Shown here in pieces: positions 1 to 64,000 of a DNA stretch of 64,000 bases. This stretch comes from Stramenopiles sp. TOSAG23-2 (lineage: Eukaryota > Sar). How positions within the stretch are numbered: the stretch's first letter is position 1; the number at the start of each line of letters is the position of its first letter. Both the position numbers and the translations under genes were made by a program. The notes below the pieces were generated by a model. It had not been told where the DNA came from. It worked only from the letters and a program-made list of their open reading frames with translations, and searched no databases. The stretch is taken from NCBI GenBank assembly GCA_900128395.1, contig LT649237.1:1-64000 (forward strand), given 5' to 3'.

Positions 1-142
1 CACTTCACTATGTGATATATATGTTTTTACAGTTGTTATTATTCATTTTTTATTCATTCTTCAGAAATTATTTTACAATTTCAAAAGTTTTTCAGTATAC
101 TTTTATATAGGATAAAACTCATCTATTTTAGCACTATTCCAG

Positions 143-360
143 CATTGTCGTCCGCGTCTTTCAAGGAAAAACAAAGCGTCTTTTCATTGACGAGAACAAC
201 ATACAGCGACAAACAACACCTAGAATTAAAACGAAAAGGAACACGCGCGGAACGTATTCGAAGACAAGTGTCATTAGCATTCGATCAATCACTTAGTAAG
301 CCACCATTACTAGATCCTTTATTAGAAAGTAGTTTTCGAAGATCTGTAGTATTGCAATAG
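143..360 (+). CDS. Terminal exon of an off-window gene (partial)
   Basis: An open frame runs to a TAG at 358-360 with coding-like composition (basic, Ser/Arg/Leu rich, ending RRSVVLQ). No ATG is present in frame. The frame stays open upstream to about base 16, but composition turns AT-rich before base 142. The sequence CTATTCCAG ending at 142 looks like a 3' splice site, so I read this as the last exon of a plus-strand gene whose 5' part lies outside the window. The visible residues, about 70 of them and basic with two RR pairs, match no family I recognise. The alternative is a chance open frame; the sharp composition change at the putative acceptor argues against that. Confidence 0.45.
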
Positions 361-683
361 AAGCTGCGTGCTCCTTTACTTCGGCTATGTTCGAGATCTT
401 TGCAAATTTGATTTAATATTAATGATAGTTAAAATCTAAGTTATATATATCATGTAATTAATTTTACACTTCTCGTGTTAAGTAATATATGCTCAATACT
501 CAAGCGCAAGAATAATATTCTATCCTACTATAGTGTAGCTCTAATGCACCTCTGCAAACTAATACTCCACAAGCACGCTCACCATGTGATAATTTCCTCG
601 TACTCTTCAAAAGAATTACGAAATATCATATAAACTGAAGGCATTTTAATATCTATCTCACATCTCACACTACATCATGTGCG
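361..683. other. Intergenic gap between convergent genes
   Basis: No gene seen. AT-rich 3' flanking sequence of two convergent genes. It holds an inverted repeat at 598-621 (TCGTA, then TCTT / AAGA, then TACGA) resembling hairpins in other convergent gaps of the window. Confidence 0.5.
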
Positions 684-2520
684 TTATTTTTTGTCACACT
701 CTTCTTTGTGTCCATTTTCCCAGTGTTTGATTTGGCAGAATTTATTACAATACTCACACTGCTGGCATCTAGCACATAAACTTTTTTTTATAGTATTTGA
801 TATGCCACACCCAGCACACGTGCTGAGGGGGGAATGAAAGATCTGAATGATTTTATCATGATACTTTGTATTTTTTGTAGATGCTACCTCTAGAAACGTT
901 TTACGCTGGGCTTCAAAATTTGACTTTCCAGCCCTAGCAGCCTTCTCTACTTCTTCATTCGTACATGCACCCTGCTTGATTAACCATTGTACACAATCCA
1001 AATGTCCCCAATAAGCTGCAGCATTGATTGGTGTCCAAATAGCATTCGTATTATGACCATGATCAATATCAGGGGCGCCTCCATACTTCTGAATCAGCTT
1101 TAATACAGGAAGACTACCCCCAGTAACAGCTATAAAAAAAGGAGATATTTCATCACTTCCTCCTGAATCGGGAAATAATTTTTTTACATCTGCTTTAGCA
1201 CCATAATCTAGTACCAACTTGACCATCTTTGCATTACCAGAATTAATCGCTTGAAAAAGGGGTATACGGGTAGCCCCCTTCCTGTGAGAATGTATCATAA
1301 ACTGCTTATCTAAAGGCGGTGCAACAAAATTATTCGAACCGTTTTCTTCATATAAAAAATTTAATACATCCAACCTATTTTCTTGAATAGCTTTAAGGAC
1401 AGGGGACACATCTGCCAAGTTGTATTTATCAGCACCACCACCTTGGTTGTAAAGATATTTTATTATTTCTATTGGACTCTTGCATATACTGTTTAAAAGT
1501 GCTGTTCTTCCATCAAAGCTAGGAACCAAAATGGTCTCCCGCCCACCATGATCGCATATCCATTTTATAACATCTAAGCTCAAACCAGAGCATACAGCGT
1601 TATTTAGTGGGTTTAATCCTTGACCAACTTCCTGTTCCACCCACCTCGTATCATTAACACCATGCAAAAATAACCATTCTAACAACTCTATGCTGTCACA
1701 TGTTAAACTTATATGTGCCAGCGAATAAGCTTTCGGACGTGCTATTTCAACAAAATCATCTTTTGAAATTATATTAGTGTCCCAGAGTTTTTGTAATTTA
1801 TTCACAAGAATTTTACCAGTGTTTTTCTTTTCCTGACTGAAAATGTCTTTACGTTGTAAAATAGTTTGAACAACAATATCTGATAGGACATCGTAACCAC
1901 GAGTGCTATCTTCAAGCTTGTCAAAAATTTTCCTTGCAGCATCCGACTTTTCCTTTGCAAGTTTTTTGAGCTGTTTCTTTTTTGCACGTGCAATTTTTTT
2001 GGGCATAAGTTTCTCATCAAACTTATGAAACATATCTTTCTTTATTGATTTATAAGAGGTTTTTTTAAACAATTCATCAACTAAGCCATCAAGCGTTTTT
2101 TTCTTTTTTCTTTTTATTATTTGTTGTTGTACTACTGGTACATAATTTTTTACATGCGTTTTTATGACCCTTTTTCCATGCATTCGTTTGGCATGACTTA
2201 CTACAGTAATATGTAACTTTACAACGTGAACATCGAAACATTTTACTAGATGTTTTTGCACAGTAGCCACACACTTTTGGCATTTTTTTATCTGCTTTTG
2301 ATGCTTTGTGATTATTCTCAACACAATAATTTTGCGCTTCCTTTATTAAACGTTCCTTCTCTTTGATTTGATTTTTCTTAAAAGTCTCATTATTGTAATC
2401 TGCACCACCACTTTGCATAGCATTCCATGTTGCCAACTGTTGTTTTGCAATTGGATTCCCTTGCTCGGCCGCTTTTTCCAACCAACGTCTTGCTTCGTGG
2501 TGTAACTCTGGTAACCCCAT
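684..2520 (-). CDS. Sel1-repeat / MYND zinc finger / ankyrin-repeat protein, with a one-base frame break
   Basis: Two overlapping minus-strand frames form one protein of about 610 residues. The upstream frame (2520-2089) carries a Sel1-like helix pair (ARRWLEKAAEQGNPIAKQQL) and a complete MYND finger (CGYC, CSRC, YYCSKSCQ, HKNAC). The downstream frame (about 2100-684) has a basic linker, five or six ankyrin-type repeats (for example GHLDCVQWLIKQGAC) and a second MYND finger at the C terminus (CAGC, CARC, CEYCNKFCQ, HKEEC). The frames join if one A is removed from the A-run near 2094-2100. MYND fingers and ankyrin repeats are protein-interaction modules, so a scaffold or adaptor role is likely but inferred. 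ATG at 2520 is the conservative start. An alternative is a 19-base first exon at 2691-2673 (donor CAG|GTAAAT) spliced in phase to the acceptor TTTTTTAG just upstream of 2520. Reading upstream in frame also gives Sel1-like sequence, so the N terminus is unsettled. Confidence 0.75.
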
Positions 2521-2863
2521 TTTAGCTAAAAAATACGCATAGGCTTGCTGGCAATCAATTTTTTTAATTTTTTATTGATCTCCAAATCTACTTCCTATCA
2601 AATATTTACAGTATATAATAGTTAAAGTGCACAACAACAATTTAAATTATTATTTTTTTTTTGAAAATTTACCTGTAATAATTAAGGACATTTTAATTTT
2701 ATTATTGTGCTATTCTAATGCTATTTATATATATTATTTTGAAATTATTATTGGTGCATTGTTGTGCTATTATTAAAATTTCGTCTAAATATATATTAAT
2801 ATATTGAAAAAAAAAGATAGAAAGAGACGAGGAATAATATATATTATGTATAAACAATCTAAC

Positions 2864-3110
2864 ACTTTTTCGATTTTGTGCCTTTCTTATATATATATGT
2901 GTGTGTGTATTAAAATATATTAATATGTCAAATAAAAGAAAAAGAGGCAATGATAGTACTGGTGGTGGACAAGTCCTACCAGAAGGACTTTTTCGATTTT
3001 GTGCCTTTCTTATATATATATGTGTGTGTGTATTAAAATATATTAATATGTCAAATAAAAGAAAAAGAGGCAATGATAGTACTGGTGGTGGACAAGTCCT
3101 ACCAGAAGGA
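2864..3110 (+). repeat. 123-bp direct tandem duplication over promoter and start codon
   Basis: Two abutting copies, 2864-2986 and 2987-3109, look identical when read base by base. Each unit holds a TATA/GT-rich stretch, an ATG (2925 and 3048) and the first 21 codons of the next gene. The period is 41 codons, so the reading frame runs straight through. Confidence 0.9.
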
Positions 3111-3898
3111 GGGGAAAGTAGAAGGAGTAAGAGGAGGAGCGGTGGAAGTACAATTGATAAAGAGGAACTGGAAACACAACGCTGTTGGGGTATATATCTT
3201 AAACCAACAGGGTGGAGATATGTAGCTGGAAATCTCCAAGATCACATATTTATCCCTAGTTCCTTGAAACAATACAGCACTAGAATCATAAAGAAATATG
3301 GGACAAACGGAATACATTATTTTAATGGGTATATTGGGTTGAAAGACCAGTTTATTGAAAAAAAGTTTGCTGGTGTTGTTGGTTTGAACACACCCGATAA
3401 AATTATTGATAATATGAAAGAATGGTTCAAAGTTGCATATGAGATGGCAGCATATGCTCCACCGCCAACTGCTGAAATGAAAAGGTCATTGTTATTGAAT
3501 AACACATCCCATGCATCCACCATGACCATGGTACCTGCAGTTGCTTCAAGCAGTAGTGGAATAAGTGAAGCAACAGTTAAAGATACATGTAGTTATTGTA
3601 ATAAGGATGTAACTACTCTACATTATAGAATTGGTACAACATCAAATAGATATATGCACTCCGGGTGTTACTTTAAAGAAAAATTAAATCAATCAGAGGA
3701 GGAGAATAAACATTTAAAAGCTGAATTAAAAAATCACTGGAAGAAATAAAAATCTTGAAAGCAAAATTGCAAGCAAAAACTGCCAAGTTAGGTGTCAATC
3801 AATCAATAGAAGAGGATAATGAGGAAACATGTGATGAAACAGAAGATTCATTTGATGTATGTATGGGAGAAAATGGTTCAGGTGTAGTGTTAATTTGA
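2925..3898 (+). CDS. Unknown nuclear-looking protein with CxxC...HxxC finger and coiled coil, with a one-base frame break
   Basis: I do not recognise this gene. The N terminus (MSNKRKRGNDSTGGGQ) has a basic nuclear-localisation-like patch and is duplicated: ATG at 2925 and again at 3048. The second ATG probably starts the ancestral protein; using the first adds about 41 residues that translate the duplicated leader. A globular region of about 110 residues follows (GWRYVAGN, YFNGYIGLKDQF). Next comes a candidate zinc-binding motif (CSYC ... MHSGC), then a coiled coil. The frame stops at 3749 (ending NHWKK), but if one A is added to the A-run near 3726-3731 the coiled coil continues in frame (SLEEIKILKAKLQAK) through an acidic tail to a TGA at 3896-3898. 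Function is unknown; DNA binding is a guess only. Confidence 0.6.
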
Positions 3899-3977
3899 AA
3901 ATTACAAAAAGAAGGAACATGATGCACTGTGTGTGCGTATTTTTAAAAAAAAATACACAGCTGCCTACAAAAAATAG

Positions 3978-4035
3978 TACTCGTATGATAAATAATAAGT
4001 ATTTTATACGAATCCGTATACGAACTCGTATTATA
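3978..4035. repeat. TACGA/TCGTA inverted repeats between convergent genes
   Basis: TCGTATGATAAAT pairs with ATTTTATACGA, and ATACGAA pairs with a following CTCGTAT. The cluster lies between the 3' ends of the unknown gene and eIF3c, so it could fold in either 3' UTR. Confidence 0.5.
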
Positions 4036-4095
4036 TTATACATTTTTTTTTAAAATCCTCAACTCCAAATTTCCAAGAACCTTTTTATCACCACT

Positions 4096-7000
4096 TTAGT
4101 TAAAACGATTTCGAGAATTATTTCTTCCCCATCTTCCACGGCCACCACCTCCACGTCCTCGTCCACGTCCACGTCCACGACCTCGTCCACGTCCACGTCC
4201 TCGTCCACCAGAACGTCGGTTATTGTAATTATTATTACGACGATTATTATAATTATTATTTCGACGATTATTATTATTTCGATTGTTTTTATTATTATTG
4301 TCATCTCCATCTCCTGATGTACCAATGTTCCGTGATTGCAACATATCGTCATTTAAGTTTACAAATTGTTCTATCCTACCTGCAAATTGCTCAGCGAGTG
4401 TTTGCAATTTTGTTGGCTCCGTTTGATGTAATACGATGGTTTTCGTTAACTGATCCCACTTTGCTGAAAGTTCTCTGGTAACCATCATTTTTGAAACGAT
4501 GGCATGTACCTTGTTTTCGCTCATTTGGAAAACATTGCACAATGCAGTTTGGGAAATACTGTCATAATGCGTACTGTACGTTAATAAATATACACGCAAG
4601 CCGACTTCTTTAATCAAATCTAATAAACGTGCTTTGACCTGTTCGCTATTCGTTATCAATCGCCAAACACGTTTCATTCCAAAGATATAGTTAGCACATT
4701 CTTCCCAGCTACCAACACGAAGTGCTTTGGAAGCCGCGTGTACGAATTCTTTAGTACTTTCTGGAGGACCATTGAAACCGTTGCGTTCGATACGGTCCAT
4801 CGTTGAGTAGTAATTGATATCTACACGGTCGCGTCTAGCTTGCAATGTTGGTGACGCTTTATATGGCATTTCCAACAGCATAGCAGATGTTAAATGGCAA
4901 CATTCAATCAACTCCAAATTAATATGTTGATGGTATGGGACTAACCGACGCTTTTCTAAATTTTCTTGCGCCGGGTCTTTCTCCTCGTAACGCCTATTTT
5001 TCCATGCGATACCCTGTGCCAATAACTCTTTCACACGTCCACCTTTACATACTTCACCTAAGCAACTTCTGCATTCCTTTAGCAAACCAGCGCGGAATGC
5101 ACATAAACCTACTTGTGCCAAAGTTCTGTTGTATAAAATTTGTGTAGCAACATCTGTTTTGGATATAGTATCTCCAATATGACTCATTAAAAGCATATCT
5201 CGTGCCTCATAAAAGCGATCATGGATTGCATGGTGGAAAACATGGCAGAGCACGGCACGATGTGTCGATCGAGGATCACCAACTTTGATAATATATGTCG
5301 ATAAATTTACCAATTCCTTTGAAACATTTAAATCTTCTACATCAAGAGTAGGATAGCCACTTGCAGCACCAGGGTGGCTCGTTGCAACATCAACATTTGC
5401 ATTTGGTTTTGACCCATAAGTACAAGCTGGATGGAAAAATGAACGATCGCCAAATGTTTTCTTCAACGTTTGAGCTTTGTTCAATGCATTTGCAATACGA
5501 TCATGTTTGTAATACGTGTGTTCCATTCGTAGCAAAGCCATTCGTGAAGCTTCCTTATGGTCATCTTGTCGTTCATAATACAATTGTGTACCAAAAGCTA
5601 ATTCAAGGAACATCGCCTCGTCTTCCAATCTGTTGACGTATTCGTATGTTTGAGGATCAATCTTTTGCAAAGCTTTGGTATATTGTTCCTCCAAACGTGA
5701 AACGTATGCTCCAAGGTCGCCAGGAACATGCAAGACACCATCAGCATCTAAGTCCAATTGTGTATCGTCAACTTCTGCTGCTGCTGGTTTTGCTGTCGTT
5801 GATGCTGGTTCGTCCGTTTTTTTTTCCTCTCCATCTTCACCACCATCATCAGGTTTGGCTTCAACTTTGGTTTCTTCTTTGATTTTTGGAAGCGACTTTT
5901 GAAGGATTGCTGTTGCAGCTATATCATCGGTTTTTAATGCTCCGAGTTTTATTCCACGTTCAGAATCCAAAGCGGTAACTACACGAGTTAAACAACGATT
6001 ACATTCTCTCCAAACGTCTTGAGAAAGATATGAATCAATATTCCTAATACGATCAAATTGTGCTGATACATAATGCATTAAAACAGGGATAAGTTTTTCC
6101 GCACCAAATTTATTAGCCTATACGTTTATATCAAAATGTGATGTTAGTTTATGTTTTCAATAATAAAATAAAATATAAGCAGTAGATATATATGTATGTA
6201 TGTCTAAAGATATATTTCAACAAAAGCCGGGCGCTAAAAGTTTCATCAACCATGAGAACAGCGGGTCTAGACCGCACCACAAGACTTCATTATTTTGATC
6301 ACAATTTACAAATTTAATAAATAAATTGTGTTTTTGTTCATTCTTCTGTACAATTATGGGATTTATACGGGTCATCGCTCACTTTTAATTCATAAAATTT
6401 TAATTAAAAAAAATTACGTTCAAAATGTAGCCAAAAAAATACCGAATCCATGTTTTTTAATTTTTAAATTGTACAGGGGAAAAAAGAAAAAAAGAAACGG
6501 AAAGTTTTAATTATATGTTTGCATTGGTGTTGATCAATATTTATATATATATATATGTATATATATATATGTATGTATACATACCCTATATGAAAGTTCC
6601 AAAAGTTTCTTAATTTGCGAGCCGTCTTCTGTACCACGTTTTCCTCTTGCAGCAATTATTTTTTTCATTTCTCTACGTAATACAGCCGGTGTAAATTCTT
6701 CCTCTTTTTTCTTTTCAACTTTCTTTAATAAAAGTTGTTTCTTTCTCTCTTCCGCTTGTTTGCGCTGACGGTCTTGGCGGTCTTGTCTTGACTCTGATGC
6801 TTTCTCAGGTTTGTTATTCGATGGTTTTTTCTTTAACCATCTAGCACGACCAGTCAACTGTTCACGTTCGTCCTCGCTTTCACTACTAGAATCACTATCA
6901 TCACTTCCATCCCAATCTGGTTCCCCATCAGAATCAGCTTCCACTTTTGCCTTGGATTTTGTCTTTACATCATTATCACTATCATCATCATCATCGTTAT

Positions 7001-7619
7001 CGCTATCACTATCGCTTTTACTACTGTCGCTGTCACTATCGCTATCGCTATCACTGCTACTATCACTATCGCTATCACTGTCTTCATCTGATTCCTCGTC
7101 ATCTACAGGGTTTGCACGATATTTTTCAACTTCGTCAGCAAAGGATATTATATGCTCATTTTTCTTCAAGTTATGTTTCATACGATTTAAACTTTTGCTA
7201 TTGGTTTTGCTCAATTTGGTGGTTTTATCTTTCAATGCAGCAGCTAAATCATCTTGTAAATTCATGAGAAATTTTAAATAAAAATTAGGGATACCATCGG
7301 CTTTAAAATCATTTGCTAAACTTTTTACAGTTTTTTCTAGTTTAATATTCAATTCCAAAACTTGGTTCCAGTCATTAATGCGTATTTTCTTTTTAATATT
7401 TTCGGTAGTATCTTTCAACGCTTCAAATCGTTTTGTTTTACCAGACTTCACAACTCTTCCTTCATCTTCACTATCAGAATCACTACTGGACAGGTTCCAT
7501 TGATTTTTATTGCCACCAATTTTACCTTTAACTTCCTCGTTATTATCTGAACCTGAATCCGAATCAGAACCTGAGTCAGAGTCAGATGCAGACGAGCCTG
7601 CGAAAAATCTACCTGACAT
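4096..7619 (-). CDS. EIF3C: Eukaryotic translation initiation factor 3 subunit C, two exons
   Basis: Exon 1 is 7619-6585 (345 codons) and exon 2 is 6117-4096 (673 codons plus stop), giving about 1,018 residues against about 910 in human eIF3c. The N terminus (MSGRFF...) opens an acidic Ser/Asp-rich region typical of eIF3c. It contains a conserved RVVKSGKTKRFEALKDT block and ends with AARGKRGTEDGSQIKKLLEL. Exon 2 has family signatures including YEYVNRLEDEAMFLE, LCHVFHHAIHDRFYEARDML, ILYNRTLAQVGLCAFR and HINLELIECCHLTSAMLLE. A PCI/winged-helix domain follows (YSTHYDSISQTALCNVFQMS). The C terminus is an unusually long run of about ten Arg-Gly pairs, a candidate RNA-binding and arginine-methylation region. 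eIF3c is a core scaffold of the cytoplasmic eIF3 complex on the 40S subunit. The splice is in phase 0 and restores SYR|ANKFGAEK continuity. Confidence 0.95.
6118..6584 (-). other. GT-AG intron of EIF3C (467 bp)
   Basis: The donor is TATAGG|GTATGT at 6584 and the acceptor is CGTATAG|GC ending at 6118. It is phase 0, and both flanking peptides match eIF3c. The intron is mostly A/T with TA repeats near the donor, but a compact GC-richer block sits at about 6225-6300. Confidence 0.9.
6225..6300 (-). ncRNA. Possible intron-encoded structured RNA
   Basis: This block is clearly GC-richer than the rest of the intron. On the gene strand it has a short hairpin, GCGGTCTAGACCCGC, and a box-C-like TTGATGA followed about 22 bases later by TTGA. 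That arrangement hints at a C/D snoRNA, but no convincing terminal stem or canonical CTGA box D is visible. Confidence 0.2.
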
Positions 7620-8447
7620 TTTTTTTTGTGTGTGTTTGTTTGTTTTTTGGTTCTTCTTTTTCTTGTTTCTTTCTTGTTCTTGTTTATAAATGAAAACTTC
7701 TGCTCTTTCTTGTTCTTTAGTTTTTTATGTAATATGTTTTATATATATATATATATACTTCGTGTTCCATGTTTTCCACTTGTCTATCCATGGCTATTCT
7801 AGTTATAATTAATTGATATTTTAACACTATAGACTATTGAAACAAATTCATTCACTCATGTGCATTTATTATATTTGTGTGAATTTCTGGTAAATGGAGG
7901 TGGAAATTTGATAGACGTTTATACATGGTAGTATATGCTAGCATTGAATGGACCAAATGACATCGCAGACCAGAAAAATAAAGAGCGTGTAAGTATAATC
8001 ACAGCATTAAATTATAATACCTGCTATTCCCATACTATTTACATTTTTGTAGTCTTTATTGTAGTTCATCCAAAATTCTGTAGCCTAAATAATAATCCAC
8101 CAGCCAGATTTTAGATTTTAGAAAGTACGTATTATTAAAATTATATAGAATATTGTAGTTGGTAGTATATAAATAGATATTATGCGTGTTGATGTATATT
8201 TTTTTCATCCTATCATGTTAATGTTGCCATATGATGTATGTAGTATGAGTATGCAACCCACATATCACCTGTGGCGGCCATCTACATCAGTATATTTTTT
8301 TCTGAAAAATAAAAAAAACAGAAAGTTAAAAGTGTGTACGCACACTACCATGTGGCAGAAGGGCAGGATGCAACTGTGGAAAAGCTTAACAATAAAGCGA
8401 AACAACAATAGAAGAAGAGGGAATTGCGTGTATATATATGTAATATA
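7620..8447. other. Divergent intergenic region
   Basis: Shared upstream region of eIF3c (minus) and the selenoprotein gene (plus). T-rich tracts lie next to the eIF3c start, and a TA microsatellite lies near 7740-7760. Open frames here are short and compositionally random; no gene or RNA is recognised. Confidence 0.5.
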
Positions 8448-9686
8448 ATGACCATGGAAATAGCAATTATTGGATATGAAGGATGTGAATATCATATGTC
8501 TGCAATTGAAACAGCACATGCAGCTGGCATCAAAGCTATTGTAAAAACTGTGCCAAATCCAGAAGAATTTCAACGTTTTCTTATGTCAATAAAAGCAACA
8601 ACCCATCGTACTTCACCTATTGTTTTTGATATCACTGCTACTACTGCAGTGTCAGGTGTTAATATAAATATGGAGAGTCTTCTAGGCGCTACGCTTATTG
8701 GTGGATGTGATGAATTAAAGCAAAAACTTGGATATGCAACAACAGCAGAGGAACAACAAATGGCACGTCAAATCGATACATCGTCGCGTTCACCTGATGA
8801 AATAGCATCATTCTTTCATACAACACAACGTAGTCATCGCTTTGTATTGTGGGTTTTATGGCGTGGTGTTTGGTGACCTCCATGTCAGCAGTCGCTTCGT
8901 GGATATAATCGACTGCTGGATGATGTCCATAATGCAGGCGGTGAAATTATTGGGATTACCTCTGCACCACAAAGTCAAGCCGATACTGCTGCTAAAGAAT
9001 GGGGAATAAATTTTCCACTAGTGTCCGACCCTTCCTGTGAACTTGTTCTTGCCATGAATCGTAACGGTTGGATCAACAGTGTAGTTGAAATGGATGAATC
9101 GCGTACATCATCTGAAAGTTATTTTGTTCAACAAATTGGTACACAATATGAAATTGGAATGTTGCAGCCTGGTGTTGTTGCCCTGCAAGGCGAGATCGAT
9201 GTCTATAACGACAAAGCAACTAATGAAGATAGAAAAGTTCTTGTAACGTGGGGTTCAATTCCAACACTGGATAATGCTAAGGGTGCTGCTGGAAGATTAC
9301 ATCCACGTGATGCGTGGAGTGCGGTTAAACGGAGCCTTGATGGTGATTTTTCACTTGCTAGACCAGAAACTATTCAAGGTAAAATTCCAATCAATCCTAT
9401 CGTCTTTTGTATGATGCTTATGGCAAATGGTAATTTTATCATGCCTAAAACATTTACAAATGATGTTAATACTGGCCGTGGAGCAGATATTAAAAGGCAA
9501 AGTGCCATGAGAAAAGGATTTCTTGCTCTAGGTGCTTTAGGCTTTGGTGCTGTAAAAGCTCCGAAGCAGACATCTGCACTTCTTGCAGCTTACTTATCAT
9601 ATTTTTTTTTGACACCAGGTGGTCCAGGACAAGTCTTATATACCACTCTTTTTGCTGAATCGAAGGCTGGTACCAGCAAGCTATAA
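8448..9686 (+). CDS. Selenoprotein: glutaredoxin-like domain fused to peroxiredoxin-like (AhpC/TSA) domain with W-U-P-P-C
   Basis: One continuous frame of 412 residues if TGA 8874-8876 is read as selenocysteine (U143). ATG 8448 starts it; ATG 8454 in ACCATGG context is an alternative. Residues 1-95 look like a glutaredoxin-type thioredoxin fold: a first strand AIIGY, then GCEYH in the active-site position (second Cys replaced by His), TSPIVF at the cis-Pro position and a GGCDEL motif. Residues about 130-300 follow the AhpC/TSA pattern: strand FVLWVLWRGVW, the redox motif U-P-P-C, a helix, GGEIIGITSAP, then EWGINFPLVSDPSCEL. Codons after the TGA stay open to TAA 9684-9686 with uninterrupted homology-like sequence. 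Sec in place of the first Cys of CxxC is a classic arrangement for thiol oxidoreductases, so I infer a peroxide or disulfide reductase. The C-terminal ~110 residues are Ala/Gly-rich and unassigned. A SECIS-like hairpin lies 3' of the stop. The alternative is a pseudogene with one stop, which the SECIS argues against. Confidence 0.88.
8874..8876 (+). other. In-frame TGA proposed to encode selenocysteine
   Basis: Sits between TGG and CCT CCA TGT, giving W-U-P-P-C. Both sides are in the same phase. TGA is used as a true stop by other genes in this window (18144-18146; probably 3896-3898), so a wholesale code change is unlikely. Confidence 0.87.
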
Positions 9687-10437
9687 AGATTCAACATATA
9701 TATATATATCACAAAATGTATATATATATATATATATAGATAAATGTATAAATGTAAGATGGATTACTCAAACATAGTACTTTTTTCAAATTTTTTTACA
9801 TAATTTTTTGAGAGAGAGATAGAATTTTTGTTCTTTAAATATAGTATCACACACAACAAAAACAACAACAATAAACATGTTGCGTAAAAATACATATGAC
9901 GTACACTGCTACAAAATCTTGATAGTTATAGGATGTAGTAATGTACCGAGAAATATTAATTGTTGTTTAATTTTAAATAATACGATATCGTATGATATGC
10001 ATATCATAAATCGTAAATATATAACGCGTATGAATATTTTTTTTATGATAATATTATTGGTTAAAATCTAAGTTATAATAGTTTTACTTCTCATTGGCCG
10101 TATCAAAATTATTTTTGTTTTATTTTTTCTTTAATTTAATATCTCGCACCATATATCATTATATTATGTACGAAGTATTATATTATGGTGTATTATTATG
10201 CGTTTTGGTGATAAATGTTCTCTCTTTCTCTCTCAATTTCTTACTCTCCGCGAATTTTGCAATATACGTAACTATTTTTTTTTATTAGTTTAATATTTTG
10301 CAAAACAAATGAATGAAATATGTGTGAATCTAATATATACATGATGTGTATTATATTATTATTATATTAATATAATATTCAAATCATAATATGAAATGTG
10401 GAGCTGATCCAAGTTATTGATATCATTATCATAACAA
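9687..10437. other. 3' intergenic region with TA repeats and paired palindromes
   Basis: Between the convergent selenoprotein and SLC44 genes. Besides the SECIS it holds (TA)n tracts at about 9694-9738, then two abutting perfect palindromes: TACGATATCGTA (9981-9992) and TATGATATGCATATCATA (9991-10008). Short open frames here look non-coding. Confidence 0.6.
9889..9957 (+). promoter_or_regulatory. SECIS element (type II-like) in the selenoprotein 3' UTR
   Basis: ATGAC at 9896-9900 is followed by helix strand GTACACTGCTAC (9901-9912). This pairs with GTAGTAATGTAC (9935-9946) through ten Watson-Crick pairs, one G-U and one mismatch. CGAG at 9947-9950 completes the non-Watson-Crick quartet opposite TGAC (tandem G.A/A.G). 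The apical loop starts with AAAA (9913-9916), giving the conserved AA. An extra short stem, ATCTT with TAGGAT, sits inside the loop as in type II elements. A weak AATA/TATT basal helix closes it. It lies about 210 bases after the TAA. Confidence 0.85.
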
Positions 10438-13059
10438 TTACTCATCACCATCTGTTTTGGCGCTTTTTTTGCAACAAGGCAAACATGCGCAACAACCAAT
10501 TCCGTCTTTCTCTTCATGTTCATCGTCCTCTTTTGTTTTTTTGACTTCTAATTCAAATCCCATTTTTTGAGCAAATGCTTCACCGCCGCCATCTTCAACA
10601 TCGAAACAATAACAAAGCATGATACTATCGGTTGCAACATCGTATACACTGAAGAAAATTTCCGCAACAATATACGACATACAAAATACAACAAAGGTAA
10701 TTACGAATTGACCCATGCTACTGATGTAATTTTCAGATTGTATATTTCGAAATTCAGCATTTAATTCAATCGCGTAATATGCTGCCATAGTTGACAACAT
10801 CATAATTGATATTTTACCGAAAAGCATTACAACTGCTGAACTGACACCAGTTGCACCGAAACGAGTGAAATTGTTCCACAACATGACGAAAGATTTGTAT
10901 GATGACCAACAAAAACTAGTGCCTTTGATTGTCGAATAAATGTAAGCATTTTTACTTAAGTACTTCACACATTTCTCAAAACAGTGTACGATACACATGA
11001 CACATGCTAGTGCATATTTTAATACTTTATTATTTGGATTAGCTTGTTGAATCTCGTTTGCCATATAAGCAAGCCACCATTTAATCAATTTCACAATGGT
11101 AATGACAAGTGAGCCAAATGCCGCAGTACCTAGATGAAGATGAAAAGTATGGCAAAATGCACCACAAACGCCTTTGCTTTTCTTGCACTTATAGCAACAA
11201 GGTCGTTTTTCACCTTCTGCCAATTGTGGTTCTGGTTCTTCTGGTGCATTGTCATCGGTGAAATACCATTCAGCAACGTCACCACCAATAGTAAAGATAC
11301 CAACAGCTTGCACAAATTCACAAAGCCATACCCACATGAAAAGATCAAACAAACCTAAATATTTAACTACTTCATTTGTCTCCATCATCATTATAGAAGT
11401 TGCAGTAGTTGTATTAGCTGATAGGGTACCATTTACTCCTTTAATTCCTGCTGCGATCATTTCTCCAGAGGACATCAATAAGACCCCAATGATACAAAAC
11501 GTTGCTGAGAAAACACCAATCCAGAAAAAAGAAAATAGTGGCCACATTAATATGCTACTATTCTTAGTAACAGCTTTTGCCGAAATTCGTATCACTCTAA
11601 TTGCATCTACAATCGCGGATCTCAAAAAGAGAATAACGCAGAAAAATACGACTGCGAATAAAGTAAAAATCCACCCAGCAATTTGGTAATATTGTGATTG
11701 TGCTGCATCGACTGGTGCAAAGGTACTGCTTGCTTGAGCTGTTACTTGTCCTGGTAGTGAAATCACGCCAGCTTTTTGCAAGAATACTAGCGATCCTGCG
11801 ATGAAACATACTTCAAGAAGAATGATGCAGGACCATACAATACATCCCGCCAACTTTCCAATAATTATTAAAAAGATGAAACCGATAATCATAGGTAGAA
11901 TCAAACCACAAATAAACACTTGCAACCATGCCTTTTGAACGGAAGTCACATAATTTGAAAAAGAAGATGCAGCTTTAGTAAGTTTTTCTAACATTTGCAT
12001 TTGTGGAATATCTTCAGATATAGTCTCTTTGCGATTTTGAATTTTTGAACATGCTTTCTCTTGCTCTTCCCTGAAAACGTAGTTGCCTTCATAATCTTCT
12101 ACTGGTTCGATCGCCGGTTTAAAACCTGGTGCTGGATGCACTGAGCCTGGTACTGTCTCGATGCACTTCCAATCAAATTCGCTGGAAGTGTTACAATTAA
12201 TTGTTGTTATTGGATCTACACATCTTGCTTCTGCGTGTTTTTTGTCCACAGCAAAATCTGGAACACAACGTCCTAGAACTGATTTCGTATCAACAATAAT
12301 TCTGTCACAGCTAAAAAATACTTTCTTACAAAAGTCACTTTTACTACCAGCGAAGCCATTAGGCACTATGCCAGGATCCACCATTGCACATTTAACGTCT
12401 AGCATTGTATCTAATCCTGCCGCTAGGTTTAATTGAACACTCGCGCGATTTATATCAGAAGTTGCTTGAAGTACCGTCTTCACTTTTGCTTCTGGATCTG
12501 CAGTAGTAGTGTCCACTAAAGGGTTTCGGTCCCATGCCAAATTTGTTGTGGCGGCGAACATGTCGGCCAAAAATTCATAGTCACAAAAAACTTCACCAAC
12601 TTTAGGACATTTTTCTGCACACATTGTGGTAATCATTGGCATTGAGAGCGAACTACTATCAAGTGTGCGGTATGCTGAAGTGATAAAATCATCAATTAAT
12701 CTAGGCATAACACCTACTTTAGCTATATCATTATTGATAGCATGAGCGGAAGTGCCAGCAGCTGTGTTCTCTGCCGTTAATGCGCCACCACATATGTTTC
12801 CTTTGTAGTCTGTTGCACGATATAAAACTTCAGGCTTTCCCATACTAGCAGATACTCCAAGAATGATTAGCCATAAAACGAAGCAAAAGATCAGTATAAT
12901 TAAACACAAAACGTCACTGCAACTTCTTTGATCATATGGTTTAAAACTCTTAAAATATCCAGTACTAGACTTTCTATCTTTACTTTCTTCTCCCTCGTCA
13001 GAGTCTGATGCTTTAGCTAAAGGTAAAGGATTCTTGGATGGCATTTCAGTTTCAGCCAT
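10438..13059 (-). CDS. Choline transporter-like protein (SLC44/CTL family)
   Basis: About 873 residues from ATG 13059 (MAETEMPSK); the frame stays open further upstream through leader-like sequence with an ATG at 13167. The layout matches SLC44/CTL proteins. A cytosolic N terminus with SerAsp-rich sequence leads to CSDVLCLIILIFCFVLWLII (TM1). A long Cys-rich extracellular loop follows (CGGAL, CAEKCPK, GRCVPD). A run of membrane helices comes next, then the conserved late signatures HLGTAAFGSLV, NAYIYSTIKGTSFCWSS and a final helix followed by TDSIMLCYCFD. The C-terminal tail is acidic, then Cys-rich (GCCACLPCC), possibly palmitoylated. Family members move choline or related amines at the plasma membrane or mitochondria; the substrate here is not determined. 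It is convergent with the selenoprotein gene. Confidence 0.9.
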   Translation of the reverse strand: MAETEMPSKNPLPLAKASDSDEGEESKDRKSSTGYFKSFKPYDQRSCSDVLCLIILIFCFVLWLIILGVSASMGKPEVLYRATDYKGNICGGALTAENTAAGTSAHAINNDIAKVGVMPRLIDDFITSAYRTLDSSSLSMPMITTMCAEKCPKVGEVFCDYEFLADMFAATTNLAWDRNPLVDTTTADPEAKVKTVLQATSDINRASVQLNLAAGLDTMLDVKCAMVDPGIVPNGFAGSKSDFCKKVFFSCDRIIVDTKSVLGRCVPDFAVDKKHAEARCVDPITTINCNTSSEFDWKCIETVPGSVHPAPGFKPAIEPVEDYEGNYVFREEQEKACSKIQNRKETISEDIPQMQMLEKLTKAASSFSNYVTSVQKAWLQVFICGLILPMIIGFIFLIIIGKLAGCIVWSCIILLEVCFIAGSLVFLQKAGVISLPGQVTAQASSTFAPVDAAQSQYYQIAGWIFTLFAVVFFCVILFLRSAIVDAIRVIRISAKAVTKNSSILMWPLFSFFWIGVFSATFCIIGVLLMSSGEMIAAGIKGVNGTLSANTTTATSIMMMETNEVVKYLGLFDLFMWVWLCEFVQAVGIFTIGGDVAEWYFTDDNAPEEPEPQLAEGEKRPCCYKCKKSKGVCGAFCHTFHLHLGTAAFGSLVITIVKLIKWWLAYMANEIQQANPNNKVLKYALACVMCIVHCFEKCVKYLSKNAYIYSTIKGTSFCWSSYKSFVMLWNNFTRFGATGVSSAVVMLFGKISIMMLSTMAAYYAIELNAEFRNIQSENYISSMGQFVITFVVFCMSYIVAEIFFSVYDVATDSIMLCYCFDVEDGGGEAFAQKMGFELEVKKTKEDDEHEEKDGIGCCACLPCCKKSAKTDGDE

Positions 13060-14149
13060 ATTTTGTATAATTGGCTTCTTGTAAAGAATGAATTTAATAT
13101 AGAGTAATCTAATATGTGTGTAATTTGAATATTTATATAATACTGAATGGAAATGTCCCTTATGCAACTTATGTTGTATACTTGTAATTATATATTTAGA
13201 GTATAGTATATATTAATATCTTCGTTTATTATTACATCAACTTAAACTACTCTTCTTTAGTGGTGCTTTACCATTATATTTGCACTGTATTTTTTTTTAA
13301 AATTAACCACGAGCTATAATATATTATGCTATCCAGGCTATCAGCATGTAATATTATCTCCAGCAGCATATATTTTAGTCCATTTAGTGATCCATATAAT
13401 ACCTGCTATTATTACTACTCCTTTTGTTTTTTTAAATTATTTAAATAATCTTGTGTGGTGTTATGCTTCTACCAGCTTACTGGCTTACCACCGGTATACC
13501 AGCTTACCAGGCTTGGTGTTGTATGTTGTTTGATGAAATTTTGGGAAAAATACAAAAAAACTGTGCCTACCTACCTACCACCTAATCCAGTAATGATGTA
13601 TTAGTATTACTTATAACTTGCCACAGGCTTTCCAGAATCCTGGCAGAGTAATTATTTCAGATTTAGATTACATATTATTATACTGGATATTGGATGCATT
13701 CTGGCATTCCAGGTAGCTAGAGCTATATATATTATACTCTGGCAAGCTGGATTGCCAGATTGACGGATTGCCAGATTGCTGGATTGCCACAGGATTAGGA
13801 TTGCTGGATTGCATGCTACAATATTTACAATTGTATTGTTGCCTGCTGGCCAGCTGGCCTGCCTATGGGCCTGTGAATTATTGGATACTACTATTATTAA
13901 AACTACTACTACCTGGTATAATAATAATATTATTAATTAATAATAATGAAAAAACAAAGATATTAATATATATATACATGATACATGATACAACATAAAT
14001 AAAAAAATTTTAAAATAGAAAAACAATACACCGATTAGCCAAACACACAAAGATCGATATATATTCTGGTAGATCCTATGTTACTCAACAGTTGCTTATA
14101 TTAGAAGATACATATATAAAGAAAATACGTTTAAGAAAAAACATACAAC
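13060..14149. other. Divergent intergenic region with CCAG/CTGG-rich island
   Basis: No convincing gene. About 13470-13870 is GC-richer and full of short CTGG/CCAG palindromes. It includes a degenerate tandem run of GGATTGCCAGATT-like units (13745-13812) and the perfect palindrome GGCCAGCTGGCC near 13846-13858. The plus-strand frame at 13768-13998 only translates these repeats. Confidence 0.5.
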
Positions 14150-15427
14150 ATGAGTACGAAACAACTTGTTAAAGCTGCTGTTTCGGTAAACATGCCAAAA
14201 GCTGCTAGAAAAAAAAAACCTGAGAAACCAGCAAAAAGTATTTTGTTTGAATTTAAAAATCCATTGAACGCAGCAGGTCCACCTATTCAAAGAGGATATC
14301 CTCATTGGACAGAAGTACTTTTCTTACTAATATTGATTACATCTATCTCTATGGTATTTGTCTCCAAGGACAATGTGGAAAGTAAGGGAGAACTTGACAA
14401 TTCATTGTTAGCTTCTGTCGGTATCTGGATGGCAACAGCTGTATCTTTTATTACTATGTATTACAACTTTGGACTGTTTGACAGAAAACGTAATGCCGCT
14501 TCTGCGGAATACCTTGAAGGTCATGTTCAAGAAATGATTAAATATAACGAAGATTTATTTTCATTGACAAATAACATGGATGAAATTAATGAAAAGAATA
14601 AGAAAACGCAAGCTAAAGCTGAAATGGTAAGAACCCAACTAAGTCACGTTGCAGAATATTTAGGAGGGGCGAAAAAAATCGTAAGCATGTTAAACTCTGG
14701 ATTAGATCAGTTCTTAAAAGAAAACATGAAACAATTAGAAAAACAAGAAAAGCAAGTTCGGGAATCGCAAATCAACATGATGGACCGTGGTTTAGATCGT
14801 ATATCTGAACTGTTAATATTTTCATTTTGTGGAATCGATAAAGATAAAAATGCAGTTTTAGAAGGTGCAGAGCTTGGTACATTTTTTAAGAAATTACAGA
14901 AATATCAATTGTGTCAAACAAAGGAAGCTTTTTTTGATCATTTCCCAATAGGTTTAGACGTTGATTTGGACGACGGGACGTTGTTAGATAAAGTATGCGC
15001 TGCTGGTGCCAAAAAAGGAGGTTTTAATAAAGATAAATTTCTCTCTGATGTTAAGGGAATATTAGCGGACGAAGATGATGATTCTGATTTAACATTTATG
15101 AAAGATGAGCATAAGCAAAAATATTTGAGTCTTTTAAAAGATCACGGGATCGTCTCGTCAGACAATGAATACTTTGATAAATTACATGGAATTGATCGTT
15201 ACTTAATCTTAGAAGGGATGAATGAGAGAACTACTGAGCTAAAAGAATTAGCCCGTACCGTACTTGTTGAGTATGATCAAGTGATGAAAGAATTAAATGA
15301 TAAAGAAGCGGAATTGAAAAAATCACATCCATCAGAAGGTACATTGACAAAAATTGAATTAGATGCTGATGTGCTAAATGCTGCAAAAGAATCTTCTGCA
15401 CCAGCGTCAAAAGGAAAAAAGAAGTAG
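14150..15427 (+). CDS. Two-helix membrane protein with coiled coil and single EF-hand, copy 1
   Basis: 425 residues; family not recognised. The basic N terminus (about residues 1-45) precedes the conserved GYPHWTE motif. One membrane helix follows (VLFLLILITSISMVFV, about 54-71), a second (SVGIWMATAVSFITMYYNF, about 86-105) and a positive-inside FDRKRN stop. A coiled coil covers about 115-215. A canonical EF-hand loop begins near residue 230 (DKDKNAVLEGAE; acidic at 1, 3, 9 and 12). The C-terminal ~180 residues are charged and helical, ending in a basic KGKKK tail. Its neighbour at 16064 is a clear paralogue with the same order of elements. Topology suggests both ends on the same side with a short lumenal hairpin; a calcium-sensing role is inference. 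Confidence 0.85.
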   Translation: MSTKQLVKAAVSVNMPKAARKKKPEKPAKSILFEFKNPLNAAGPPIQRGYPHWTEVLFLLILITSISMVFVSKDNVESKGELDNSLLASVGIWMATAVSFITMYYNFGLFDRKRNAASAEYLEGHVQEMIKYNEDLFSLTNNMDEINEKNKKTQAKAEMVRTQLSHVAEYLGGAKKIVSMLNSGLDQFLKENMKQLEKQEKQVRESQINMMDRGLDRISELLIFSFCGIDKDKNAVLEGAELGTFFKKLQKYQLCQTKEAFFDHFPIGLDVDLDDGTLLDKVCAAGAKKGGFNKDKFLSDVKGILADEDDDSDLTFMKDEHKQKYLSLLKDHGIVSSDNEYFDKLHGIDRYLILEGMNERTTELKELARTVLVEYDQVMKELNDKEAELKKSHPSEGTLTKIELDADVLNAAKESSAPASKGKKK

Positions 15428-16063
15428 AAAGATATATGAGTCGTATGTGTGTGTGTGTATATATATAATTTAATAAATAATAATAAAGAAAATCGAGATA
15501 AGAGAAGTAGGAAAAGAAGAGAGTGAAAGTTTTAATAATATATAATATATAATTGTACTTAAAAGGTGTATACTGCAATTACAATAATAAAATTTGTACA
15601 AATTCATTAATATTCTTTAATTAAATATACACTCTGTATCAAAAATCCAGTCTTCTAGCTTCAATAATTGTGTCGCATTCATCCAAAAGGCTGGGTGCCA
15701 GCCATGCTGTGTTCATTTATTATAGGTCTAAGTATACGTATTTAGTATAGTGTACTTTTAAAGTTCCTATAAGAAAAAAAAATTATTTTATAAAAAATTA
15801 TTATTTTGGTGCTTTGAATAATTAATAATTGTACACATTTTGGATATTATATATATTTATGTGTTGATGTATCTGGATCAACTTTCTTCCAGGTTCTTCA
15901 ATATTCGAATAATTAATAATAGTATTAGTAGTAGTATTGTTATTATTTCTTCTTTGCATTATATTGTTTTGTAGAGTCTATAGGTTGGTTCTTGTTGTTG
16001 TTTGTTTTTAACTTTTTTTATTTTTTTTTGGTTGGTCATTATATTGATAATACATTTTACAAA
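15428..16063. other. Intergenic region between tandem paralogues
   Basis: AT-rich spacer with a GT/TA microsatellite right after the upstream stop and a T-rich tract before the downstream ATG. The frame upstream of 16064 is open to 15992 but has no ATG and reads as hydrophobic T-tract translation. Nothing else recognised. Confidence 0.5.
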
Positions 16064-17338
16064 ATGAGTGATGCGATAAAAAAAGAAGCAATATCTTTGA
16101 CGGTGAAAAATAAAGCAAAACAAATTGCAAAGGTACCGGAAAAGCCTAAGAAATGGAAATTGTTTTCATTTGAAATCAATGGTGTTGTAATTGAAAGAGG
16201 GTATCCACATTGGACGGAAATTATCTTTATAATTGTCGTCGTGGGATCCATTATTGTCCTTGCTGTTATGCAGGATCCAAACAACACGGAAATGACTGCT
16301 GCGACAAAAGACTTACTTGGCACTATTGGCGGTTGGACAGCGGTTGGTATTTGCGCTATAACAATGTATTACAACTGGGGTTTGTTTGATCGTAAAAGAA
16401 ATGCACATAGCTCAGAATATTTAGCAGAATATGTTGATGAATTAATGGCACACAATGACAAGTTAAATGCAGCAGTTGATGCGCAAGAAGAGCAATTGGA
16501 AGTGGAGATGAAAAGACAAAAAGTTTCTAAAGCTACTTTAAAACAATTGACCTCAGTAGTAGATCAACTTGGTGATACTAAAAGTGCGATGCAAATGTTA
16601 AATGTTGGTTTAGATAAGTTTTTAGCGAACGCAACAAAGTCGCTAGAGAAAATGGAATTCGAAATGCGTGATTTTCAAGTTGGCATGATCGATCGTGGTA
16701 TTGATAGGTTAACGAATTTACTTATCTATTCTTTCTATGGTTTAGATAAAGATAAAAGCAGAAGTTTGGAAGGTGAAGAATTAAATCACTTTTTTTCCAA
16801 ATTGAAAGAATATCGACTTATAAATAATTTGGATGATTTTTTTGAAGTCTTTCCAATTGGTTTAGATTGTTATTGTGGTGATGCTGGCGAAGATTTAGTT
16901 GATAAGATAATGCGAAGTAAAAATGGCGCCAAAGTTGCTGATAAAGAAGGTGTGAAAGAAGCATTTAAAAATCTAAGTGATGGTGGTGAGGATGATCCTC
17001 AATTACGAACAAAGGAGAGCAAAGAGAAATTTTTTAATATTTTATTTGATAATAAAATTTCAAAAAATAAGAAAGATTACTTTGAAAACATACATACGGT
17101 AGATACCTATGTGATCAATGAAGGTATGCAATCTTTATCTGAAAAGATCAAAGATAATGGCAAAAATGTATTAAAGCAATATGATGATTTAATCATTCAA
17201 TTAGCCGCTAAAGAAGCGGAGCTGAAAGAGACTTTGCCAGATGAAAACAAAACAAAAATTGAATTTAGCAATGATATTATTGCAGCCGCTAAACGTCCAA
17301 GAGTTGCATCCGATGCTGTAGGTTCAATGAAAAAATAA
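16064..17338 (+). CDS. Two-helix membrane protein with coiled coil and single EF-hand, copy 2
   Basis: 424 residues from ATG 16064 (MSDAIKKEAIS), preceded by an A-rich TACAAA context. Same architecture as the gene at 14150: GYPHWTE, two helices (IIFIIVVVGSIIVLAVM and WTAVGICAITMYYNW), FDRKRNA, a coiled coil, an EF-hand loop near residue 228 (DKDKSRSLEGEE) and a similar C-terminal region ending in AAKRPRV. Identity to copy 1 is moderate, highest around the helices, FDRKRN and EF-hand, so the duplication is not recent. The EF-hand keeps Glu at loop position 12, so calcium binding is plausible. Confidence 0.85.
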   Translation: MSDAIKKEAISLTVKNKAKQIAKVPEKPKKWKLFSFEINGVVIERGYPHWTEIIFIIVVVGSIIVLAVMQDPNNTEMTAATKDLLGTIGGWTAVGICAITMYYNWGLFDRKRNAHSSEYLAEYVDELMAHNDKLNAAVDAQEEQLEVEMKRQKVSKATLKQLTSVVDQLGDTKSAMQMLNVGLDKFLANATKSLEKMEFEMRDFQVGMIDRGIDRLTNLLIYSFYGLDKDKSRSLEGEELNHFFSKLKEYRLINNLDDFFEVFPIGLDCYCGDAGEDLVDKIMRSKNGAKVADKEGVKEAFKNLSDGGEDDPQLRTKESKEKFFNILFDNKISKNKKDYFENIHTVDTYVINEGMQSLSEKIKDNGKNVLKQYDDLIIQLAAKEAELKETLPDENKTKIEFSNDIIAAAKRPRVASDAVGSMKK

Positions 17339-17401
17339 GTACATCTATATATGTATACTATGATGTACATGTGTGTGTGTGTGTGTGTGAAAATTTTAAC
17401 T

Positions 17402-17433
17402 TTCATGCTTTTTTATGCTTAGGAAAGCATGAA
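17402..17433 (+). terminator. 3' hairpin after the second EF-hand gene
   Basis: A 10-bp perfect stem, TTCATGCTTT with AAAGCATGAA, and a 12-base loop, about 65 bases past the stop. It could stabilise the mRNA end; function is inferred only. Confidence 0.35.
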
Positions 17434-17645
17434 GATATGAAAAAGGTACTACGTAGTGATTGTGTGCGTGTGATTGGAGTGTATAACAATATGTGTATAT
17501 ATTATAAATATGATGATATTTTTTTTGACCTATGGCACTATGTGGATTATTATTATTCGTTTTACACTAATAATTAATAATATAATATATAATACATTCG
17601 TTTGTTCCATTTGGATTTTCAAGAAAAATAAAAATAGAGATATAC

Positions 17646-18146
17646 ATGACTAAACATACAAAAAAAACAAAAAAAGGTATCGCTATAACTATCATGCATA
17701 AAATAATAAAAAATAATATAAATCATTCAAAGCGATTCTTTCGTATAGCTTATAGGAGGAAAGTACCAAATCGATTTCTTGTATATAATAATAACAATAA
17801 TGATAATAAATGTTTTATAATGAAAAGTAATAATCAAAGATATTTTTCATCGAAAGATGATATTGATGAAGAAGATGATGACGATAATGATAATATGGAT
17901 ATGGAAGGTACACCTTTTCCAAAGTTAGGTTGGAGTCCAGGATCATTTGGATCTAGAGCGTTGAGAAGAAGTATAGCTAGGAAACCTGGGGAGCCGACAG
18001 GTAGAACAAAACCAAAGAAAACGGAAGAAGATTATTGGTTAGAAGCTTATGAAGCATATGGGGTTCCATCACGTGCATCTACAAGTGATGATGATAATAA
18101 TAATAATATTGTTGAGAAGAAGAAAAAGGAAGAAGAAGACGATTGA
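17646..18146 (+). CDS. Unknown protein with possible mitochondrial targeting sequence
   Basis: 166 residues. The first ~67 residues are rich in Lys, Arg and Asn with almost no acidic residues. They end in QRYFSS at residues 64-69, which fits the R-x-[FY]-S cleavage pattern of mitochondrial processing peptidase. An acidic stretch follows, then a conserved-looking core (PFPKLGWSPGSFGSRALRRS, EEDYWLEAYEAYGVP), and then an Asp/Asn/Lys-rich tail. I do not recognise the core. ATG 17646 is used; ATG at residue 59 is an alternative but would lose most of the presequence. Stop is TGA, which matters for the Sec argument. Confidence 0.6.
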   Translation: MTKHTKKTKKGIAITIMHKIIKNNINHSKRFFRIAYRRKVPNRFLVYNNNNNDNKCFIMKSNNQRYFSSKDDIDEEDDDDNDNMDMEGTPFPKLGWSPGSFGSRALRRSIARKPGEPTGRTKPKKTEEDYWLEAYEAYGVPSRASTSDDDNNNNIVEKKKKEEEDD

Positions 18147-18290
18147 AAATACGAACGTAAAGTTTTAAGTTAATTATATATTGTTGTGCATATTTTTTTG
18201 TATTTTTATTAAAATAATGTTTTTTGTCGTGGTATATTTTTTTTATAATATAAATTTAATATTTTCTCATTTATAAATATATTTTTAGTT

Positions 18291-21200
18291 TTAGTTTTTA
18301 TCATCATCATCTTTACTATCATCCTCATCGGATTTGGAATCATCATTACTATCACTATTATCATCAGATTTGGAATCATCATCAGATTTGGAATCATCAT
18401 CAGATTTGGAATCATCATTACTATCACTATCTTTTTTATCGCTATCACCATCCTCCTTATCACTATCGTCATCGGATGCATCTTTTTCTTCTTTTTTACT
18501 ATCATCTACCGCATTCTCTTCTTGTTTTTGTTCTGCTTCTGCTACTGTTGCTTCTTTCTTTCCTTCTTCTTTTCCTGCTTCTTTTGCATCTTTAACAGCT
18601 TGTGCAGTAACTTCTTCTGGGCTTGCACCTTCATCGATGGCTTTAGCTTGTTCTGCTTTAGATTCATCTAAAGCTTGCTCTGCTTCTTCGGCTTTTTTAT
18701 CTTGTTCTTTTTTATTTCTTAATTCTGCTGGTGTCATATCTTTTTCTGCTTTTGCATCTTCCTCTGCTTTTTCTTTAGCCTCTTCCTTCGCTTTTTCAAC
18801 TTCTTCTTCCATATCTGCTTTAGCTTTTTCTTTATCCTCTTTTTCATTTTCTTCTGCTTGTTGATCTTGTGCAATTTCTTCCCCTGATTTAGTTTCCTTT
18901 GACATTGCTAAAATATCTGAGTTCGCATCTTTCAAAAGTTCTTTTGCTGATACACCTAACGTATCTGCTAGCATTTTAGCGACGTTGGATATTGCAGCAT
19001 TTCTACCAACACGAGCACCTTCATCCTCAGTAGCTTGTCTTGCACCTGCTGCATAACCTGCAGCTTTACCAACTGCAATAGCCCTGTCGATGATTTCTTT
19101 CCTATCGTCTTTTTTATATTCTTTCATATCCAAAATTTTAGTTACATACTTTTCAGATGCATCTAGACCGGCATCTTGGCCTGCGCGTCCAGACATCTCA
19201 TGCTTTTGATCTTCCTCTAATTGTGCTTGTGGCCTAGACAAGGTTGATTCTGCTAATGCATTTCTTGCTATTTCATTTCTTTCTGTGGTATTACCAATAC
19301 GATGTTGTGTCTCTTTCATCATAGGATCCCGTAATGCTGGTGGGATGCCAGACGTTGGTGAATTGGCAAGTACTAATGCAGCCGCTTCATCACGTGCAGC
19401 TTTGGAATTATCCAAACTACGTTGAGAATTCAATAATGCGCGTTCCATATCTTTCATACTACCAGTTTCAATATCTTCGTTTTTACGTGCCATGAAATCA
19501 GCTGCAGCGGACAATGAATCTTCATTCGCGCCTTTGGCTGCATCGGATACAGAGCGTTTCTTTTGCGCTTCTGTCATGTTGGTTCGTGATTCTGGTAATA
19601 AACGTAAAATTTCACCAGGGTCGTGCTCCTTCGTCAAAGGTTTTTCTAATATAATATTTCCTTCTGTGAGTTCTTTTATTTGTCCGGTTTCCTTATCAGT
19701 GGTATCAGCACCAACATGTACGTTCATACCAACACGGAAGCCTTTTGCTTCTGCATCATCCATTGGTATTTTATCTACACCAGGTAATAAATGTTCATCG
19801 ATTGTTACACCACGCAATGCAGCATGTGCTTTTTCTTTGTTCTTCTTCAATTTATCTTCCTCGCCATTAATAGTTGGCTCGTCTGTTTTATCCAAACGTT
19901 CACGTAACGTTTCATGTGTTGCCGCATCACCAGCTTGTGATTCATCTTTTTTTGCTTGATCAAACGCAGATTTCAAAGTGTTACTTTGATCTTGCAATGG
20001 GATACAAAGGATCGTATCTGGATCATGGTTCCAATGGCCATCCGCCATACATTGCAATACTTTAGGGCCGTCAAGTGAAAATGTATTGTGACAACGAGGT
20101 TCGATACGATGTGGGAATTCAAATTTATTACCTAACCACTCTCCATGTTCCAAATCATCTGGTTTGCCACAACTTGGTGGGACACATTGTGGTTGTTTAC
20201 CACTCCATGTACCACGACCTTTCCATCCACCAGCACCATCACCAGTCTTCCATTTATCTTGTTTACCAGTGCAAGTTCTAAATTCGCTACCTTTGATATT
20301 AAATGGTGGTTGACATAGAAAGTGCAATGTTGAATTTTCACTGTATGTTTGGCCTAAACGTACCATATGCCTTGGTGTACCTGGATCACCACACAACGCA
20401 GGTGGATGTGGGCATGGGCAAGTAGGAATGCATTGGCATTTACGTTTATTGGTTTTCTTTGGCTTGAATTTATCGCCGCAATTCTTTGGGCATGGGCATG
20501 CTGGATGTGCTAAATCATTACAACCACAACGTAATGGTTTTGGCCATAATTGTGCAGCATCGCGAGCATTGATATGGCAATGGCCTTTTCCACAAGCTAA
20601 ACAATGAGCACCAACAGTCATGGTGCGTAACTTAGTTGTCAATCCATCGACTTCACGGTTCAATTCAGCGATAATATGACGATTTTTAGTGATAGCAATT
20701 TGATTCACTAAGGCACTTAATTTCTTCATAATAGCACCTGCTTGTCCTTGTTGACTACCTGGTGTGCCATCGTCACTTACTGGCATTGGTAAATTTTTAT
20801 GTGCGAATGTATCCTCTGGTACTGGCACTTTCAATTGTTTTGCCAAGCGTTTGATTTGTCTACGCAAGCTGTATGCATGACCCTTTAAACGGCCAAATGC
20901 ACCGGCTCCAGCAGGTCGTACTTGTGGCTTTTTAGGTGGTTCTTTCACTTTTAAACCCATCATTTTCTTAACAACATTTAACTGTCCTTTCAACGCACCC
21001 AAGTCTTTCGTTAATTGCAAACGTCTTAACTCACCAAGTTGTTTCGTCAACAAGGTTACTTCTTTCTTCATTGGTTTCGTCCATTCATCGCCTGGACATG
21101 TATCTGTATGCGTGTTCAAGCATGATTTTTTCACATTGCACCAACGGAATCCAGATGTTTTCAAGACACCCATACCACAATGTGCTTTCGCTTGCGCACG

Positions 21201-21896
21201 TCCTGGTGCAAGCAATATATGGTCATAATTTGTTTTTTCAGCTTTTCTACCATCTGGAGAATCCTCATCATCCGATGCATCATCATCCATATCAATACCC
21301 ATAGCTGACATGCGCTTCTTTTGCAAGTTCAATTGTGCTTTTTGGAATGCACTGTCTTGTTTCACTTGGTTATTTGTTGCGTTCACTAATTTTTCAAGCA
21401 AGTCCGTTGGTGGACCTTTGTAAATAACTTTTGGTAAAGCTCTTGGTTCTGCTGGTGCAGCACCAGTCATACCAGTTGGTGCATTACCTTTTAATTCAGC
21501 TTTCCTTTGCTCCTCGCGAATTTTAGATACAGCTTGGCGCTTGGTCGCTAATTCGTCCAATTTGCCTTCCAGGCCACCTTGTACAGCCTTTGCTGAATCT
21601 AAATGGTCTGAAAAGTTTTTACCGTTTTGGTTTACAGCTACATCAGCTGCTTTTGCAGCACTTTCTAATGCTACGTTGACGTCGTTATGTACACCTTTAC
21701 GAGTTGATTTTAAATCAGTCACAGCAGTATTCAATTTGGCAGCGCTACCAGTTGCACTAACTTCTGCTGGTGCTGCATCGTCCTCTGCATCTTCTTGTGC
21801 ACCAGCTGCAGCTGGTTCCTCACGATGTTTTACTTCTATTGCATTTGTTAAATATAATATTGCAATGAACAATAACAATATATTAACTACTTTCAT
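18291..21896 (-). CDS. Large secreted protein with two sushi (CCP) domains and acidic tail
   Basis: 1,201 residues. A clear signal peptide (MKVVNILLLFIAILYLTNAI) starts at ATG 21896. An Ala/Lys-rich helical region of about 200 residues follows. A Cys-bearing segment (HCGMGVLKTSGFRWCNVKKS) comes next, then a Cys/Pro cluster at about 430-500 (CPCPKNCG, CQCIPTCPCPHPPALC). Two sushi/CCP modules lie at about 500-635 (CGDPGTPRH ... CVPP; CGKPDDLEHGEW ... CIPL). The long C-terminal half is charged, Ala/Glu/Lys-rich and probably helical. It ends in Ser/Asp repeats (SDDDSKSDDDSKSDDNS). CCP modules mediate extracellular protein or glycan contacts; with no membrane anchor visible, a secreted, wall or matrix protein is likely. 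The tail resembles calcium-binding acidic proteins. No enzyme domain seen. Confidence 0.8.
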   Translation of the reverse strand: MKVVNILLLFIAILYLTNAIEVKHREEPAAAGAQEDAEDDAAPAEVSATGSAAKLNTAVTDLKSTRKGVHNDVNVALESAAKAADVAVNQNGKNFSDHLDSAKAVQGGLEGKLDELATKRQAVSKIREEQRKAELKGNAPTGMTGAAPAEPRALPKVIYKGPPTDLLEKLVNATNNQVKQDSAFQKAQLNLQKKRMSAMGIDMDDDASDDEDSPDGRKAEKTNYDHILLAPGRAQAKAHCGMGVLKTSGFRWCNVKKSCLNTHTDTCPGDEWTKPMKKEVTLLTKQLGELRRLQLTKDLGALKGQLNVVKKMMGLKVKEPPKKPQVRPAGAGAFGRLKGHAYSLRRQIKRLAKQLKVPVPEDTFAHKNLPMPVSDDGTPGSQQGQAGAIMKKLSALVNQIAITKNRHIIAELNREVDGLTTKLRTMTVGAHCLACGKGHCHINARDAAQLWPKPLRCGCNDLAHPACPCPKNCGDKFKPKKTNKRKCQCIPTCPCPHPPALCGDPGTPRHMVRLGQTYSENSTLHFLCQPPFNIKGSEFRTCTGKQDKWKTGDGAGGWKGRGTWSGKQPQCVPPSCGKPDDLEHGEWLGNKFEFPHRIEPRCHNTFSLDGPKVLQCMADGHWNHDPDTILCIPLQDQSNTLKSAFDQAKKDESQAGDAATHETLRERLDKTDEPTINGEEDKLKKNKEKAHAALRGVTIDEHLLPGVDKIPMDDAEAKGFRVGMNVHVGADTTDKETGQIKELTEGNIILEKPLTKEHDPGEILRLLPESRTNMTEAQKKRSVSDAAKGANEDSLSAAADFMARKNEDIETGSMKDMERALLNSQRSLDNSKAARDEAAALVLANSPTSGIPPALRDPMMKETQHRIGNTTERNEIARNALAESTLSRPQAQLEEDQKHEMSGRAGQDAGLDASEKYVTKILDMKEYKKDDRKEIIDRAIAVGKAAGYAAGARQATEDEGARVGRNAAISNVAKMLADTLGVSAKELLKDANSDILAMSKETKSGEEIAQDQQAEENEKEDKEKAKADMEEEVEKAKEEAKEKAEEDAKAEKDMTPAELRNKKEQDKKAEEAEQALDESKAEQAKAIDEGASPEEVTAQAVKDAKEAGKEEGKKEATVAEAEQKQEENAVDDSKKEEKDASDDDSDKEDGDSDKKDSDSNDDSKSDDDSKSDDDSKSDDNSDSNDDSKSDEDDSKDDDDKN

Positions 21897-22294
21897 CTTC
21901 CTTTTTTTTTTTCTTTTTTAATGTTTAATATAATTTCTCCCTCTCTCTCTCTCTGTTATTATCTACTTAAACAAAATACACACACACACACACAAATACT
22001 ATATATATATATATATATATGAATCTATCTATGAATGTAACACAAACTATAATTCTCTGCAGTCAAACAAAATGTATCTATCGATGTTGTTGGTCTCCTC
22101 ATGCAACTAACTGTCTATATATAGTAATTCTATATAAAAAAGGTCTAATTTTTCGTGTTTCCAAGAATTCCTCCCTCCTTTTTCTTTTTAATTTTTTCTC
22201 CTCGCCTCTTTTGGTTGGTTTATACTTGATAGACTACGTAAAAAGAAATACTATCACCTTAAAACCTGAAAAATAATTGTCAAAACTGTACATT

Positions 22295-22432
22295 TAACAC
22301 TATTCACTATGGAAAAAATATTCATCATTTTTTCTATATTTTCGGATATTTGCTACTTTTTACAATATATGAAAAATAAAATTGGCATTTTAGAAAACGA
22401 TATAAACATATTTCCCATAGTGTAGAGTGTTA
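22295..22432. mobile_element. MITE-like element, copy 1 (138 bp)
   Basis: Terminal inverted repeats begin TAACACTATTCACTATGG on the left; the right end read in reverse is TAACACTCTACACTATGG. The AT-rich core (TTTTCGGATATTTGC, AATAAAATTGG, TTTTAGAAAACGATAT) recurs at 26064-26193. No coding capacity, so non-autonomous. Confidence 0.75.
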
Positions 22433-22449
22433 TTTGCTAAGTGCACAGT

Positions 22450-22500
22450 TTTGGGACGGTTTAGTGGTAGCACTGCGTAGCGGAGGGGGGTAGAGTCGAA
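22450..22500 (+). other. tRNA-like fragment with A-box and degenerate B-box
   Basis: GGTTTAGTGGTAGCA (22458-22472) closely matches the tRNA D-arm/A-box, with a perfect AGTG/CACT stem. GTAGAGTCGAA (22490-22500) is a poor B-box. No anticodon stem or closing acceptor stem is present, so it is not a functional tRNA; a SINE head or tRNA relic is possible. Confidence 0.25.
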
Positions 22501-23322
22501 AAAAAAACGTAAGTAAAAAATCAATACTGTATCGGTTTAAATTTGGAAGTTTGATGGGCGACAATGCTGTGTGTCTTTTGCTTATCGCTTACTGTACATG
22601 TACCATTATTGAAAGACACATCACCGCCAAGAATCTCATGGTATAAGGAAGGCATGCATCTCCGTCCCAAACGTCGTCCTAATCCTAGACTAGCACACTA
22701 CTGAACAATAATACATATATTTTTAAAGCATTTCCAAAAGCTACAGTAAATGAAATAACACCACCAACGCACCAACAAAAAGCAATGGCGTTCAACAGCT
22801 CCAATTTTCTGAGCTACGGATCCTATATAATAATTTCAATAATCCTATTCCGATATTATTACAAATAATACATATGTACACTAGTTGTAGACTAGCTAGC
22901 AGCCATTATCTACCATTTGCCATTACACAAGATCTCGTCTCTCTTCACACGCATCATCTCCTCTCCTTTTCCCCCCATCACATTGTATATTGGAGTACCA
23001 TGGCCATAGCATGAACAACGTGTTAATATTAGGGTTTTAAATCATTGATAGGGTTTCTACTTCAAGAACTTCTACGAATAATCAGCAGTTTAAGTATAAA
23101 AAGAGTGGAGAGAGAATATCAATCACACACAAATCCATTTTCATTTTTTTTTGAATAAACAAAACACAAATAGAAACGGAAAATACAAATTGAATTGATA
23201 AAAAAAGATAGAGGAAAGTGTATTACGACCATACGAACGAACGTATAAACAAATTAATAACAACAAAAATTAACAGCAACAAAACAAACAAAAAAACTAA
23301 ATAACAACAAACAAATAATAAG

Positions 23323-23658
23323 ATGTCAGAAGAAAACCAAGAAGCACCAGTAACTACTACTGAAGAACAAGTAAAAACGGAAGAGACTAATAATACCGAA
23401 GGTGGTGAAACAACACAAGACAAAGCACCAGCATCCGCAGTAACAACTGCGAAAGATGGTGAAGAAGCTGAAAATGCAGCATTAGCAGTACAAAATAGGC
23501 TTCAATCGCAAGCACTTCCTATCCGTGCATATCTTGACCAAACTGTCGTACCATTGTTACTTCAAGGATTGTCTGCACTTGTGAAAGAAAGACCACCAAA
23601 TCCAATTGAATATTTAGCTAATTATTTGTTAAAAAACAACCCAACATCAGGTCAATAA
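23323..23658 (+). CDS. DPY30: DPY30 domain protein
   Basis: 111 residues. The N-terminal ~60 residues are acidic, Thr/Glu-rich and probably disordered. Residues about 65-108 form the DPY30 dimerisation motif ([19 protein letters not shown] ... [14 protein letters not shown]), which is near-diagnostic. DPY30 dimerises as a two-helix bundle. It serves the COMPASS/Set1 histone H3K4 methyltransferases, and related DPY30 proteins are docking partners in the radial spokes of cilia. The short length and lack of other domains fit the chromatin type, but the flagellar role cannot be excluded in this organism. Confidence 0.92.
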
Positions 23659-24187
23659 AAATAATAGCGTGTAACAAAAAGAAAAGTAATCACACCAGAA
23701 TAATGCTTTGTGGTATATATATATATATATACATACATATATATGATGATATATTGTATACTTCTTGATATGGACTATGTAATGTGTGTGTAATATGTAT
23801 ATAATATATATATATATATGTTTTTATAAAGTAAGAAATGCAAGTATGATCCATATTGTTTCAAATATTTTTCTACCGAGTATAAAAAATCATTATGTAC
23901 ATGATAAATGTGATATATTACACATGTTCGTACACCACATTAATATCGGTTTTTAAAGGATCGTGATGTTACACTTCTCTTTTCGTGACACACCACACAT
24001 TATTTTTACAAGATTCATTCATATACTCTTTTACATATAATGTATTTTAAAATAATAATGTCATTTAATTTAATTCGTACGAAATTAAAAAAAGTTTTAC
24101 TCGAGAGAGATATCGCATGCCTTAGCATGAATATATTAACACCACAGCACACACCAAAGTTCTCCCTGACCACATCACACATTTTTT
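23659..24187. other. Convergent intergenic region with inverted repeat
   Basis: TA repeats at 23718-23745 and 23800-23820. The inverted repeat TTTAATTCGTACGAAATTAAA (about 24067-24087) lies between the 3' ends of DPY30 and the PDI gene. No gene seen. Confidence 0.5.
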
Positions 24188-25544
24188 TTATGCCTCTTCG
24201 AAGAAACTATCAGGCACATTTGCACCAATCAATTTACTCAATACGAAATCTACCATTTCTTCAGCATCACGTTCTCCATCATATTCGTCTGGAACGACAT
24301 CTTTTACATTACCTGGCATATATGCAAATGTTGGAAACTTTTGAATATTAAAATCTTGACATAATTGTTCCTCCATGTCACAATCAACGGCGCCAAAAAC
24401 GGTACCTTTGAAATCAACATCCTTCCCTGCATTACCACCCGTTGATGCTAATGCAAATGTTGGTTTTACCTCGGTGCAATGTGTACACCATGGCGCATAA
24501 AACATTAAAAATAAACTTGATCGTGGATCACGTCTACTGCCAAAATTATCATTTGTAATTTTAACAACCTTACCAGAATTTTCTTTCGTTCCCCATGCTG
24601 GTAAATTTAAATTCATACTAGTAACATCTTCGTTACTACTCTTTTCTTTTGGCTTCGTCGGTCCCATTTTACTTGCTACGAATTTCGATAAGCGTGTAAC
24701 TGTAACTCTTCCTTCAAATTCAATACCAATTTTATTTTTATAAAACATAAATGTTGGATATCCATCTATTGCTTCTTCTTGACATAATGCTTTTTCAAGT
24801 TCACAATTTACAGCAATTGCTGATGGCAATGGTGAAAGTATCTCTGTTTGTTGTTGATTTTTTTTTAACAATTCATCCGCAAATGCTGAATAAATTGGTT
24901 GTGATAATTTTGACATTTCACACCATGGTGCATAAAACATAATCATTGCGCCATCTTCACGACTTCTTTTATTTTCTTCACCTGTCCATTCGTTGGTGTT
25001 GATATGTGTCACTGCGCCTTCAAATCCACCTTTTGGTAACATACTATCTTTTCCACGACTTGAAAATAGTCTACGAGGACTTGCAATGTTTTCTCCTCCT
25101 GCCGCCACCTCATTTTCTTGTAAATCTTGCTGTTGCCCCTCCTCCATTCTTTCCTCTTCTTCTTTCAATGAATCTAAATTAGCTTGTTTCATTCTCATAT
25201 CTTTTATATTTTGTAAATATGATACATAATCATCTTTACTTTTGCAGCCATTGCATACAATACCGAGTTCCTGTAATAGTCCTTTGACTTGGCCTAAGCG
25301 TAATGTTTTCAAATCTACATTTTGTATTGGATCATCCACACGTTCTGTAATTTGTGCTGATATAAACGTATCAAAATCCGTTAAAGTACGCGGTCCACCA
25401 TATGAAACAACTTCATCTAAACTATCTGAAAAATAATAAAAGGTTGGATATCCATCAATTTGATACTCATAACATAATCGTTGTTCTGCTTCACAATCTA
25501 TGCGTACATATATCCTCTCGTATATCTGCTCTTCTATTTCTTCA
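24188..25544 (-). CDS. Protein disulfide isomerase-like protein, 5' end missing
   Basis: About 450 residues are visible, with no in-frame ATG in the first ~110. The frame opens inside a thioredoxin domain: ERIYVRIDCEAEQRLCYEY then DGYPTFYYF is the second half of such a domain, and its active-site half is absent. A splice acceptor (ATATTGAG ending at 25545) fits the break. A linker follows (CNGCKSKDDY, acidic coiled coil). The second thioredoxin domain has WCEMS (about residue 208), a single-Cys active site, and DGYPTFMFY. The third has a full CTHC (about residue 353) and FPTFAY. The protein ends FFEEA, without KDEL or HDEL. PDIs oxidise and isomerise disulfides in the ER. The upstream exon was not found before the next gene, so either a long intron or a 5' truncation must be considered. 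Confidence 0.75.
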
Positions 25545-25776
25545 CTCAATATTGTTTATTACTATGTTCTATTCATACATTTATAATTGTAAATACAAGA
25601 TGTGTACAAACCAGCAAATTGTAATAATAATAATAAAATTTATTCTCGATCGATCAAGTTGGTGCATTTTGGCATGCTGGGCATGTGGGATTGACCGGCT
25701 AGAATCTCATCAACGAACAAGCCAGCTGGGCCAGCCCAGCCAGCCCATCCTAATCCAGGCACACGCAGTCGCTAGT

Positions 25777-25888
25777 AGGTAAACCTATATCTGTATAGGA
25801 ATTGTTGACCTGAGCCCAAGTACAGTATTAGGTAAACTTATCTATAATAGGAATTTAAATTGTTGACCTGATGGATGGTACAGTAAGG
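25777..25888. repeat. Degenerate ~55-bp tandem duplication
   Basis: Two units share AGGTAAAC(C/T)TAT, a TATAGGAATT-like core, ATTGTTGACCTGA and a GTACAGTA end, with indels between them. Confidence 0.6.
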
Positions 25889-26063
25889 TTTATACAAATA
25901 AGATGAAGTACTATTTATATAAATAAGTAGGTCGACAAATTAAAATCACACAAATCGATGAAAAACCTTAGAATGTAATAACTTTCATGCGTGCAAGATG
26001 CATGTTAGTATTATAGTATATGCTAATCTGATTTATAATAGCGTATTTACTCAGGGGATATAT

Positions 26064-26193
26064 ATCACTATTCACTATGGGGGGAAATATTCAATCAATT
26101 TTTTCTATATTTTCGGATATTTGCTATTTTTTCCAAATATATGAAAAATAAAATTGGTATTTTAGAAAACGATATATTTCCCATACTCAATAT
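26064..26193. mobile_element. MITE-like element, copy 2
   Basis: Shares CACTATTCACTATGG, the TTTTCGGATATTTGCTA core, AATAAAATTGG(T/C)ATTTTAG and AAACGATAT with the copy at 22295. The right inverted repeat is more diverged (CCCATACTCAATATAGCGTTA). Confidence 0.7.
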
Positions 26194-26530
26194 AGCGTTA
26201 ATTTGTTACCAAAATGACCAATGTAATTATTTTTTCTATAATAAAAAAAAAATGTAATGAATTTTTTCTATTATTTTTTTCTATTTTTTTTTATTTATTT
26301 ATTATTTTTTATATATTTATACTGAATTTATTATAGTAAAAAAAGGAATTTCTAAATTCAAAAAACATATGTTCAACATAACAGTAGATATACAAATCTC
26401 ATTCCTAATTTTCTTTTTTGTTTTTTGTTGTCAATCCCTTCATCATCCATAGATAGACATATATATCATTACTATTATTATTATTAATTTCTTAATTTCT
26501 TCTTTGTTTTTTTTTTTTTTTTACTGGAAA

Positions 26531-26830
26531 ATGGAAGAGGAATTAGCGAAACAAAAATATTTAGTAAAAAAATTAACAATAGAAAATGAAAATTTAAGAA
26601 AAAAAATTGGTGAATTAACTCGGTCATCTGAAAGTGAAGAAGAGTTTATTACTAACGCATTGTTAAAACGGATGAATAAAATGCGTGCCGAGCGTGCTCA
26701 ATTAGCAGTTGAAGTAGAGCAGGAAGAAGAACAAATGACGAATATGCTGATGAAACGTATTGCTGATCTTGAAAGTCAAGTCAAAAAATTGAATGAAAAA
26801 GTAGCAACTACAGAGGGACAATCTCAATAA
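26531..26830 (+). CDS. Short coiled-coil protein, CCDC6-like
   Basis: 99 residues from ATG 26531 (MEEELAKQK); upstream in-frame sequence is T-tract translation and is excluded. Almost the whole protein is a coiled coil. The repeated pattern EEEFITNALLKRMNKMRAER and QEEEQMTNMLMKRIADLESQ resembles the tandem E-x-N-x-L-x(2)-[KR]-[ML] segments of the CCDC6 family, which is usually much longer. So this is either a truncated or minimal member or an unrelated short coiled coil with similar heptads. No catalytic motif. It sits divergent from the PDI gene and convergent with AlaRS. Confidence 0.7.
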   Translation: MEEELAKQKYLVKKLTIENENLRKKIGELTRSSESEEEFITNALLKRMNKMRAERAQLAVEVEQEEEQMTNMLMKRIADLESQVKKLNEKVATTEGQSQ

Positions 26831-27072
26831 ATTGGAATGTAAAAATAAGTGTGTGTTTGTGTGTGTGTAAATTAAAAAAATACACACTTCATCACAAAAC
26901 TCTCTTCTCGTGTAGAGATCGGTATGTGATAGTGTGTCTATATGTGTGTAAAATGTATATATAATTCTACGTAAATTAAAATTACGGTAGTAGGGTATAA
27001 AAAAATATTTAAATAAATATTAAGTATAAATATTTATAATATAATAAAAATATTTTTTTATCAACAAAAGAG

Positions 27073-27105
<33 letters not shown>

Positions 27106-27156
27106 TCTCTCTCTGTCAAATGTCTTTCTTCCCCCTCTCTCCTAAAAGAAAAATTT
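26831..27156. other. Convergent intergenic region with CT/GT microsatellite
   Basis: GT-rich run after 26848, a CTACGTAAATT / AAATTACGGTAG inverted repeat near 26967-26993, and a TC/TG/TC microsatellite at about 27071-27117. No gene. Confidence 0.5.
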
Positions 27157-30100
27157 TTATGCCAATGAACTAGCAGCAAATTCTTTACATATTGCAACAA
27201 CTGCATCTGTACCAACAGATAAATCCCCAGACCATTGTGCATTAGTAGGTTTACCACCACCACGACCTCCAAATTTATCTTTTAATGCATTGCACCATTT
27301 AGATGCATCGATTTTTTCATGATGTGATTTACCAACACTACTAAAGCAACTAATATTATTTTTAGCAGTATTTACTGCTACAATCATATATGGTACATCG
27401 TGTATTTTTGTCATTGCAGTTAATACTTTTTTTGAAATTTTTCCATCTGCAGCAAAATCAAAGAAAAGTACACGGAATTTCTCACCAGATTCTTTTACTT
27501 CATTCGCAACTACATCCGCTTTTGCAAGTGCCTCTTTGCCAAGTTTAGCTGCTAAACCTTTTTTATATTTCACAACTTTTTTCGTAATTTTCTTTACATC
27601 CGTTCTAAATTGCATTTTTGCAGCTGCGGAGCAAACTATTTTGTCCAATTCTTGATTCATAGCTCTTTCCTCTGTTTCAAGATTTTCAACTGGCAATGCA
27701 TCGGCATCTTTAACACGTTGTGCAAATGCTGCACGTGTAGCGTCAGCTTCTTGCGCTAATTTACCAGTCAAACATTTCACACGTCGAATACCTTTTGCAA
27801 TGCCACTTTCCTCTACTAATACGAATTGTACAGATTCTTTTGTATTTCCCATATGTGTACCACCACAAAGCTCAACAGAATAATTCAACCATTCTGGATT
27901 CGTTGGATCGCTTAGCAATGTTTCCACTTTTTGCCCAACACTAACAACACGTACAGGGTCCGGGTACGTCTCTCCAAATACAGCTCTCAAAGTGGCAATG
28001 CTTTTTGCGCTTGCTAATGGTACAACTTTGCAATATACTTCCAATTGTTTTTTAATTTGATCATTGCAAATTTCTTCAACTTCAGCTAATTGTTCTTGCT
28101 TCAATGGTTTTTGACAATTGAAATCAAATCGTAATTTCTCTGAATCACATAACGAACCTTTTTGATCAACTTCTTTCTGTCCAGCTTTTCCTAATACAGC
28201 ACGTAAAGCAAGATTCAATACGTGTGTCATCGTATGATTTGGTAAAATTAATGATCGATATTCAGCATTCACTTGACCAGCAACATCTTCCTCCACGTTG
28301 AAGGTGCCTTCCGTAACTTCCCCACAATGGAGAACGTATGGGCCAAATCGATTTGCATGCGTCACGGCAAAATTGCCATTGCTTGCATTGGAAAATGCTC
28401 CTGTATCTGATACTTGACCACCTTGCTCTGCATAAAATGGTGTTTTATCAAGAACAAATCCATATTTATTACCTTTCGTAGCAACATCTACAAATTCAGT
28501 CCCGTTGAAAATAGCTTTGACTTTTAAACCATCAATTTTTCCAGAAACGTCACCGTATTTCAATGAATCATCTGTAGGTCCAACTTGTTTATCTTTTTCT
28601 AAAATACTAGTCTCTGCCGTTTCCAACACAATTTTTACTCCACCACTGCTACTTTTACCATCACCTTTTGATGCTTCTTGATGTGCTTTTTGAGCTTTCT
28701 CAAATGCTTGTTCATCTACGGTTAAGCCTTCCTCCTCTGCCATTAATCGTGTTAAATCTACTGGGAATCCTGCAGATTGGTACAATCTAGCAGCATCTTC
28801 ACCCGATACAACTTTACCACCTTTTGCTTTGACGTCTTTCACTATTGTTGACATCAATTTAGCACCTGTTACCCATGTCTTTAAAAATGCATCTTCTTCA
28901 TCTTTCATAATAGCCATGACATGTTCCATGTTGCCAGTTGCAGATAATTCTGGGAAAGCAGCACCATATGCTACAACAACTGTTTCAACCAATGCGCTGA
29001 AGAAACCATCAGGTAAATTTAAAAATTGTTTACCATAACGTACACCACGTCGTAAAATACGTCTTAAAACATAACCGCGGCCATTGTTACTTGGTTGAAT
29101 CTTATCCGTAATGCCAAACGTAAGCGTACGTATATGGTCAGAAATAACGCGATATGCCGTATCTGTACCATCCACATCATCAGCACCCATACGACCTCCA
29201 TATGGAATTGGCTCGGCACCTTTTTTGCCATTTTTCGTCCATTCTTTAATTCTTAAATCTAAAATTGCTTGAAAGATTGGTGCAAATACATCCGTATCAT
29301 AATTGGATGTTTTATTTTGTAAAACGGAAACAAGGCGTTCAAATCCCATGCCTGTGTCTACGTGTTTATCTGGTAATGGTGTCAATGATCTGTCTTCATG
29401 GCGAAAAAATTGCATGAAAACTAAATTCCAAATTTCCAATACATTTGGATCATCTTGATTGACTAAATCACGTGCATTACGTCCACCTATACGATCAAAA
29501 TGCAATTCACTGCATGGTCCACATGGGCCTGTATCACCCATTTCCCAAAAATTATCTTTCATATTTCCAGGTAAAATTTGATGTGGTTTTAAATATTTTC
29601 CCCACAATTCTTTTGCTTCCAAATCTGCTGGCATATTCAACGCTTCATTGCCTTCAAAATACGTTGCATACATGCGATCACCAGGCAAACCATAAACGTT
29701 TGTCAATAAATCCCATGCCCATGCAATTGCTTCTGCTTTGAAATAATCGCCAAAACTCCAGTTACCAAGCATTTCAAAGTATGTATGATGGTAATTATCT
29801 TTACCAACGTCTTCCAAATCATTGTGTTTGCCACCAGCACGGATGCATTTTTGACTATTTGCAGCGCGTTTCATCGTTTCAAATGGATGGTTTTGTGGTC
29901 TTTTACCTACAAAAATAGGTTTGTATTGTACCATACCACTATTAACAAAAAGTAAAGTTTGATCGCCACCAGGTGGTAACAATGGACATGCTCTCCAAAA
30001 CGTATGTTCACGTTTTTCTTTAAAATATTGAATAAACGTAGAGCGTACAACATCTGATGTCCAAAACCATGTCTTTGTGGTGAAATCGTCATCAGTAGTT

Positions 30101-30258
30101 TGATTGGTAGATTTACCATCAAATTTTTTCTTTAATTCATCAATTTGGGAAGATTGCTCCGCAGTTAATTTCAATAATTCTGCGTTTTTTAATACACTTT
30201 TATCTAATTCCACTTCTAGGTTTTTCAACCTAGGCATGATATCATCAATGGATGTCAT
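27157..30258 (-). CDS. AARS1: Alanyl-tRNA synthetase, cytosolic type
   Basis: 1,033 residues from ATG 30258. The catalytic class II core has recognisable segments: SDVVRSTFIQYFKEKREHTF, LLFVNSGMVQYKPIF, HHTYFEMLGNWSFGDYFK, DTGPCGPCSELHFDR, MGFERL and the motif 3 region GRGYVLRRILRRGVRYG. The editing domain keeps the zinc or substrate residues NHTMTH (about residue 676) and CGGTHMGNT (about 798). The C-Ala domain ends with FGGRGGGKPTNAQWSG. So both aminoacylation and clearance of mischarged Ser/Gly are expected. Unusual: about 65 residues of Leu/Lys/Glu-rich coiled coil precede the catalytic domain, which normally begins near the N terminus. It could mediate oligomerisation or complex assembly. 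No organelle-targeting sequence is evident. Confidence 0.97.
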   Translation of the reverse strand: MTSIDDIMPRLKNLEVELDKSVLKNAELLKLTAEQSSQIDELKKKFDGKSTNQTTDDDFTTKTWFWTSDVVRSTFIQYFKEKREHTFWRACPLLPPGGDQTLLFVNSGMVQYKPIFVGKRPQNHPFETMKRAANSQKCIRAGGKHNDLEDVGKDNYHHTYFEMLGNWSFGDYFKAEAIAWAWDLLTNVYGLPGDRMYATYFEGNEALNMPADLEAKELWGKYLKPHQILPGNMKDNFWEMGDTGPCGPCSELHFDRIGGRNARDLVNQDDPNVLEIWNLVFMQFFRHEDRSLTPLPDKHVDTGMGFERLVSVLQNKTSNYDTDVFAPIFQAILDLRIKEWTKNGKKGAEPIPYGGRMGADDVDGTDTAYRVISDHIRTLTFGITDKIQPSNNGRGYVLRRILRRGVRYGKQFLNLPDGFFSALVETVVVAYGAAFPELSATGNMEHVMAIMKDEEDAFLKTWVTGAKLMSTIVKDVKAKGGKVVSGEDAARLYQSAGFPVDLTRLMAEEEGLTVDEQAFEKAQKAHQEASKGDGKSSSGGVKIVLETAETSILEKDKQVGPTDDSLKYGDVSGKIDGLKVKAIFNGTEFVDVATKGNKYGFVLDKTPFYAEQGGQVSDTGAFSNASNGNFAVTHANRFGPYVLHCGEVTEGTFNVEEDVAGQVNAEYRSLILPNHTMTHVLNLALRAVLGKAGQKEVDQKGSLCDSEKLRFDFNCQKPLKQEQLAEVEEICNDQIKKQLEVYCKVVPLASAKSIATLRAVFGETYPDPVRVVSVGQKVETLLSDPTNPEWLNYSVELCGGTHMGNTKESVQFVLVEESGIAKGIRRVKCLTGKLAQEADATRAAFAQRVKDADALPVENLETEERAMNQELDKIVCSAAAKMQFRTDVKKITKKVVKYKKGLAAKLGKEALAKADVVANEVKESGEKFRVLFFDFAADGKISKKVLTAMTKIHDVPYMIVAVNTAKNNISCFSSVGKSHHEKIDASKWCNALKDKFGGRGGGKPTNAQWSGDLSVGTDAVVAICKEFAASSLA

Positions 30259-30994
30259 TGTTTTATTATTATTGTTCTTCTTCTTATTATTATTAACTGT
30301 TGATATATCAATCTAAATATATCAATCTAAATATATATATATATATATATCAATCTATTACGTATATACATGTTCTTCCTCCCCTTTCTTGATCACTTTA
30401 AATAATTAAAAAATGATTGATGGTCGGTATCTTTTTATTCATTTTTTTTATTAAGTTAGTAGGAGGAGGAGGAGTGTGAATTTTTTAATGGTGGTGCATG
30501 CGTTAGCATAGACATAGCATTACAACCCAAATTTTAGATTTTAGGGTTTAGAAATTTGAAGTTACCGAACTGACTATTTAGAGTGAGATAGGAATAATAA
30601 TATCCGATAATTTATAATTATTTATGAGTTTCATTCATTTATTTGATAATTATTTTTATATATAAAAATTCTTAAATGTTATTGATTTTTTTAAGGCGGC
30701 ATCATCGGCATCACATCGGCATCTTTTAAAGCCCTGCCTAAGGCGTGCTGCGCGGCGCTGTGCGCACGTGCGGCTTGTTCTTTAAAAATAATGTGACGAC
30801 AACAACCAGAAACCAGACAACACAAGCACACCAGCACACCACAAGGAAAAAATTTTTTTTTCTGCCAAAGAAGTGCCAAAAACTTTTTTAAAAAATTATA
30901 AGTATATATTATCGATATATATATATATATATTACTTCATTATTTATTGATATTATTTTCAATAGAAATCATATCATCCTTAGAATAAAATATA
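30259..30994. other. Divergent intergenic region with a GC-rich block
   Basis: TA and AGG-type simple repeats, then an abrupt GC-rich block at about 30694-30840 (repeats of ATCGGCATC, and GCGTGCTGCGCGGCGCTGTGCGC in pieces) set in very AT-rich DNA. The minus-strand frame over it (30879-30691) has no recognisable domain and I do not call it a gene. Confidence 0.5.
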
Positions 30995-31855
30995 ATGGGT
31001 AATACATGTTGTCCACAACCTCGAAGTTATAATAAGAATAAAAACTCATATGATGCAATAAATGAAGCGGAAATAAATATGACACAAAAAGACAGGGCTT
31101 TAAAACATCGAAACATGTTCATTCGGCCTATGGGCAAAGGGACTGCAAGAGATTCTGTTCGCTTACTATCAAAGGTTGAGGTTGAAGGATTTAATAATGA
31201 AGAAATTAATACTGATGAAAATACTTTGTATAAGGTTGCAAGACAAGTTGCAAGTTTATTTAACAATGAAGAACAAGAGAAAGTAATTTCGGTTATCACT
31301 GACCTAAAGGAAAAACACGGTGTTTTAGATACGAAACAGCCAACTGCATTGCTTGATTTAATTGTACAATTTTTTGATAATTTAGGAAAAGACGAATCTT
31401 CAACTTGTCGTGTGTTCAAAATGTTTCACCAAAAGTTTGTTTTAGAAGCTGTGTGCGCACTTAAATTTCAAGGTGGTCTTCTAAACATTACCACACGTGA
31501 TTTCACATGGAATATATATATATCGAAAAGGAAGAAAACTCAAATAAATCAAACAAAAATTATTGTAAAACATATAAGGACAGAATATATAATAATAGAC
31601 AATGGCGGTAAAAATCCAGTAGGATCATTTAAAGGCAATAATGAAAACATACCGAAAATAACATACGAATTGGAATTTATTTTCGATAAAACTTTTTCAT
31701 CCATGTTAAAGGTAAAATTGTCAATAATCGAAGTAGATGACAAAGGAATGAACAATATAGATTTACCAAAAGATATTATAAAAATTAAAACTGATCTGTC
31801 GTTGAATCAACAACCTATAATCATATTTGAATCAACGACCAATATAGGAGAATAG
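30995..31855 (+). CDS. Unknown protein with N-myristoylation/palmitoylation signal
   Basis: 286 residues from ATG 30995. MGNTCC is a textbook N-terminal Gly-2 myristoylation site with adjacent palmitoylatable cysteines, so attachment to the plasma or flagellar membrane is expected. The N-terminal half is helical and charged (YKVARQVASLFNNEEQEKVI). The C-terminal half, from about residue 150, is strand-rich (LLNITTRDFTWNIYIS, ITYELEFIFD, MLKVKLSIIEV) and looks like a beta-sandwich. I do not recognise the family; dual-acylated small proteins are common among flagellar and signalling proteins of protists. It is convergent with the IQ/EF-hand gene, with a foldback element between them. Confidence 0.75.
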   Translation: MGNTCCPQPRSYNKNKNSYDAINEAEINMTQKDRALKHRNMFIRPMGKGTARDSVRLLSKVEVEGFNNEEINTDENTLYKVARQVASLFNNEEQEKVISVITDLKEKHGVLDTKQPTALLDLIVQFFDNLGKDESSTCRVFKMFHQKFVLEAVCALKFQGGLLNITTRDFTWNIYISKRKKTQINQTKIIVKHIRTEYIIIDNGGKNPVGSFKGNNENIPKITYELEFIFDKTFSSMLKVKLSIIEVDDKGMNNIDLPKDIIKIKTDLSLNQQPIIIFESTTNIGE

Positions 31856-32289
31856 ATTCTGCGTAAAATATTTTTAATATGTATCTAGACCACAGAGTAC
31901 AATATATCACTTAATATATATAAAAGTGCGCGTATTTTAATTTTTTATTCCTACCCATTTAATTTTTTCGTGAAGAGATGCATACCTGGTATTCTGGATA
32001 TCATGGACTGCATTCCTCTCTAGGTATTACATGTTTTTGTTGCACAAATAGGAAAATTTTTAGTATACGACAAAGTCTCAGATCCCGCACACAGTATTTT
32101 TTGTACTTGTTGTCTCAATATATAGTTGCTGTGAATACAGACAGTTGGAGGGGTGGTAAGTTGCACTGTCAAAAAATATTATAGAATGGTTTTTATGCTT
32201 TGTTCATTCAGTTTTGTAATACACGGAAAATAATTGTTGCGCAATAATTGTTGCATTTGACGTAGTATATACATACAATATAAATTAAA

Positions 32290-33057
32290 ATATATGACCC
32301 ACCGCTGTTAAGATCCGTACGATTTGGGAAAATACCTTAACATTAATAGGGGGTATCCCTTGATATTCCCGATATTTTCGTATACTAAGTACCTATTATT
32401 TAGTATAACATGTGTTTTACTCCCTTTTCCTGTACTCAAAGACCCAAGAAGATTACCAGCACCTATCCAATACTGTAAAAAATAATTTAAAAATTTCTTC
32501 TGCTAAATTTTTTACGTAAATTTTATTTTTGTCCAAAAAAATTTCAGGAGATGATTTTTAACATCCTAGGTTATGCAATAAAAGACAAGGCGAGACAAAA
32601 TGCAATCACACGAGCAATGAAAAAGTTTTGGGAAGTCACAAGAAAAAAATATTTTTTTTTTTGGAAATGGTGATCCATGCGCATCCATGTGAAATAAAAT
32701 TTTTTCCATTTTCAGTTTTTTCGACCTCACACTGCATAAACCGGGATAAGAGCTTTTCTATACTCGAACCTCAGGTTCAGACGACATCAGGAAGTGCCTT
32801 TAATTAGCAGAAGAAATTTTTTATTTCCATTTTACAGTGTCTACTAAATTTCCGTAGCCTTTATAGGGTCTTCAAGTACAGAAAAGGGGAGTATGGCACA
32901 TGTTGTACTAAAGAGTATACGTAAATATTACAAGTAAATACAATAAGGGTACTTAAATTTTGTATAAAATAATAGGAACGTCATACATAGGAAATTTCCT
33001 ATCATTTTGGTGTTTTTTCCAAAATCGTACGGATCTTATCAACAGTGGGTCATATAT
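32290..33057. mobile_element. Foldback-type non-autonomous DNA transposon (768 bp)
   Basis: The outer ~47 bases (ATATATGACCCAC...AAGATCCGTACGATTT) recur inverted at the right end (AAATCGTACGGATCTT...GTGGGTCATATAT). Further matches of the arms continue inward, for example TTTAGTATAACATGTG with its inverted partner TTTAGTACAACATGTG, CTGTACT(C/T)(A/G)AAGACCC, and TTTCTTCTGCTAAATT with AATTAGCAGAAGAAA. Each arm is therefore over 200 bases. The unique centre (about 32520-32790) has no meaningful frame. Confidence 0.85.
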
Positions 33058-33092
33058 ATTACGAGTAGTATAGAATAATACATCATGATATA

Positions 33093-33128
33093 ATCATACG
33101 AAGTCCGTATAATGCGACTTCGTATGAT
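33093..33128 (-). terminator. Perfect 13-bp hairpin just past the IQ/EF-hand gene stop
   Basis: ATCATACGAAGTC and GACTTCGTATGAT are exact inverted copies separated by 10 bases, about 30 bases downstream of the stop of the minus-strand gene. The sequence is related to hairpins at 54559-54597 and 3978-4035. A 3'-end role is inference. Confidence 0.5.
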
Positions 33129-33158
33129 AATATCTTTTTTTATAAAACCTCCTTTTCC

Positions 33159-36100
33159 TCACGCTGTTTCCTCTTCTAAATCTTCCAAATCTTCTTCTTT
33201 AATTGTGTCGATAGCATCATGAACACCTGTATTTTCTTCAACTGGTTCATTCTTTCTATCTCCACCCTTTTGTTCATCATCCGCAACAACATCTTCTTCG
33301 TCCTCTTCTTTTACCGTCTCCAAACCTTCTTCTTCTAAAAATGCTTTTAACTCTTTAAATTCTTTACTTCCTTCTGAATCATCGTCAATCAAATCTTCCA
33401 ATAATTCAACCTTACTTCCATCGTCAAGTTTAATATCGACTACTTCGCCATCGATTTTAACAGCTATTATGTCAACTCCATCTTCTTCATCTAATTCAAA
33501 AGCAATTGCTTCAAACGGTTTTCGTTTTTCATAACTTAATAAACGAATGCGCCACTTTATTTTTATGAAATCTTCATTCCCAAGATCTTCATCTTCCTCT
33601 TCTTCCTCTTCTTCATCTTCTTCCTCTTCTTCACCAGTATTATCGCCTTCTGCTTCTTCTTTTTCCTCTTCCTCTTTCTTTGCATCTTTATTACCTCCTT
33701 TTATTGGATCTAGTGGTATGTTTTTATTTTCAGCGCTCTTATTTACTTTTTCTTCTAATTGATCCGCTTCCACACTTTCCGTCGCTGTTTCTATTTCTTT
33801 TTTATTTACATTTATTGGAGCTAATGGTTTCTTTTTTTTTGTAAGACTCAGTGGTGGCAATCCATTATTACTAATTTTTGGTATTTCTTTATCTTTTACC
33901 TTCATTGTATCGTCTACTTCTTCTTCTTGTTTCTTTTGTTTATCTTCTTCCTCCACTTTTTTCTCTTCTCCGGCTTCTTCTTCTTCTGTTCCTTGTTTCT
34001 TCACATTTTTGTTATCGTTCATTATTTCTTCATCTTTCGTCTCCTCTTTATCATTAGATTCTTTGGATTCTTCTTCATCATCATCCTCTTCGTCCATCGA
34101 CTCCTCGCCATCTTCTTCCTCCTCTCCTTCTTCGCCCTCAACACGATATTCTTCACTATCTGTACTTTCAAAATCATCTTCACTACTTTCATATACATAT
34201 TTAAACTCATGCATTACATTTTCATATATTTTTGGCGGCGCGGGATCATCAGTTCGTCTTTCCATTATCTGAAGGCCAGCATGTATTTTACTATCACTTG
34301 AATCTCCAAGGTGGAAATGCAAAGTTGGTGGATTTGAGCCTGCATTAATATCGTATCCAGAAACGAAATATCCCAATTCGTTTTTATGCATTTTTCGCAC
34401 CTCATAATACGTTAAGAGAATGTGCTTCGATACCTCACCTGGTTTTCCATGTTTTAAAGCTTTCCATCGTATTTCTAGCTTCTCAATTATTGGGAATCCA
34501 AGTCCATCGTCTTCTGCTTCTTCTTCATCATCCTCTAAATCTTCATCTTCCTCTTCTACGTCGTCATCTGACTCATCGCCTGATTTCATCTCGCCATCTA
34601 ATGCAGGTGGTTTGGCTTTACGTGAATATGCGTCAATCATTTCATCTGTTACATACATTTTATACAATCTATCAAATAGTTTAACACTGGAACGATTGAG
34701 CGGGCGAACCAATCTTATCCTTCCTGACTCTAATTGCTCTCGTATTAAAAGGCATTCTCCACAAACACAACCTAAGGCTTTCTCTCCAGCTAAAACTTTT
34801 CGTTTATATTTCAAATCTCGTATGACGCCCATATCAAAATGACCAATTTGTTCGACAAATAATGTACGGGTATAACCTTCATAACCAGTTGCACGTGCCA
34901 ATTTCCATTCTTTCTTTCCACTATCGCCATATGTATAGACGGAAACCATCCATTCAATAGACATACATGATTTCATTAAGAATTCACGTCTTTTCTTGGA
35001 TAAATTATTTCTTAATTTTAAATGTTTCTTTGCACTTTGTGTTGGTGGATTCATAACGACAATGTCTTCGAACACTCTGCAGTTTTCTGGTGGGTGCCAT
35101 GCACATTTTAAAGGTGGGCATGGTCCAAATTGAAATACTTCTATATTACTTAGACATTTTTCGCCGTATTTCAAAGCGTAAGACAAGAGTAATGGTTGAT
35201 AATTTAACGTAAGGGAATCTTGTGGGTTTGTTTCTAATACAACATCAGCAAATTCTTCAAACTCGATTTTACCATCTCCATTTTCATCAAAATATGCTAT
35301 GAAATAGTTACCAAATTTTTCATCAATTTCTTCCATAAACAATTTCAAAACGCTTTTAAACTCATCAATATTGACCATACCAGTACCAGTTTTGTCAAAT
35401 AACTTAAATATTTGCTCTAATTTTTTCCTTGTGTCAGTGCCAAATTCTTTAAATTTCTGTTCTATGAGTTGTTTTTGCGATAGTGTTTTTGAAGGTTTTT
35501 TCTTCTTCTTTTTATCATTCAAAGTATCACTTTTTTTTTCATCGTCCCCATTTTCACTTTTTAACACTTCTTCCACAACATCATCCAAAAGATCATCTAT
35601 CCATTCTTGTATGACTTCATGCTTTCTTCGTTCTTCCTCCTCTGGCGTTATCATTAAACGATCTTCAAAAATTTTCTTTTCAACAGCATTTAATAAATGT
35701 TCGTCACTATGCTGTAATTTTTCGCGTAGTTTGTGCAATAATTGTAAGAATATTGTTGCATTTGCAGTTGGCCAATCCTTCACTTTTTCAAGTAATGTTT
35801 TATGTTTTGTTACCGTGTAATCGATATTCATAAGACGGTTATCTAGAGTATATTCATCAGGGTACCATGTTGCTTGTTTGCTCAAACCCATAGTTCCTCT
35901 ACGTTTTTTTACTTTCATTTCTGCGGTTACGGGTGATCTTAATGCAATTCGACGACTGTATGCATCTTGAAATGGTGGTGGTTGTTGTTGTTGCTGCTGC
36001 TTTGGGTTTTTTGCTGGACTTGGAGTCACTATTTTTTGGTTTTCCGCATTGCTAAGACCATACCTAGAACATATAGCGGCTAAATATTTTGCCCACCGTA

Positions 36101-38498
36101 CCCAATTATCATTTTTTCTTTTAAAATCTAATATATCATGTTGCAAGGTAACATATTGCCTTGAAAGCTCTTTATCATCAGCTGAAACGAAGTCATTTCC
36201 ATCTACGATATATACATATCGTACCTCATCCTCCCCTGGATCCTCCGAGGCTGATACGAGTATATTAATAACTTTTTTCTCTTTTTTTCTCGCAGGAACT
36301 AAAATGACAAAACGTGCCATATTTCTTCCAACGTATATTCTAGTTGATAATGTAACTTGTTTCATCCCGTTCAATCCTTGCGAAAGTGCTTGTAGACATT
36401 TTTTCGTGGATGGTTTTTTTTGATATTTTTTTGGTATCATTTTTGCTAAGCCATTTGGTACAAGCACACTTAAATCACAAATGGTTTCATATGCTAAAAG
36501 TGTCGTTGTCAAAGACATTTCTTGTAAAACTTCTTGTTTCTTTTCTACGGCAAGTCTATCTACTTTATCAATTTCCTGGACTGGTATGTACGTAGCATTT
36601 TCTCTTCTAGTTTCTTTGATAACTTCCTGTTTTCTCCTTTCTTGTATAGCGAGCCATTCTTTATCTTCCTCATCATCACTCTCAAATGTTACTCGTTTGC
36701 CATCTCCCTGTGCTCCTTCCTCCGATACTTTTTTATCGTTATCTTCATCATCTTCCTCTTTTTCTTCTTTTGGTAGTGGTGGTGGAACAAACTCAACTTC
36801 TTCCTCATCAAAACGTTTATCATCATCATCATCATCATCTTTCATTCCTTTCTTTTTTTTACTAGCAACGCTTTTTGATTTTTCTTTCTTTCCAGATGAT
36901 TTTCCTTCCTCTTTTTCGTCCTCTTCTTCTTTTTCAAATTCTAATTTTTTCTCAACTTTACTAGCTGCTTTTTTCAGTTTTGCCATATGTTTACGATGTT
37001 TCTTCTTCGCTTTCTTAGCTGATTGCTTTTGTTTCTTCACATGTTTTAAAAGAGCATCTATTCCTCCAGCTTGTATATGTTTTCGATAAATGTATCCCCT
37101 ATAGTTATGTGTGATCATATTCGCAGCATTGATTTTTTTCTCTTTAAATGAGGCGTAAGATTTTCTTTCGTTCACACCTCTAGCTCTTGCTTGTATTTTT
37201 GTAGCAGCATAATAACGTTTTCTCCTAGCTGCCCTTTTTTTCTGTTGTTCAATTCTTTCTTGTCTTCTACGTTCTCTTTCTTCGCGTAATTTACTTATTT
37301 CTTTTTTAAATGTTTTTCTAGTCACATATCCTTTATATGCGGATTGGATCTTTATTGTACTGCGTAAACGTTTTCGTTCTAGACGTAATGCTTTTAATTT
37401 TGGTTCCGTTTGTGATCGTATATTGAAAAAACGAAAAACAGATTGTATTTTTGCAGCGCAACGATGTTGTAATCTTTCATAACCAATTAAGCGTTTCCGC
37501 AAGCGTCTATATATTTCATCTTTCCTTCTACCAATTTTTGTTCCAAGCAATTTAAAATCATCTAATCCTATTGATAAATGAGATGTACGTCCAGATGGCA
37601 AACGTATCATTAAAATACCATCTAATTCATTGTATAAATATACTTGACATTTTAACTTATATGAATGATCTTTATCATTTTTATCCTTTAAAACTGAATG
37701 TTTTTTTAATGGTATTGCTACCATCCAATCAACGGAATGGATGACTCTATTTTGTTTTGTTGCTAAGCCTTGATATTTTATATTTAAAAATCGGTTCTTT
37801 GAACGTTTTGCAACTACTGATATTTTTTTATTATTTACATTTTGTTGTTTGGAAGAATTAGATTTTTCTGCTGTTGTCTTTTTCTTTTTGTTTTTATCTT
37901 TGTCGTTATTTTTTGTTGGTGGTGGCAAAAAATTACCATTTCTATCACGTTTCCAACCTTTTCTTTCAAGTTCAGGCCATGTATTATTCCAAAACATTTT
38001 GCTTTCATTTTCATTGCTGTGGATATTTAGACGTTGTTTTTTTATTCCTTTCTTTCTTAAACTCTTTAAAAAATTCCGTTTGGAACTTTTAGTATAATTT
38101 GACATAATTTTTTTCTGTTTCTCTGCATCTTGTAATAACCATGACGGTACACGTGGTGATTCTAATATATTTGAATGGTTTAACGATGCTAATACTTCTT
38201 CTGGCAATCTATTTACACTTTTTTTAATATTATTTTTTGAATTATTCTTACTTTCTACTGATGTATTGTTATTGTTATTATTATTGTTTTCATTGTCATG
38301 ATGATGATGATTATGTTTATTTATATTATGATGGTGTCCAGTTGACATGGCTTTTCCTTTCTTTTTTTTTCTATGTAATTTTTGTATTTTCTTTGCTGCA
38401 TCTATTTGTTCATCTTTTTCTTTTCTTACTTGTCTACCACGATGCAATGCTTGCATTTTCGTCGCTGCATTTATTTCATCTTCCGTTGGTTTATTCAT
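33159..38498 (-). CDS. Large IQ-motif, EF-hand protein with acidic tail
   Basis: 1,779 residues from ATG 38498. IQ-like motifs: AATKMQALHRGRQVRKE and AAKKIQKLHRKKKKGK near the N terminus, then CAAKIQSVFRFF (about 343), TIKIQSAYKGYVTRK (about 380), AATKIQARARG (about 430) and MITHNYRGYIYRK (about 460). These bind calmodulin or similar light chains. Lys/Glu coiled-coil and acidic segments follow. A pair of EF-hands lies at about 1020-1090 (FDKTGTGMVNIDEF and FDENGDGKIEFEEF), both with good calcium-ligand spacing. The region between and after contains repeated beta-type modules (WMVAIPLKKH, WMVSVYTYGDSG, RWKALKHGKPG), not assigned. The last ~350 residues are highly acidic. IQ proteins with EF-hands are frequent in ciliary axonemes, and the gene is divergent from HYDIN, so a ciliary role is a reasonable guess. 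Confidence 0.8.
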   Translation of the reverse strand: MNKPTEDEINAATKMQALHRGRQVRKEKDEQIDAAKKIQKLHRKKKKGKAMSTGHHHNINKHNHHHHDNENNNNNNNNTSVESKNNSKNNIKKSVNRLPEEVLASLNHSNILESPRVPSWLLQDAEKQKKIMSNYTKSSKRNFLKSLRKKGIKKQRLNIHSNENESKMFWNNTWPELERKGWKRDRNGNFLPPPTKNNDKDKNKKKKTTAEKSNSSKQQNVNNKKISVVAKRSKNRFLNIKYQGLATKQNRVIHSVDWMVAIPLKKHSVLKDKNDKDHSYKLKCQVYLYNELDGILMIRLPSGRTSHLSIGLDDFKLLGTKIGRRKDEIYRRLRKRLIGYERLQHRCAAKIQSVFRFFNIRSQTEPKLKALRLERKRLRSTIKIQSAYKGYVTRKTFKKEISKLREERERRRQERIEQQKKRAARRKRYYAATKIQARARGVNERKSYASFKEKKINAANMITHNYRGYIYRKHIQAGGIDALLKHVKKQKQSAKKAKKKHRKHMAKLKKAASKVEKKLEFEKEEEDEKEEGKSSGKKEKSKSVASKKKKGMKDDDDDDDKRFDEEEVEFVPPPLPKEEKEEDDEDNDKKVSEEGAQGDGKRVTFESDDEEDKEWLAIQERRKQEVIKETRRENATYIPVQEIDKVDRLAVEKKQEVLQEMSLTTTLLAYETICDLSVLVPNGLAKMIPKKYQKKPSTKKCLQALSQGLNGMKQVTLSTRIYVGRNMARFVILVPARKKEKKVINILVSASEDPGEDEVRYVYIVDGNDFVSADDKELSRQYVTLQHDILDFKRKNDNWVRWAKYLAAICSRYGLSNAENQKIVTPSPAKNPKQQQQQQPPPFQDAYSRRIALRSPVTAEMKVKKRRGTMGLSKQATWYPDEYTLDNRLMNIDYTVTKHKTLLEKVKDWPTANATIFLQLLHKLREKLQHSDEHLLNAVEKKIFEDRLMITPEEEERRKHEVIQEWIDDLLDDVVEEVLKSENGDDEKKSDTLNDKKKKKKPSKTLSQKQLIEQKFKEFGTDTRKKLEQIFKLFDKTGTGMVNIDEFKSVLKLFMEEIDEKFGNYFIAYFDENGDGKIEFEEFADVVLETNPQDSLTLNYQPLLLSYALKYGEKCLSNIEVFQFGPCPPLKCAWHPPENCRVFEDIVVMNPPTQSAKKHLKLRNNLSKKRREFLMKSCMSIEWMVSVYTYGDSGKKEWKLARATGYEGYTRTLFVEQIGHFDMGVIRDLKYKRKVLAGEKALGCVCGECLLIREQLESGRIRLVRPLNRSSVKLFDRLYKMYVTDEMIDAYSRKAKPPALDGEMKSGDESDDDVEEEDEDLEDDEEEAEDDGLGFPIIEKLEIRWKALKHGKPGEVSKHILLTYYEVRKMHKNELGYFVSGYDINAGSNPPTLHFHLGDSSDSKIHAGLQIMERRTDDPAPPKIYENVMHEFKYVYESSEDDFESTDSEEYRVEGEEGEEEEDGEESMDEEDDDEEESKESNDKEETKDEEIMNDNKNVKKQGTEEEEAGEEKKVEEEDKQKKQEEEVDDTMKVKDKEIPKISNNGLPPLSLTKKKKPLAPINVNKKEIETATESVEADQLEEKVNKSAENKNIPLDPIKGGNKDAKKEEEEKEEAEGDNTGEEEEEDEEEEEEEDEDLGNEDFIKIKWRIRLLSYEKRKPFEAIAFELDEEDGVDIIAVKIDGEVVDIKLDDGSKVELLEDLIDDDSEGSKEFKELKAFLEEEGLETVKEEDEEDVVADDEQKGGDRKNEPVEENTGVHDAIDTIKEEDLEDLEEETA

Positions 38499-39316
38499 CC
38501 TGTTGTTTCTATATATGTTGTGTGTGTGTATATATATATATATTTGTAGAGAGAGAGAGATGTTGCTGTCATCGTTCTGGTTGTAAAAGGATATAGATAT
38601 CTATGTTTTTATATTATTGCTCATCATATTAGGATTTGATTGCCTTGTTGGGATTCCAACAAAAAAATAACGTCTGATGATGAAGCTGTCGTGATGCTTC
38701 GAACTAACATGTGAATAATAACATTGTATCATAAGGCATATTTTTTCAATCCGGAGTGGAGTGTGTAAGGCTTGTAAGGCTTTGTATCTCCCTAAATCCT
38801 TTTTCGTTCCATTTCCATATATGCCTAACTACGGTATTTTATATACTAATAATTCTTGAAATTTCCTACCTTATTGGCCCTCCGCGGGCAGTTTGCAAAA
38901 TTGAAAATTGAGATTAGTATTCTAATTTCCATTTCAAGTATATTGTATTACCTATGTATGTCTTGATTAAAATGTGGTTATTGACAGTTATTTCCATTAC
39001 CGTTGTTACGTTAAAAACAGCTTGTTGAAAACCAATGATATTTACACCGTAAACAGGAGGAATCAAAATTGTAGCGAAGAAATAATACCACACACAAATA
39101 TATTTACATACATATTTGCAATGTACATATTGTAAACAGTGAGATACATTCTTTTCATATTATATAACATTGAATCAAAGATTACAGTATTAATATATCT
39201 CATATTTGTACAAACAAGCTTTTCTTGTTTTGGAATTAAGAAGAGTACTTTAATATATATATAAAGGTAAAAGAGTTATATTAACAAAATATATTAATCA
39301 TACATCGTAATATTAG

Positions 39317-39348
<32 letters not shown>

Positions 39349-39388
39349 GGAATAGGAATAATAATAATAGGAATATAACAACAAGAAG
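38499..39388. promoter_or_regulatory. Shared upstream region of the IQ/EF-hand gene and HYDIN
   Basis: An 890-bp divergent intergenic region. Holds a GT/TA/GA microsatellite next to the IQ gene start and an (AAT)n run at about 39318-39375 just before the HYDIN ATG. No gene or conserved motif is recognised in the middle. It could drive both genes; this is inferred from layout only. Confidence 0.35.
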
Positions 39389-42300
39389 ATGTCGCATTCA
39401 ACTACCTCGAAACGAAAGACATTAAAGAGTAAATCCACTAGAAATAATAATAGTTCAAAAGGACCTGCTACTGATGTTCCTCCACATAAAAATATACCGT
39501 CTCACTTGAAATATCCCAATTATCGCAAAGTTGATGAGGCAACTGTTTTAGCTATGGCAGAAGGGACGCATTCAAAAAGTGACTTAAGAAAAACAAAGCC
39601 AAGTTTAATGTTAAAAGACTTACGTGCTACAAGGGATCCAGCTGAAGATGGGGAATTGGTACGACCAGCTCCGCCAGAGATATTGGAGTTTTTAAATATT
39701 GAAGATTACAGTGCACAGAAACAATGCACCGTGCCGTTGGAATATCCACTTTTTCAACCATATCCAGCAGATTTAGTGTTTCGTAATTTTGAACCGTTTG
39801 GCACATACCATCAAAGACTTTATTTTCGCAATAACGACTCGTTTGCAAGACGTGTACGTATATTGTCGCCAGACTCTCCATTCTTCACCGTAAGGCCTGT
39901 ATTTGATGATCCTTCTTTAGCCGTTCCAAAAAATGGTAAAGTTGCAGCTGGTATGGAAGTTTGCTACATCGTTACCTTTCGACCTAGAGAGAAACGTGAT
40001 TATAATTATAGTTTAATATGTGTTACGGAACGTGAAAAATTTGCTGTTCCAGTACGAGCTATTGGTACGAGGGCGTGTTTAGACTTTCCAGATAATGTTG
40101 AAATGGGAATGGCGCCAGTGAAACATACGGCAACAAAAACTTTTTTAGTGCGTAATGTTGGTGAGAAAGCAACTAAATTTGCTTTATCTGCGAGCCAACC
40201 ATTTGATGTAGAACCAAGAAATGGTTTTGTTGCACAAGGTGCTAGTATACAAGTAACTGTTATGTTCACTCCAGATGTTGCACGTTCATATGAAGGAGAA
40301 ATGACATTGGAATATGAAAATGGACAAGTAGCCGTTGTTGGACTTACCGGGGACGCACAAAATATCAATGTGCATCTAGGATCTCAAATTGTTGAAATTG
40401 ATCCTGCATACATATCATTATCATCCCAAAAAACTGTGAAAGTTTATAATCGTAGTGGTGTTCCAGTACAATTTAGTTGGAAAGCATTTGGCGCGACGGA
40501 GGAAGAGCAACATGAAAGGAACAGATTGCACAATGAGTTAAATCGCATGGAAGAGATGGAACGACGCCATTTAGATTCTCAACATTTTGAAGATGAAGAT
40601 GGGGATGAAGATGATTATAGTGAAGACGAAGGGAACAATATGCCAGCAGCAAAACGACGTGAAATTGCAGCATTGTCACGTAAATATAAACATTTAAGGC
40701 GTGCAGTGCAAGAAGATTCATTATTATTTGCAGATGAAAATTTCTCAATAGAGCCTATTCAAGGAGAAGTGTGGGCAAATAGTGAATTGGAATTCACGAT
40801 TACTTTTTCCCCAGAACAAGCTGCTGATTATGCATGTGTTGCATTCTTATCAACCACTGGTAGGGAACAATGCTTGCCATTGAAAATCCAAGCAACTGGT
40901 ATTGGTCCACAAGCATCTTTTACCTACGATGTGTTAGATATAGGTGATGTGTTTGTTAATAGTGTTCATACATACGAGCTTGTGATGGAAAATAGCGGTG
41001 AAATCGATGCGGAATACGATTTACAACCATCCGATACGCCATTTGGTCCTAAATTTAAATTTTCACCTGAATCTGGTAAATTAGCCGTAGGTGAAGCGCA
41101 TAAAATTGAAGTTAGTTTTTGCTCAGAAATTCTTGGAGAATTTTCTGAACATTTTCATTACAGTTTAAAAGGCAGTCAAATTCCTCTTAGCGTACATTTC
41201 AAAGGTCATGTAGTAGGCCCAACTTTTCATTTTAATGTGGAAGACATTGATTTTGGCATTGTTTCGTATGAATTTGTCAATAACCGAAGCTTAACTTTGT
41301 ATAATACTAGTGAAATTCCAATGACATATACGTTAAGAGTACCTCAAGATGGCAAATTTCTTCAAAAAGAGTTTGACATCAACCCATCAAGTGGAACTAT
41401 CGTTCCGGATGGTAAGGTGGACATCCAAGTTGATTTCATTTCAACAACTGTTAGAGTTTATGAAATGTATTTAACAGTAGATGTTGAAAACGTAGGCGAA
41501 GGATTGCTTTCCATTCCTATTAAAGCAGAGTGCCGATTACCAGACGTAACGTTGGGATCTGAGGAAATTGAATATGGATCATGCTTTTTAAGATATCCAT
41601 ATGTAAAAACATTGGAATTAATTAATGACAGTGATCAAAAAGCAAGGTATGAATTCTTACCGCAAGAGGAGCATACGATGATACTTGGGACGTATGAAAC
41701 GGAAGAGACAAAAGGTACCATTGATGCGAGAAGTCGTGTTGAAGTACCAATAACTCTTACATGTGAAAAATTAGGCAAAGTAAATCTTCCAATGTTTGTT
41801 AAAATATCAGGCCAAGAAAGGCCACCAATGAATATTGCATTAAATGCAAATGCAACAGGTCCAAATGTAATCTTAGATCAAAACGATGGAATCAACTGGG
41901 GGCCAACAACATGTTTAATACCATCCACCAGAGAATTAAAAGTAACAAATGATTCTCTTATTCCAGCTCCATTCCGCACATTTATGAAAACCCAAGGTTC
42001 TGTTTTCTCCGTTGATTTAAACGAAGGTATGTTAGCACCAGGTGAAAGTGTTGTTTTGAAGATTACTGCTAAACTTGATGATACGATTGTTCATAAAGAT
42101 CAATTACAAATCATAGTACATGAAGGTGGAAATATCATTGTTCCATTGGTAGCCAAAGGGGAAGGTACTACACTATCATGTGATGATGATATCTCCTTTA
42201 TCGAATATGATTATCAATTTACCAGCGTTACCTGTGAAAAAAGATTCTTCATTAAAAATTTAGGAAGGCGTGCGCAAGATATCACATGGGTAAATAAAAC

Positions 42301-45300
42301 TGTAAAAGAAAATGATGAAAAAGCACAAACGGAGTTTATACATGCTATGCGTGAATTTAAAGAGAAAGGTGATGATAAAAAGAAAAAGAAAAAGAGAAAG
42401 GCGCCAGTTGAGCCAAGTCCATCAACCGCAGTGTTCACAGTGGAGCCGGAAACAGTTACTTTAAAACCTAATACAGGTTGTGAATTTAGTTTTTATGGCA
42501 ACACGCCGTTAACTGATAATTTCTTAGAGGAATTAATATGTGAAATTAAACAAGGAAAAGAAAAAAATGGCCGTCCAATGTTGTCTTGCAAATGCCATGG
42601 TATTTTCATTAACCCCGTGCTTGAACCTTCTGTAAAAGAATTATCGTACGTATATACGTGGCGGGATGGCATGCCATTGACTCAACAAATTCAACCTATT
42701 ACATTAAGAAACGTTGCTGAATTGCCATTAGATTTTGTTTTGCGTACTCAATTACCATTTAGTATCGATACGTACGAATTTAAATTAATGCCTAATGAAA
42801 CGACTACAGTAAATGTTTCATTTGATCCTGGCTACAGAGACGATCGTGTTTCCCACGTAGCTGAAAGTGCCCTTACTGCTGTTTATAGAGATCACCCTAA
42901 ACGTGATTCCATTCCATTAATTGGGGAAATCAACTTTCCAAATTTACAATTCGATTACACTACTGTTGATTTTGGTACCGTCTTAAACGATACCACGCAA
43001 ACGGTTAGCGTCAAAGTTACCAATATTAGTAAAATTGATACAGATTTAAGCTGGACATTTGAAGCTGATGAAGAAGCTGCACGCAAAAAAGCTACAGCTG
43101 CGCGTCCATATATTCCTGTCAATCAGGTATATGACGTTCTTCCTATTCGTAGTTTGTTGCGTCCTGGTGAAACGGAAGTTGTTGAATTTGCGTTTTACGG
43201 CCATGCAAATCGTAAATTCCGCACTACGGCTGTTGGTATAGTTCAAGGAGGACCAGAATATCCTGTTGTATTGCAAGGGGAAGCATCGACGATAGCACAT
43301 AGAATGGATCAGTCATATCTAGATTTTGGAAAGGTTCCATATGACGTGGAAGATGAAGTGAAAGAATTTAATATTATTAACCCAGGACGCGTACCTTTTG
43401 ATTACCGTTTGCGCCTTGATGAACTTTCACGACCGGATATTATAGTAGCTCAGCCAACTAGTGGCAGAGTATATGCAGGAGACAAACAAAAAATTACCAT
43501 TAAATTTATGCCAGGTGTTCCAGATAGAATTATGGAGCAAGTAAAAGTAGATATTGCCCATTTTGAACCAATTTTGTTCCCAATATATGGACATGGTATC
43601 TTTACAAATGTTTTTGTTCAGCTTCCACGGGAAGATGCTGATGATGAAGTTTGGTTAGCAACATTAGAGGAAGCTCGAAGAGCGATTGAGGGGGCTAAGA
43701 ATGGAGAGACTATGGAAAATCAACCACCACTTCCACCTGCAATAGTTCCACCATCCCAAGATGGTTCTCGTCCAGATACTAAGCAATCAACATTGACAAC
43801 AGGCCGTAAAATGATAGCACAGCGAGGAAAAGATGCCGGTGTTGAAAATAGTGGCGAATCTGGACCACCAAAAACTGCTCCTGCAATGTTAGCAATACCT
43901 ATTACATCCAGAAAAGCTTCTGTTGAAACTGTTGATGAGGATCAACTTCCACCAGCAGAAAAAGACGAAGCAATAGCCATTCAAAATGAGGCAAATCGTA
44001 TTGTTTTTATGAGATATTTGTTAAAACAATTAGAAAATAATGCAAGGGCATTTGATATGGAAAATGACGGGTATGAAGATGATGATGGCGATGATCCATT
44101 TTCTGATACAAAATCAAAAACATCAAAGACTTCTAAATCCAATGTACAAGTTCCAAAATTACCAATTGCTGTAGTTGAAGCCCCTAGTAAAAATGCAATG
44201 TCAAAAGCAAAGCCGATTGAAACGGAAGATGGTGGATTATTAACTGTTAGAAGTCAATTTACACCGGATTTTGTTCTAGCAAAATACGTGTGTGATTTTG
44301 GTCATGTAGTAGCTGGTACCGTGCGCAAAAAGAAATTTGTAGTTTCAAATACTGGATATCTTCCTGTAACATTTACCATCGATTCCGGTGGTGCTTCGTC
44401 GAAAGGGTTCCATATGGACCCAGAAAAAGTTAAGAATGTTCCTGAAGGTGAGGATATTAATTTCAAAGTTACATTTAAATCAAAACGTAGTCGATTAGGT
44501 CCAATTCAAGTAGAAGTTCCAATATTTTTGAAAGATGGTCCAGCTATTGTCTTAATCTTAAAAGCTAATGTGACAATACCAGACGTATCTGTTACTCCAG
44601 AGCAAGGTATTGACTTTGGTACAGTTCTATTGGGCAGAACTAAGATTATCAATTTCCAATTGAAAAATTTAGCTCCTGTTCCTACAACTTGGAGCCGTGC
44701 AAAACAAACGAAAAATGCTCAAGACGAAAACTATTTTATATGTACACCAGATGTTGGGACATTAGCGCCAGGAGAAGCGCAAAATATTCAAATACATTTC
44801 ACACCAACTGGCAATCGTTCATATGAATTTAAATTGCCAGTTAAGATTGTTTCAAATCCTAGAGTCAAAACGATTGATTTGAAAGGTCAAGGTAAGGAAT
44901 TGTCCATTATGTTTACACCGTCAAGAGTCAGCCAAGTCCCTGTATTACCATTCGCAGATCCAACTTCTGTTATTGTTAATGCAATCAATGAAAACGATTA
45001 TGACGTTGAATTTTATAGTCTAGATTTTGATACCCAATATGGGGAAGAAGAGAAAGTATTGCGAGAAATAGATGAAGCGATTTGGACTGGTCATATTCAT
45101 GGTGATAGTGTTGTAAAGGGATTGAGTAATTACAATTCTACAATGGTTGTTGAACCTAGAAATGTTGGCGGCGGTTTGCCAGAGAAAGTTTTAGAAAGCA
45201 AAGCTAGAAAGGAGAGAAAGCAACTTCGCAGGGAAAAGCGTGCTGCAAGAGAAGCAAAACGTAAAGCCCGCGAAGAGGCTGTTAAAAAAGCAGAAGAAGA

Positions 45301-48300
45301 AGGTACTGATCCACCAGCTGAGGAGGAAGACGCGGGTGAAGAGGAGAATTTAGATAGCACCGACGATGAACAAGGTGAAGTTGGTGAATTGGAAGTTGAA
45401 GAAATCCCACCAACAAAACGGGAGGAAGGCTTAGCATTAGATGTAGTGTTCCATGGTGCTCCATTTACAAGTTCGGAGGATATTGCTAGAAAATATGCAA
45501 ACGAAATGGGTTTCTTCCCATTAAATCTAGATGAAGTAGTTCAAGAAGCTATTGATAATAATACATTGGGTGGGCGTGCAGCGAAAGAAAAGCTTGGATA
45601 TTCCCCTGAAGGAGAAAAACCGGATGAAATTGAAGATTATACGCTATCAAATGAGCTTTTAATAGCTATTTTACGTGATCGTGTAAATAGTCGTGAATGT
45701 GGAGATGGTGTTGTAATTGTTTCGCTTCAAAGTAAATATGCGAATGAAGTAGAAATCGCTAAAGCTGTGAAAGATGCTTTGTCTACGGAAGCCGTAGTGC
45801 CGGCACTGGAAGAAGAAGGAGGAGGAGAGAAGGCAGAAGATGCAGTCGAAGAGCCTGTAGAGGTTCCTTTACTAGAACAAGCCGTGAAAGATGCAAGTAA
45901 GCTAAAAGTAAAATCAGGAGATTTACGCCTTATCAACTTTACCTCTACGAGTGAAGATGAATTTGCTGAGTACATCAATAATCGTCGCCTAGCCTTAATA
46001 GAGGCCTCAAAAGAACCAGAAGTAGTTGAAGAAGAGGGGGCAGATACCACAGAGGCTGAAGGTGAGAAAGAAGAAAAAAATGATGAAGAAGTTCCTGCCG
46101 AGTTTGATAAAGATCCATTTGAAGAATTGTCTGAGGAAGATATTATGAAAATGTCTGACGAGGAAAGGGCCGATTATGAGAAGGAAAAGAAGAAGAACGA
46201 TGATATGAAAGCTAAAGAGGCTCGTGAATTTGCTTCAAATTTATTGATCAAGTTGGAATCTACACTTAAATCAGTTGGTGAGGATTTACAAAAAACTGAT
46301 GAAGAAGTTGCAGAGATGGATGAGGATGCACAAGCAGAATATTGTAAAACAAGAGGTAAAGCATTATATGGAAGTGCAACACAAAATGTAGATGAAATCA
46401 AAGTGACCTTTGGTTTTGTTGCTGAAGTAGAAACAATCGAGGGAGAATTTGTCGAACTATCAGAGGAAGAAGTTGAAGCATTGTCGGAAGAAGAGAAAAC
46501 AGCATATTTGGCTAAAAAAGAAGCATTAAATGCGGAAACGGCTGGAGAAGAAAAGGATGAAGATGACGAAGACGAGGAAGATGAAGGGGAAGAAAAGGAG
46601 GAAGTGGAAAATTCAGAAGAAAAGGTTGAAGCAAAAGAGGGAGATGCTGAAGAGACTACGGAAGAAGCAACTGAAGAAGAGGAAGCGAAAGTTGAAGAAA
46701 AAGTCGAATTCGTCCTGAATGTGTTGGTCGGTGGTGAATCAACTGAGGATTCGTTATATGATGATTTCTCCAATGTGATTCCTTCGCCGCCTGAACCACC
46801 AGAGTTCGTCCTTCCAATTCCAGATCCAATTGAAAATCAAATTTTGATCAAACCTCATGAACGTAAACAGCGGAGAAAAATTAATTCTTTCAAAATTGTT
46901 ACAATCAGTAAACCATTTAAAATTGGTGAAACTGATACTTTCAAAGAATTAAGCGAGGAGGACATTGCCAATTTAGAAGATGATGCAAAAGCGAATTATG
47001 AAGCTGAAGTGCAAGAAAGACAAGCTTTGAAATCTGCTTCTCGTTGGATCTTGCCTGCAAAGTCACAAATGTCATTAGCCATTGAATTTGCTTCGAAACA
47101 AACTGGTAAGAGTAATTCTATATTGGACTTTGAAATAGTTGGCAATACTAGAACATTTTCCGTGTCAGCTGATGGTGTGTGCGCTGTACCAGCTATTAAC
47201 AAACAACCTATGGTCGTATTTACAAGACGTGCTAGAGGCAGACCGCCTATTGAAAAAGTGCATAAACGTTACGTAGATGGGCGCTCTGCATATGAATTTG
47301 GCCCATTGTTAATTAACAAACCTAGAAGCCTTATAGATGATATTAAAGCAGAGTTTGAAGGAATGGATGCAGATGCGGAGGAAAAGGTAAAGGTGGCGCA
47401 AACGATGGCAATGTTTGACAAACTTTCTAAATTAGACAATGCTGATACATTAAATATTTCAAATAGTGGTGTTTTTGATACTCGTGTTGACTTTACGTTC
47501 AAAGTTGGGGATAATGAGGCACCTTCTCCATTTGTCGTGTGGCCACCATTTATTGAATTGCCTCAAGGGGAAACCAAACAAGTTTCCATATGGGCGTTCC
47601 CTGAAACGGCAGAGCTGCATGAAGATACGTTGGTTTGCAGCATTCAAGATAATCCAGCTGTAGAAACATTCCCAATTGCATGTTTAGGTGCAACTCCAAT
47701 GATTGAAATTCATGGTCCATGGGAGAAAATGCAAAAAGAAGCCAAAGAGGAAGGGGAAGAGGGAGAAGATGCTCCGAGTGGTCCTATTATTGATTTCGAT
47801 AGATTGTTATTGAAGCGTAGAGAGGCAAAAGACTTTTCCATTAAAAATACTAGCTCGATTCCAGTCGCATGGAGACTTAAATTGAGTGATAATTTGATGA
47901 ATAGAAGCGAATTTGAAGTTGGGCCAAGGGAAGGTGTCCTAGCACCAGAAGGTGTGGAATATGTTACCATTAACTTCGAAGCTGTTGAGCCATTTAAATT
48001 TGATGCAGAAAATATAATTATTGAATATTCTGATACTGAAGGTGGCTTGCCTACAGTTGAGGAGCAGGAAGGTGGAGCAGAAGGCCGTATTGAATCTACT
48101 AATATTGACGTACGTGCAGAAGCTTATGATATTAAATTCGTGATTCCGGAATTTGGTAAAACTGCACCAAGCAAACCAGGTAAGAAAGTGGAAGAACTTG
48201 TTGAACCAGTTTCAGATGAAGAAATGGCTGAATTAGAAGGTGGTGTACTGAATTTTGGTGCATTGAGAGTATTTGAACAGGCAGAAAAAACATTTACATT

Positions 48301-51300
48301 GCGCAATGCGGGAGATTATCAAATACGATTTGAATTTGAAATACGAAGACGCTCATCCGCAAAATTATTTTCTATTACTCCAGAAAATGGTGTTTTAGAT
48401 AGTGAAGGCGAAGTTCAAATTACATTGACGTTTAACTCGGAAGCTGAAGTTAACTTGAAAAACAATAAAGACATACGTTGTAGTATTTATGAACCAAAAA
48501 CTGATGAATTTTTTGAAAGCTTTGATCTTACAACAACAGTACGATCACTTTTCTCTACTTTCCGTTTACAACCATTACGTGGTGTCAATTTCAGTGCTGT
48601 GAAATTCGGACAAACCGTGACCCGCATGATTGAACTAAGGAATGACGGTGAATTTGATTTTGTTTTTAGAATTGTAGATGTAAAAGCAGATGACGTAAAA
48701 ATTGCCGATGAAAACAAAGAAGCGCAAGAAAAAGGCGAAGAAGCAGTTACAGAATTGAAAAAAGCAAGAGAAGATGAACAAAAATTATGGCTAAGCAATT
48801 TATTAAATCCGGATGATGTTCTGAATGATGCTCCTCTAAAAACTGGGCCATTTACGATTGAACCGGCGAATGGTGTTGTTCACCCTGGATCTACTGCGAG
48901 AGTGACGTTGAATTTTGATGCTGAGGGTAATCAATTGTACAGAACTCCACTTCGTTTTGATATTTCTGGCCGTGCGTCAACTAATGCATCTGGTCGTTCC
49001 TTTGAAGTCGTTGGGGAAAGTTGCATTCCTGGTATCGATACGAAAACATTCGAGTCAATATTTGAGGAACAGTCTGTTGTGCCACGCCTTGAATTCAATG
49101 AAGTGGAGATGGATGATCCAGATTACTTGGATGGACCAAAACGCATTGCTATGTTTGCTGAGGAAAATAAAATATTTTCATTTGGTGCTGTTGTACCATC
49201 TCAAGCCCCAAAATTGGGTGTCGCTGAACGTTTCAAAATTTCAAATCATAATAAAATCAAGTGCGTCGTAAATTTTGAGTTATCCATGCAAGGTGTGGAT
49301 GAAGGTAAGACAGCGGATGATGGTGCGGCGTTTAAAGTTCAACCGTCAAGTATTGAACTTCCTCCTCATGAACATCGTTACATAACAGTTTATTTCAAAC
49401 CAACTGAAATGCGATCGTACACGGCAGCGTTTGAAGCAAATGTTGAAGATGGTACAGAGCCGCAAACAAAACAGCTACGTTTTGATTTAACTGGGGAAGG
49501 TACTTTACCATGCGTCACTGTTGAAAATCCAACATCAGTTGATGCAGATGGAGCGTTGTTGATTGATTATTCAAGAGCTAGAGCTGGAAAATCGAAATCT
49601 CAAACCATAGTTTTGAGAAATGCAGGTACCGTCCCAGCAACTTTGTATTTTGATATGGAATTGAATAAAGCATTTTCTTTCCCATCAAGAGGACATTCAA
49701 TCACACTTCCACCTCGTGCAACTGAAACACACACGGTAATCTTCAGTCCACCAAATGCACAGGAAGAACCATTTGAAGGCATGATCAAAATGACTGTAAT
49801 GCAAAATGAATATGAATCTACTCGTATCCGTTTGCGTGGCGTCGGGTATTTGGAAGATTTATCCATAGAAGGTCTTCCAGGTGGTAGCTCAGATGAAATT
49901 GACTTTGGTCAATTAGATGTGCTTCCAAATGCAAACGGTAAACAAGTTAGTTTCTCCTTACAAAATGACCAAGCTGAAGTTCAGCGCTATGAATTTCCAG
50001 AACACGATGATTTCAAATTCGTACCATCTGTTGGTCATATTTATCCAGGCCAACGAGCGGAGATTATTGCCGAATTTCTTCCGGCTGCAGTACGTGCACT
50101 TAGTGCTGATATGGGTGAAGAAGGTGGAGAAGAAGCAGAGGAAACGCCATTTGAAGCAATTAAACATTCCAAGGTACCAATACAAATACAAGTCACTAAA
50201 ATTGAGCATAAAGGTAAAAAAGTTGGTGAAAAAGATGAAGAAGCCATTGCTGCAATGTCTGAGGAAGAAAAGGCAGCATACGAAGCAGCTATGGAAAAAG
50301 CACCTATGGAAACTGTGCCAGTATGGGATAATTCCCAAAGATCTGTTGTCTACAACGATGAAGGCGAAAAATCTGAAGAAATTGCACCAGAGCCAGAGCA
50401 TGAAGTATTAGGTGATGCAAAAGAAATTGTACTTAATGTAACAGGTTGTGCAGATGTCGTAAGGTACGAATGTGCGACTAATCAAATTGTTTTCCGTCCA
50501 ACAATGATGTTCCAAACAAGAGGTTATAAATTCACGGTTAATAATACGGGTGGCAACACAATATCTTATGATTGGGCATTAAAAAATAAAAATATCAAAG
50601 GAAGCACGTTGCAGCTAGGCAAAGCTGATCTGGATAAAGGTCCTGCATCTATTGATTGTCCATTTAAATTTACACCGCAACGTGGCAACATACAAGCTGG
50701 TGCAAGTGAAACATTTGTTGTAAGATTTGCACCTATGGAAGTGCCTGTTACGATGGGTGGCGTATTTAATTATGAAGCAAGGGCAAGTATTGAAAATTTG
50801 CCATTCGGTACTAACGATTTAATGCTTGATATTCGTGGTGCAGCACAGCGTCCGGTTTGTCACTTTGAATTACCTGGCTCGGATTATTTAGAAAGACGCC
50901 CTGCTGACATGCCAGGTCCAAGCGGCAATATTGGTCCATTAGATCCTTCCATTAAAGTTATTTTCTTTGAATCGTTGGGTACAAATATTAAAAATACACT
51001 TCGTTTCAAAGTTATTAATCCAACAAATATGGGATATGACTTCATGTGGGAAGCTATTGGAAATCCACATCCTGCATTTAATAATGCAATTAAGAGCGGT
51101 ACAGTGCTTCCAGGTAGACGACATGAGCAGATTTTTGAATACACACCTAGTAAAAATGATATTAGTGGTTTCCAAGAGTCATTTTTCAGATTCATGATCC
51201 CAAAACAGGGCGTGGATCAATTATTTTTGATTGCAGGTACAGTTGTAGATCCACGAGTAACATTAGACCGTACATTTGTTAACTTCGGTAGTATTTTACT

Positions 51301-54300
51301 TGGAAATCCAGGTACAGAAATTGTGAACTTTATTAACAGGGAAGATTTACCATTTGCATTTAATTTCGATCGCAATGTTCTTAGACCAAGAGGTGGCAAA
51401 ACGGTTATGTCAATTGAACCAATGAGTGGTGTAGTTCCGGCAAATTCGAAATTGCCATTGAAAATTGTGTTCGATCCAGCCGATGAAAAACCTGAAAATT
51501 TAAGTGTTAGCTGCTTAGTGCGTCGTAAACCAACAAAATTGTCATTAAATTTGAAAGGAGAGGGTGCTGGAGTACACGATACCTTGACATTGTTTGACGA
51601 TAGTAGTGAAGGTGATGATAATGGACTACCACAAGGTGTGGAATTAGCTCCAACTGGTGTGAACTACGTTGACTTTGGACAAGTACATATTAATGATACT
51701 GTTTACAAACGTGTTGTCATACATAACTCTGGCAAATTCAATTTAGATTTCCGATGGAAAAAACCAAAGAATCCTCAAGTCAAAATTGAACCGTTGCAAG
51801 GCATGGTGCGTATTGGGGATCGTCTTGAAGTTAAGATTTCATACCATCCAATCAATGAACAACCATTGGGTGGTATTAAATGTTCCTGTGATGTCGCTGG
51901 AACTCATAAATACAATTTAAGTATCAACGGTCGTGGTGCAAAACCAATGCTTGATTTCTCCTTTATTGAACACAACTTCGGCCCATGCTTTGTTCCTGAG
52001 CGTGGTGGTGCGCCAATGGCAGAAACGACTATGTTACGTTTAACCAATAACGAGTTTGAAAATGACGTTGCGTTTGATTGCTTATTCGAGAAAACGCCAC
52101 ATCTGGAAGTTAAAACCCAGCCGACCATGCTTCGTCCAAACGAATCTATTGATATTCCAATTATCTTTACAGCAAGAGAGGTGAAGCAATACAATGAGAT
52201 TATTAAATTTGAATTGAATGGTCTATACACAGTTAATGTGATAATTAAAGGAGAAGGTTGCTTATTGAAAGTAGAACTTGCAAACCCAACGCAGTCATTA
52301 GTTGCACTAGGATCCTTACGTGTTGGACAAGAAGCTACTAGAAAGGTATTGTTGGTGAATAAGTCAAAACGGGCAGCGTTATTTACGTTGGAAGATGTTG
52401 TTGAAGCTGGGCATGGGCGCTTGGAAGAAAGGGCTGTTACGTTCTTCCCTCGTGGAGAAGTATTAATAGGGGCCAGATCTAAAACAAACATAGAAATAAG
52501 ATTTAACCCATTGAAACGTTTATCTCCATTTAAAGAAGATTTGAACTTGTCTGTAGTTGGGAGTAAACGTAAACTTCTTACCATTACTGGATCATGTCAA
52601 GGAATTGAAGTTACATTGGAATCGGATGCTGTGCCATTTGGTAGTATTTGCGAAGGGTGCCGTATATCAAAGAAATTGCAGATGGAAAATTCAGGAGATC
52701 TTGGTACGAAATTCAAATGGGACAATAGCTCCTTCGGGCCAGACTTTTCCATTTCGCCAGCGGAAGGATTCCTTGCGCCACATTCTGGAGTGGTTTTTGA
52801 AGTTATGTTCCATCCTACACGTGTATTCGATGACTTTAGACGAGATCGACTTATGTGTATGGTTGACGGTGCCCCACCATTGTTTTTAACTTTATCTGGT
52901 GCATGTGAAAGACAGCCATCTGACAATATTAAAGAAATGGAATTCAATGCGCGTGTACGTGAAGTTGAGAAACAAAGCATCACAATTAATAATCCAACTA
53001 ATTCAACATGGGTTATTAAACCGGCAATTACAAATAATTATTGGAGTGGCGATACACATCTTCGTATTGAAGCCAAGTCAAGTGGTGATTATGAAATAGC
53101 ATATAAACCACTGACGATGACGCTACCTCAAACGAAAACGGAGACAAACGAGGAGGGTGAGGAAGTGACAAGTGAACCGTTCACTGTACGCCATGAAGGT
53201 TCAGTATTCTTTCCTTTACCAGATGGCACGGCATTGCTGTACAATTTACTTGGTACAGCGGATGAGCCGGCAGAGCAAGATAATTTCGAGAAAACTGCTG
53301 CAGCGAAGGAGAAAATGATATTCGAATTCCCAGTCAAGAATTGGTTAAAGAAAGCACAGCGATTCCGTGTAGAATGGGATGATGATAATGATAGATTCAG
53401 AGGTGGACAAACGTTGGATGTTCCTGCGAATGGTTTAAGAACTTATAAACTAAGTTTCTTTGGACTGAAAGAAGGAGAATCTTTTGAGACCAAAGTTACA
53501 TTTACTAATCCGGAGAGTGGCGAGTATGTATTTTACAACATCAAAGCAAATGTCACTGCGCCAATTATCATGGGTAAAGTGAAGATGAATGCACCTGTAC
53601 GGCAAACCATGCAGCATGTCTTGTCTATTGAAAATCCATTGTCGATGGATAAGGAAGTGACATTTGAGGAAGGTACATGGTGGACATGCGAGGATCCATG
53701 TGTACGTGTACGTCGTTTGGGTGAAATGACTGGAAATCCAGAGTGCAATTTCGAAGTTGAGTTCCGTCCACTTGTTGCTATTTCTGAACCTAAAGAGGTT
53801 AGATTAACCATACAATCGGTTGAGTTGGGCGATTATCACTATACATTGATATTGACTAGCGAAGCAGCTGCAAGTGAGCGCGCTTTGCAATTTAAGGCAT
53901 CACTCGGTTCATCCCATGTACAAACATTCCGCTTCAAAAATATGGTACAAGAGCCAACGGAATACAAATGTATTTGTGGTAATCCAGATGCATTTGAAAT
54001 GGAAGAGAAAATTATGGCACCAGCTGCCGAAGATTGGGAAGGAACGGATGTTGAAGTATCAATATCTTTCGAACCGATCGCGCTTGGAGAAGTTCGTGAC
54101 ACATTACGTATTGTATCCGATGTTGGTGGCGAATTCGTATGCTCGCTTTACGGAAATGGTGTTGCACCACGTCCACAAGGTCCATTTATGATCGCTCCAG
54201 GTGAAACCACATCCATTGAATTCAAAAACGTTTTCAACGAGGCTCGTGAATTTTCGTTTGTTGTCGATAATCCATTGTTTAGTGTTAATGTAGCATCACA

Positions 54301-54460
54301 AAAATTGGATGCAAATAAACCAATTACGTTGACAGTTAAATTTGAGGGTCCTAGTGAAGAAAACAAAGACGAAGCTGTTAGTGGAAAATTGTATGTGTCA
54401 TGTCCAGAGCTCAAAGAACTACCTCCATGGGTATATTACCTTAGTTCCAAAAGCACGTAA
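39389..54460 (+). CDS. HYDIN: HYDIN homologue, ciliary central-pair protein, single exon
   Basis: 5,023 residues in one unbroken frame, similar in length to animal HYDIN. The N-terminal part has the family signature PYPADLVFRNFEPFGTYHQR and VTEREKFAVPVRAIG. Dozens of ASH/MSP-type beta-sandwich domains follow throughout, each with a pattern like [IV]xFGxVxxG...NxGxxPxxF...F...PxxGxxxPGxxxx[IV]x[IV]xFxP. A basic then acidic segment lies at about residues 1930-2000. At about 2010-2180 is the HYDIN adenylate-kinase-like region (LALDVVFHGAPFTSSEDIAR); its P-loop lacks the GKT/GKS residues, so it is probably non-catalytic. A Glu-rich region spans about 2180-2450, and further ASH domains run to the C terminus. 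HYDIN sits in the C2b projection of the central apparatus and is needed for ciliary motility. Start ATG follows an A-rich leader. Confidence 0.97.
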   Translation: MSHSTTSKRKTLKSKSTRNNNSSKGPATDVPPHKNIPSHLKYPNYRKVDEATVLAMAEGTHSKSDLRKTKPSLMLKDLRATRDPAEDGELVRPAPPEILEFLNIEDYSAQKQCTVPLEYPLFQPYPADLVFRNFEPFGTYHQRLYFRNNDSFARRVRILSPDSPFFTVRPVFDDPSLAVPKNGKVAAGMEVCYIVTFRPREKRDYNYSLICVTEREKFAVPVRAIGTRACLDFPDNVEMGMAPVKHTATKTFLVRNVGEKATKFALSASQPFDVEPRNGFVAQGASIQVTVMFTPDVARSYEGEMTLEYENGQVAVVGLTGDAQNINVHLGSQIVEIDPAYISLSSQKTVKVYNRSGVPVQFSWKAFGATEEEQHERNRLHNELNRMEEMERRHLDSQHFEDEDGDEDDYSEDEGNNMPAAKRREIAALSRKYKHLRRAVQEDSLLFADENFSIEPIQGEVWANSELEFTITFSPEQAADYACVAFLSTTGREQCLPLKIQATGIGPQASFTYDVLDIGDVFVNSVHTYELVMENSGEIDAEYDLQPSDTPFGPKFKFSPESGKLAVGEAHKIEVSFCSEILGEFSEHFHYSLKGSQIPLSVHFKGHVVGPTFHFNVEDIDFGIVSYEFVNNRSLTLYNTSEIPMTYTLRVPQDGKFLQKEFDINPSSGTIVPDGKVDIQVDFISTTVRVYEMYLTVDVENVGEGLLSIPIKAECRLPDVTLGSEEIEYGSCFLRYPYVKTLELINDSDQKARYEFLPQEEHTMILGTYETEETKGTIDARSRVEVPITLTCEKLGKVNLPMFVKISGQERPPMNIALNANATGPNVILDQNDGINWGPTTCLIPSTRELKVTNDSLIPAPFRTFMKTQGSVFSVDLNEGMLAPGESVVLKITAKLDDTIVHKDQLQIIVHEGGNIIVPLVAKGEGTTLSCDDDISFIEYDYQFTSVTCEKRFFIKNLGRRAQDITWVNKTVKENDEKAQTEFIHAMREFKEKGDDKKKKKKRKAPVEPSPSTAVFTVEPETVTLKPNTGCEFSFYGNTPLTDNFLEELICEIKQGKEKNGRPMLSCKCHGIFINPVLEPSVKELSYVYTWRDGMPLTQQIQPITLRNVAELPLDFVLRTQLPFSIDTYEFKLMPNETTTVNVSFDPGYRDDRVSHVAESALTAVYRDHPKRDSIPLIGEINFPNLQFDYTTVDFGTVLNDTTQTVSVKVTNISKIDTDLSWTFEADEEAARKKATAARPYIPVNQVYDVLPIRSLLRPGETEVVEFAFYGHANRKFRTTAVGIVQGGPEYPVVLQGEASTIAHRMDQSYLDFGKVPYDVEDEVKEFNIINPGRVPFDYRLRLDELSRPDIIVAQPTSGRVYAGDKQKITIKFMPGVPDRIMEQVKVDIAHFEPILFPIYGHGIFTNVFVQLPREDADDEVWLATLEEARRAIEGAKNGETMENQPPLPPAIVPPSQDGSRPDTKQSTLTTGRKMIAQRGKDAGVENSGESGPPKTAPAMLAIPITSRKASVETVDEDQLPPAEKDEAIAIQNEANRIVFMRYLLKQLENNARAFDMENDGYEDDDGDDPFSDTKSKTSKTSKSNVQVPKLPIAVVEAPSKNAMSKAKPIETEDGGLLTVRSQFTPDFVLAKYVCDFGHVVAGTVRKKKFVVSNTGYLPVTFTIDSGGASSKGFHMDPEKVKNVPEGEDINFKVTFKSKRSRLGPIQVEVPIFLKDGPAIVLILKANVTIPDVSVTPEQGIDFGTVLLGRTKIINFQLKNLAPVPTTWSRAKQTKNAQDENYFICTPDVGTLAPGEAQNIQIHFTPTGNRSYEFKLPVKIVSNPRVKTIDLKGQGKELSIMFTPSRVSQVPVLPFADPTSVIVNAINENDYDVEFYSLDFDTQYGEEEKVLREIDEAIWTGHIHGDSVVKGLSNYNSTMVVEPRNVGGGLPEKVLESKARKERKQLRREKRAAREAKRKAREEAVKKAEEEGTDPPAEEEDAGEEENLDSTDDEQGEVGELEVEEIPPTKREEGLALDVVFHGAPFTSSEDIARKYANEMGFFPLNLDEVVQEAIDNNTLGGRAAKEKLGYSPEGEKPDEIEDYTLSNELLIAILRDRVNSRECGDGVVIVSLQSKYANEVEIAKAVKDALSTEAVVPALEEEGGGEKAEDAVEEPVEVPLLEQAVKDASKLKVKSGDLRLINFTSTSEDEFAEYINNRRLALIEASKEPEVVEEEGADTTEAEGEKEEKNDEEVPAEFDKDPFEELSEEDIMKMSDEERADYEKEKKKNDDMKAKEAREFASNLLIKLESTLKSVGEDLQKTDEEVAEMDEDAQAEYCKTRGKALYGSATQNVDEIKVTFGFVAEVETIEGEFVELSEEEVEALSEEEKTAYLAKKEALNAETAGEEKDEDDEDEEDEGEEKEEVENSEEKVEAKEGDAEETTEEATEEEEAKVEEKVEFVLNVLVGGESTEDSLYDDFSNVIPSPPEPPEFVLPIPDPIENQILIKPHERKQRRKINSFKIVTISKPFKIGETDTFKELSEEDIANLEDDAKANYEAEVQERQALKSASRWILPAKSQMSLAIEFASKQTGKSNSILDFEIVGNTRTFSVSADGVCAVPAINKQPMVVFTRRARGRPPIEKVHKRYVDGRSAYEFGPLLINKPRSLIDDIKAEFEGMDADAEEKVKVAQTMAMFDKLSKLDNADTLNISNSGVFDTRVDFTFKVGDNEAPSPFVVWPPFIELPQGETKQVSIWAFPETAELHEDTLVCSIQDNPAVETFPIACLGATPMIEIHGPWEKMQKEAKEEGEEGEDAPSGPIIDFDRLLLKRREAKDFSIKNTSSIPVAWRLKLSDNLMNRSEFEVGPREGVLAPEGVEYVTINFEAVEPFKFDAENIIIEYSDTEGGLPTVEEQEGGAEGRIESTNIDVRAEAYDIKFVIPEFGKTAPSKPGKKVEELVEPVSDEEMAELEGGVLNFGALRVFEQAEKTFTLRNAGDYQIRFEFEIRRRSSAKLFSITPENGVLDSEGEVQITLTFNSEAEVNLKNNKDIRCSIYEPKTDEFFESFDLTTTVRSLFSTFRLQPLRGVNFSAVKFGQTVTRMIELRNDGEFDFVFRIVDVKADDVKIADENKEAQEKGEEAVTELKKAREDEQKLWLSNLLNPDDVLNDAPLKTGPFTIEPANGVVHPGSTARVTLNFDAEGNQLYRTPLRFDISGRASTNASGRSFEVVGESCIPGIDTKTFESIFEEQSVVPRLEFNEVEMDDPDYLDGPKRIAMFAEENKIFSFGAVVPSQAPKLGVAERFKISNHNKIKCVVNFELSMQGVDEGKTADDGAAFKVQPSSIELPPHEHRYITVYFKPTEMRSYTAAFEANVEDGTEPQTKQLRFDLTGEGTLPCVTVENPTSVDADGALLIDYSRARAGKSKSQTIVLRNAGTVPATLYFDMELNKAFSFPSRGHSITLPPRATETHTVIFSPPNAQEEPFEGMIKMTVMQNEYESTRIRLRGVGYLEDLSIEGLPGGSSDEIDFGQLDVLPNANGKQVSFSLQNDQAEVQRYEFPEHDDFKFVPSVGHIYPGQRAEIIAEFLPAAVRALSADMGEEGGEEAEETPFEAIKHSKVPIQIQVTKIEHKGKKVGEKDEEAIAAMSEEEKAAYEAAMEKAPMETVPVWDNSQRSVVYNDEGEKSEEIAPEPEHEVLGDAKEIVLNVTGCADVVRYECATNQIVFRPTMMFQTRGYKFTVNNTGGNTISYDWALKNKNIKGSTLQLGKADLDKGPASIDCPFKFTPQRGNIQAGASETFVVRFAPMEVPVTMGGVFNYEARASIENLPFGTNDLMLDIRGAAQRPVCHFELPGSDYLERRPADMPGPSGNIGPLDPSIKVIFFESLGTNIKNTLRFKVINPTNMGYDFMWEAIGNPHPAFNNAIKSGTVLPGRRHEQIFEYTPSKNDISGFQESFFRFMIPKQGVDQLFLIAGTVVDPRVTLDRTFVNFGSILLGNPGTEIVNFINREDLPFAFNFDRNVLRPRGGKTVMSIEPMSGVVPANSKLPLKIVFDPADEKPENLSVSCLVRRKPTKLSLNLKGEGAGVHDTLTLFDDSSEGDDNGLPQGVELAPTGVNYVDFGQVHINDTVYKRVVIHNSGKFNLDFRWKKPKNPQVKIEPLQGMVRIGDRLEVKISYHPINEQPLGGIKCSCDVAGTHKYNLSINGRGAKPMLDFSFIEHNFGPCFVPERGGAPMAETTMLRLTNNEFENDVAFDCLFEKTPHLEVKTQPTMLRPNESIDIPIIFTAREVKQYNEIIKFELNGLYTVNVIIKGEGCLLKVELANPTQSLVALGSLRVGQEATRKVLLVNKSKRAALFTLEDVVEAGHGRLEERAVTFFPRGEVLIGARSKTNIEIRFNPLKRLSPFKEDLNLSVVGSKRKLLTITGSCQGIEVTLESDAVPFGSICEGCRISKKLQMENSGDLGTKFKWDNSSFGPDFSISPAEGFLAPHSGVVFEVMFHPTRVFDDFRRDRLMCMVDGAPPLFLTLSGACERQPSDNIKEMEFNARVREVEKQSITINNPTNSTWVIKPAITNNYWSGDTHLRIEAKSSGDYEIAYKPLTMTLPQTKTETNEEGEEVTSEPFTVRHEGSVFFPLPDGTALLYNLLGTADEPAEQDNFEKTAAAKEKMIFEFPVKNWLKKAQRFRVEWDDDNDRFRGGQTLDVPANGLRTYKLSFFGLKEGESFETKVTFTNPESGEYVFYNIKANVTAPIIMGKVKMNAPVRQTMQHVLSIENPLSMDKEVTFEEGTWWTCEDPCVRVRRLGEMTGNPECNFEVEFRPLVAISEPKEVRLTIQSVELGDYHYTLILTSEAAASERALQFKASLGSSHVQTFRFKNMVQEPTEYKCICGNPDAFEMEEKIMAPAAEDWEGTDVEVSISFEPIALGEVRDTLRIVSDVGGEFVCSLYGNGVAPRPQGPFMIAPGETTSIEFKNVFNEAREFSFVVDNPLFSVNVASQKLDANKPITLTVKFEGPSEENKDEAVSGKLYVSCPELKELPPWVYYLSSKST

Positions 54461-54558
54461 TAAGAGAGTTTTATATTAAAAAACTGGAGTGTAATGTAGT
54501 GTAAAAAAAATATATTTTTTACGAGTATATGCATATCTTCTCATGGTTAATATCTTTT

Positions 54559-54597
54559 ACGAAGCCGTATGTAACACGTATCATACGAACTTCATAT
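54559..54597. repeat. Inverted repeat between HYDIN and PH-domain gene 3' ends
   Basis: GAAG-C-CGTATG pairs with CATACG-AA-CTTC around a 10-base loop. It contains the same CATACGAA/TTCGTATG core as the hairpin at 33093-33128. Confidence 0.5.
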
Positions 54598-54635
54598 ATA
54601 TATGATTTATTTTCGCGCTTTCATCATTATTTTTT

Positions 54636-57581
54636 TCAACCTCTATTGAAAATTTTTCCAAGTGTTGTACCTTGTTTATTGGCCATTTTTCTAATAATAG
54701 GATCCATATTCTTCAATTTATCGTAGAATCTATTTTTTCCATGTTGTATTAATGTCTGATTTGCTTCTTTTTCAACTTTTAAGTTTGCTGCTACTGACTT
54801 TATTTTTTCAACCCATTGATCCCTATTGCTTTTGTCAGTGCATTGAAAAATGGCTGATTCTTCTTTTAAAAACAGCTTATCAACCAGTAAATCCCCAAAT
54901 TTGAACTCAATTTTAAGTTCATTGTCAAGTAAATTATTATCTTGCTCTTTCGTTTTCACCCTTGTATCATGTTCCACTTGGAAAATATGCTGTGGAGAAC
55001 CTTGCCCAGTTTCGCCTCTTCCTGAATTATATATGCAAATTGCACCATGGACAAAGATGACAAACTTATTTTTTAATGGAGTTGTTCCTCCTAATACAAG
55101 TTTCTTGATTTTACCCCGTATTGAATTTTTCTTACTATATATAATATTGTCTTCAACCGTATCTTCCTCATTTAAGAATAGGGAATAATGCAATGCGTGG
55201 TATATTTTCAAACATTCTTCCTGTGTCTCAAATTCTAAATTTACAGTCTTCGCGCTGCTTTCAAAGAAACCAACCAATGACATACATTGTTGTGGGTGTC
55301 GCGTCCAATGCATCATCGGATCCAAATCTGTGCCATGTCCAATTTTTGTAACTTCGCCTAAAATGGTACCTTTGTCCATGTGGTGTTCTTTAGCCTCTTC
55401 GCCAATGACTTCTTTATCGCTGAAAAACATTATCCCTTTAGACTCGTTTACGAAGAAAAATTTCTTTTTGGTTTTCGCACCTTTGTTCCGTTTGTGTTTG
55501 TATGCCCAAAACCCTTCTTTCAAGATTTTAATAGCTTCTGCAAGGTTTTCTTCTGCATTATTTTTTGCCTCACTCTTTTTTCTATATTCAACCTCAGTTT
55601 TCCGTTTTTTGATACTTCTTCTATCCATTTCTCTTTTAGAATTCTCCTTTTTCTCCTTTTTCTTTGTCTCATTTTGCGAGTTAACAACTACATCTTTTGT
55701 AATTAGTGGAAATACATATTGCTCCTCTCTGCCAGATAATTTTTCCTTTATCTTCTTTTCCGCTAGTTCTTTATAAGACAAATCGATGTCATCAAGAATT
55801 TTATTCGGGTCAAAACTTTCGTCCGCAATTTCTGTTTGGTTGTCATTCAAAGATGTTTCTATGAAGTCTAAGGTTATATTGTGCAGTCCATTTGTCTGCT
55901 CATCTTTAACTATTTCTAAATTTTGCTTAATTTCTTTTACCATAAGTAGCAATGGATTTTGGCACAAGTAAAATGACAATGCACGAAAGGCTATTTCTCG
56001 TTGTTCTTTTGCAATAAACCCTGTTTTTATTTGTTTCTCACCACCTTTTACTTTTATTTCTAACATATATAATCTATATGAATCACTATTTGACTTGCCA
56101 AATTTAACCCTTTTAGGTTTCCGCCCTAAACCAATATTCTGTCCTTTTAATAAACTGAATCCATACGAAATTCTTGATGTGTCTATGTCTATATTACCAC
56201 GATGGGTATCATCAACAACTAGTTTCCATGTATTATTCGATGCATTTTCATCTTCGCCAATATTGACAAATATCCTACGTATTTCTGGTAATCGCTCGTA
56301 TTTAGCATCTAAATTGTAACCAATAATACCATTTCTTAATAACGTATTTATACCGTCGCGTTGCTTATTATTTTCCATCATTCCTAGCCGAATTCCCTCA
56401 TCGTCAGCTAATTTCTCATTTTCATAACTAATGCATGGAACTAGGTCATCTTGCACATTCCAATTCCTACTTTCGGAATCTAAAACGCCTTTAATTTTTT
56501 GAATAGATGCTGCATAGATTTTTTCATATTTCTGTTGATTTTGAATGATAAATTCATGTATCTTTACTGTATTCATACTTTTAGGGAATGAATCTGCACT
56601 TGTACATAATAATATCTTTACAGGGTTGTCATCACCATCACTTGTCTTTATTCCTTTATCAACTGGCCATTCGATCCAATTTTCGGAATCATCATCTTTT
56701 TTATAGTAAAGATTCATATTAGACAATCCTACAAATTTATTTTTTAAGCCTAATTCATCTAAAATTTCTTGTTTCAAGGCATTAGCAGATAATGTTATAT
56801 TTAATGCCATGGCATAATAATCATCGTTACTTTTATCATCGTCTTTGTCATTTGGATCAAAATTTATATGATCCCATTTAATCTCTACAAGTGCTTTGCT
56901 TTGCACATTGAAGACGCCAGCACTTTCCCAAGTAAACCATTTTTTCTCAAAATCTAACAATAATGATGAAGGAAACCAATAAGAATTACCAGATAATCCA
57001 CCAAAGAAACGACTACCCCATGTGAAATCAACATTGGATCTTGAACTAGTAGTAAAATCACGCCACGTAACGCCAACTAATAGAGTTTCTGATTTTGGCC
57101 AAGTTGTTACTTTCTTGTTTTCGTAAAAATTGTCGCACTGGCCAATTTCTGTTTTAAAATATTCTATGACAACGTTACTGGGTTTTCTTACGTGGCTGGA
57201 AATGGCAAAACATACTGTATTTGGTTTGAACGTAGGTCCGTTCGTTGATCCTTTAGTATTCATCACCTCGTTCAAAGACTCCCATTCTTCTGGTGTTGGT
57301 TTTGCTCTAACAGATAATTGTTCACTTCTGCGTTCCGGTGGACAGTCACGTGAAATACATATTTTCAACCGCTGATTGCCTTTACCTAAATAAAAATTAT
57401 TTAAAAGGAACAAGCAGTCTGCTACACCAGGTAATGCTTTTCCAGTTGTATGATGAAACAACGCATTCCATTCAAATATAACCAGTTTATACTTCTGCAA
57501 GTTTGCATATGCTTCAGTTGGTGCCCAATAGCCATAATCTTGTAGATTCTCTTGAACAACTTGATTAGTCACTACTGGCAT
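54636..57581 (-). CDS. Unknown large protein with two C-terminal PH-like domains
   Basis: 981 residues from ATG 57581. The N-terminal ~330 residues are globular and not recognised (YKLVIFEWNALFHHTTGKAL, WFPSSLLLDFEKKWFTW). The opening stretch LVIFEWNALFH could be a nucleotide- or TerD-like beta-alpha fold, but the pattern is not decisive. A charged coiled-coil segment (about 600-690) leads to two modules. The first, about 690-805 (KTKKKFFFVNESKGIMFFSD, ending ECLKIYHALHYSL), and the second, about 815-945 (LKNKFVIFVHGAICIYN, ending DKSNRDQWVEKIKSVA), have the strand order and C-terminal helix with conserved Trp of PH domains. PH domains bind phosphoinositides or proteins, so membrane-proximal signalling is plausible. 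It is convergent with HYDIN. Confidence 0.65.
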   Translation of the reverse strand: MPVVTNQVVQENLQDYGYWAPTEAYANLQKYKLVIFEWNALFHHTTGKALPGVADCLFLLNNFYLGKGNQRLKICISRDCPPERRSEQLSVRAKPTPEEWESLNEVMNTKGSTNGPTFKPNTVCFAISSHVRKPSNVVIEYFKTEIGQCDNFYENKKVTTWPKSETLLVGVTWRDFTTSSRSNVDFTWGSRFFGGLSGNSYWFPSSLLLDFEKKWFTWESAGVFNVQSKALVEIKWDHINFDPNDKDDDKSNDDYYAMALNITLSANALKQEILDELGLKNKFVGLSNMNLYYKKDDDSENWIEWPVDKGIKTSDGDDNPVKILLCTSADSFPKSMNTVKIHEFIIQNQQKYEKIYAASIQKIKGVLDSESRNWNVQDDLVPCISYENEKLADDEGIRLGMMENNKQRDGINTLLRNGIIGYNLDAKYERLPEIRRIFVNIGEDENASNNTWKLVVDDTHRGNIDIDTSRISYGFSLLKGQNIGLGRKPKRVKFGKSNSDSYRLYMLEIKVKGGEKQIKTGFIAKEQREIAFRALSFYLCQNPLLLMVKEIKQNLEIVKDEQTNGLHNITLDFIETSLNDNQTEIADESFDPNKILDDIDLSYKELAEKKIKEKLSGREEQYVFPLITKDVVVNSQNETKKKEKKENSKREMDRRSIKKRKTEVEYRKKSEAKNNAEENLAEAIKILKEGFWAYKHKRNKGAKTKKKFFFVNESKGIMFFSDKEVIGEEAKEHHMDKGTILGEVTKIGHGTDLDPMMHWTRHPQQCMSLVGFFESSAKTVNLEFETQEECLKIYHALHYSLFLNEEDTVEDNIIYSKKNSIRGKIKKLVLGGTTPLKNKFVIFVHGAICIYNSGRGETGQGSPQHIFQVEHDTRVKTKEQDNNLLDNELKIEFKFGDLLVDKLFLKEESAIFQCTDKSNRDQWVEKIKSVAANLKVEKEANQTLIQHGKNRFYDKLKNMDPIIRKMANKQGTTLGKIFNRG

Positions 57582-58268
57582 TTTGCTGATATATATTATA
57601 TATATTTAAAGAATATAATATATATATATATATATAGTGTAAATTAGGAAGAAATGTTTTTTTCAAAGAAGGAAATAGATCATATAGCCTTTATTAACTG
57701 TTTACAAACTTTGTAAAGTCTTCATAATGATACTATTAGTAATTGATATATGATAAATACCAACATAAACTCCAACTACTTTTTACTATTAATATTAGTA
57801 CAGGTATAATTAGAATAATACTTTAACTTGACATATAATATTAATAGCAAAACCAGAAAACACAACTCACTATTACTATACTTACTATTAATATTAATAT
57901 TAATAATGTACTCACTATCACTAAACAACACCAAATTTTTAAGTTGCTCTTCTTTTTTTTCACTCCTCCTCTTACTCTGCTGCTGCTCTGTGCTGCTGCT
58001 CTGCTCAGAGAGAGACATTTTAATTTGACCAGAGAGAAGTGTGATAGGAAAATAGATTGAAGACAAGCTAAAGCAGCAAGTACAAACATTTTTTTGTTGA
58101 GCATAATAAATGCATTATTATTAGCATAAATTAAAGCATTATTATTAATAATAAGAAAAAGATACATCATCTACGAGTCGTAAGTGACAAATATATATAT
58201 ATATATATATATATAGACATATACATGTAAATATTTTCAATCAACAATACAAGATCAATATAAAAATC
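57582..58268. other. Divergent intergenic region with a short candidate frame
   Basis: TA repeats at both ends (about 57597-57635 and 58190-58215). A minus-strand frame from ATG 58018 (MSLSEQSSSTEQQQSKRRSE) has coding-like Ser/Gln/Lys composition for about 40 codons. It then passes a GTAAGT donor-like site into AT-rich sequence. It could be a first exon or chance; not called as a gene. Confidence 0.35.
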
Positions 58269-59282
58269 ATGGCAAGCATTGTATATAATGATCGTCCGAA
58301 AGTGACCAAGAAGAATAATAATAATGTACAACAAATAAAAACGGTTTTACGTGGTTATGCCAATGAAATATTACCTAATTTATATCTAGGTTCCAAAGAG
58401 TCTTGTAATAATTTGGAAATGCTAGGTGAACTAAATAAACTTAATATAAAAGCTATTGTAAATTGTACTAAAAGTAAAGGAGTATTTGAAAAAAACAATA
58501 ACATTACATATTGCAATATACGAATAAATGATGAATCTGGTGCTGATATTGGTACATACTTCCCTGATTCGACAGAATTTATACATACAATAATTATGAA
58601 TGGTGGCTCCGTTTTAGCTCATTGTCAACAAGGTATTTCACGTTCTTCAACCATTATTATTGCTTATCTCATGAGATATCATAAAATGAAGCGAGATGAA
58701 GCATATTTAAAGGTCAAGATATTAAGGCCGGTAATTGATCCTAATATTGGTTTTTATCAACAACTTGCTGTTTTTGAATATTTTCTTTTTTCAGATGAAC
58801 AAGATGAGACCTTATCTTCCTTCGTAAAAAAAAGTATTGATAATAATAATATTATGGAAGAACAAGAAGAAGAAGACATCGTTGATTTGAAAAAATGGCC
58901 ACGTATGTCATCTGCAAAATTTGGTATGCTTCAATCTTCCATTAAAGATTTTAATCATTTTTTTCAAGATATTTTTAAATTATTACCAAAAAATAATGAT
59001 AAAAATGAAAATATTAATAATGTTGACGAAATGATAAACAAAATTTTTGATGCGGCATTAGATTATATTTTTGGAAGAGGATTCGACACGACTGATTTAT
59101 TATGGTTAAAATATCTTTTTGAAACATTATGCAATTATAATAATGATTATTATAAGAAAATTGTAAGGAATGTAGTGAAAGGACAATTATCTGAAGGTTC
59201 TACTTTATTAATAAATTGGGAAGGTGAATATCGCCCACGACATATGAAAGCATTGTTTGATATTTTATCATTACATGAATAG
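58269..59282 (+). CDS. Dual-specificity protein phosphatase with extra C-terminal domain
   Basis: 337 residues. Residues about 30-175 form a DSP catalytic domain. It opens with EILPNLYLGSKESCNN, and IKAIVNCT forms a core strand. A general-acid loop follows (RINDESGADI). The signature HCQQGISRSST has catalytic Cys119 and Arg125, and then AYLMRYHKMKRDEAY. All catalytic residues are present, so it should dephosphorylate phospho-Tyr/Ser/Thr or a related substrate. The C-terminal ~150 residues are mostly helical with an Asn-rich loop (LLPKNNDKNENIN) and end with WEGEYRPRHMKALFDILSLHE; I do not recognise this part. No kinase-docking or localisation signal is evident. Confidence 0.93.
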   Translation: MASIVYNDRPKVTKKNNNNVQQIKTVLRGYANEILPNLYLGSKESCNNLEMLGELNKLNIKAIVNCTKSKGVFEKNNNITYCNIRINDESGADIGTYFPDSTEFIHTIIMNGGSVLAHCQQGISRSSTIIIAYLMRYHKMKRDEAYLKVKILRPVIDPNIGFYQQLAVFEYFLFSDEQDETLSSFVKKSIDNNNIMEEQEEEDIVDLKKWPRMSSAKFGMLQSSIKDFNHFFQDIFKLLPKNNDKNENINNVDEMINKIFDAALDYIFGRGFDTTDLLWLKYLFETLCNYNNDYYKKIVRNVVKGQLSEGSTLLINWEGEYRPRHMKALFDILSLHE

Positions 59283-59305
59283 TGTGGATGTAAAAATGTA
59301 AAAAA

Positions 59306-59356
59306 TATACGAGTACCATATCTGATGAAGAGAGAGAGAGGTCATATCCTCGTATA
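59306..59356. repeat. TATACGAG / CTCGTATA inverted repeat
   Basis: An 8-bp perfect stem with a 35-base loop containing a GA microsatellite, between the 3' ends of the phosphatase and the transporter fusion genes. Confidence 0.4.
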
Positions 59357-59531
59357 TATATGTGTCATTGTCGTACGATTAAATATGAAATATAAAAACA
59401 ACAGTGAAGGGATATATACGAAATTTTACATCTTGTCACAATGTTTTTATTTTTTACAAAAAATTTAAAAGCATTTTCACCGCCGTATAAAATTTTTATA
59501 TGTAATCAAAATTCTCTCCTCTCTCTCTCTC

Positions 59532-62500
59532 TCACATCAAATGTACACCTTTTCGTTTCCTACGCCTTAATCCATTTACAGCATGTATAGATGCTCTCAT
59601 TCTCCCCCATTGCCCGCTTACGCTTAAGCTAGCGCTAGTTTCACGTCCTAAATTATCTCCACTAACACTTCTTCGCAAATTGTCTTCACTTTGATTAAAA
59701 CTATTGGTAAATGCATCATCTTCTTCATCCAATGTTTCCATTACAGAAATCAATCTTTCTTCTTCATCAATATTTTCTTTATAACCCTTGGTTACAGAAG
59801 CTGTATCACCGACACGTAAAAGATAAAGCTCATTTTCTAATCGGTCCGATACGGATAAACATAAAGCTTGGCAAATACTTCGATGGCGCTTTGTTAAACT
59901 CAATAACGATCTGGCAGAAAATTCTAAAACAGTTACTTTTCCATTTGGGCTATTTTTAGTAGCATATAAAGAATTCAAACGAGTTGCTTGTGGCAACAAT
60001 GCTATTTCTCCATATAATTGTCGTTGTGCATTTCGATTATCATTTGAATGATAAGATGTATTGGCATTAAATGATATACATGCATCTTCTGCAATAAATA
60101 ATGTCTCTGCACTATCACCTTCATGAAAGATGATATCACCAGGGGCATACACACGCTCAACAGCAATAAATGCCAATGCTTCAATATATTTGTGATCTAA
60201 AGTTGCAAATATGCGCGAACGTGACAATTTAATGCATTTCTGTAAATTCGAACTGTTATTTATATAGCTATTTTTACCAGAAAATCCATTGGAACCCTCT
60301 TGTGTCTTTGCATTCATTACATGCCGCTTTAAAATTCCATGCAAAGCACTATCTTCTTCAGCTACAGATTGTGCTTTTTTATTTGTACCATTCACCCTAC
60401 TGTTACGCAATAATGTACAATCGCGCATATTTATCAACAATGTTCTTAATATACCATTTAAAACTCTTGAATTCACCTTCAAAAGCTGCTGTAAAGATAT
60501 ATGTGTAATCTTAATAACTAATGAATCTTCCATTGCTTCAGCTGATACTTTTGACGCAGCTGCCATTCTCTCAAATTGACTTATATTTAAATTCGTCGGT
60601 GTTGCAGTTGGAGATGTATAATTTGAAAAAAAAGCTCTAAGTGGTGGGTCACCAATTGAATGACCCTCCTCTGCAATAATTGAATCATCCCCTTCTTTGA
60701 TAGAAAATTTTCCACTTACTACAATACATAAAACTTCCTCCTCAATCAAAATGTCGCCTTTTTTGACAAATTTGAACGTGACAACATTTGAGACATCTTT
60801 CAACTCGCGTAATCTTAATCCCTCAAACAATTCAGAATTTTCTAACGTTTGCACCTTTGCTAGCATTTCATCGTCATCGTCCTGGCTATTGATCTCATTT
60901 GCATTGCCCTTATTACACAATCGCAATGAAATTCGATTGATGCTTTCTTGTAACTTTCCTTGTAATTTGTTCTCCAAAATAGTTTCTGATTCTAGTAATT
61001 TTAATAAGATTGCCTTAACTTTGTCTTTTAAAGTGCCTTGCAATAAATTTTCCAACACTTCAAATGTCGCTACTCGGACTTGTTCATTCTGTGAACTAGC
61101 TGCTTCTAATAATAAATCGATGCTTAAACCCATTGGAAAATGACTAACAGCAACAATTTGCAATAAAAAATGTACTTCATCTCTTGTAAGTATATTACTA
61201 TCTAACATCTTTGTTGAAAATGGATTATTTTCCCCAGAGACCATTGTAAAAAATTCAGAAAGATTTTTATCAACATGTTTTAATGTTTTATTGATCAAAT
61301 CACTTAAATCTTTTTGTAAATGTTTCTTCAATTCTACATTTACATGATCGTGCAATAGCTCTGCAAACGTTTTCGATACGGCGCCCATGTGCAATAATTC
61401 CTCTAATGCATTTAAAACCAATTGCGTAATTTTCAACGTTGCTTTCACATCGTTCAATTCGTATATATATCCAAGATAACGTGAAATTCCAATGAAAAAA
61501 TTTTCACTTTTAAAATGTTTTTTCTTCGTATCTTTCTGTTCTAATCGTTTTTGTAAAGTTTCTAGCTCTTTCTTCAAAATTTTTTCAATCACTTCAATTG
61601 TGTCTTTAACATCAAAATGCAGCAATGCTTCGCAAACGAGATCCACAACAACGGAGACCGCTAATTTTTTAACCAGAGATGGTATTAATATTTTTGAGCG
61701 TCTTCCATTACAATTTTTTAATGCTGCTGTAAGTAGATGAACATTGTTTCGAGTATTTTCACTATTCAAAATAAAGATCAAGTACCCATCGGATATCATT
61801 TCACTTAAATGCATTCCAATCAAAGACAACGCTGCAACTTGACTCTTTTCATCACTTGCCCTATTGTGTAACATGCTGTATAAAAATATGTGCGATGATT
61901 CGTGTATCCAATCAGTCAATTTTAAAAGGCAAATAGCAGCTGATACTCTTAATGTCCTTGGATTACTTGGATATTTCACGAATCGTTCTAGTGCCCTTAT
62001 TAATGCTGTACTGCTTGCTGCATTTAATTTTTCATTATCTCCGCATATATGTATAGCTGCAATTCGCATTTCACGTGCCAAAGCGGTATCGCATATAATC
62101 ATCAGTAAATCATCTACCGTTAAAAGACCTGCACGACCAGCAACTTCTAATGCTTTTAAACGAATAGCTGTATCTGGAATGTCGGAAGTATTACCATTAC
62201 TTCGCCCATTACTACTATTAGTCCAAACGGGTCTTCCTCTTCCACCACCATTATCTAGATTATTTTTTTTTATCGATGATGATGATGGTGATGAGAAATT
62301 TGTATCAACAGAAAGCATTGGCAATCCATCATCAAACGATGTATTTAATGCATCGCTAGAGCCAACTGAACCAGCGATTTTCTGTCTAGAGCGTCTTTTA
62401 ATACTTTTCTTAGTACTACTCATACGAGGTGACATGGATGTTGAATTTCTACGATTTTTATTTGGTGTGCTGGTCGCTCGTGCTGGTGATTGCAGTCGTA

Positions 62501-64000
62501 TTAATGGAATATCATGTGGAGCATCATCATCTGTTTTACTTTTATTCAAATTACTTCCGCTACTACTACTACTACCTGCAATAGTACTCATACGTTTTTG
62601 GCTATTTTTATATTGCAAATTTTTTTTCTCTCGAACATGATTTAATTCTGTCCATATTAATGCTCTTAATTCTCTACTAAAATCTACTACAACATTTGGT
62701 GGTAAACTATCTAATATAAATATACGTTGGCTTATTTTACCATTCAATAACGTTTCTTTAATAATACGTTTTGAAACAGGATCGGCCATATTTAAATGAT
62801 GAACATCAGCCCTAATATTATCCGTTGTTGAACTTATTGTTCCATCTAACGTACCAATCATATTATAAAATTCTTTTGCATATGCAACTCTGGCTCTTAT
62901 TACTTCCACTAAAAAGCCGATTGCAAGTATGACAATACAAATTCCAATGATTTTTGCATCGCTATTATTACTACTGTGTTGTTGTTCTTCACTATCCATC
63001 AAAACTGGATTATTCTTTGCAATTTCTGATTGGTATTTTTGTATATATTTTAAAAACATCGATAAAAATGCAGCGCCAGCTCGTGCTACGGAGCGAAAGG
63101 ATCCAGTAATAATTGGTTTTGCCTTAAGACGGTCTTCAATGGATAATGGTAACCATAATAATTCTCTAGATGTACCAAAAATGGTATATGTAACAGCATT
63201 GTAAATAGCGCGTGTGGAAACTAACATGAATATACTTGGTGTGGCAGCTGTGAAAAAACCAAATAATATCATAGAAATCGGCATAAATGCAAGACCATAT
63301 AATACACCAAACTGTCTATTGATGTATGATGTCGATGCTTGTAATGGAATCATCAGTAAACTTTGAAAGCCATTGATAGATCCAAGTTTGTTTTTCATTT
63401 CCGCTTCCGGTAACTTGGACAATATAGCCAACATTTGTATATCGCAAAGCACACGACCTATCGTTGCAGCTACTTCAAATACGCACATGTGTATATAATA
63501 TGGTTTACTTAATATTATTTTCATTGCTGATGCATTTTTTTTGTTGGAGGAATTTTGTTCCGCATTGCTATCATTGCTACTATTGTTATTATTGGAATTG
63601 TTTGGAGTATTCTTGTTTTTTTTTGATCCAACAGGTGATGGTGATATAAGATAACCAATAGTAAGAAACATTGCAAAGCCAGATAATATTATCAAATTTT
63701 GAATTGTTGTTATTTTCCACTCGTTCAACTTTTTAATAAATCCAAAACCAATAAATAAAGATGCAAATGTTGATCCATAATTAATAGAGTTGACCGACAT
63801 TTTCTTATCGGATAATAAAAAACTACTAGATACAGATTCCCAAAATATTTGTAACATGATACCGACAATAATATCTGAACAAACATAAAATGCTCCTGCT
63901 ATGTATTTCGCATATTCTTGAGAGTTATTATTTTTACTATTATGACTAGTTGTTGAATTATCATCTTCATGCAACGAACTAATAATACTATAAAATAAAA
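59532..64000 (-). CDS. Nucleotide transporter (NTT/TLC) fused to helical repeats and two cyclic-nucleotide-binding domains, 5' partial
   Basis: About 1,485 residues visible; the frame stays open to the window edge with no ATG at its start, so the N terminus lies outside. Residues 1-350 hold about eight membrane helices matching the C-terminal two thirds of ATP/ADP translocase-type NTT carriers, including NAVTYTIFGTSRELLWLPLS and the following basic loop RLKAKPIITGSF. A Ser/Arg-rich linker (about 450-560) is followed by HEAT/ARM-like helical repeats (about 590-1040). Two cNMP-binding folds follow: the first at about 1045-1190 is degenerate. The second, at about 1265-1385, has YAPGDIIFHEGDSAETLFI and a phosphate-binding cassette YGEIALLPQATRLNSLYA with the key Glu and Arg. 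The layout suggests nucleotide exchange gated by cAMP, cGMP or another ligand. The fusion is clear because all parts share one frame. Substrate and membrane are not determined. Confidence 0.85.
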   Translation of the reverse strand, partial: LFYSIISSLHEDDNSTTSHNSKNNNSQEYAKYIAGAFYVCSDIIVGIMLQIFWESVSSSFLLSDKKMSVNSINYGSTFASLFIGFGFIKKLNEWKITTIQNLIILSGFAMFLTIGYLISPSPVGSKKNKNTPNNSNNNNSSNDSNAEQNSSNKKNASAMKIILSKPYYIHMCVFEVAATIGRVLCDIQMLAILSKLPEAEMKNKLGSINGFQSLLMIPLQASTSYINRQFGVLYGLAFMPISMILFGFFTAATPSIFMLVSTRAIYNAVTYTIFGTSRELLWLPLSIEDRLKAKPIITGSFRSVARAGAAFLSMFLKYIQKYQSEIAKNNPVLMDSEEQQHSSNNSDAKIIGICIVILAIGFLVEVIRARVAYAKEFYNMIGTLDGTISSTTDNIRADVHHLNMADPVSKRIIKETLLNGKISQRIFILDSLPPNVVVDFSRELRALIWTELNHVREKKNLQYKNSQKRMSTIAGSSSSSGSNLNKSKTDDDAPHDIPLIRLQSPARATSTPNKNRRNSTSMSPRMSSTKKSIKRRSRQKIAGSVGSSDALNTSFDDGLPMLSVDTNFSSPSSSSIKKNNLDNGGGRGRPVWTNSSNGRSNGNTSDIPDTAIRLKALEVAGRAGLLTVDDLLMIICDTALAREMRIAAIHICGDNEKLNAASSTALIRALERFVKYPSNPRTLRVSAAICLLKLTDWIHESSHIFLYSMLHNRASDEKSQVAALSLIGMHLSEMISDGYLIFILNSENTRNNVHLLTAALKNCNGRRSKILIPSLVKKLAVSVVVDLVCEALLHFDVKDTIEVIEKILKKELETLQKRLEQKDTKKKHFKSENFFIGISRYLGYIYELNDVKATLKITQLVLNALEELLHMGAVSKTFAELLHDHVNVELKKHLQKDLSDLINKTLKHVDKNLSEFFTMVSGENNPFSTKMLDSNILTRDEVHFLLQIVAVSHFPMGLSIDLLLEAASSQNEQVRVATFEVLENLLQGTLKDKVKAILLKLLESETILENKLQGKLQESINRISLRLCNKGNANEINSQDDDDEMLAKVQTLENSELFEGLRLRELKDVSNVVTFKFVKKGDILIEEEVLCIVVSGKFSIKEGDDSIIAEEGHSIGDPPLRAFFSNYTSPTATPTNLNISQFERMAAASKVSAEAMEDSLVIKITHISLQQLLKVNSRVLNGILRTLLINMRDCTLLRNSRVNGTNKKAQSVAEEDSALHGILKRHVMNAKTQEGSNGFSGKNSYINNSSNLQKCIKLSRSRIFATLDHKYIEALAFIAVERVYAPGDIIFHEGDSAETLFIAEDACISFNANTSYHSNDNRNAQRQLYGEIALLPQATRLNSLYATKNSPNGKVTVLEFSARSLLSLTKRHRSICQALCLSVSDRLENELYLLRVGDTASVTKGYKENIDEEERLISVMETLDEEDDAFTNSFNQSEDNLRRSVSGDNLGRETSASLSVSGQWGRMRASIHAVNGLRRRKRKGVHLM

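Follow-up and report, generated by a model that had tools for sequence, protein, structure and literature searches.

A probable selenoprotein gene of a microbial eukaryote joining glutaredoxin-like and peroxiredoxin-like modules

The frame at positions 8448-9686 on the forward strand of the window, which here denotes the whole stretch of 64,000 nucleotides analysed, is very probably a single intact selenoprotein gene, belonging to a microbial eukaryote and encoding a two-module redox enzyme, with the TGA codon at 8874-8876 decoded as selenocysteine (Sec) under the direction of a hairpin. What appears to be a gene cut by a stop codon is thus most likely a single Sec protein, because the genome contains the Sec machinery and the relatives of this protein break at the same place. 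The best reading of the product is a selenoprotein of microbial eukaryotes comprised of a glutaredoxin-like (Grx-like) and a peroxiredoxin-like (Prx-like) module with a UxxC site. A preliminary description of this DNA had already read the TGA as Sec, and this reading is supported by the machinery, by the conserved break and by an AhpC-TSA match that extends across the TGA, from which we infer the insertion of Sec itself. The N-terminal Grx-like domain and the SECIS-like hairpin are additions to that description.

The coding frame and its single TGA

With the TGA read as Sec, the coding frame specifies 412 amino acids, beginning at ATG 8448 or ATG 8454 and closing with a true TAA stop codon at 9684-9686. 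ATG 8454 coincides with the aligned first Met of P0007-P0011, five of the six metagenome proteins matching the N-terminal part, and the first Met of the sixth, P0012, corresponds to ATG 8448. The TGA at 8874-8876 is the sole interruption of the frame and lies in the context V-W-U-P-P-C, where the predicted selenocysteine is residue 143 as counted from ATG 8448; this assignment is made from the reading of the frame and from the break that is common to the relatives. Re-reading confirmed the coordinates and phase of the two same-phase frames that had been described as linked by one TGA at 8874, as well as the 48 codons lying between the TGA and the next frame (8877-9020, with the next listed start being GTG 9021). 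Across these 48 codons the joined frame has the best codon preference, at 0.12 bits per codon versus -0.66 and -1.26 for the other two frames of the same strand. The window gene is the sole match in a search for paralogues in its own genome.

Domain organization of the joined protein

The AhpC/TSA, or peroxiredoxin-like, core occupies residues 125-204 (8820-9059) and is recognized by two Pfam families. In the joined protein, PF00578 (AhpC-TSA) matches residues 132-200, across the TGA, with 41.6 bits versus a cut-off of 26, and PF08534 (Redoxin) matches residues 125-204 with 37 bits, so that the AhpC/TSA assignment of the preliminary description stands when the joined protein is aligned. The part downstream of the TGA scores 27.7 bits against AhpC-TSA by itself, and the part upstream by itself has no AhpC-TSA match in Pfam. 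A cut at the TGA breaks this domain, as a strand and the active-site Trp precede the codon and a helix follows it. Within U-P-P-C, Cys146 (8883-8885) is the predicted resolving Cys, at a position that lies outside the coverage of all C-terminal relatives.

Residues 1-100 (8448-8747) form a glutaredoxin-like domain as judged by fold comparison, in which GST-type proteins score almost as high. A candidate Grx-site nucleophile is found in Cys13 (8484-8486) of a C-x-Y-H motif, which is invariant in all six aligned N-terminal sequences, the window sequence among them, as are Tyr15 and His16. Cys13 immediately precedes the helix formed by residues 14-25, the location expected of an active-site Cys at the N-terminal end of helix 1; where glutaredoxins have the second Cys of CPYC, the window protein has His. 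The domain is filed as glutaredoxin-like rather than as a member of the family because its profile matches are below the cut-off or absent: the glutaredoxin profile TIGR02190 gives 14.6 bits with residues 1-100, below its cut-off of 99.3, Pfam contains no Grx match for the N-terminal part, and the N-terminal profile finds no match in the PDB at E 1. One weak PHROGs match to the N-terminal part (E 0.016) is to a family of unknown function.

The remainder of the protein is a conserved C-terminal part (9060-9683) bearing GMLQPGVVAL, W-G-x-x-P, N-x-x-G-A-x-x-R-L and A-x-G-N-F, and this part holds most of the 30 columns that are invariant over 16 sequences. It has no Pfam family match, and its profile finds one weak match in the PDB, the AhpC/TSA protein 5enu (E 0.03). 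The predicted model of the Prx-like and C-terminal parts is of low confidence (mean pLDDT of 50), and in alignment A5, on which the full-length model is based, the first residues of some C-terminal fragments are misplaced.

Relatives that break at the same codon

A search with the whole protein among 5.8 billion metagenome proteins (6494 candidates) gave five matches, every one of which starts downstream of the Sec position. The N-terminal search gave six matches among 18 candidates; P0007-P0011 end exactly at the Trp preceding the TGA, the sixth match, P0012, being a deletion variant. With the C-terminal profile, at least 15 matches were found among the best 8000 candidates by shared words, five being identical with the whole-protein matches, and none of these 15 extends as far as the Sec position. 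The first residue of P0004, P0014, P0021 and P0022 lies 6 or 7 residues downstream of it, and P0013, P0015, P0016, P0018 and P0019 start about 50-60 residues downstream. Identity to the window protein is 39-60% for 13 C-terminal relatives, with the near-identical P0013 and P0015 excluded, and 57-64% for P0008-P0011. Judged from these protein sequences, a break at one codon position in the relatives is beyond chance, and a stop codon probably occupies the same place in several lineages, presumably TGA rather than TAA or TAG. Split relatives are exactly what gene calling blind to Sec would produce. The preliminary description had set its Sec reading against homologues carrying neither Cys nor Sec at residue 143; the relatives break at that position and show no unrelated residue, and the codon that they carry there is deduced from their proteins.

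No full-length form with Cys was present among the metagenome protein matches (whole-protein search and C-terminal profile) or the GTDB genome contigs, nor was a prokaryotic homologue found in the metagenome proteins or the GTDB genome contigs, where the C-terminal alignment yielded 35 pattern stretches with no relative among them. IMG/VR gave no pattern match with the protein and 55 pattern stretches but 0 relatives with the C-terminal alignment, and tblastn found nothing in phages. These relatives bear on whether the gene is a pseudogene or the product of a sequencing error, in which a Cys codon (TGC or TGT) was turned into TGA by mutation or misassembly. A single base change would suffice, and the PDB proteins that match the stretch by sequence are ordinary thiol proteins by name. 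Such an accident is nevertheless extremely unlikely given a break common to relatives of only 39-64% identity, a coding preference that is kept on both sides of the TGA, and the presence of a SECIS-like hairpin and of Sec machinery.

The deletion variant P0012, a single-member metagenome protein, does not differ from the window at either end, and in it the first 67 residues are followed directly by the final 29; the 948 missing nucleotides (window 8649-9596) are removed in frame and include the TGA. Its deletion edges, as deduced from the protein, are GT...TA, and the whole Prx-like core would be lost. By linking the two ends with the TGA skipped, P0012 could be taken to indicate two separate proteins, namely a Grx-like protein ending at the TGA and a second product arising by re-initiation or from a TGA-avoiding splice form, and the end of P0015, which is unlike that of the window, could be read in the same way. 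We regard this as very unlikely, since a cut at the TGA would split the AhpC-TSA domain, coding preference runs on directly past the TGA and P0012 itself has edges that are not GT-AG and a removed Prx core. P0007 lacks 27 nt and P0015 differs from the window at its C-terminal end; along with P0012, these differences may represent transcript variants, population variants or assembly errors.

The active-site motif was also sought as the pattern G-[VA]-W-U-P-P-C, which occurs in at least 131 stretches (12 viral and at least 119 from genome contigs). Nine of the 131 stretches listed pass E 10 in a phmmer comparison with the window protein, and their small E-values mean little because the stretches were picked for the motif. 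The sole stretch among those 131 judged to be a credible relative, L139 from a Planctomycetota MAG (23.1 bits), is a Prx-like frame with a TGA in RGAWUPPC and a local alignment to about residues 121-195, and this TGA fits the motif as a true Sec site. The other eight matches all have at most 15.6 bits, and the two inspected, L140 and L091, are of low complexity.

Sec machinery and standard selenoproteins of the genome

A lack of Sec machinery in the genome had been named in the preliminary description as evidence that would count against Sec; tRNA-Sec, SepSecS, SelD, eEFSec and SBP2 are all found in the same 17.45-Mb assembly. The two genes for tRNA-Sec, with anticodon TCA, score 64.4 bits each, above the Rfam cut-off. 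SepSecS is present in three pieces, and SelD (283 bits) shares its frame with an N-terminal part that resembles an oxidoreductase. The eEFSec has eEFSec as its best PDB match (2.3e-136) and bears the eukaryotic domains PF21208 and PF21131, with a score of 106.8 against the bacterial SelB profile, below the cut-off of 242. The best PDB match of SBP2 is the SBP2 of 7zjw (1.7e-22), followed by L7Ae (2.2e-4). The single GPx match in the genome has one in-frame TGA at the active site, and one of the four MsrA matches has one TGA at the active site, reading G-U-F-W; the single genome match for Rdx (SelW-like) has no internal stop.

Several of these genes have features of their own. The tRNA-Sec genes (L002 and L003, G000:C227) have equal scores and lie on the same strand with starts 179 bp apart. 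SelD (L008, G000:C587:1442-5374) follows an NAD(P)H dehydrogenase-like part in its frame, and its active site apparently has Cys and not Sec, both as judged by eye. The open frame of the SBP2 homologue (L022, G000:C113:27751-31029) also encodes a PAM2 motif and, at its C-terminal end, a Methyltransf_16 (lysine methyltransferase) domain.

A genome-wide reassignment of TGA to Trp or Cys, under which the codon at 8874-8876 would be ordinary, accounts for a frame that is open once TGA is translated. Judged from the window frames counted and from the selenoprotein genes and Sec machinery of the genome, its probability is practically negligible. The stop codons of the 16 window frames counted are TAA in nine, TGA in four and TAG in three (16 of the 23 window ATG frames of at least 150 amino acids, the 7 omitted being overlaps with larger frames, part of the selenoprotein gene, or short), and TGA terminating four of 16 genes therefore indicates no global reassignment. 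The restriction of TGA to one codon each, at the Sec site, in the GPx and MsrA matches and the eukaryotic Sec machinery likewise argue against it and are in keeping with a Sec codon in the window gene.

A SECIS-like hairpin in the 3' region

A scan of the 3' region, together with fold and geometry, identifies a SECIS-like hairpin at 9897-9950 on the forward strand, which starts 211 nt past the last stop base. It is comprised of TGAC (9897-9900), a 13-nt 5' arm, an A-rich bulge, a mini-helix with a 7-nt loop and CGAG (9947-9950), in the pattern TGAC-(GTACACTGCTACA)-AAA-mini-helix-...-CGAG; with its mini-helix on top of the A bulge, the element resembles the SECIS II type. The fold of 9886-9962 has an energy of -13.9 kcal/mol and a z of -2.4, and 3 of 200 shuffled sequences fold as well. 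Of 1000 dinucleotide shuffles made from the 751-nt 3' region, 2 hold a match at an energy limit that is the element's own value and was set post hoc, and at that limit the two strands of the window contain five sites, the hairpin included and one other located inside the coding frame (9412).

The geometry of this hairpin is common to the elements of the two standard selenoprotein genes, that of GPx having ATGAC, a 13-nt arm, an A-run and CGAC, and that of MsrA, which was missed by the first scan and found by a relaxed one, having ATGAT, 13 paired bases, an A-run and TGAG. Under a common rule written after all three elements were known, the arm forms 12 of 13 pairs in the window hairpin, 11 in GPx and 13 in MsrA; the best other window site reaches 10, and such a 10 is found in one of 16 other 3' flanks. 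Rfam SECIS_1 detects nothing in the window and nothing in the genome at E 10, and this silence is weak evidence because the GPx and MsrA elements are missed too. A SECIS in the 3' UTR is thus indicated by geometry and fold, with criteria set post hoc, and not by Rfam SECIS_1. The SECIS-like element of the MsrA gene (L157, G000:C36) has, beside its 13-bp arm, a very long apical part.

Proposed mechanism and wider significance

The insertion of Sec, the activity, the substrate and the route of electrons from one domain to the other are put forward here as a model. The TGA at 8874-8876 would be decoded as Sec by the cell's tRNA-Sec, eEFSec and SBP2, with the SECIS hairpin of the 3' UTR giving the direction. 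Sec143 of the Sec-Pro-Pro-Cys site in the Prx-like domain would then attack a peroxide or a disulfide, and Cys146 would resolve the resulting intermediate. The N-terminal Grx-like domain, through Cys13 in CxYH, could plausibly regenerate the Se-S bond with glutathione.

Eukaryotic selenoproteins and Prx-like UxxC proteins are known kinds, and it is the arrangement of the modules and the apparent lack of a Cys form that look new, as judged from metagenome proteins, GTDB contigs and open-licence papers. There is perhaps an even chance that the gene represents an unnamed Sec-only family of microbial eukaryotes, a self-contained glutaredoxin-coupled UxxC peroxidase/reductase with its own long C-terminal part, in which Sec is never swapped for Cys; plankton as the habitat of such a family is a guess. 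If the reading is true, microbial eukaryotes gain a likely Sec-dependent redox family in which a Grx-like module is fused ahead of a UxxC Prx-like one, and the fusion offers a testable idea for the recharging of the Sec centre. Ordinary gene calling splits this gene, as 20 of the 21 protein-database relatives are halves or parts of halves and one is a deletion variant. Paired half-genes that end and start around one codon are suggested as a handle for the mining of metagenomes for selenoproteins.

Two other genes of the window may be mentioned. A PDI-like protein, recognized by eye, is encoded at 24188-25198 on the reverse strand and contains two motifs of the Trx type, APWCEMSK and APWCTHC. 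An uninterrupted frame of 5023 residues at 39389-54460 on the forward strand is hydin-like by eye and suggests a flagellated organism with few introns.

Comparison with known systems

The Haemophilus influenzae hybrid Prx5-Grx (PDB 1nm3) has its Grx part at the C-terminus and is not known to contain Sec; the window protein differs from it in having the Grx-like part at the N-terminus and a UxxC site. SelL has UxxU, and the SelL-related NCBIfam NF040769 matches residues 128-198 weakly (E 0.003; 17.2 bits versus a cut-off of 120). No Sec protein combining Grx-like and Prx-like modules is described in the portions of the open-licence literature searched, and AhpC, peroxiredoxin, Prx and glutaredoxin are all absent from the excerpts seen of one paper (PMC6627142).

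Peroxiredoxin or peroxiredoxin-like selenoproteins are noted in the consulted portion of another source for Ostreococcus and Thalassiosira (PMC2375036). Two AhpC/TSA selenoprotein families of algae, AhpC_a (TGGUT) and AhpC_b (UxxC), appear in the sections available of a further study (PMC7539508). AhpC_a shares the AhpC/TSA domain with the window protein and has Sec in three algae, and its motif TGGUT differs from WUPPC (PMC7539508). AhpC_b, found in the diatom Thalassiosira oceanica, is a eukaryotic AhpC/TSA selenoprotein with UxxC, which the W-U-P-P-C of the window fits; as far as its description in those sections allows comparison, its homologues are prokaryotic Cys forms (PMC7539508), whereas none was found for the window protein among the metagenome proteins and GTDB contigs.

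Among marine prokaryotes, the extracts seen of the Global Ocean Sampling study describe Prx-like UxxC families and fusions of Prx-like proteins with unknown domains (PMC2398784). Prx-like 1 and 3 of that study resemble the window protein in having a pfam00578 or pfam08534 domain with UxxC, and differ in that they are listed as prokaryotic and have Cys homologues, 2,740 and 2,608 respectively (PMC2398784), whereas no Cys homologue was found for the window gene. On the same partial description, the window gene is set apart from both by its eukaryotic machinery, its SECIS-like hairpin, its N-terminal Grx-like domain and its long conserved C-terminal part.
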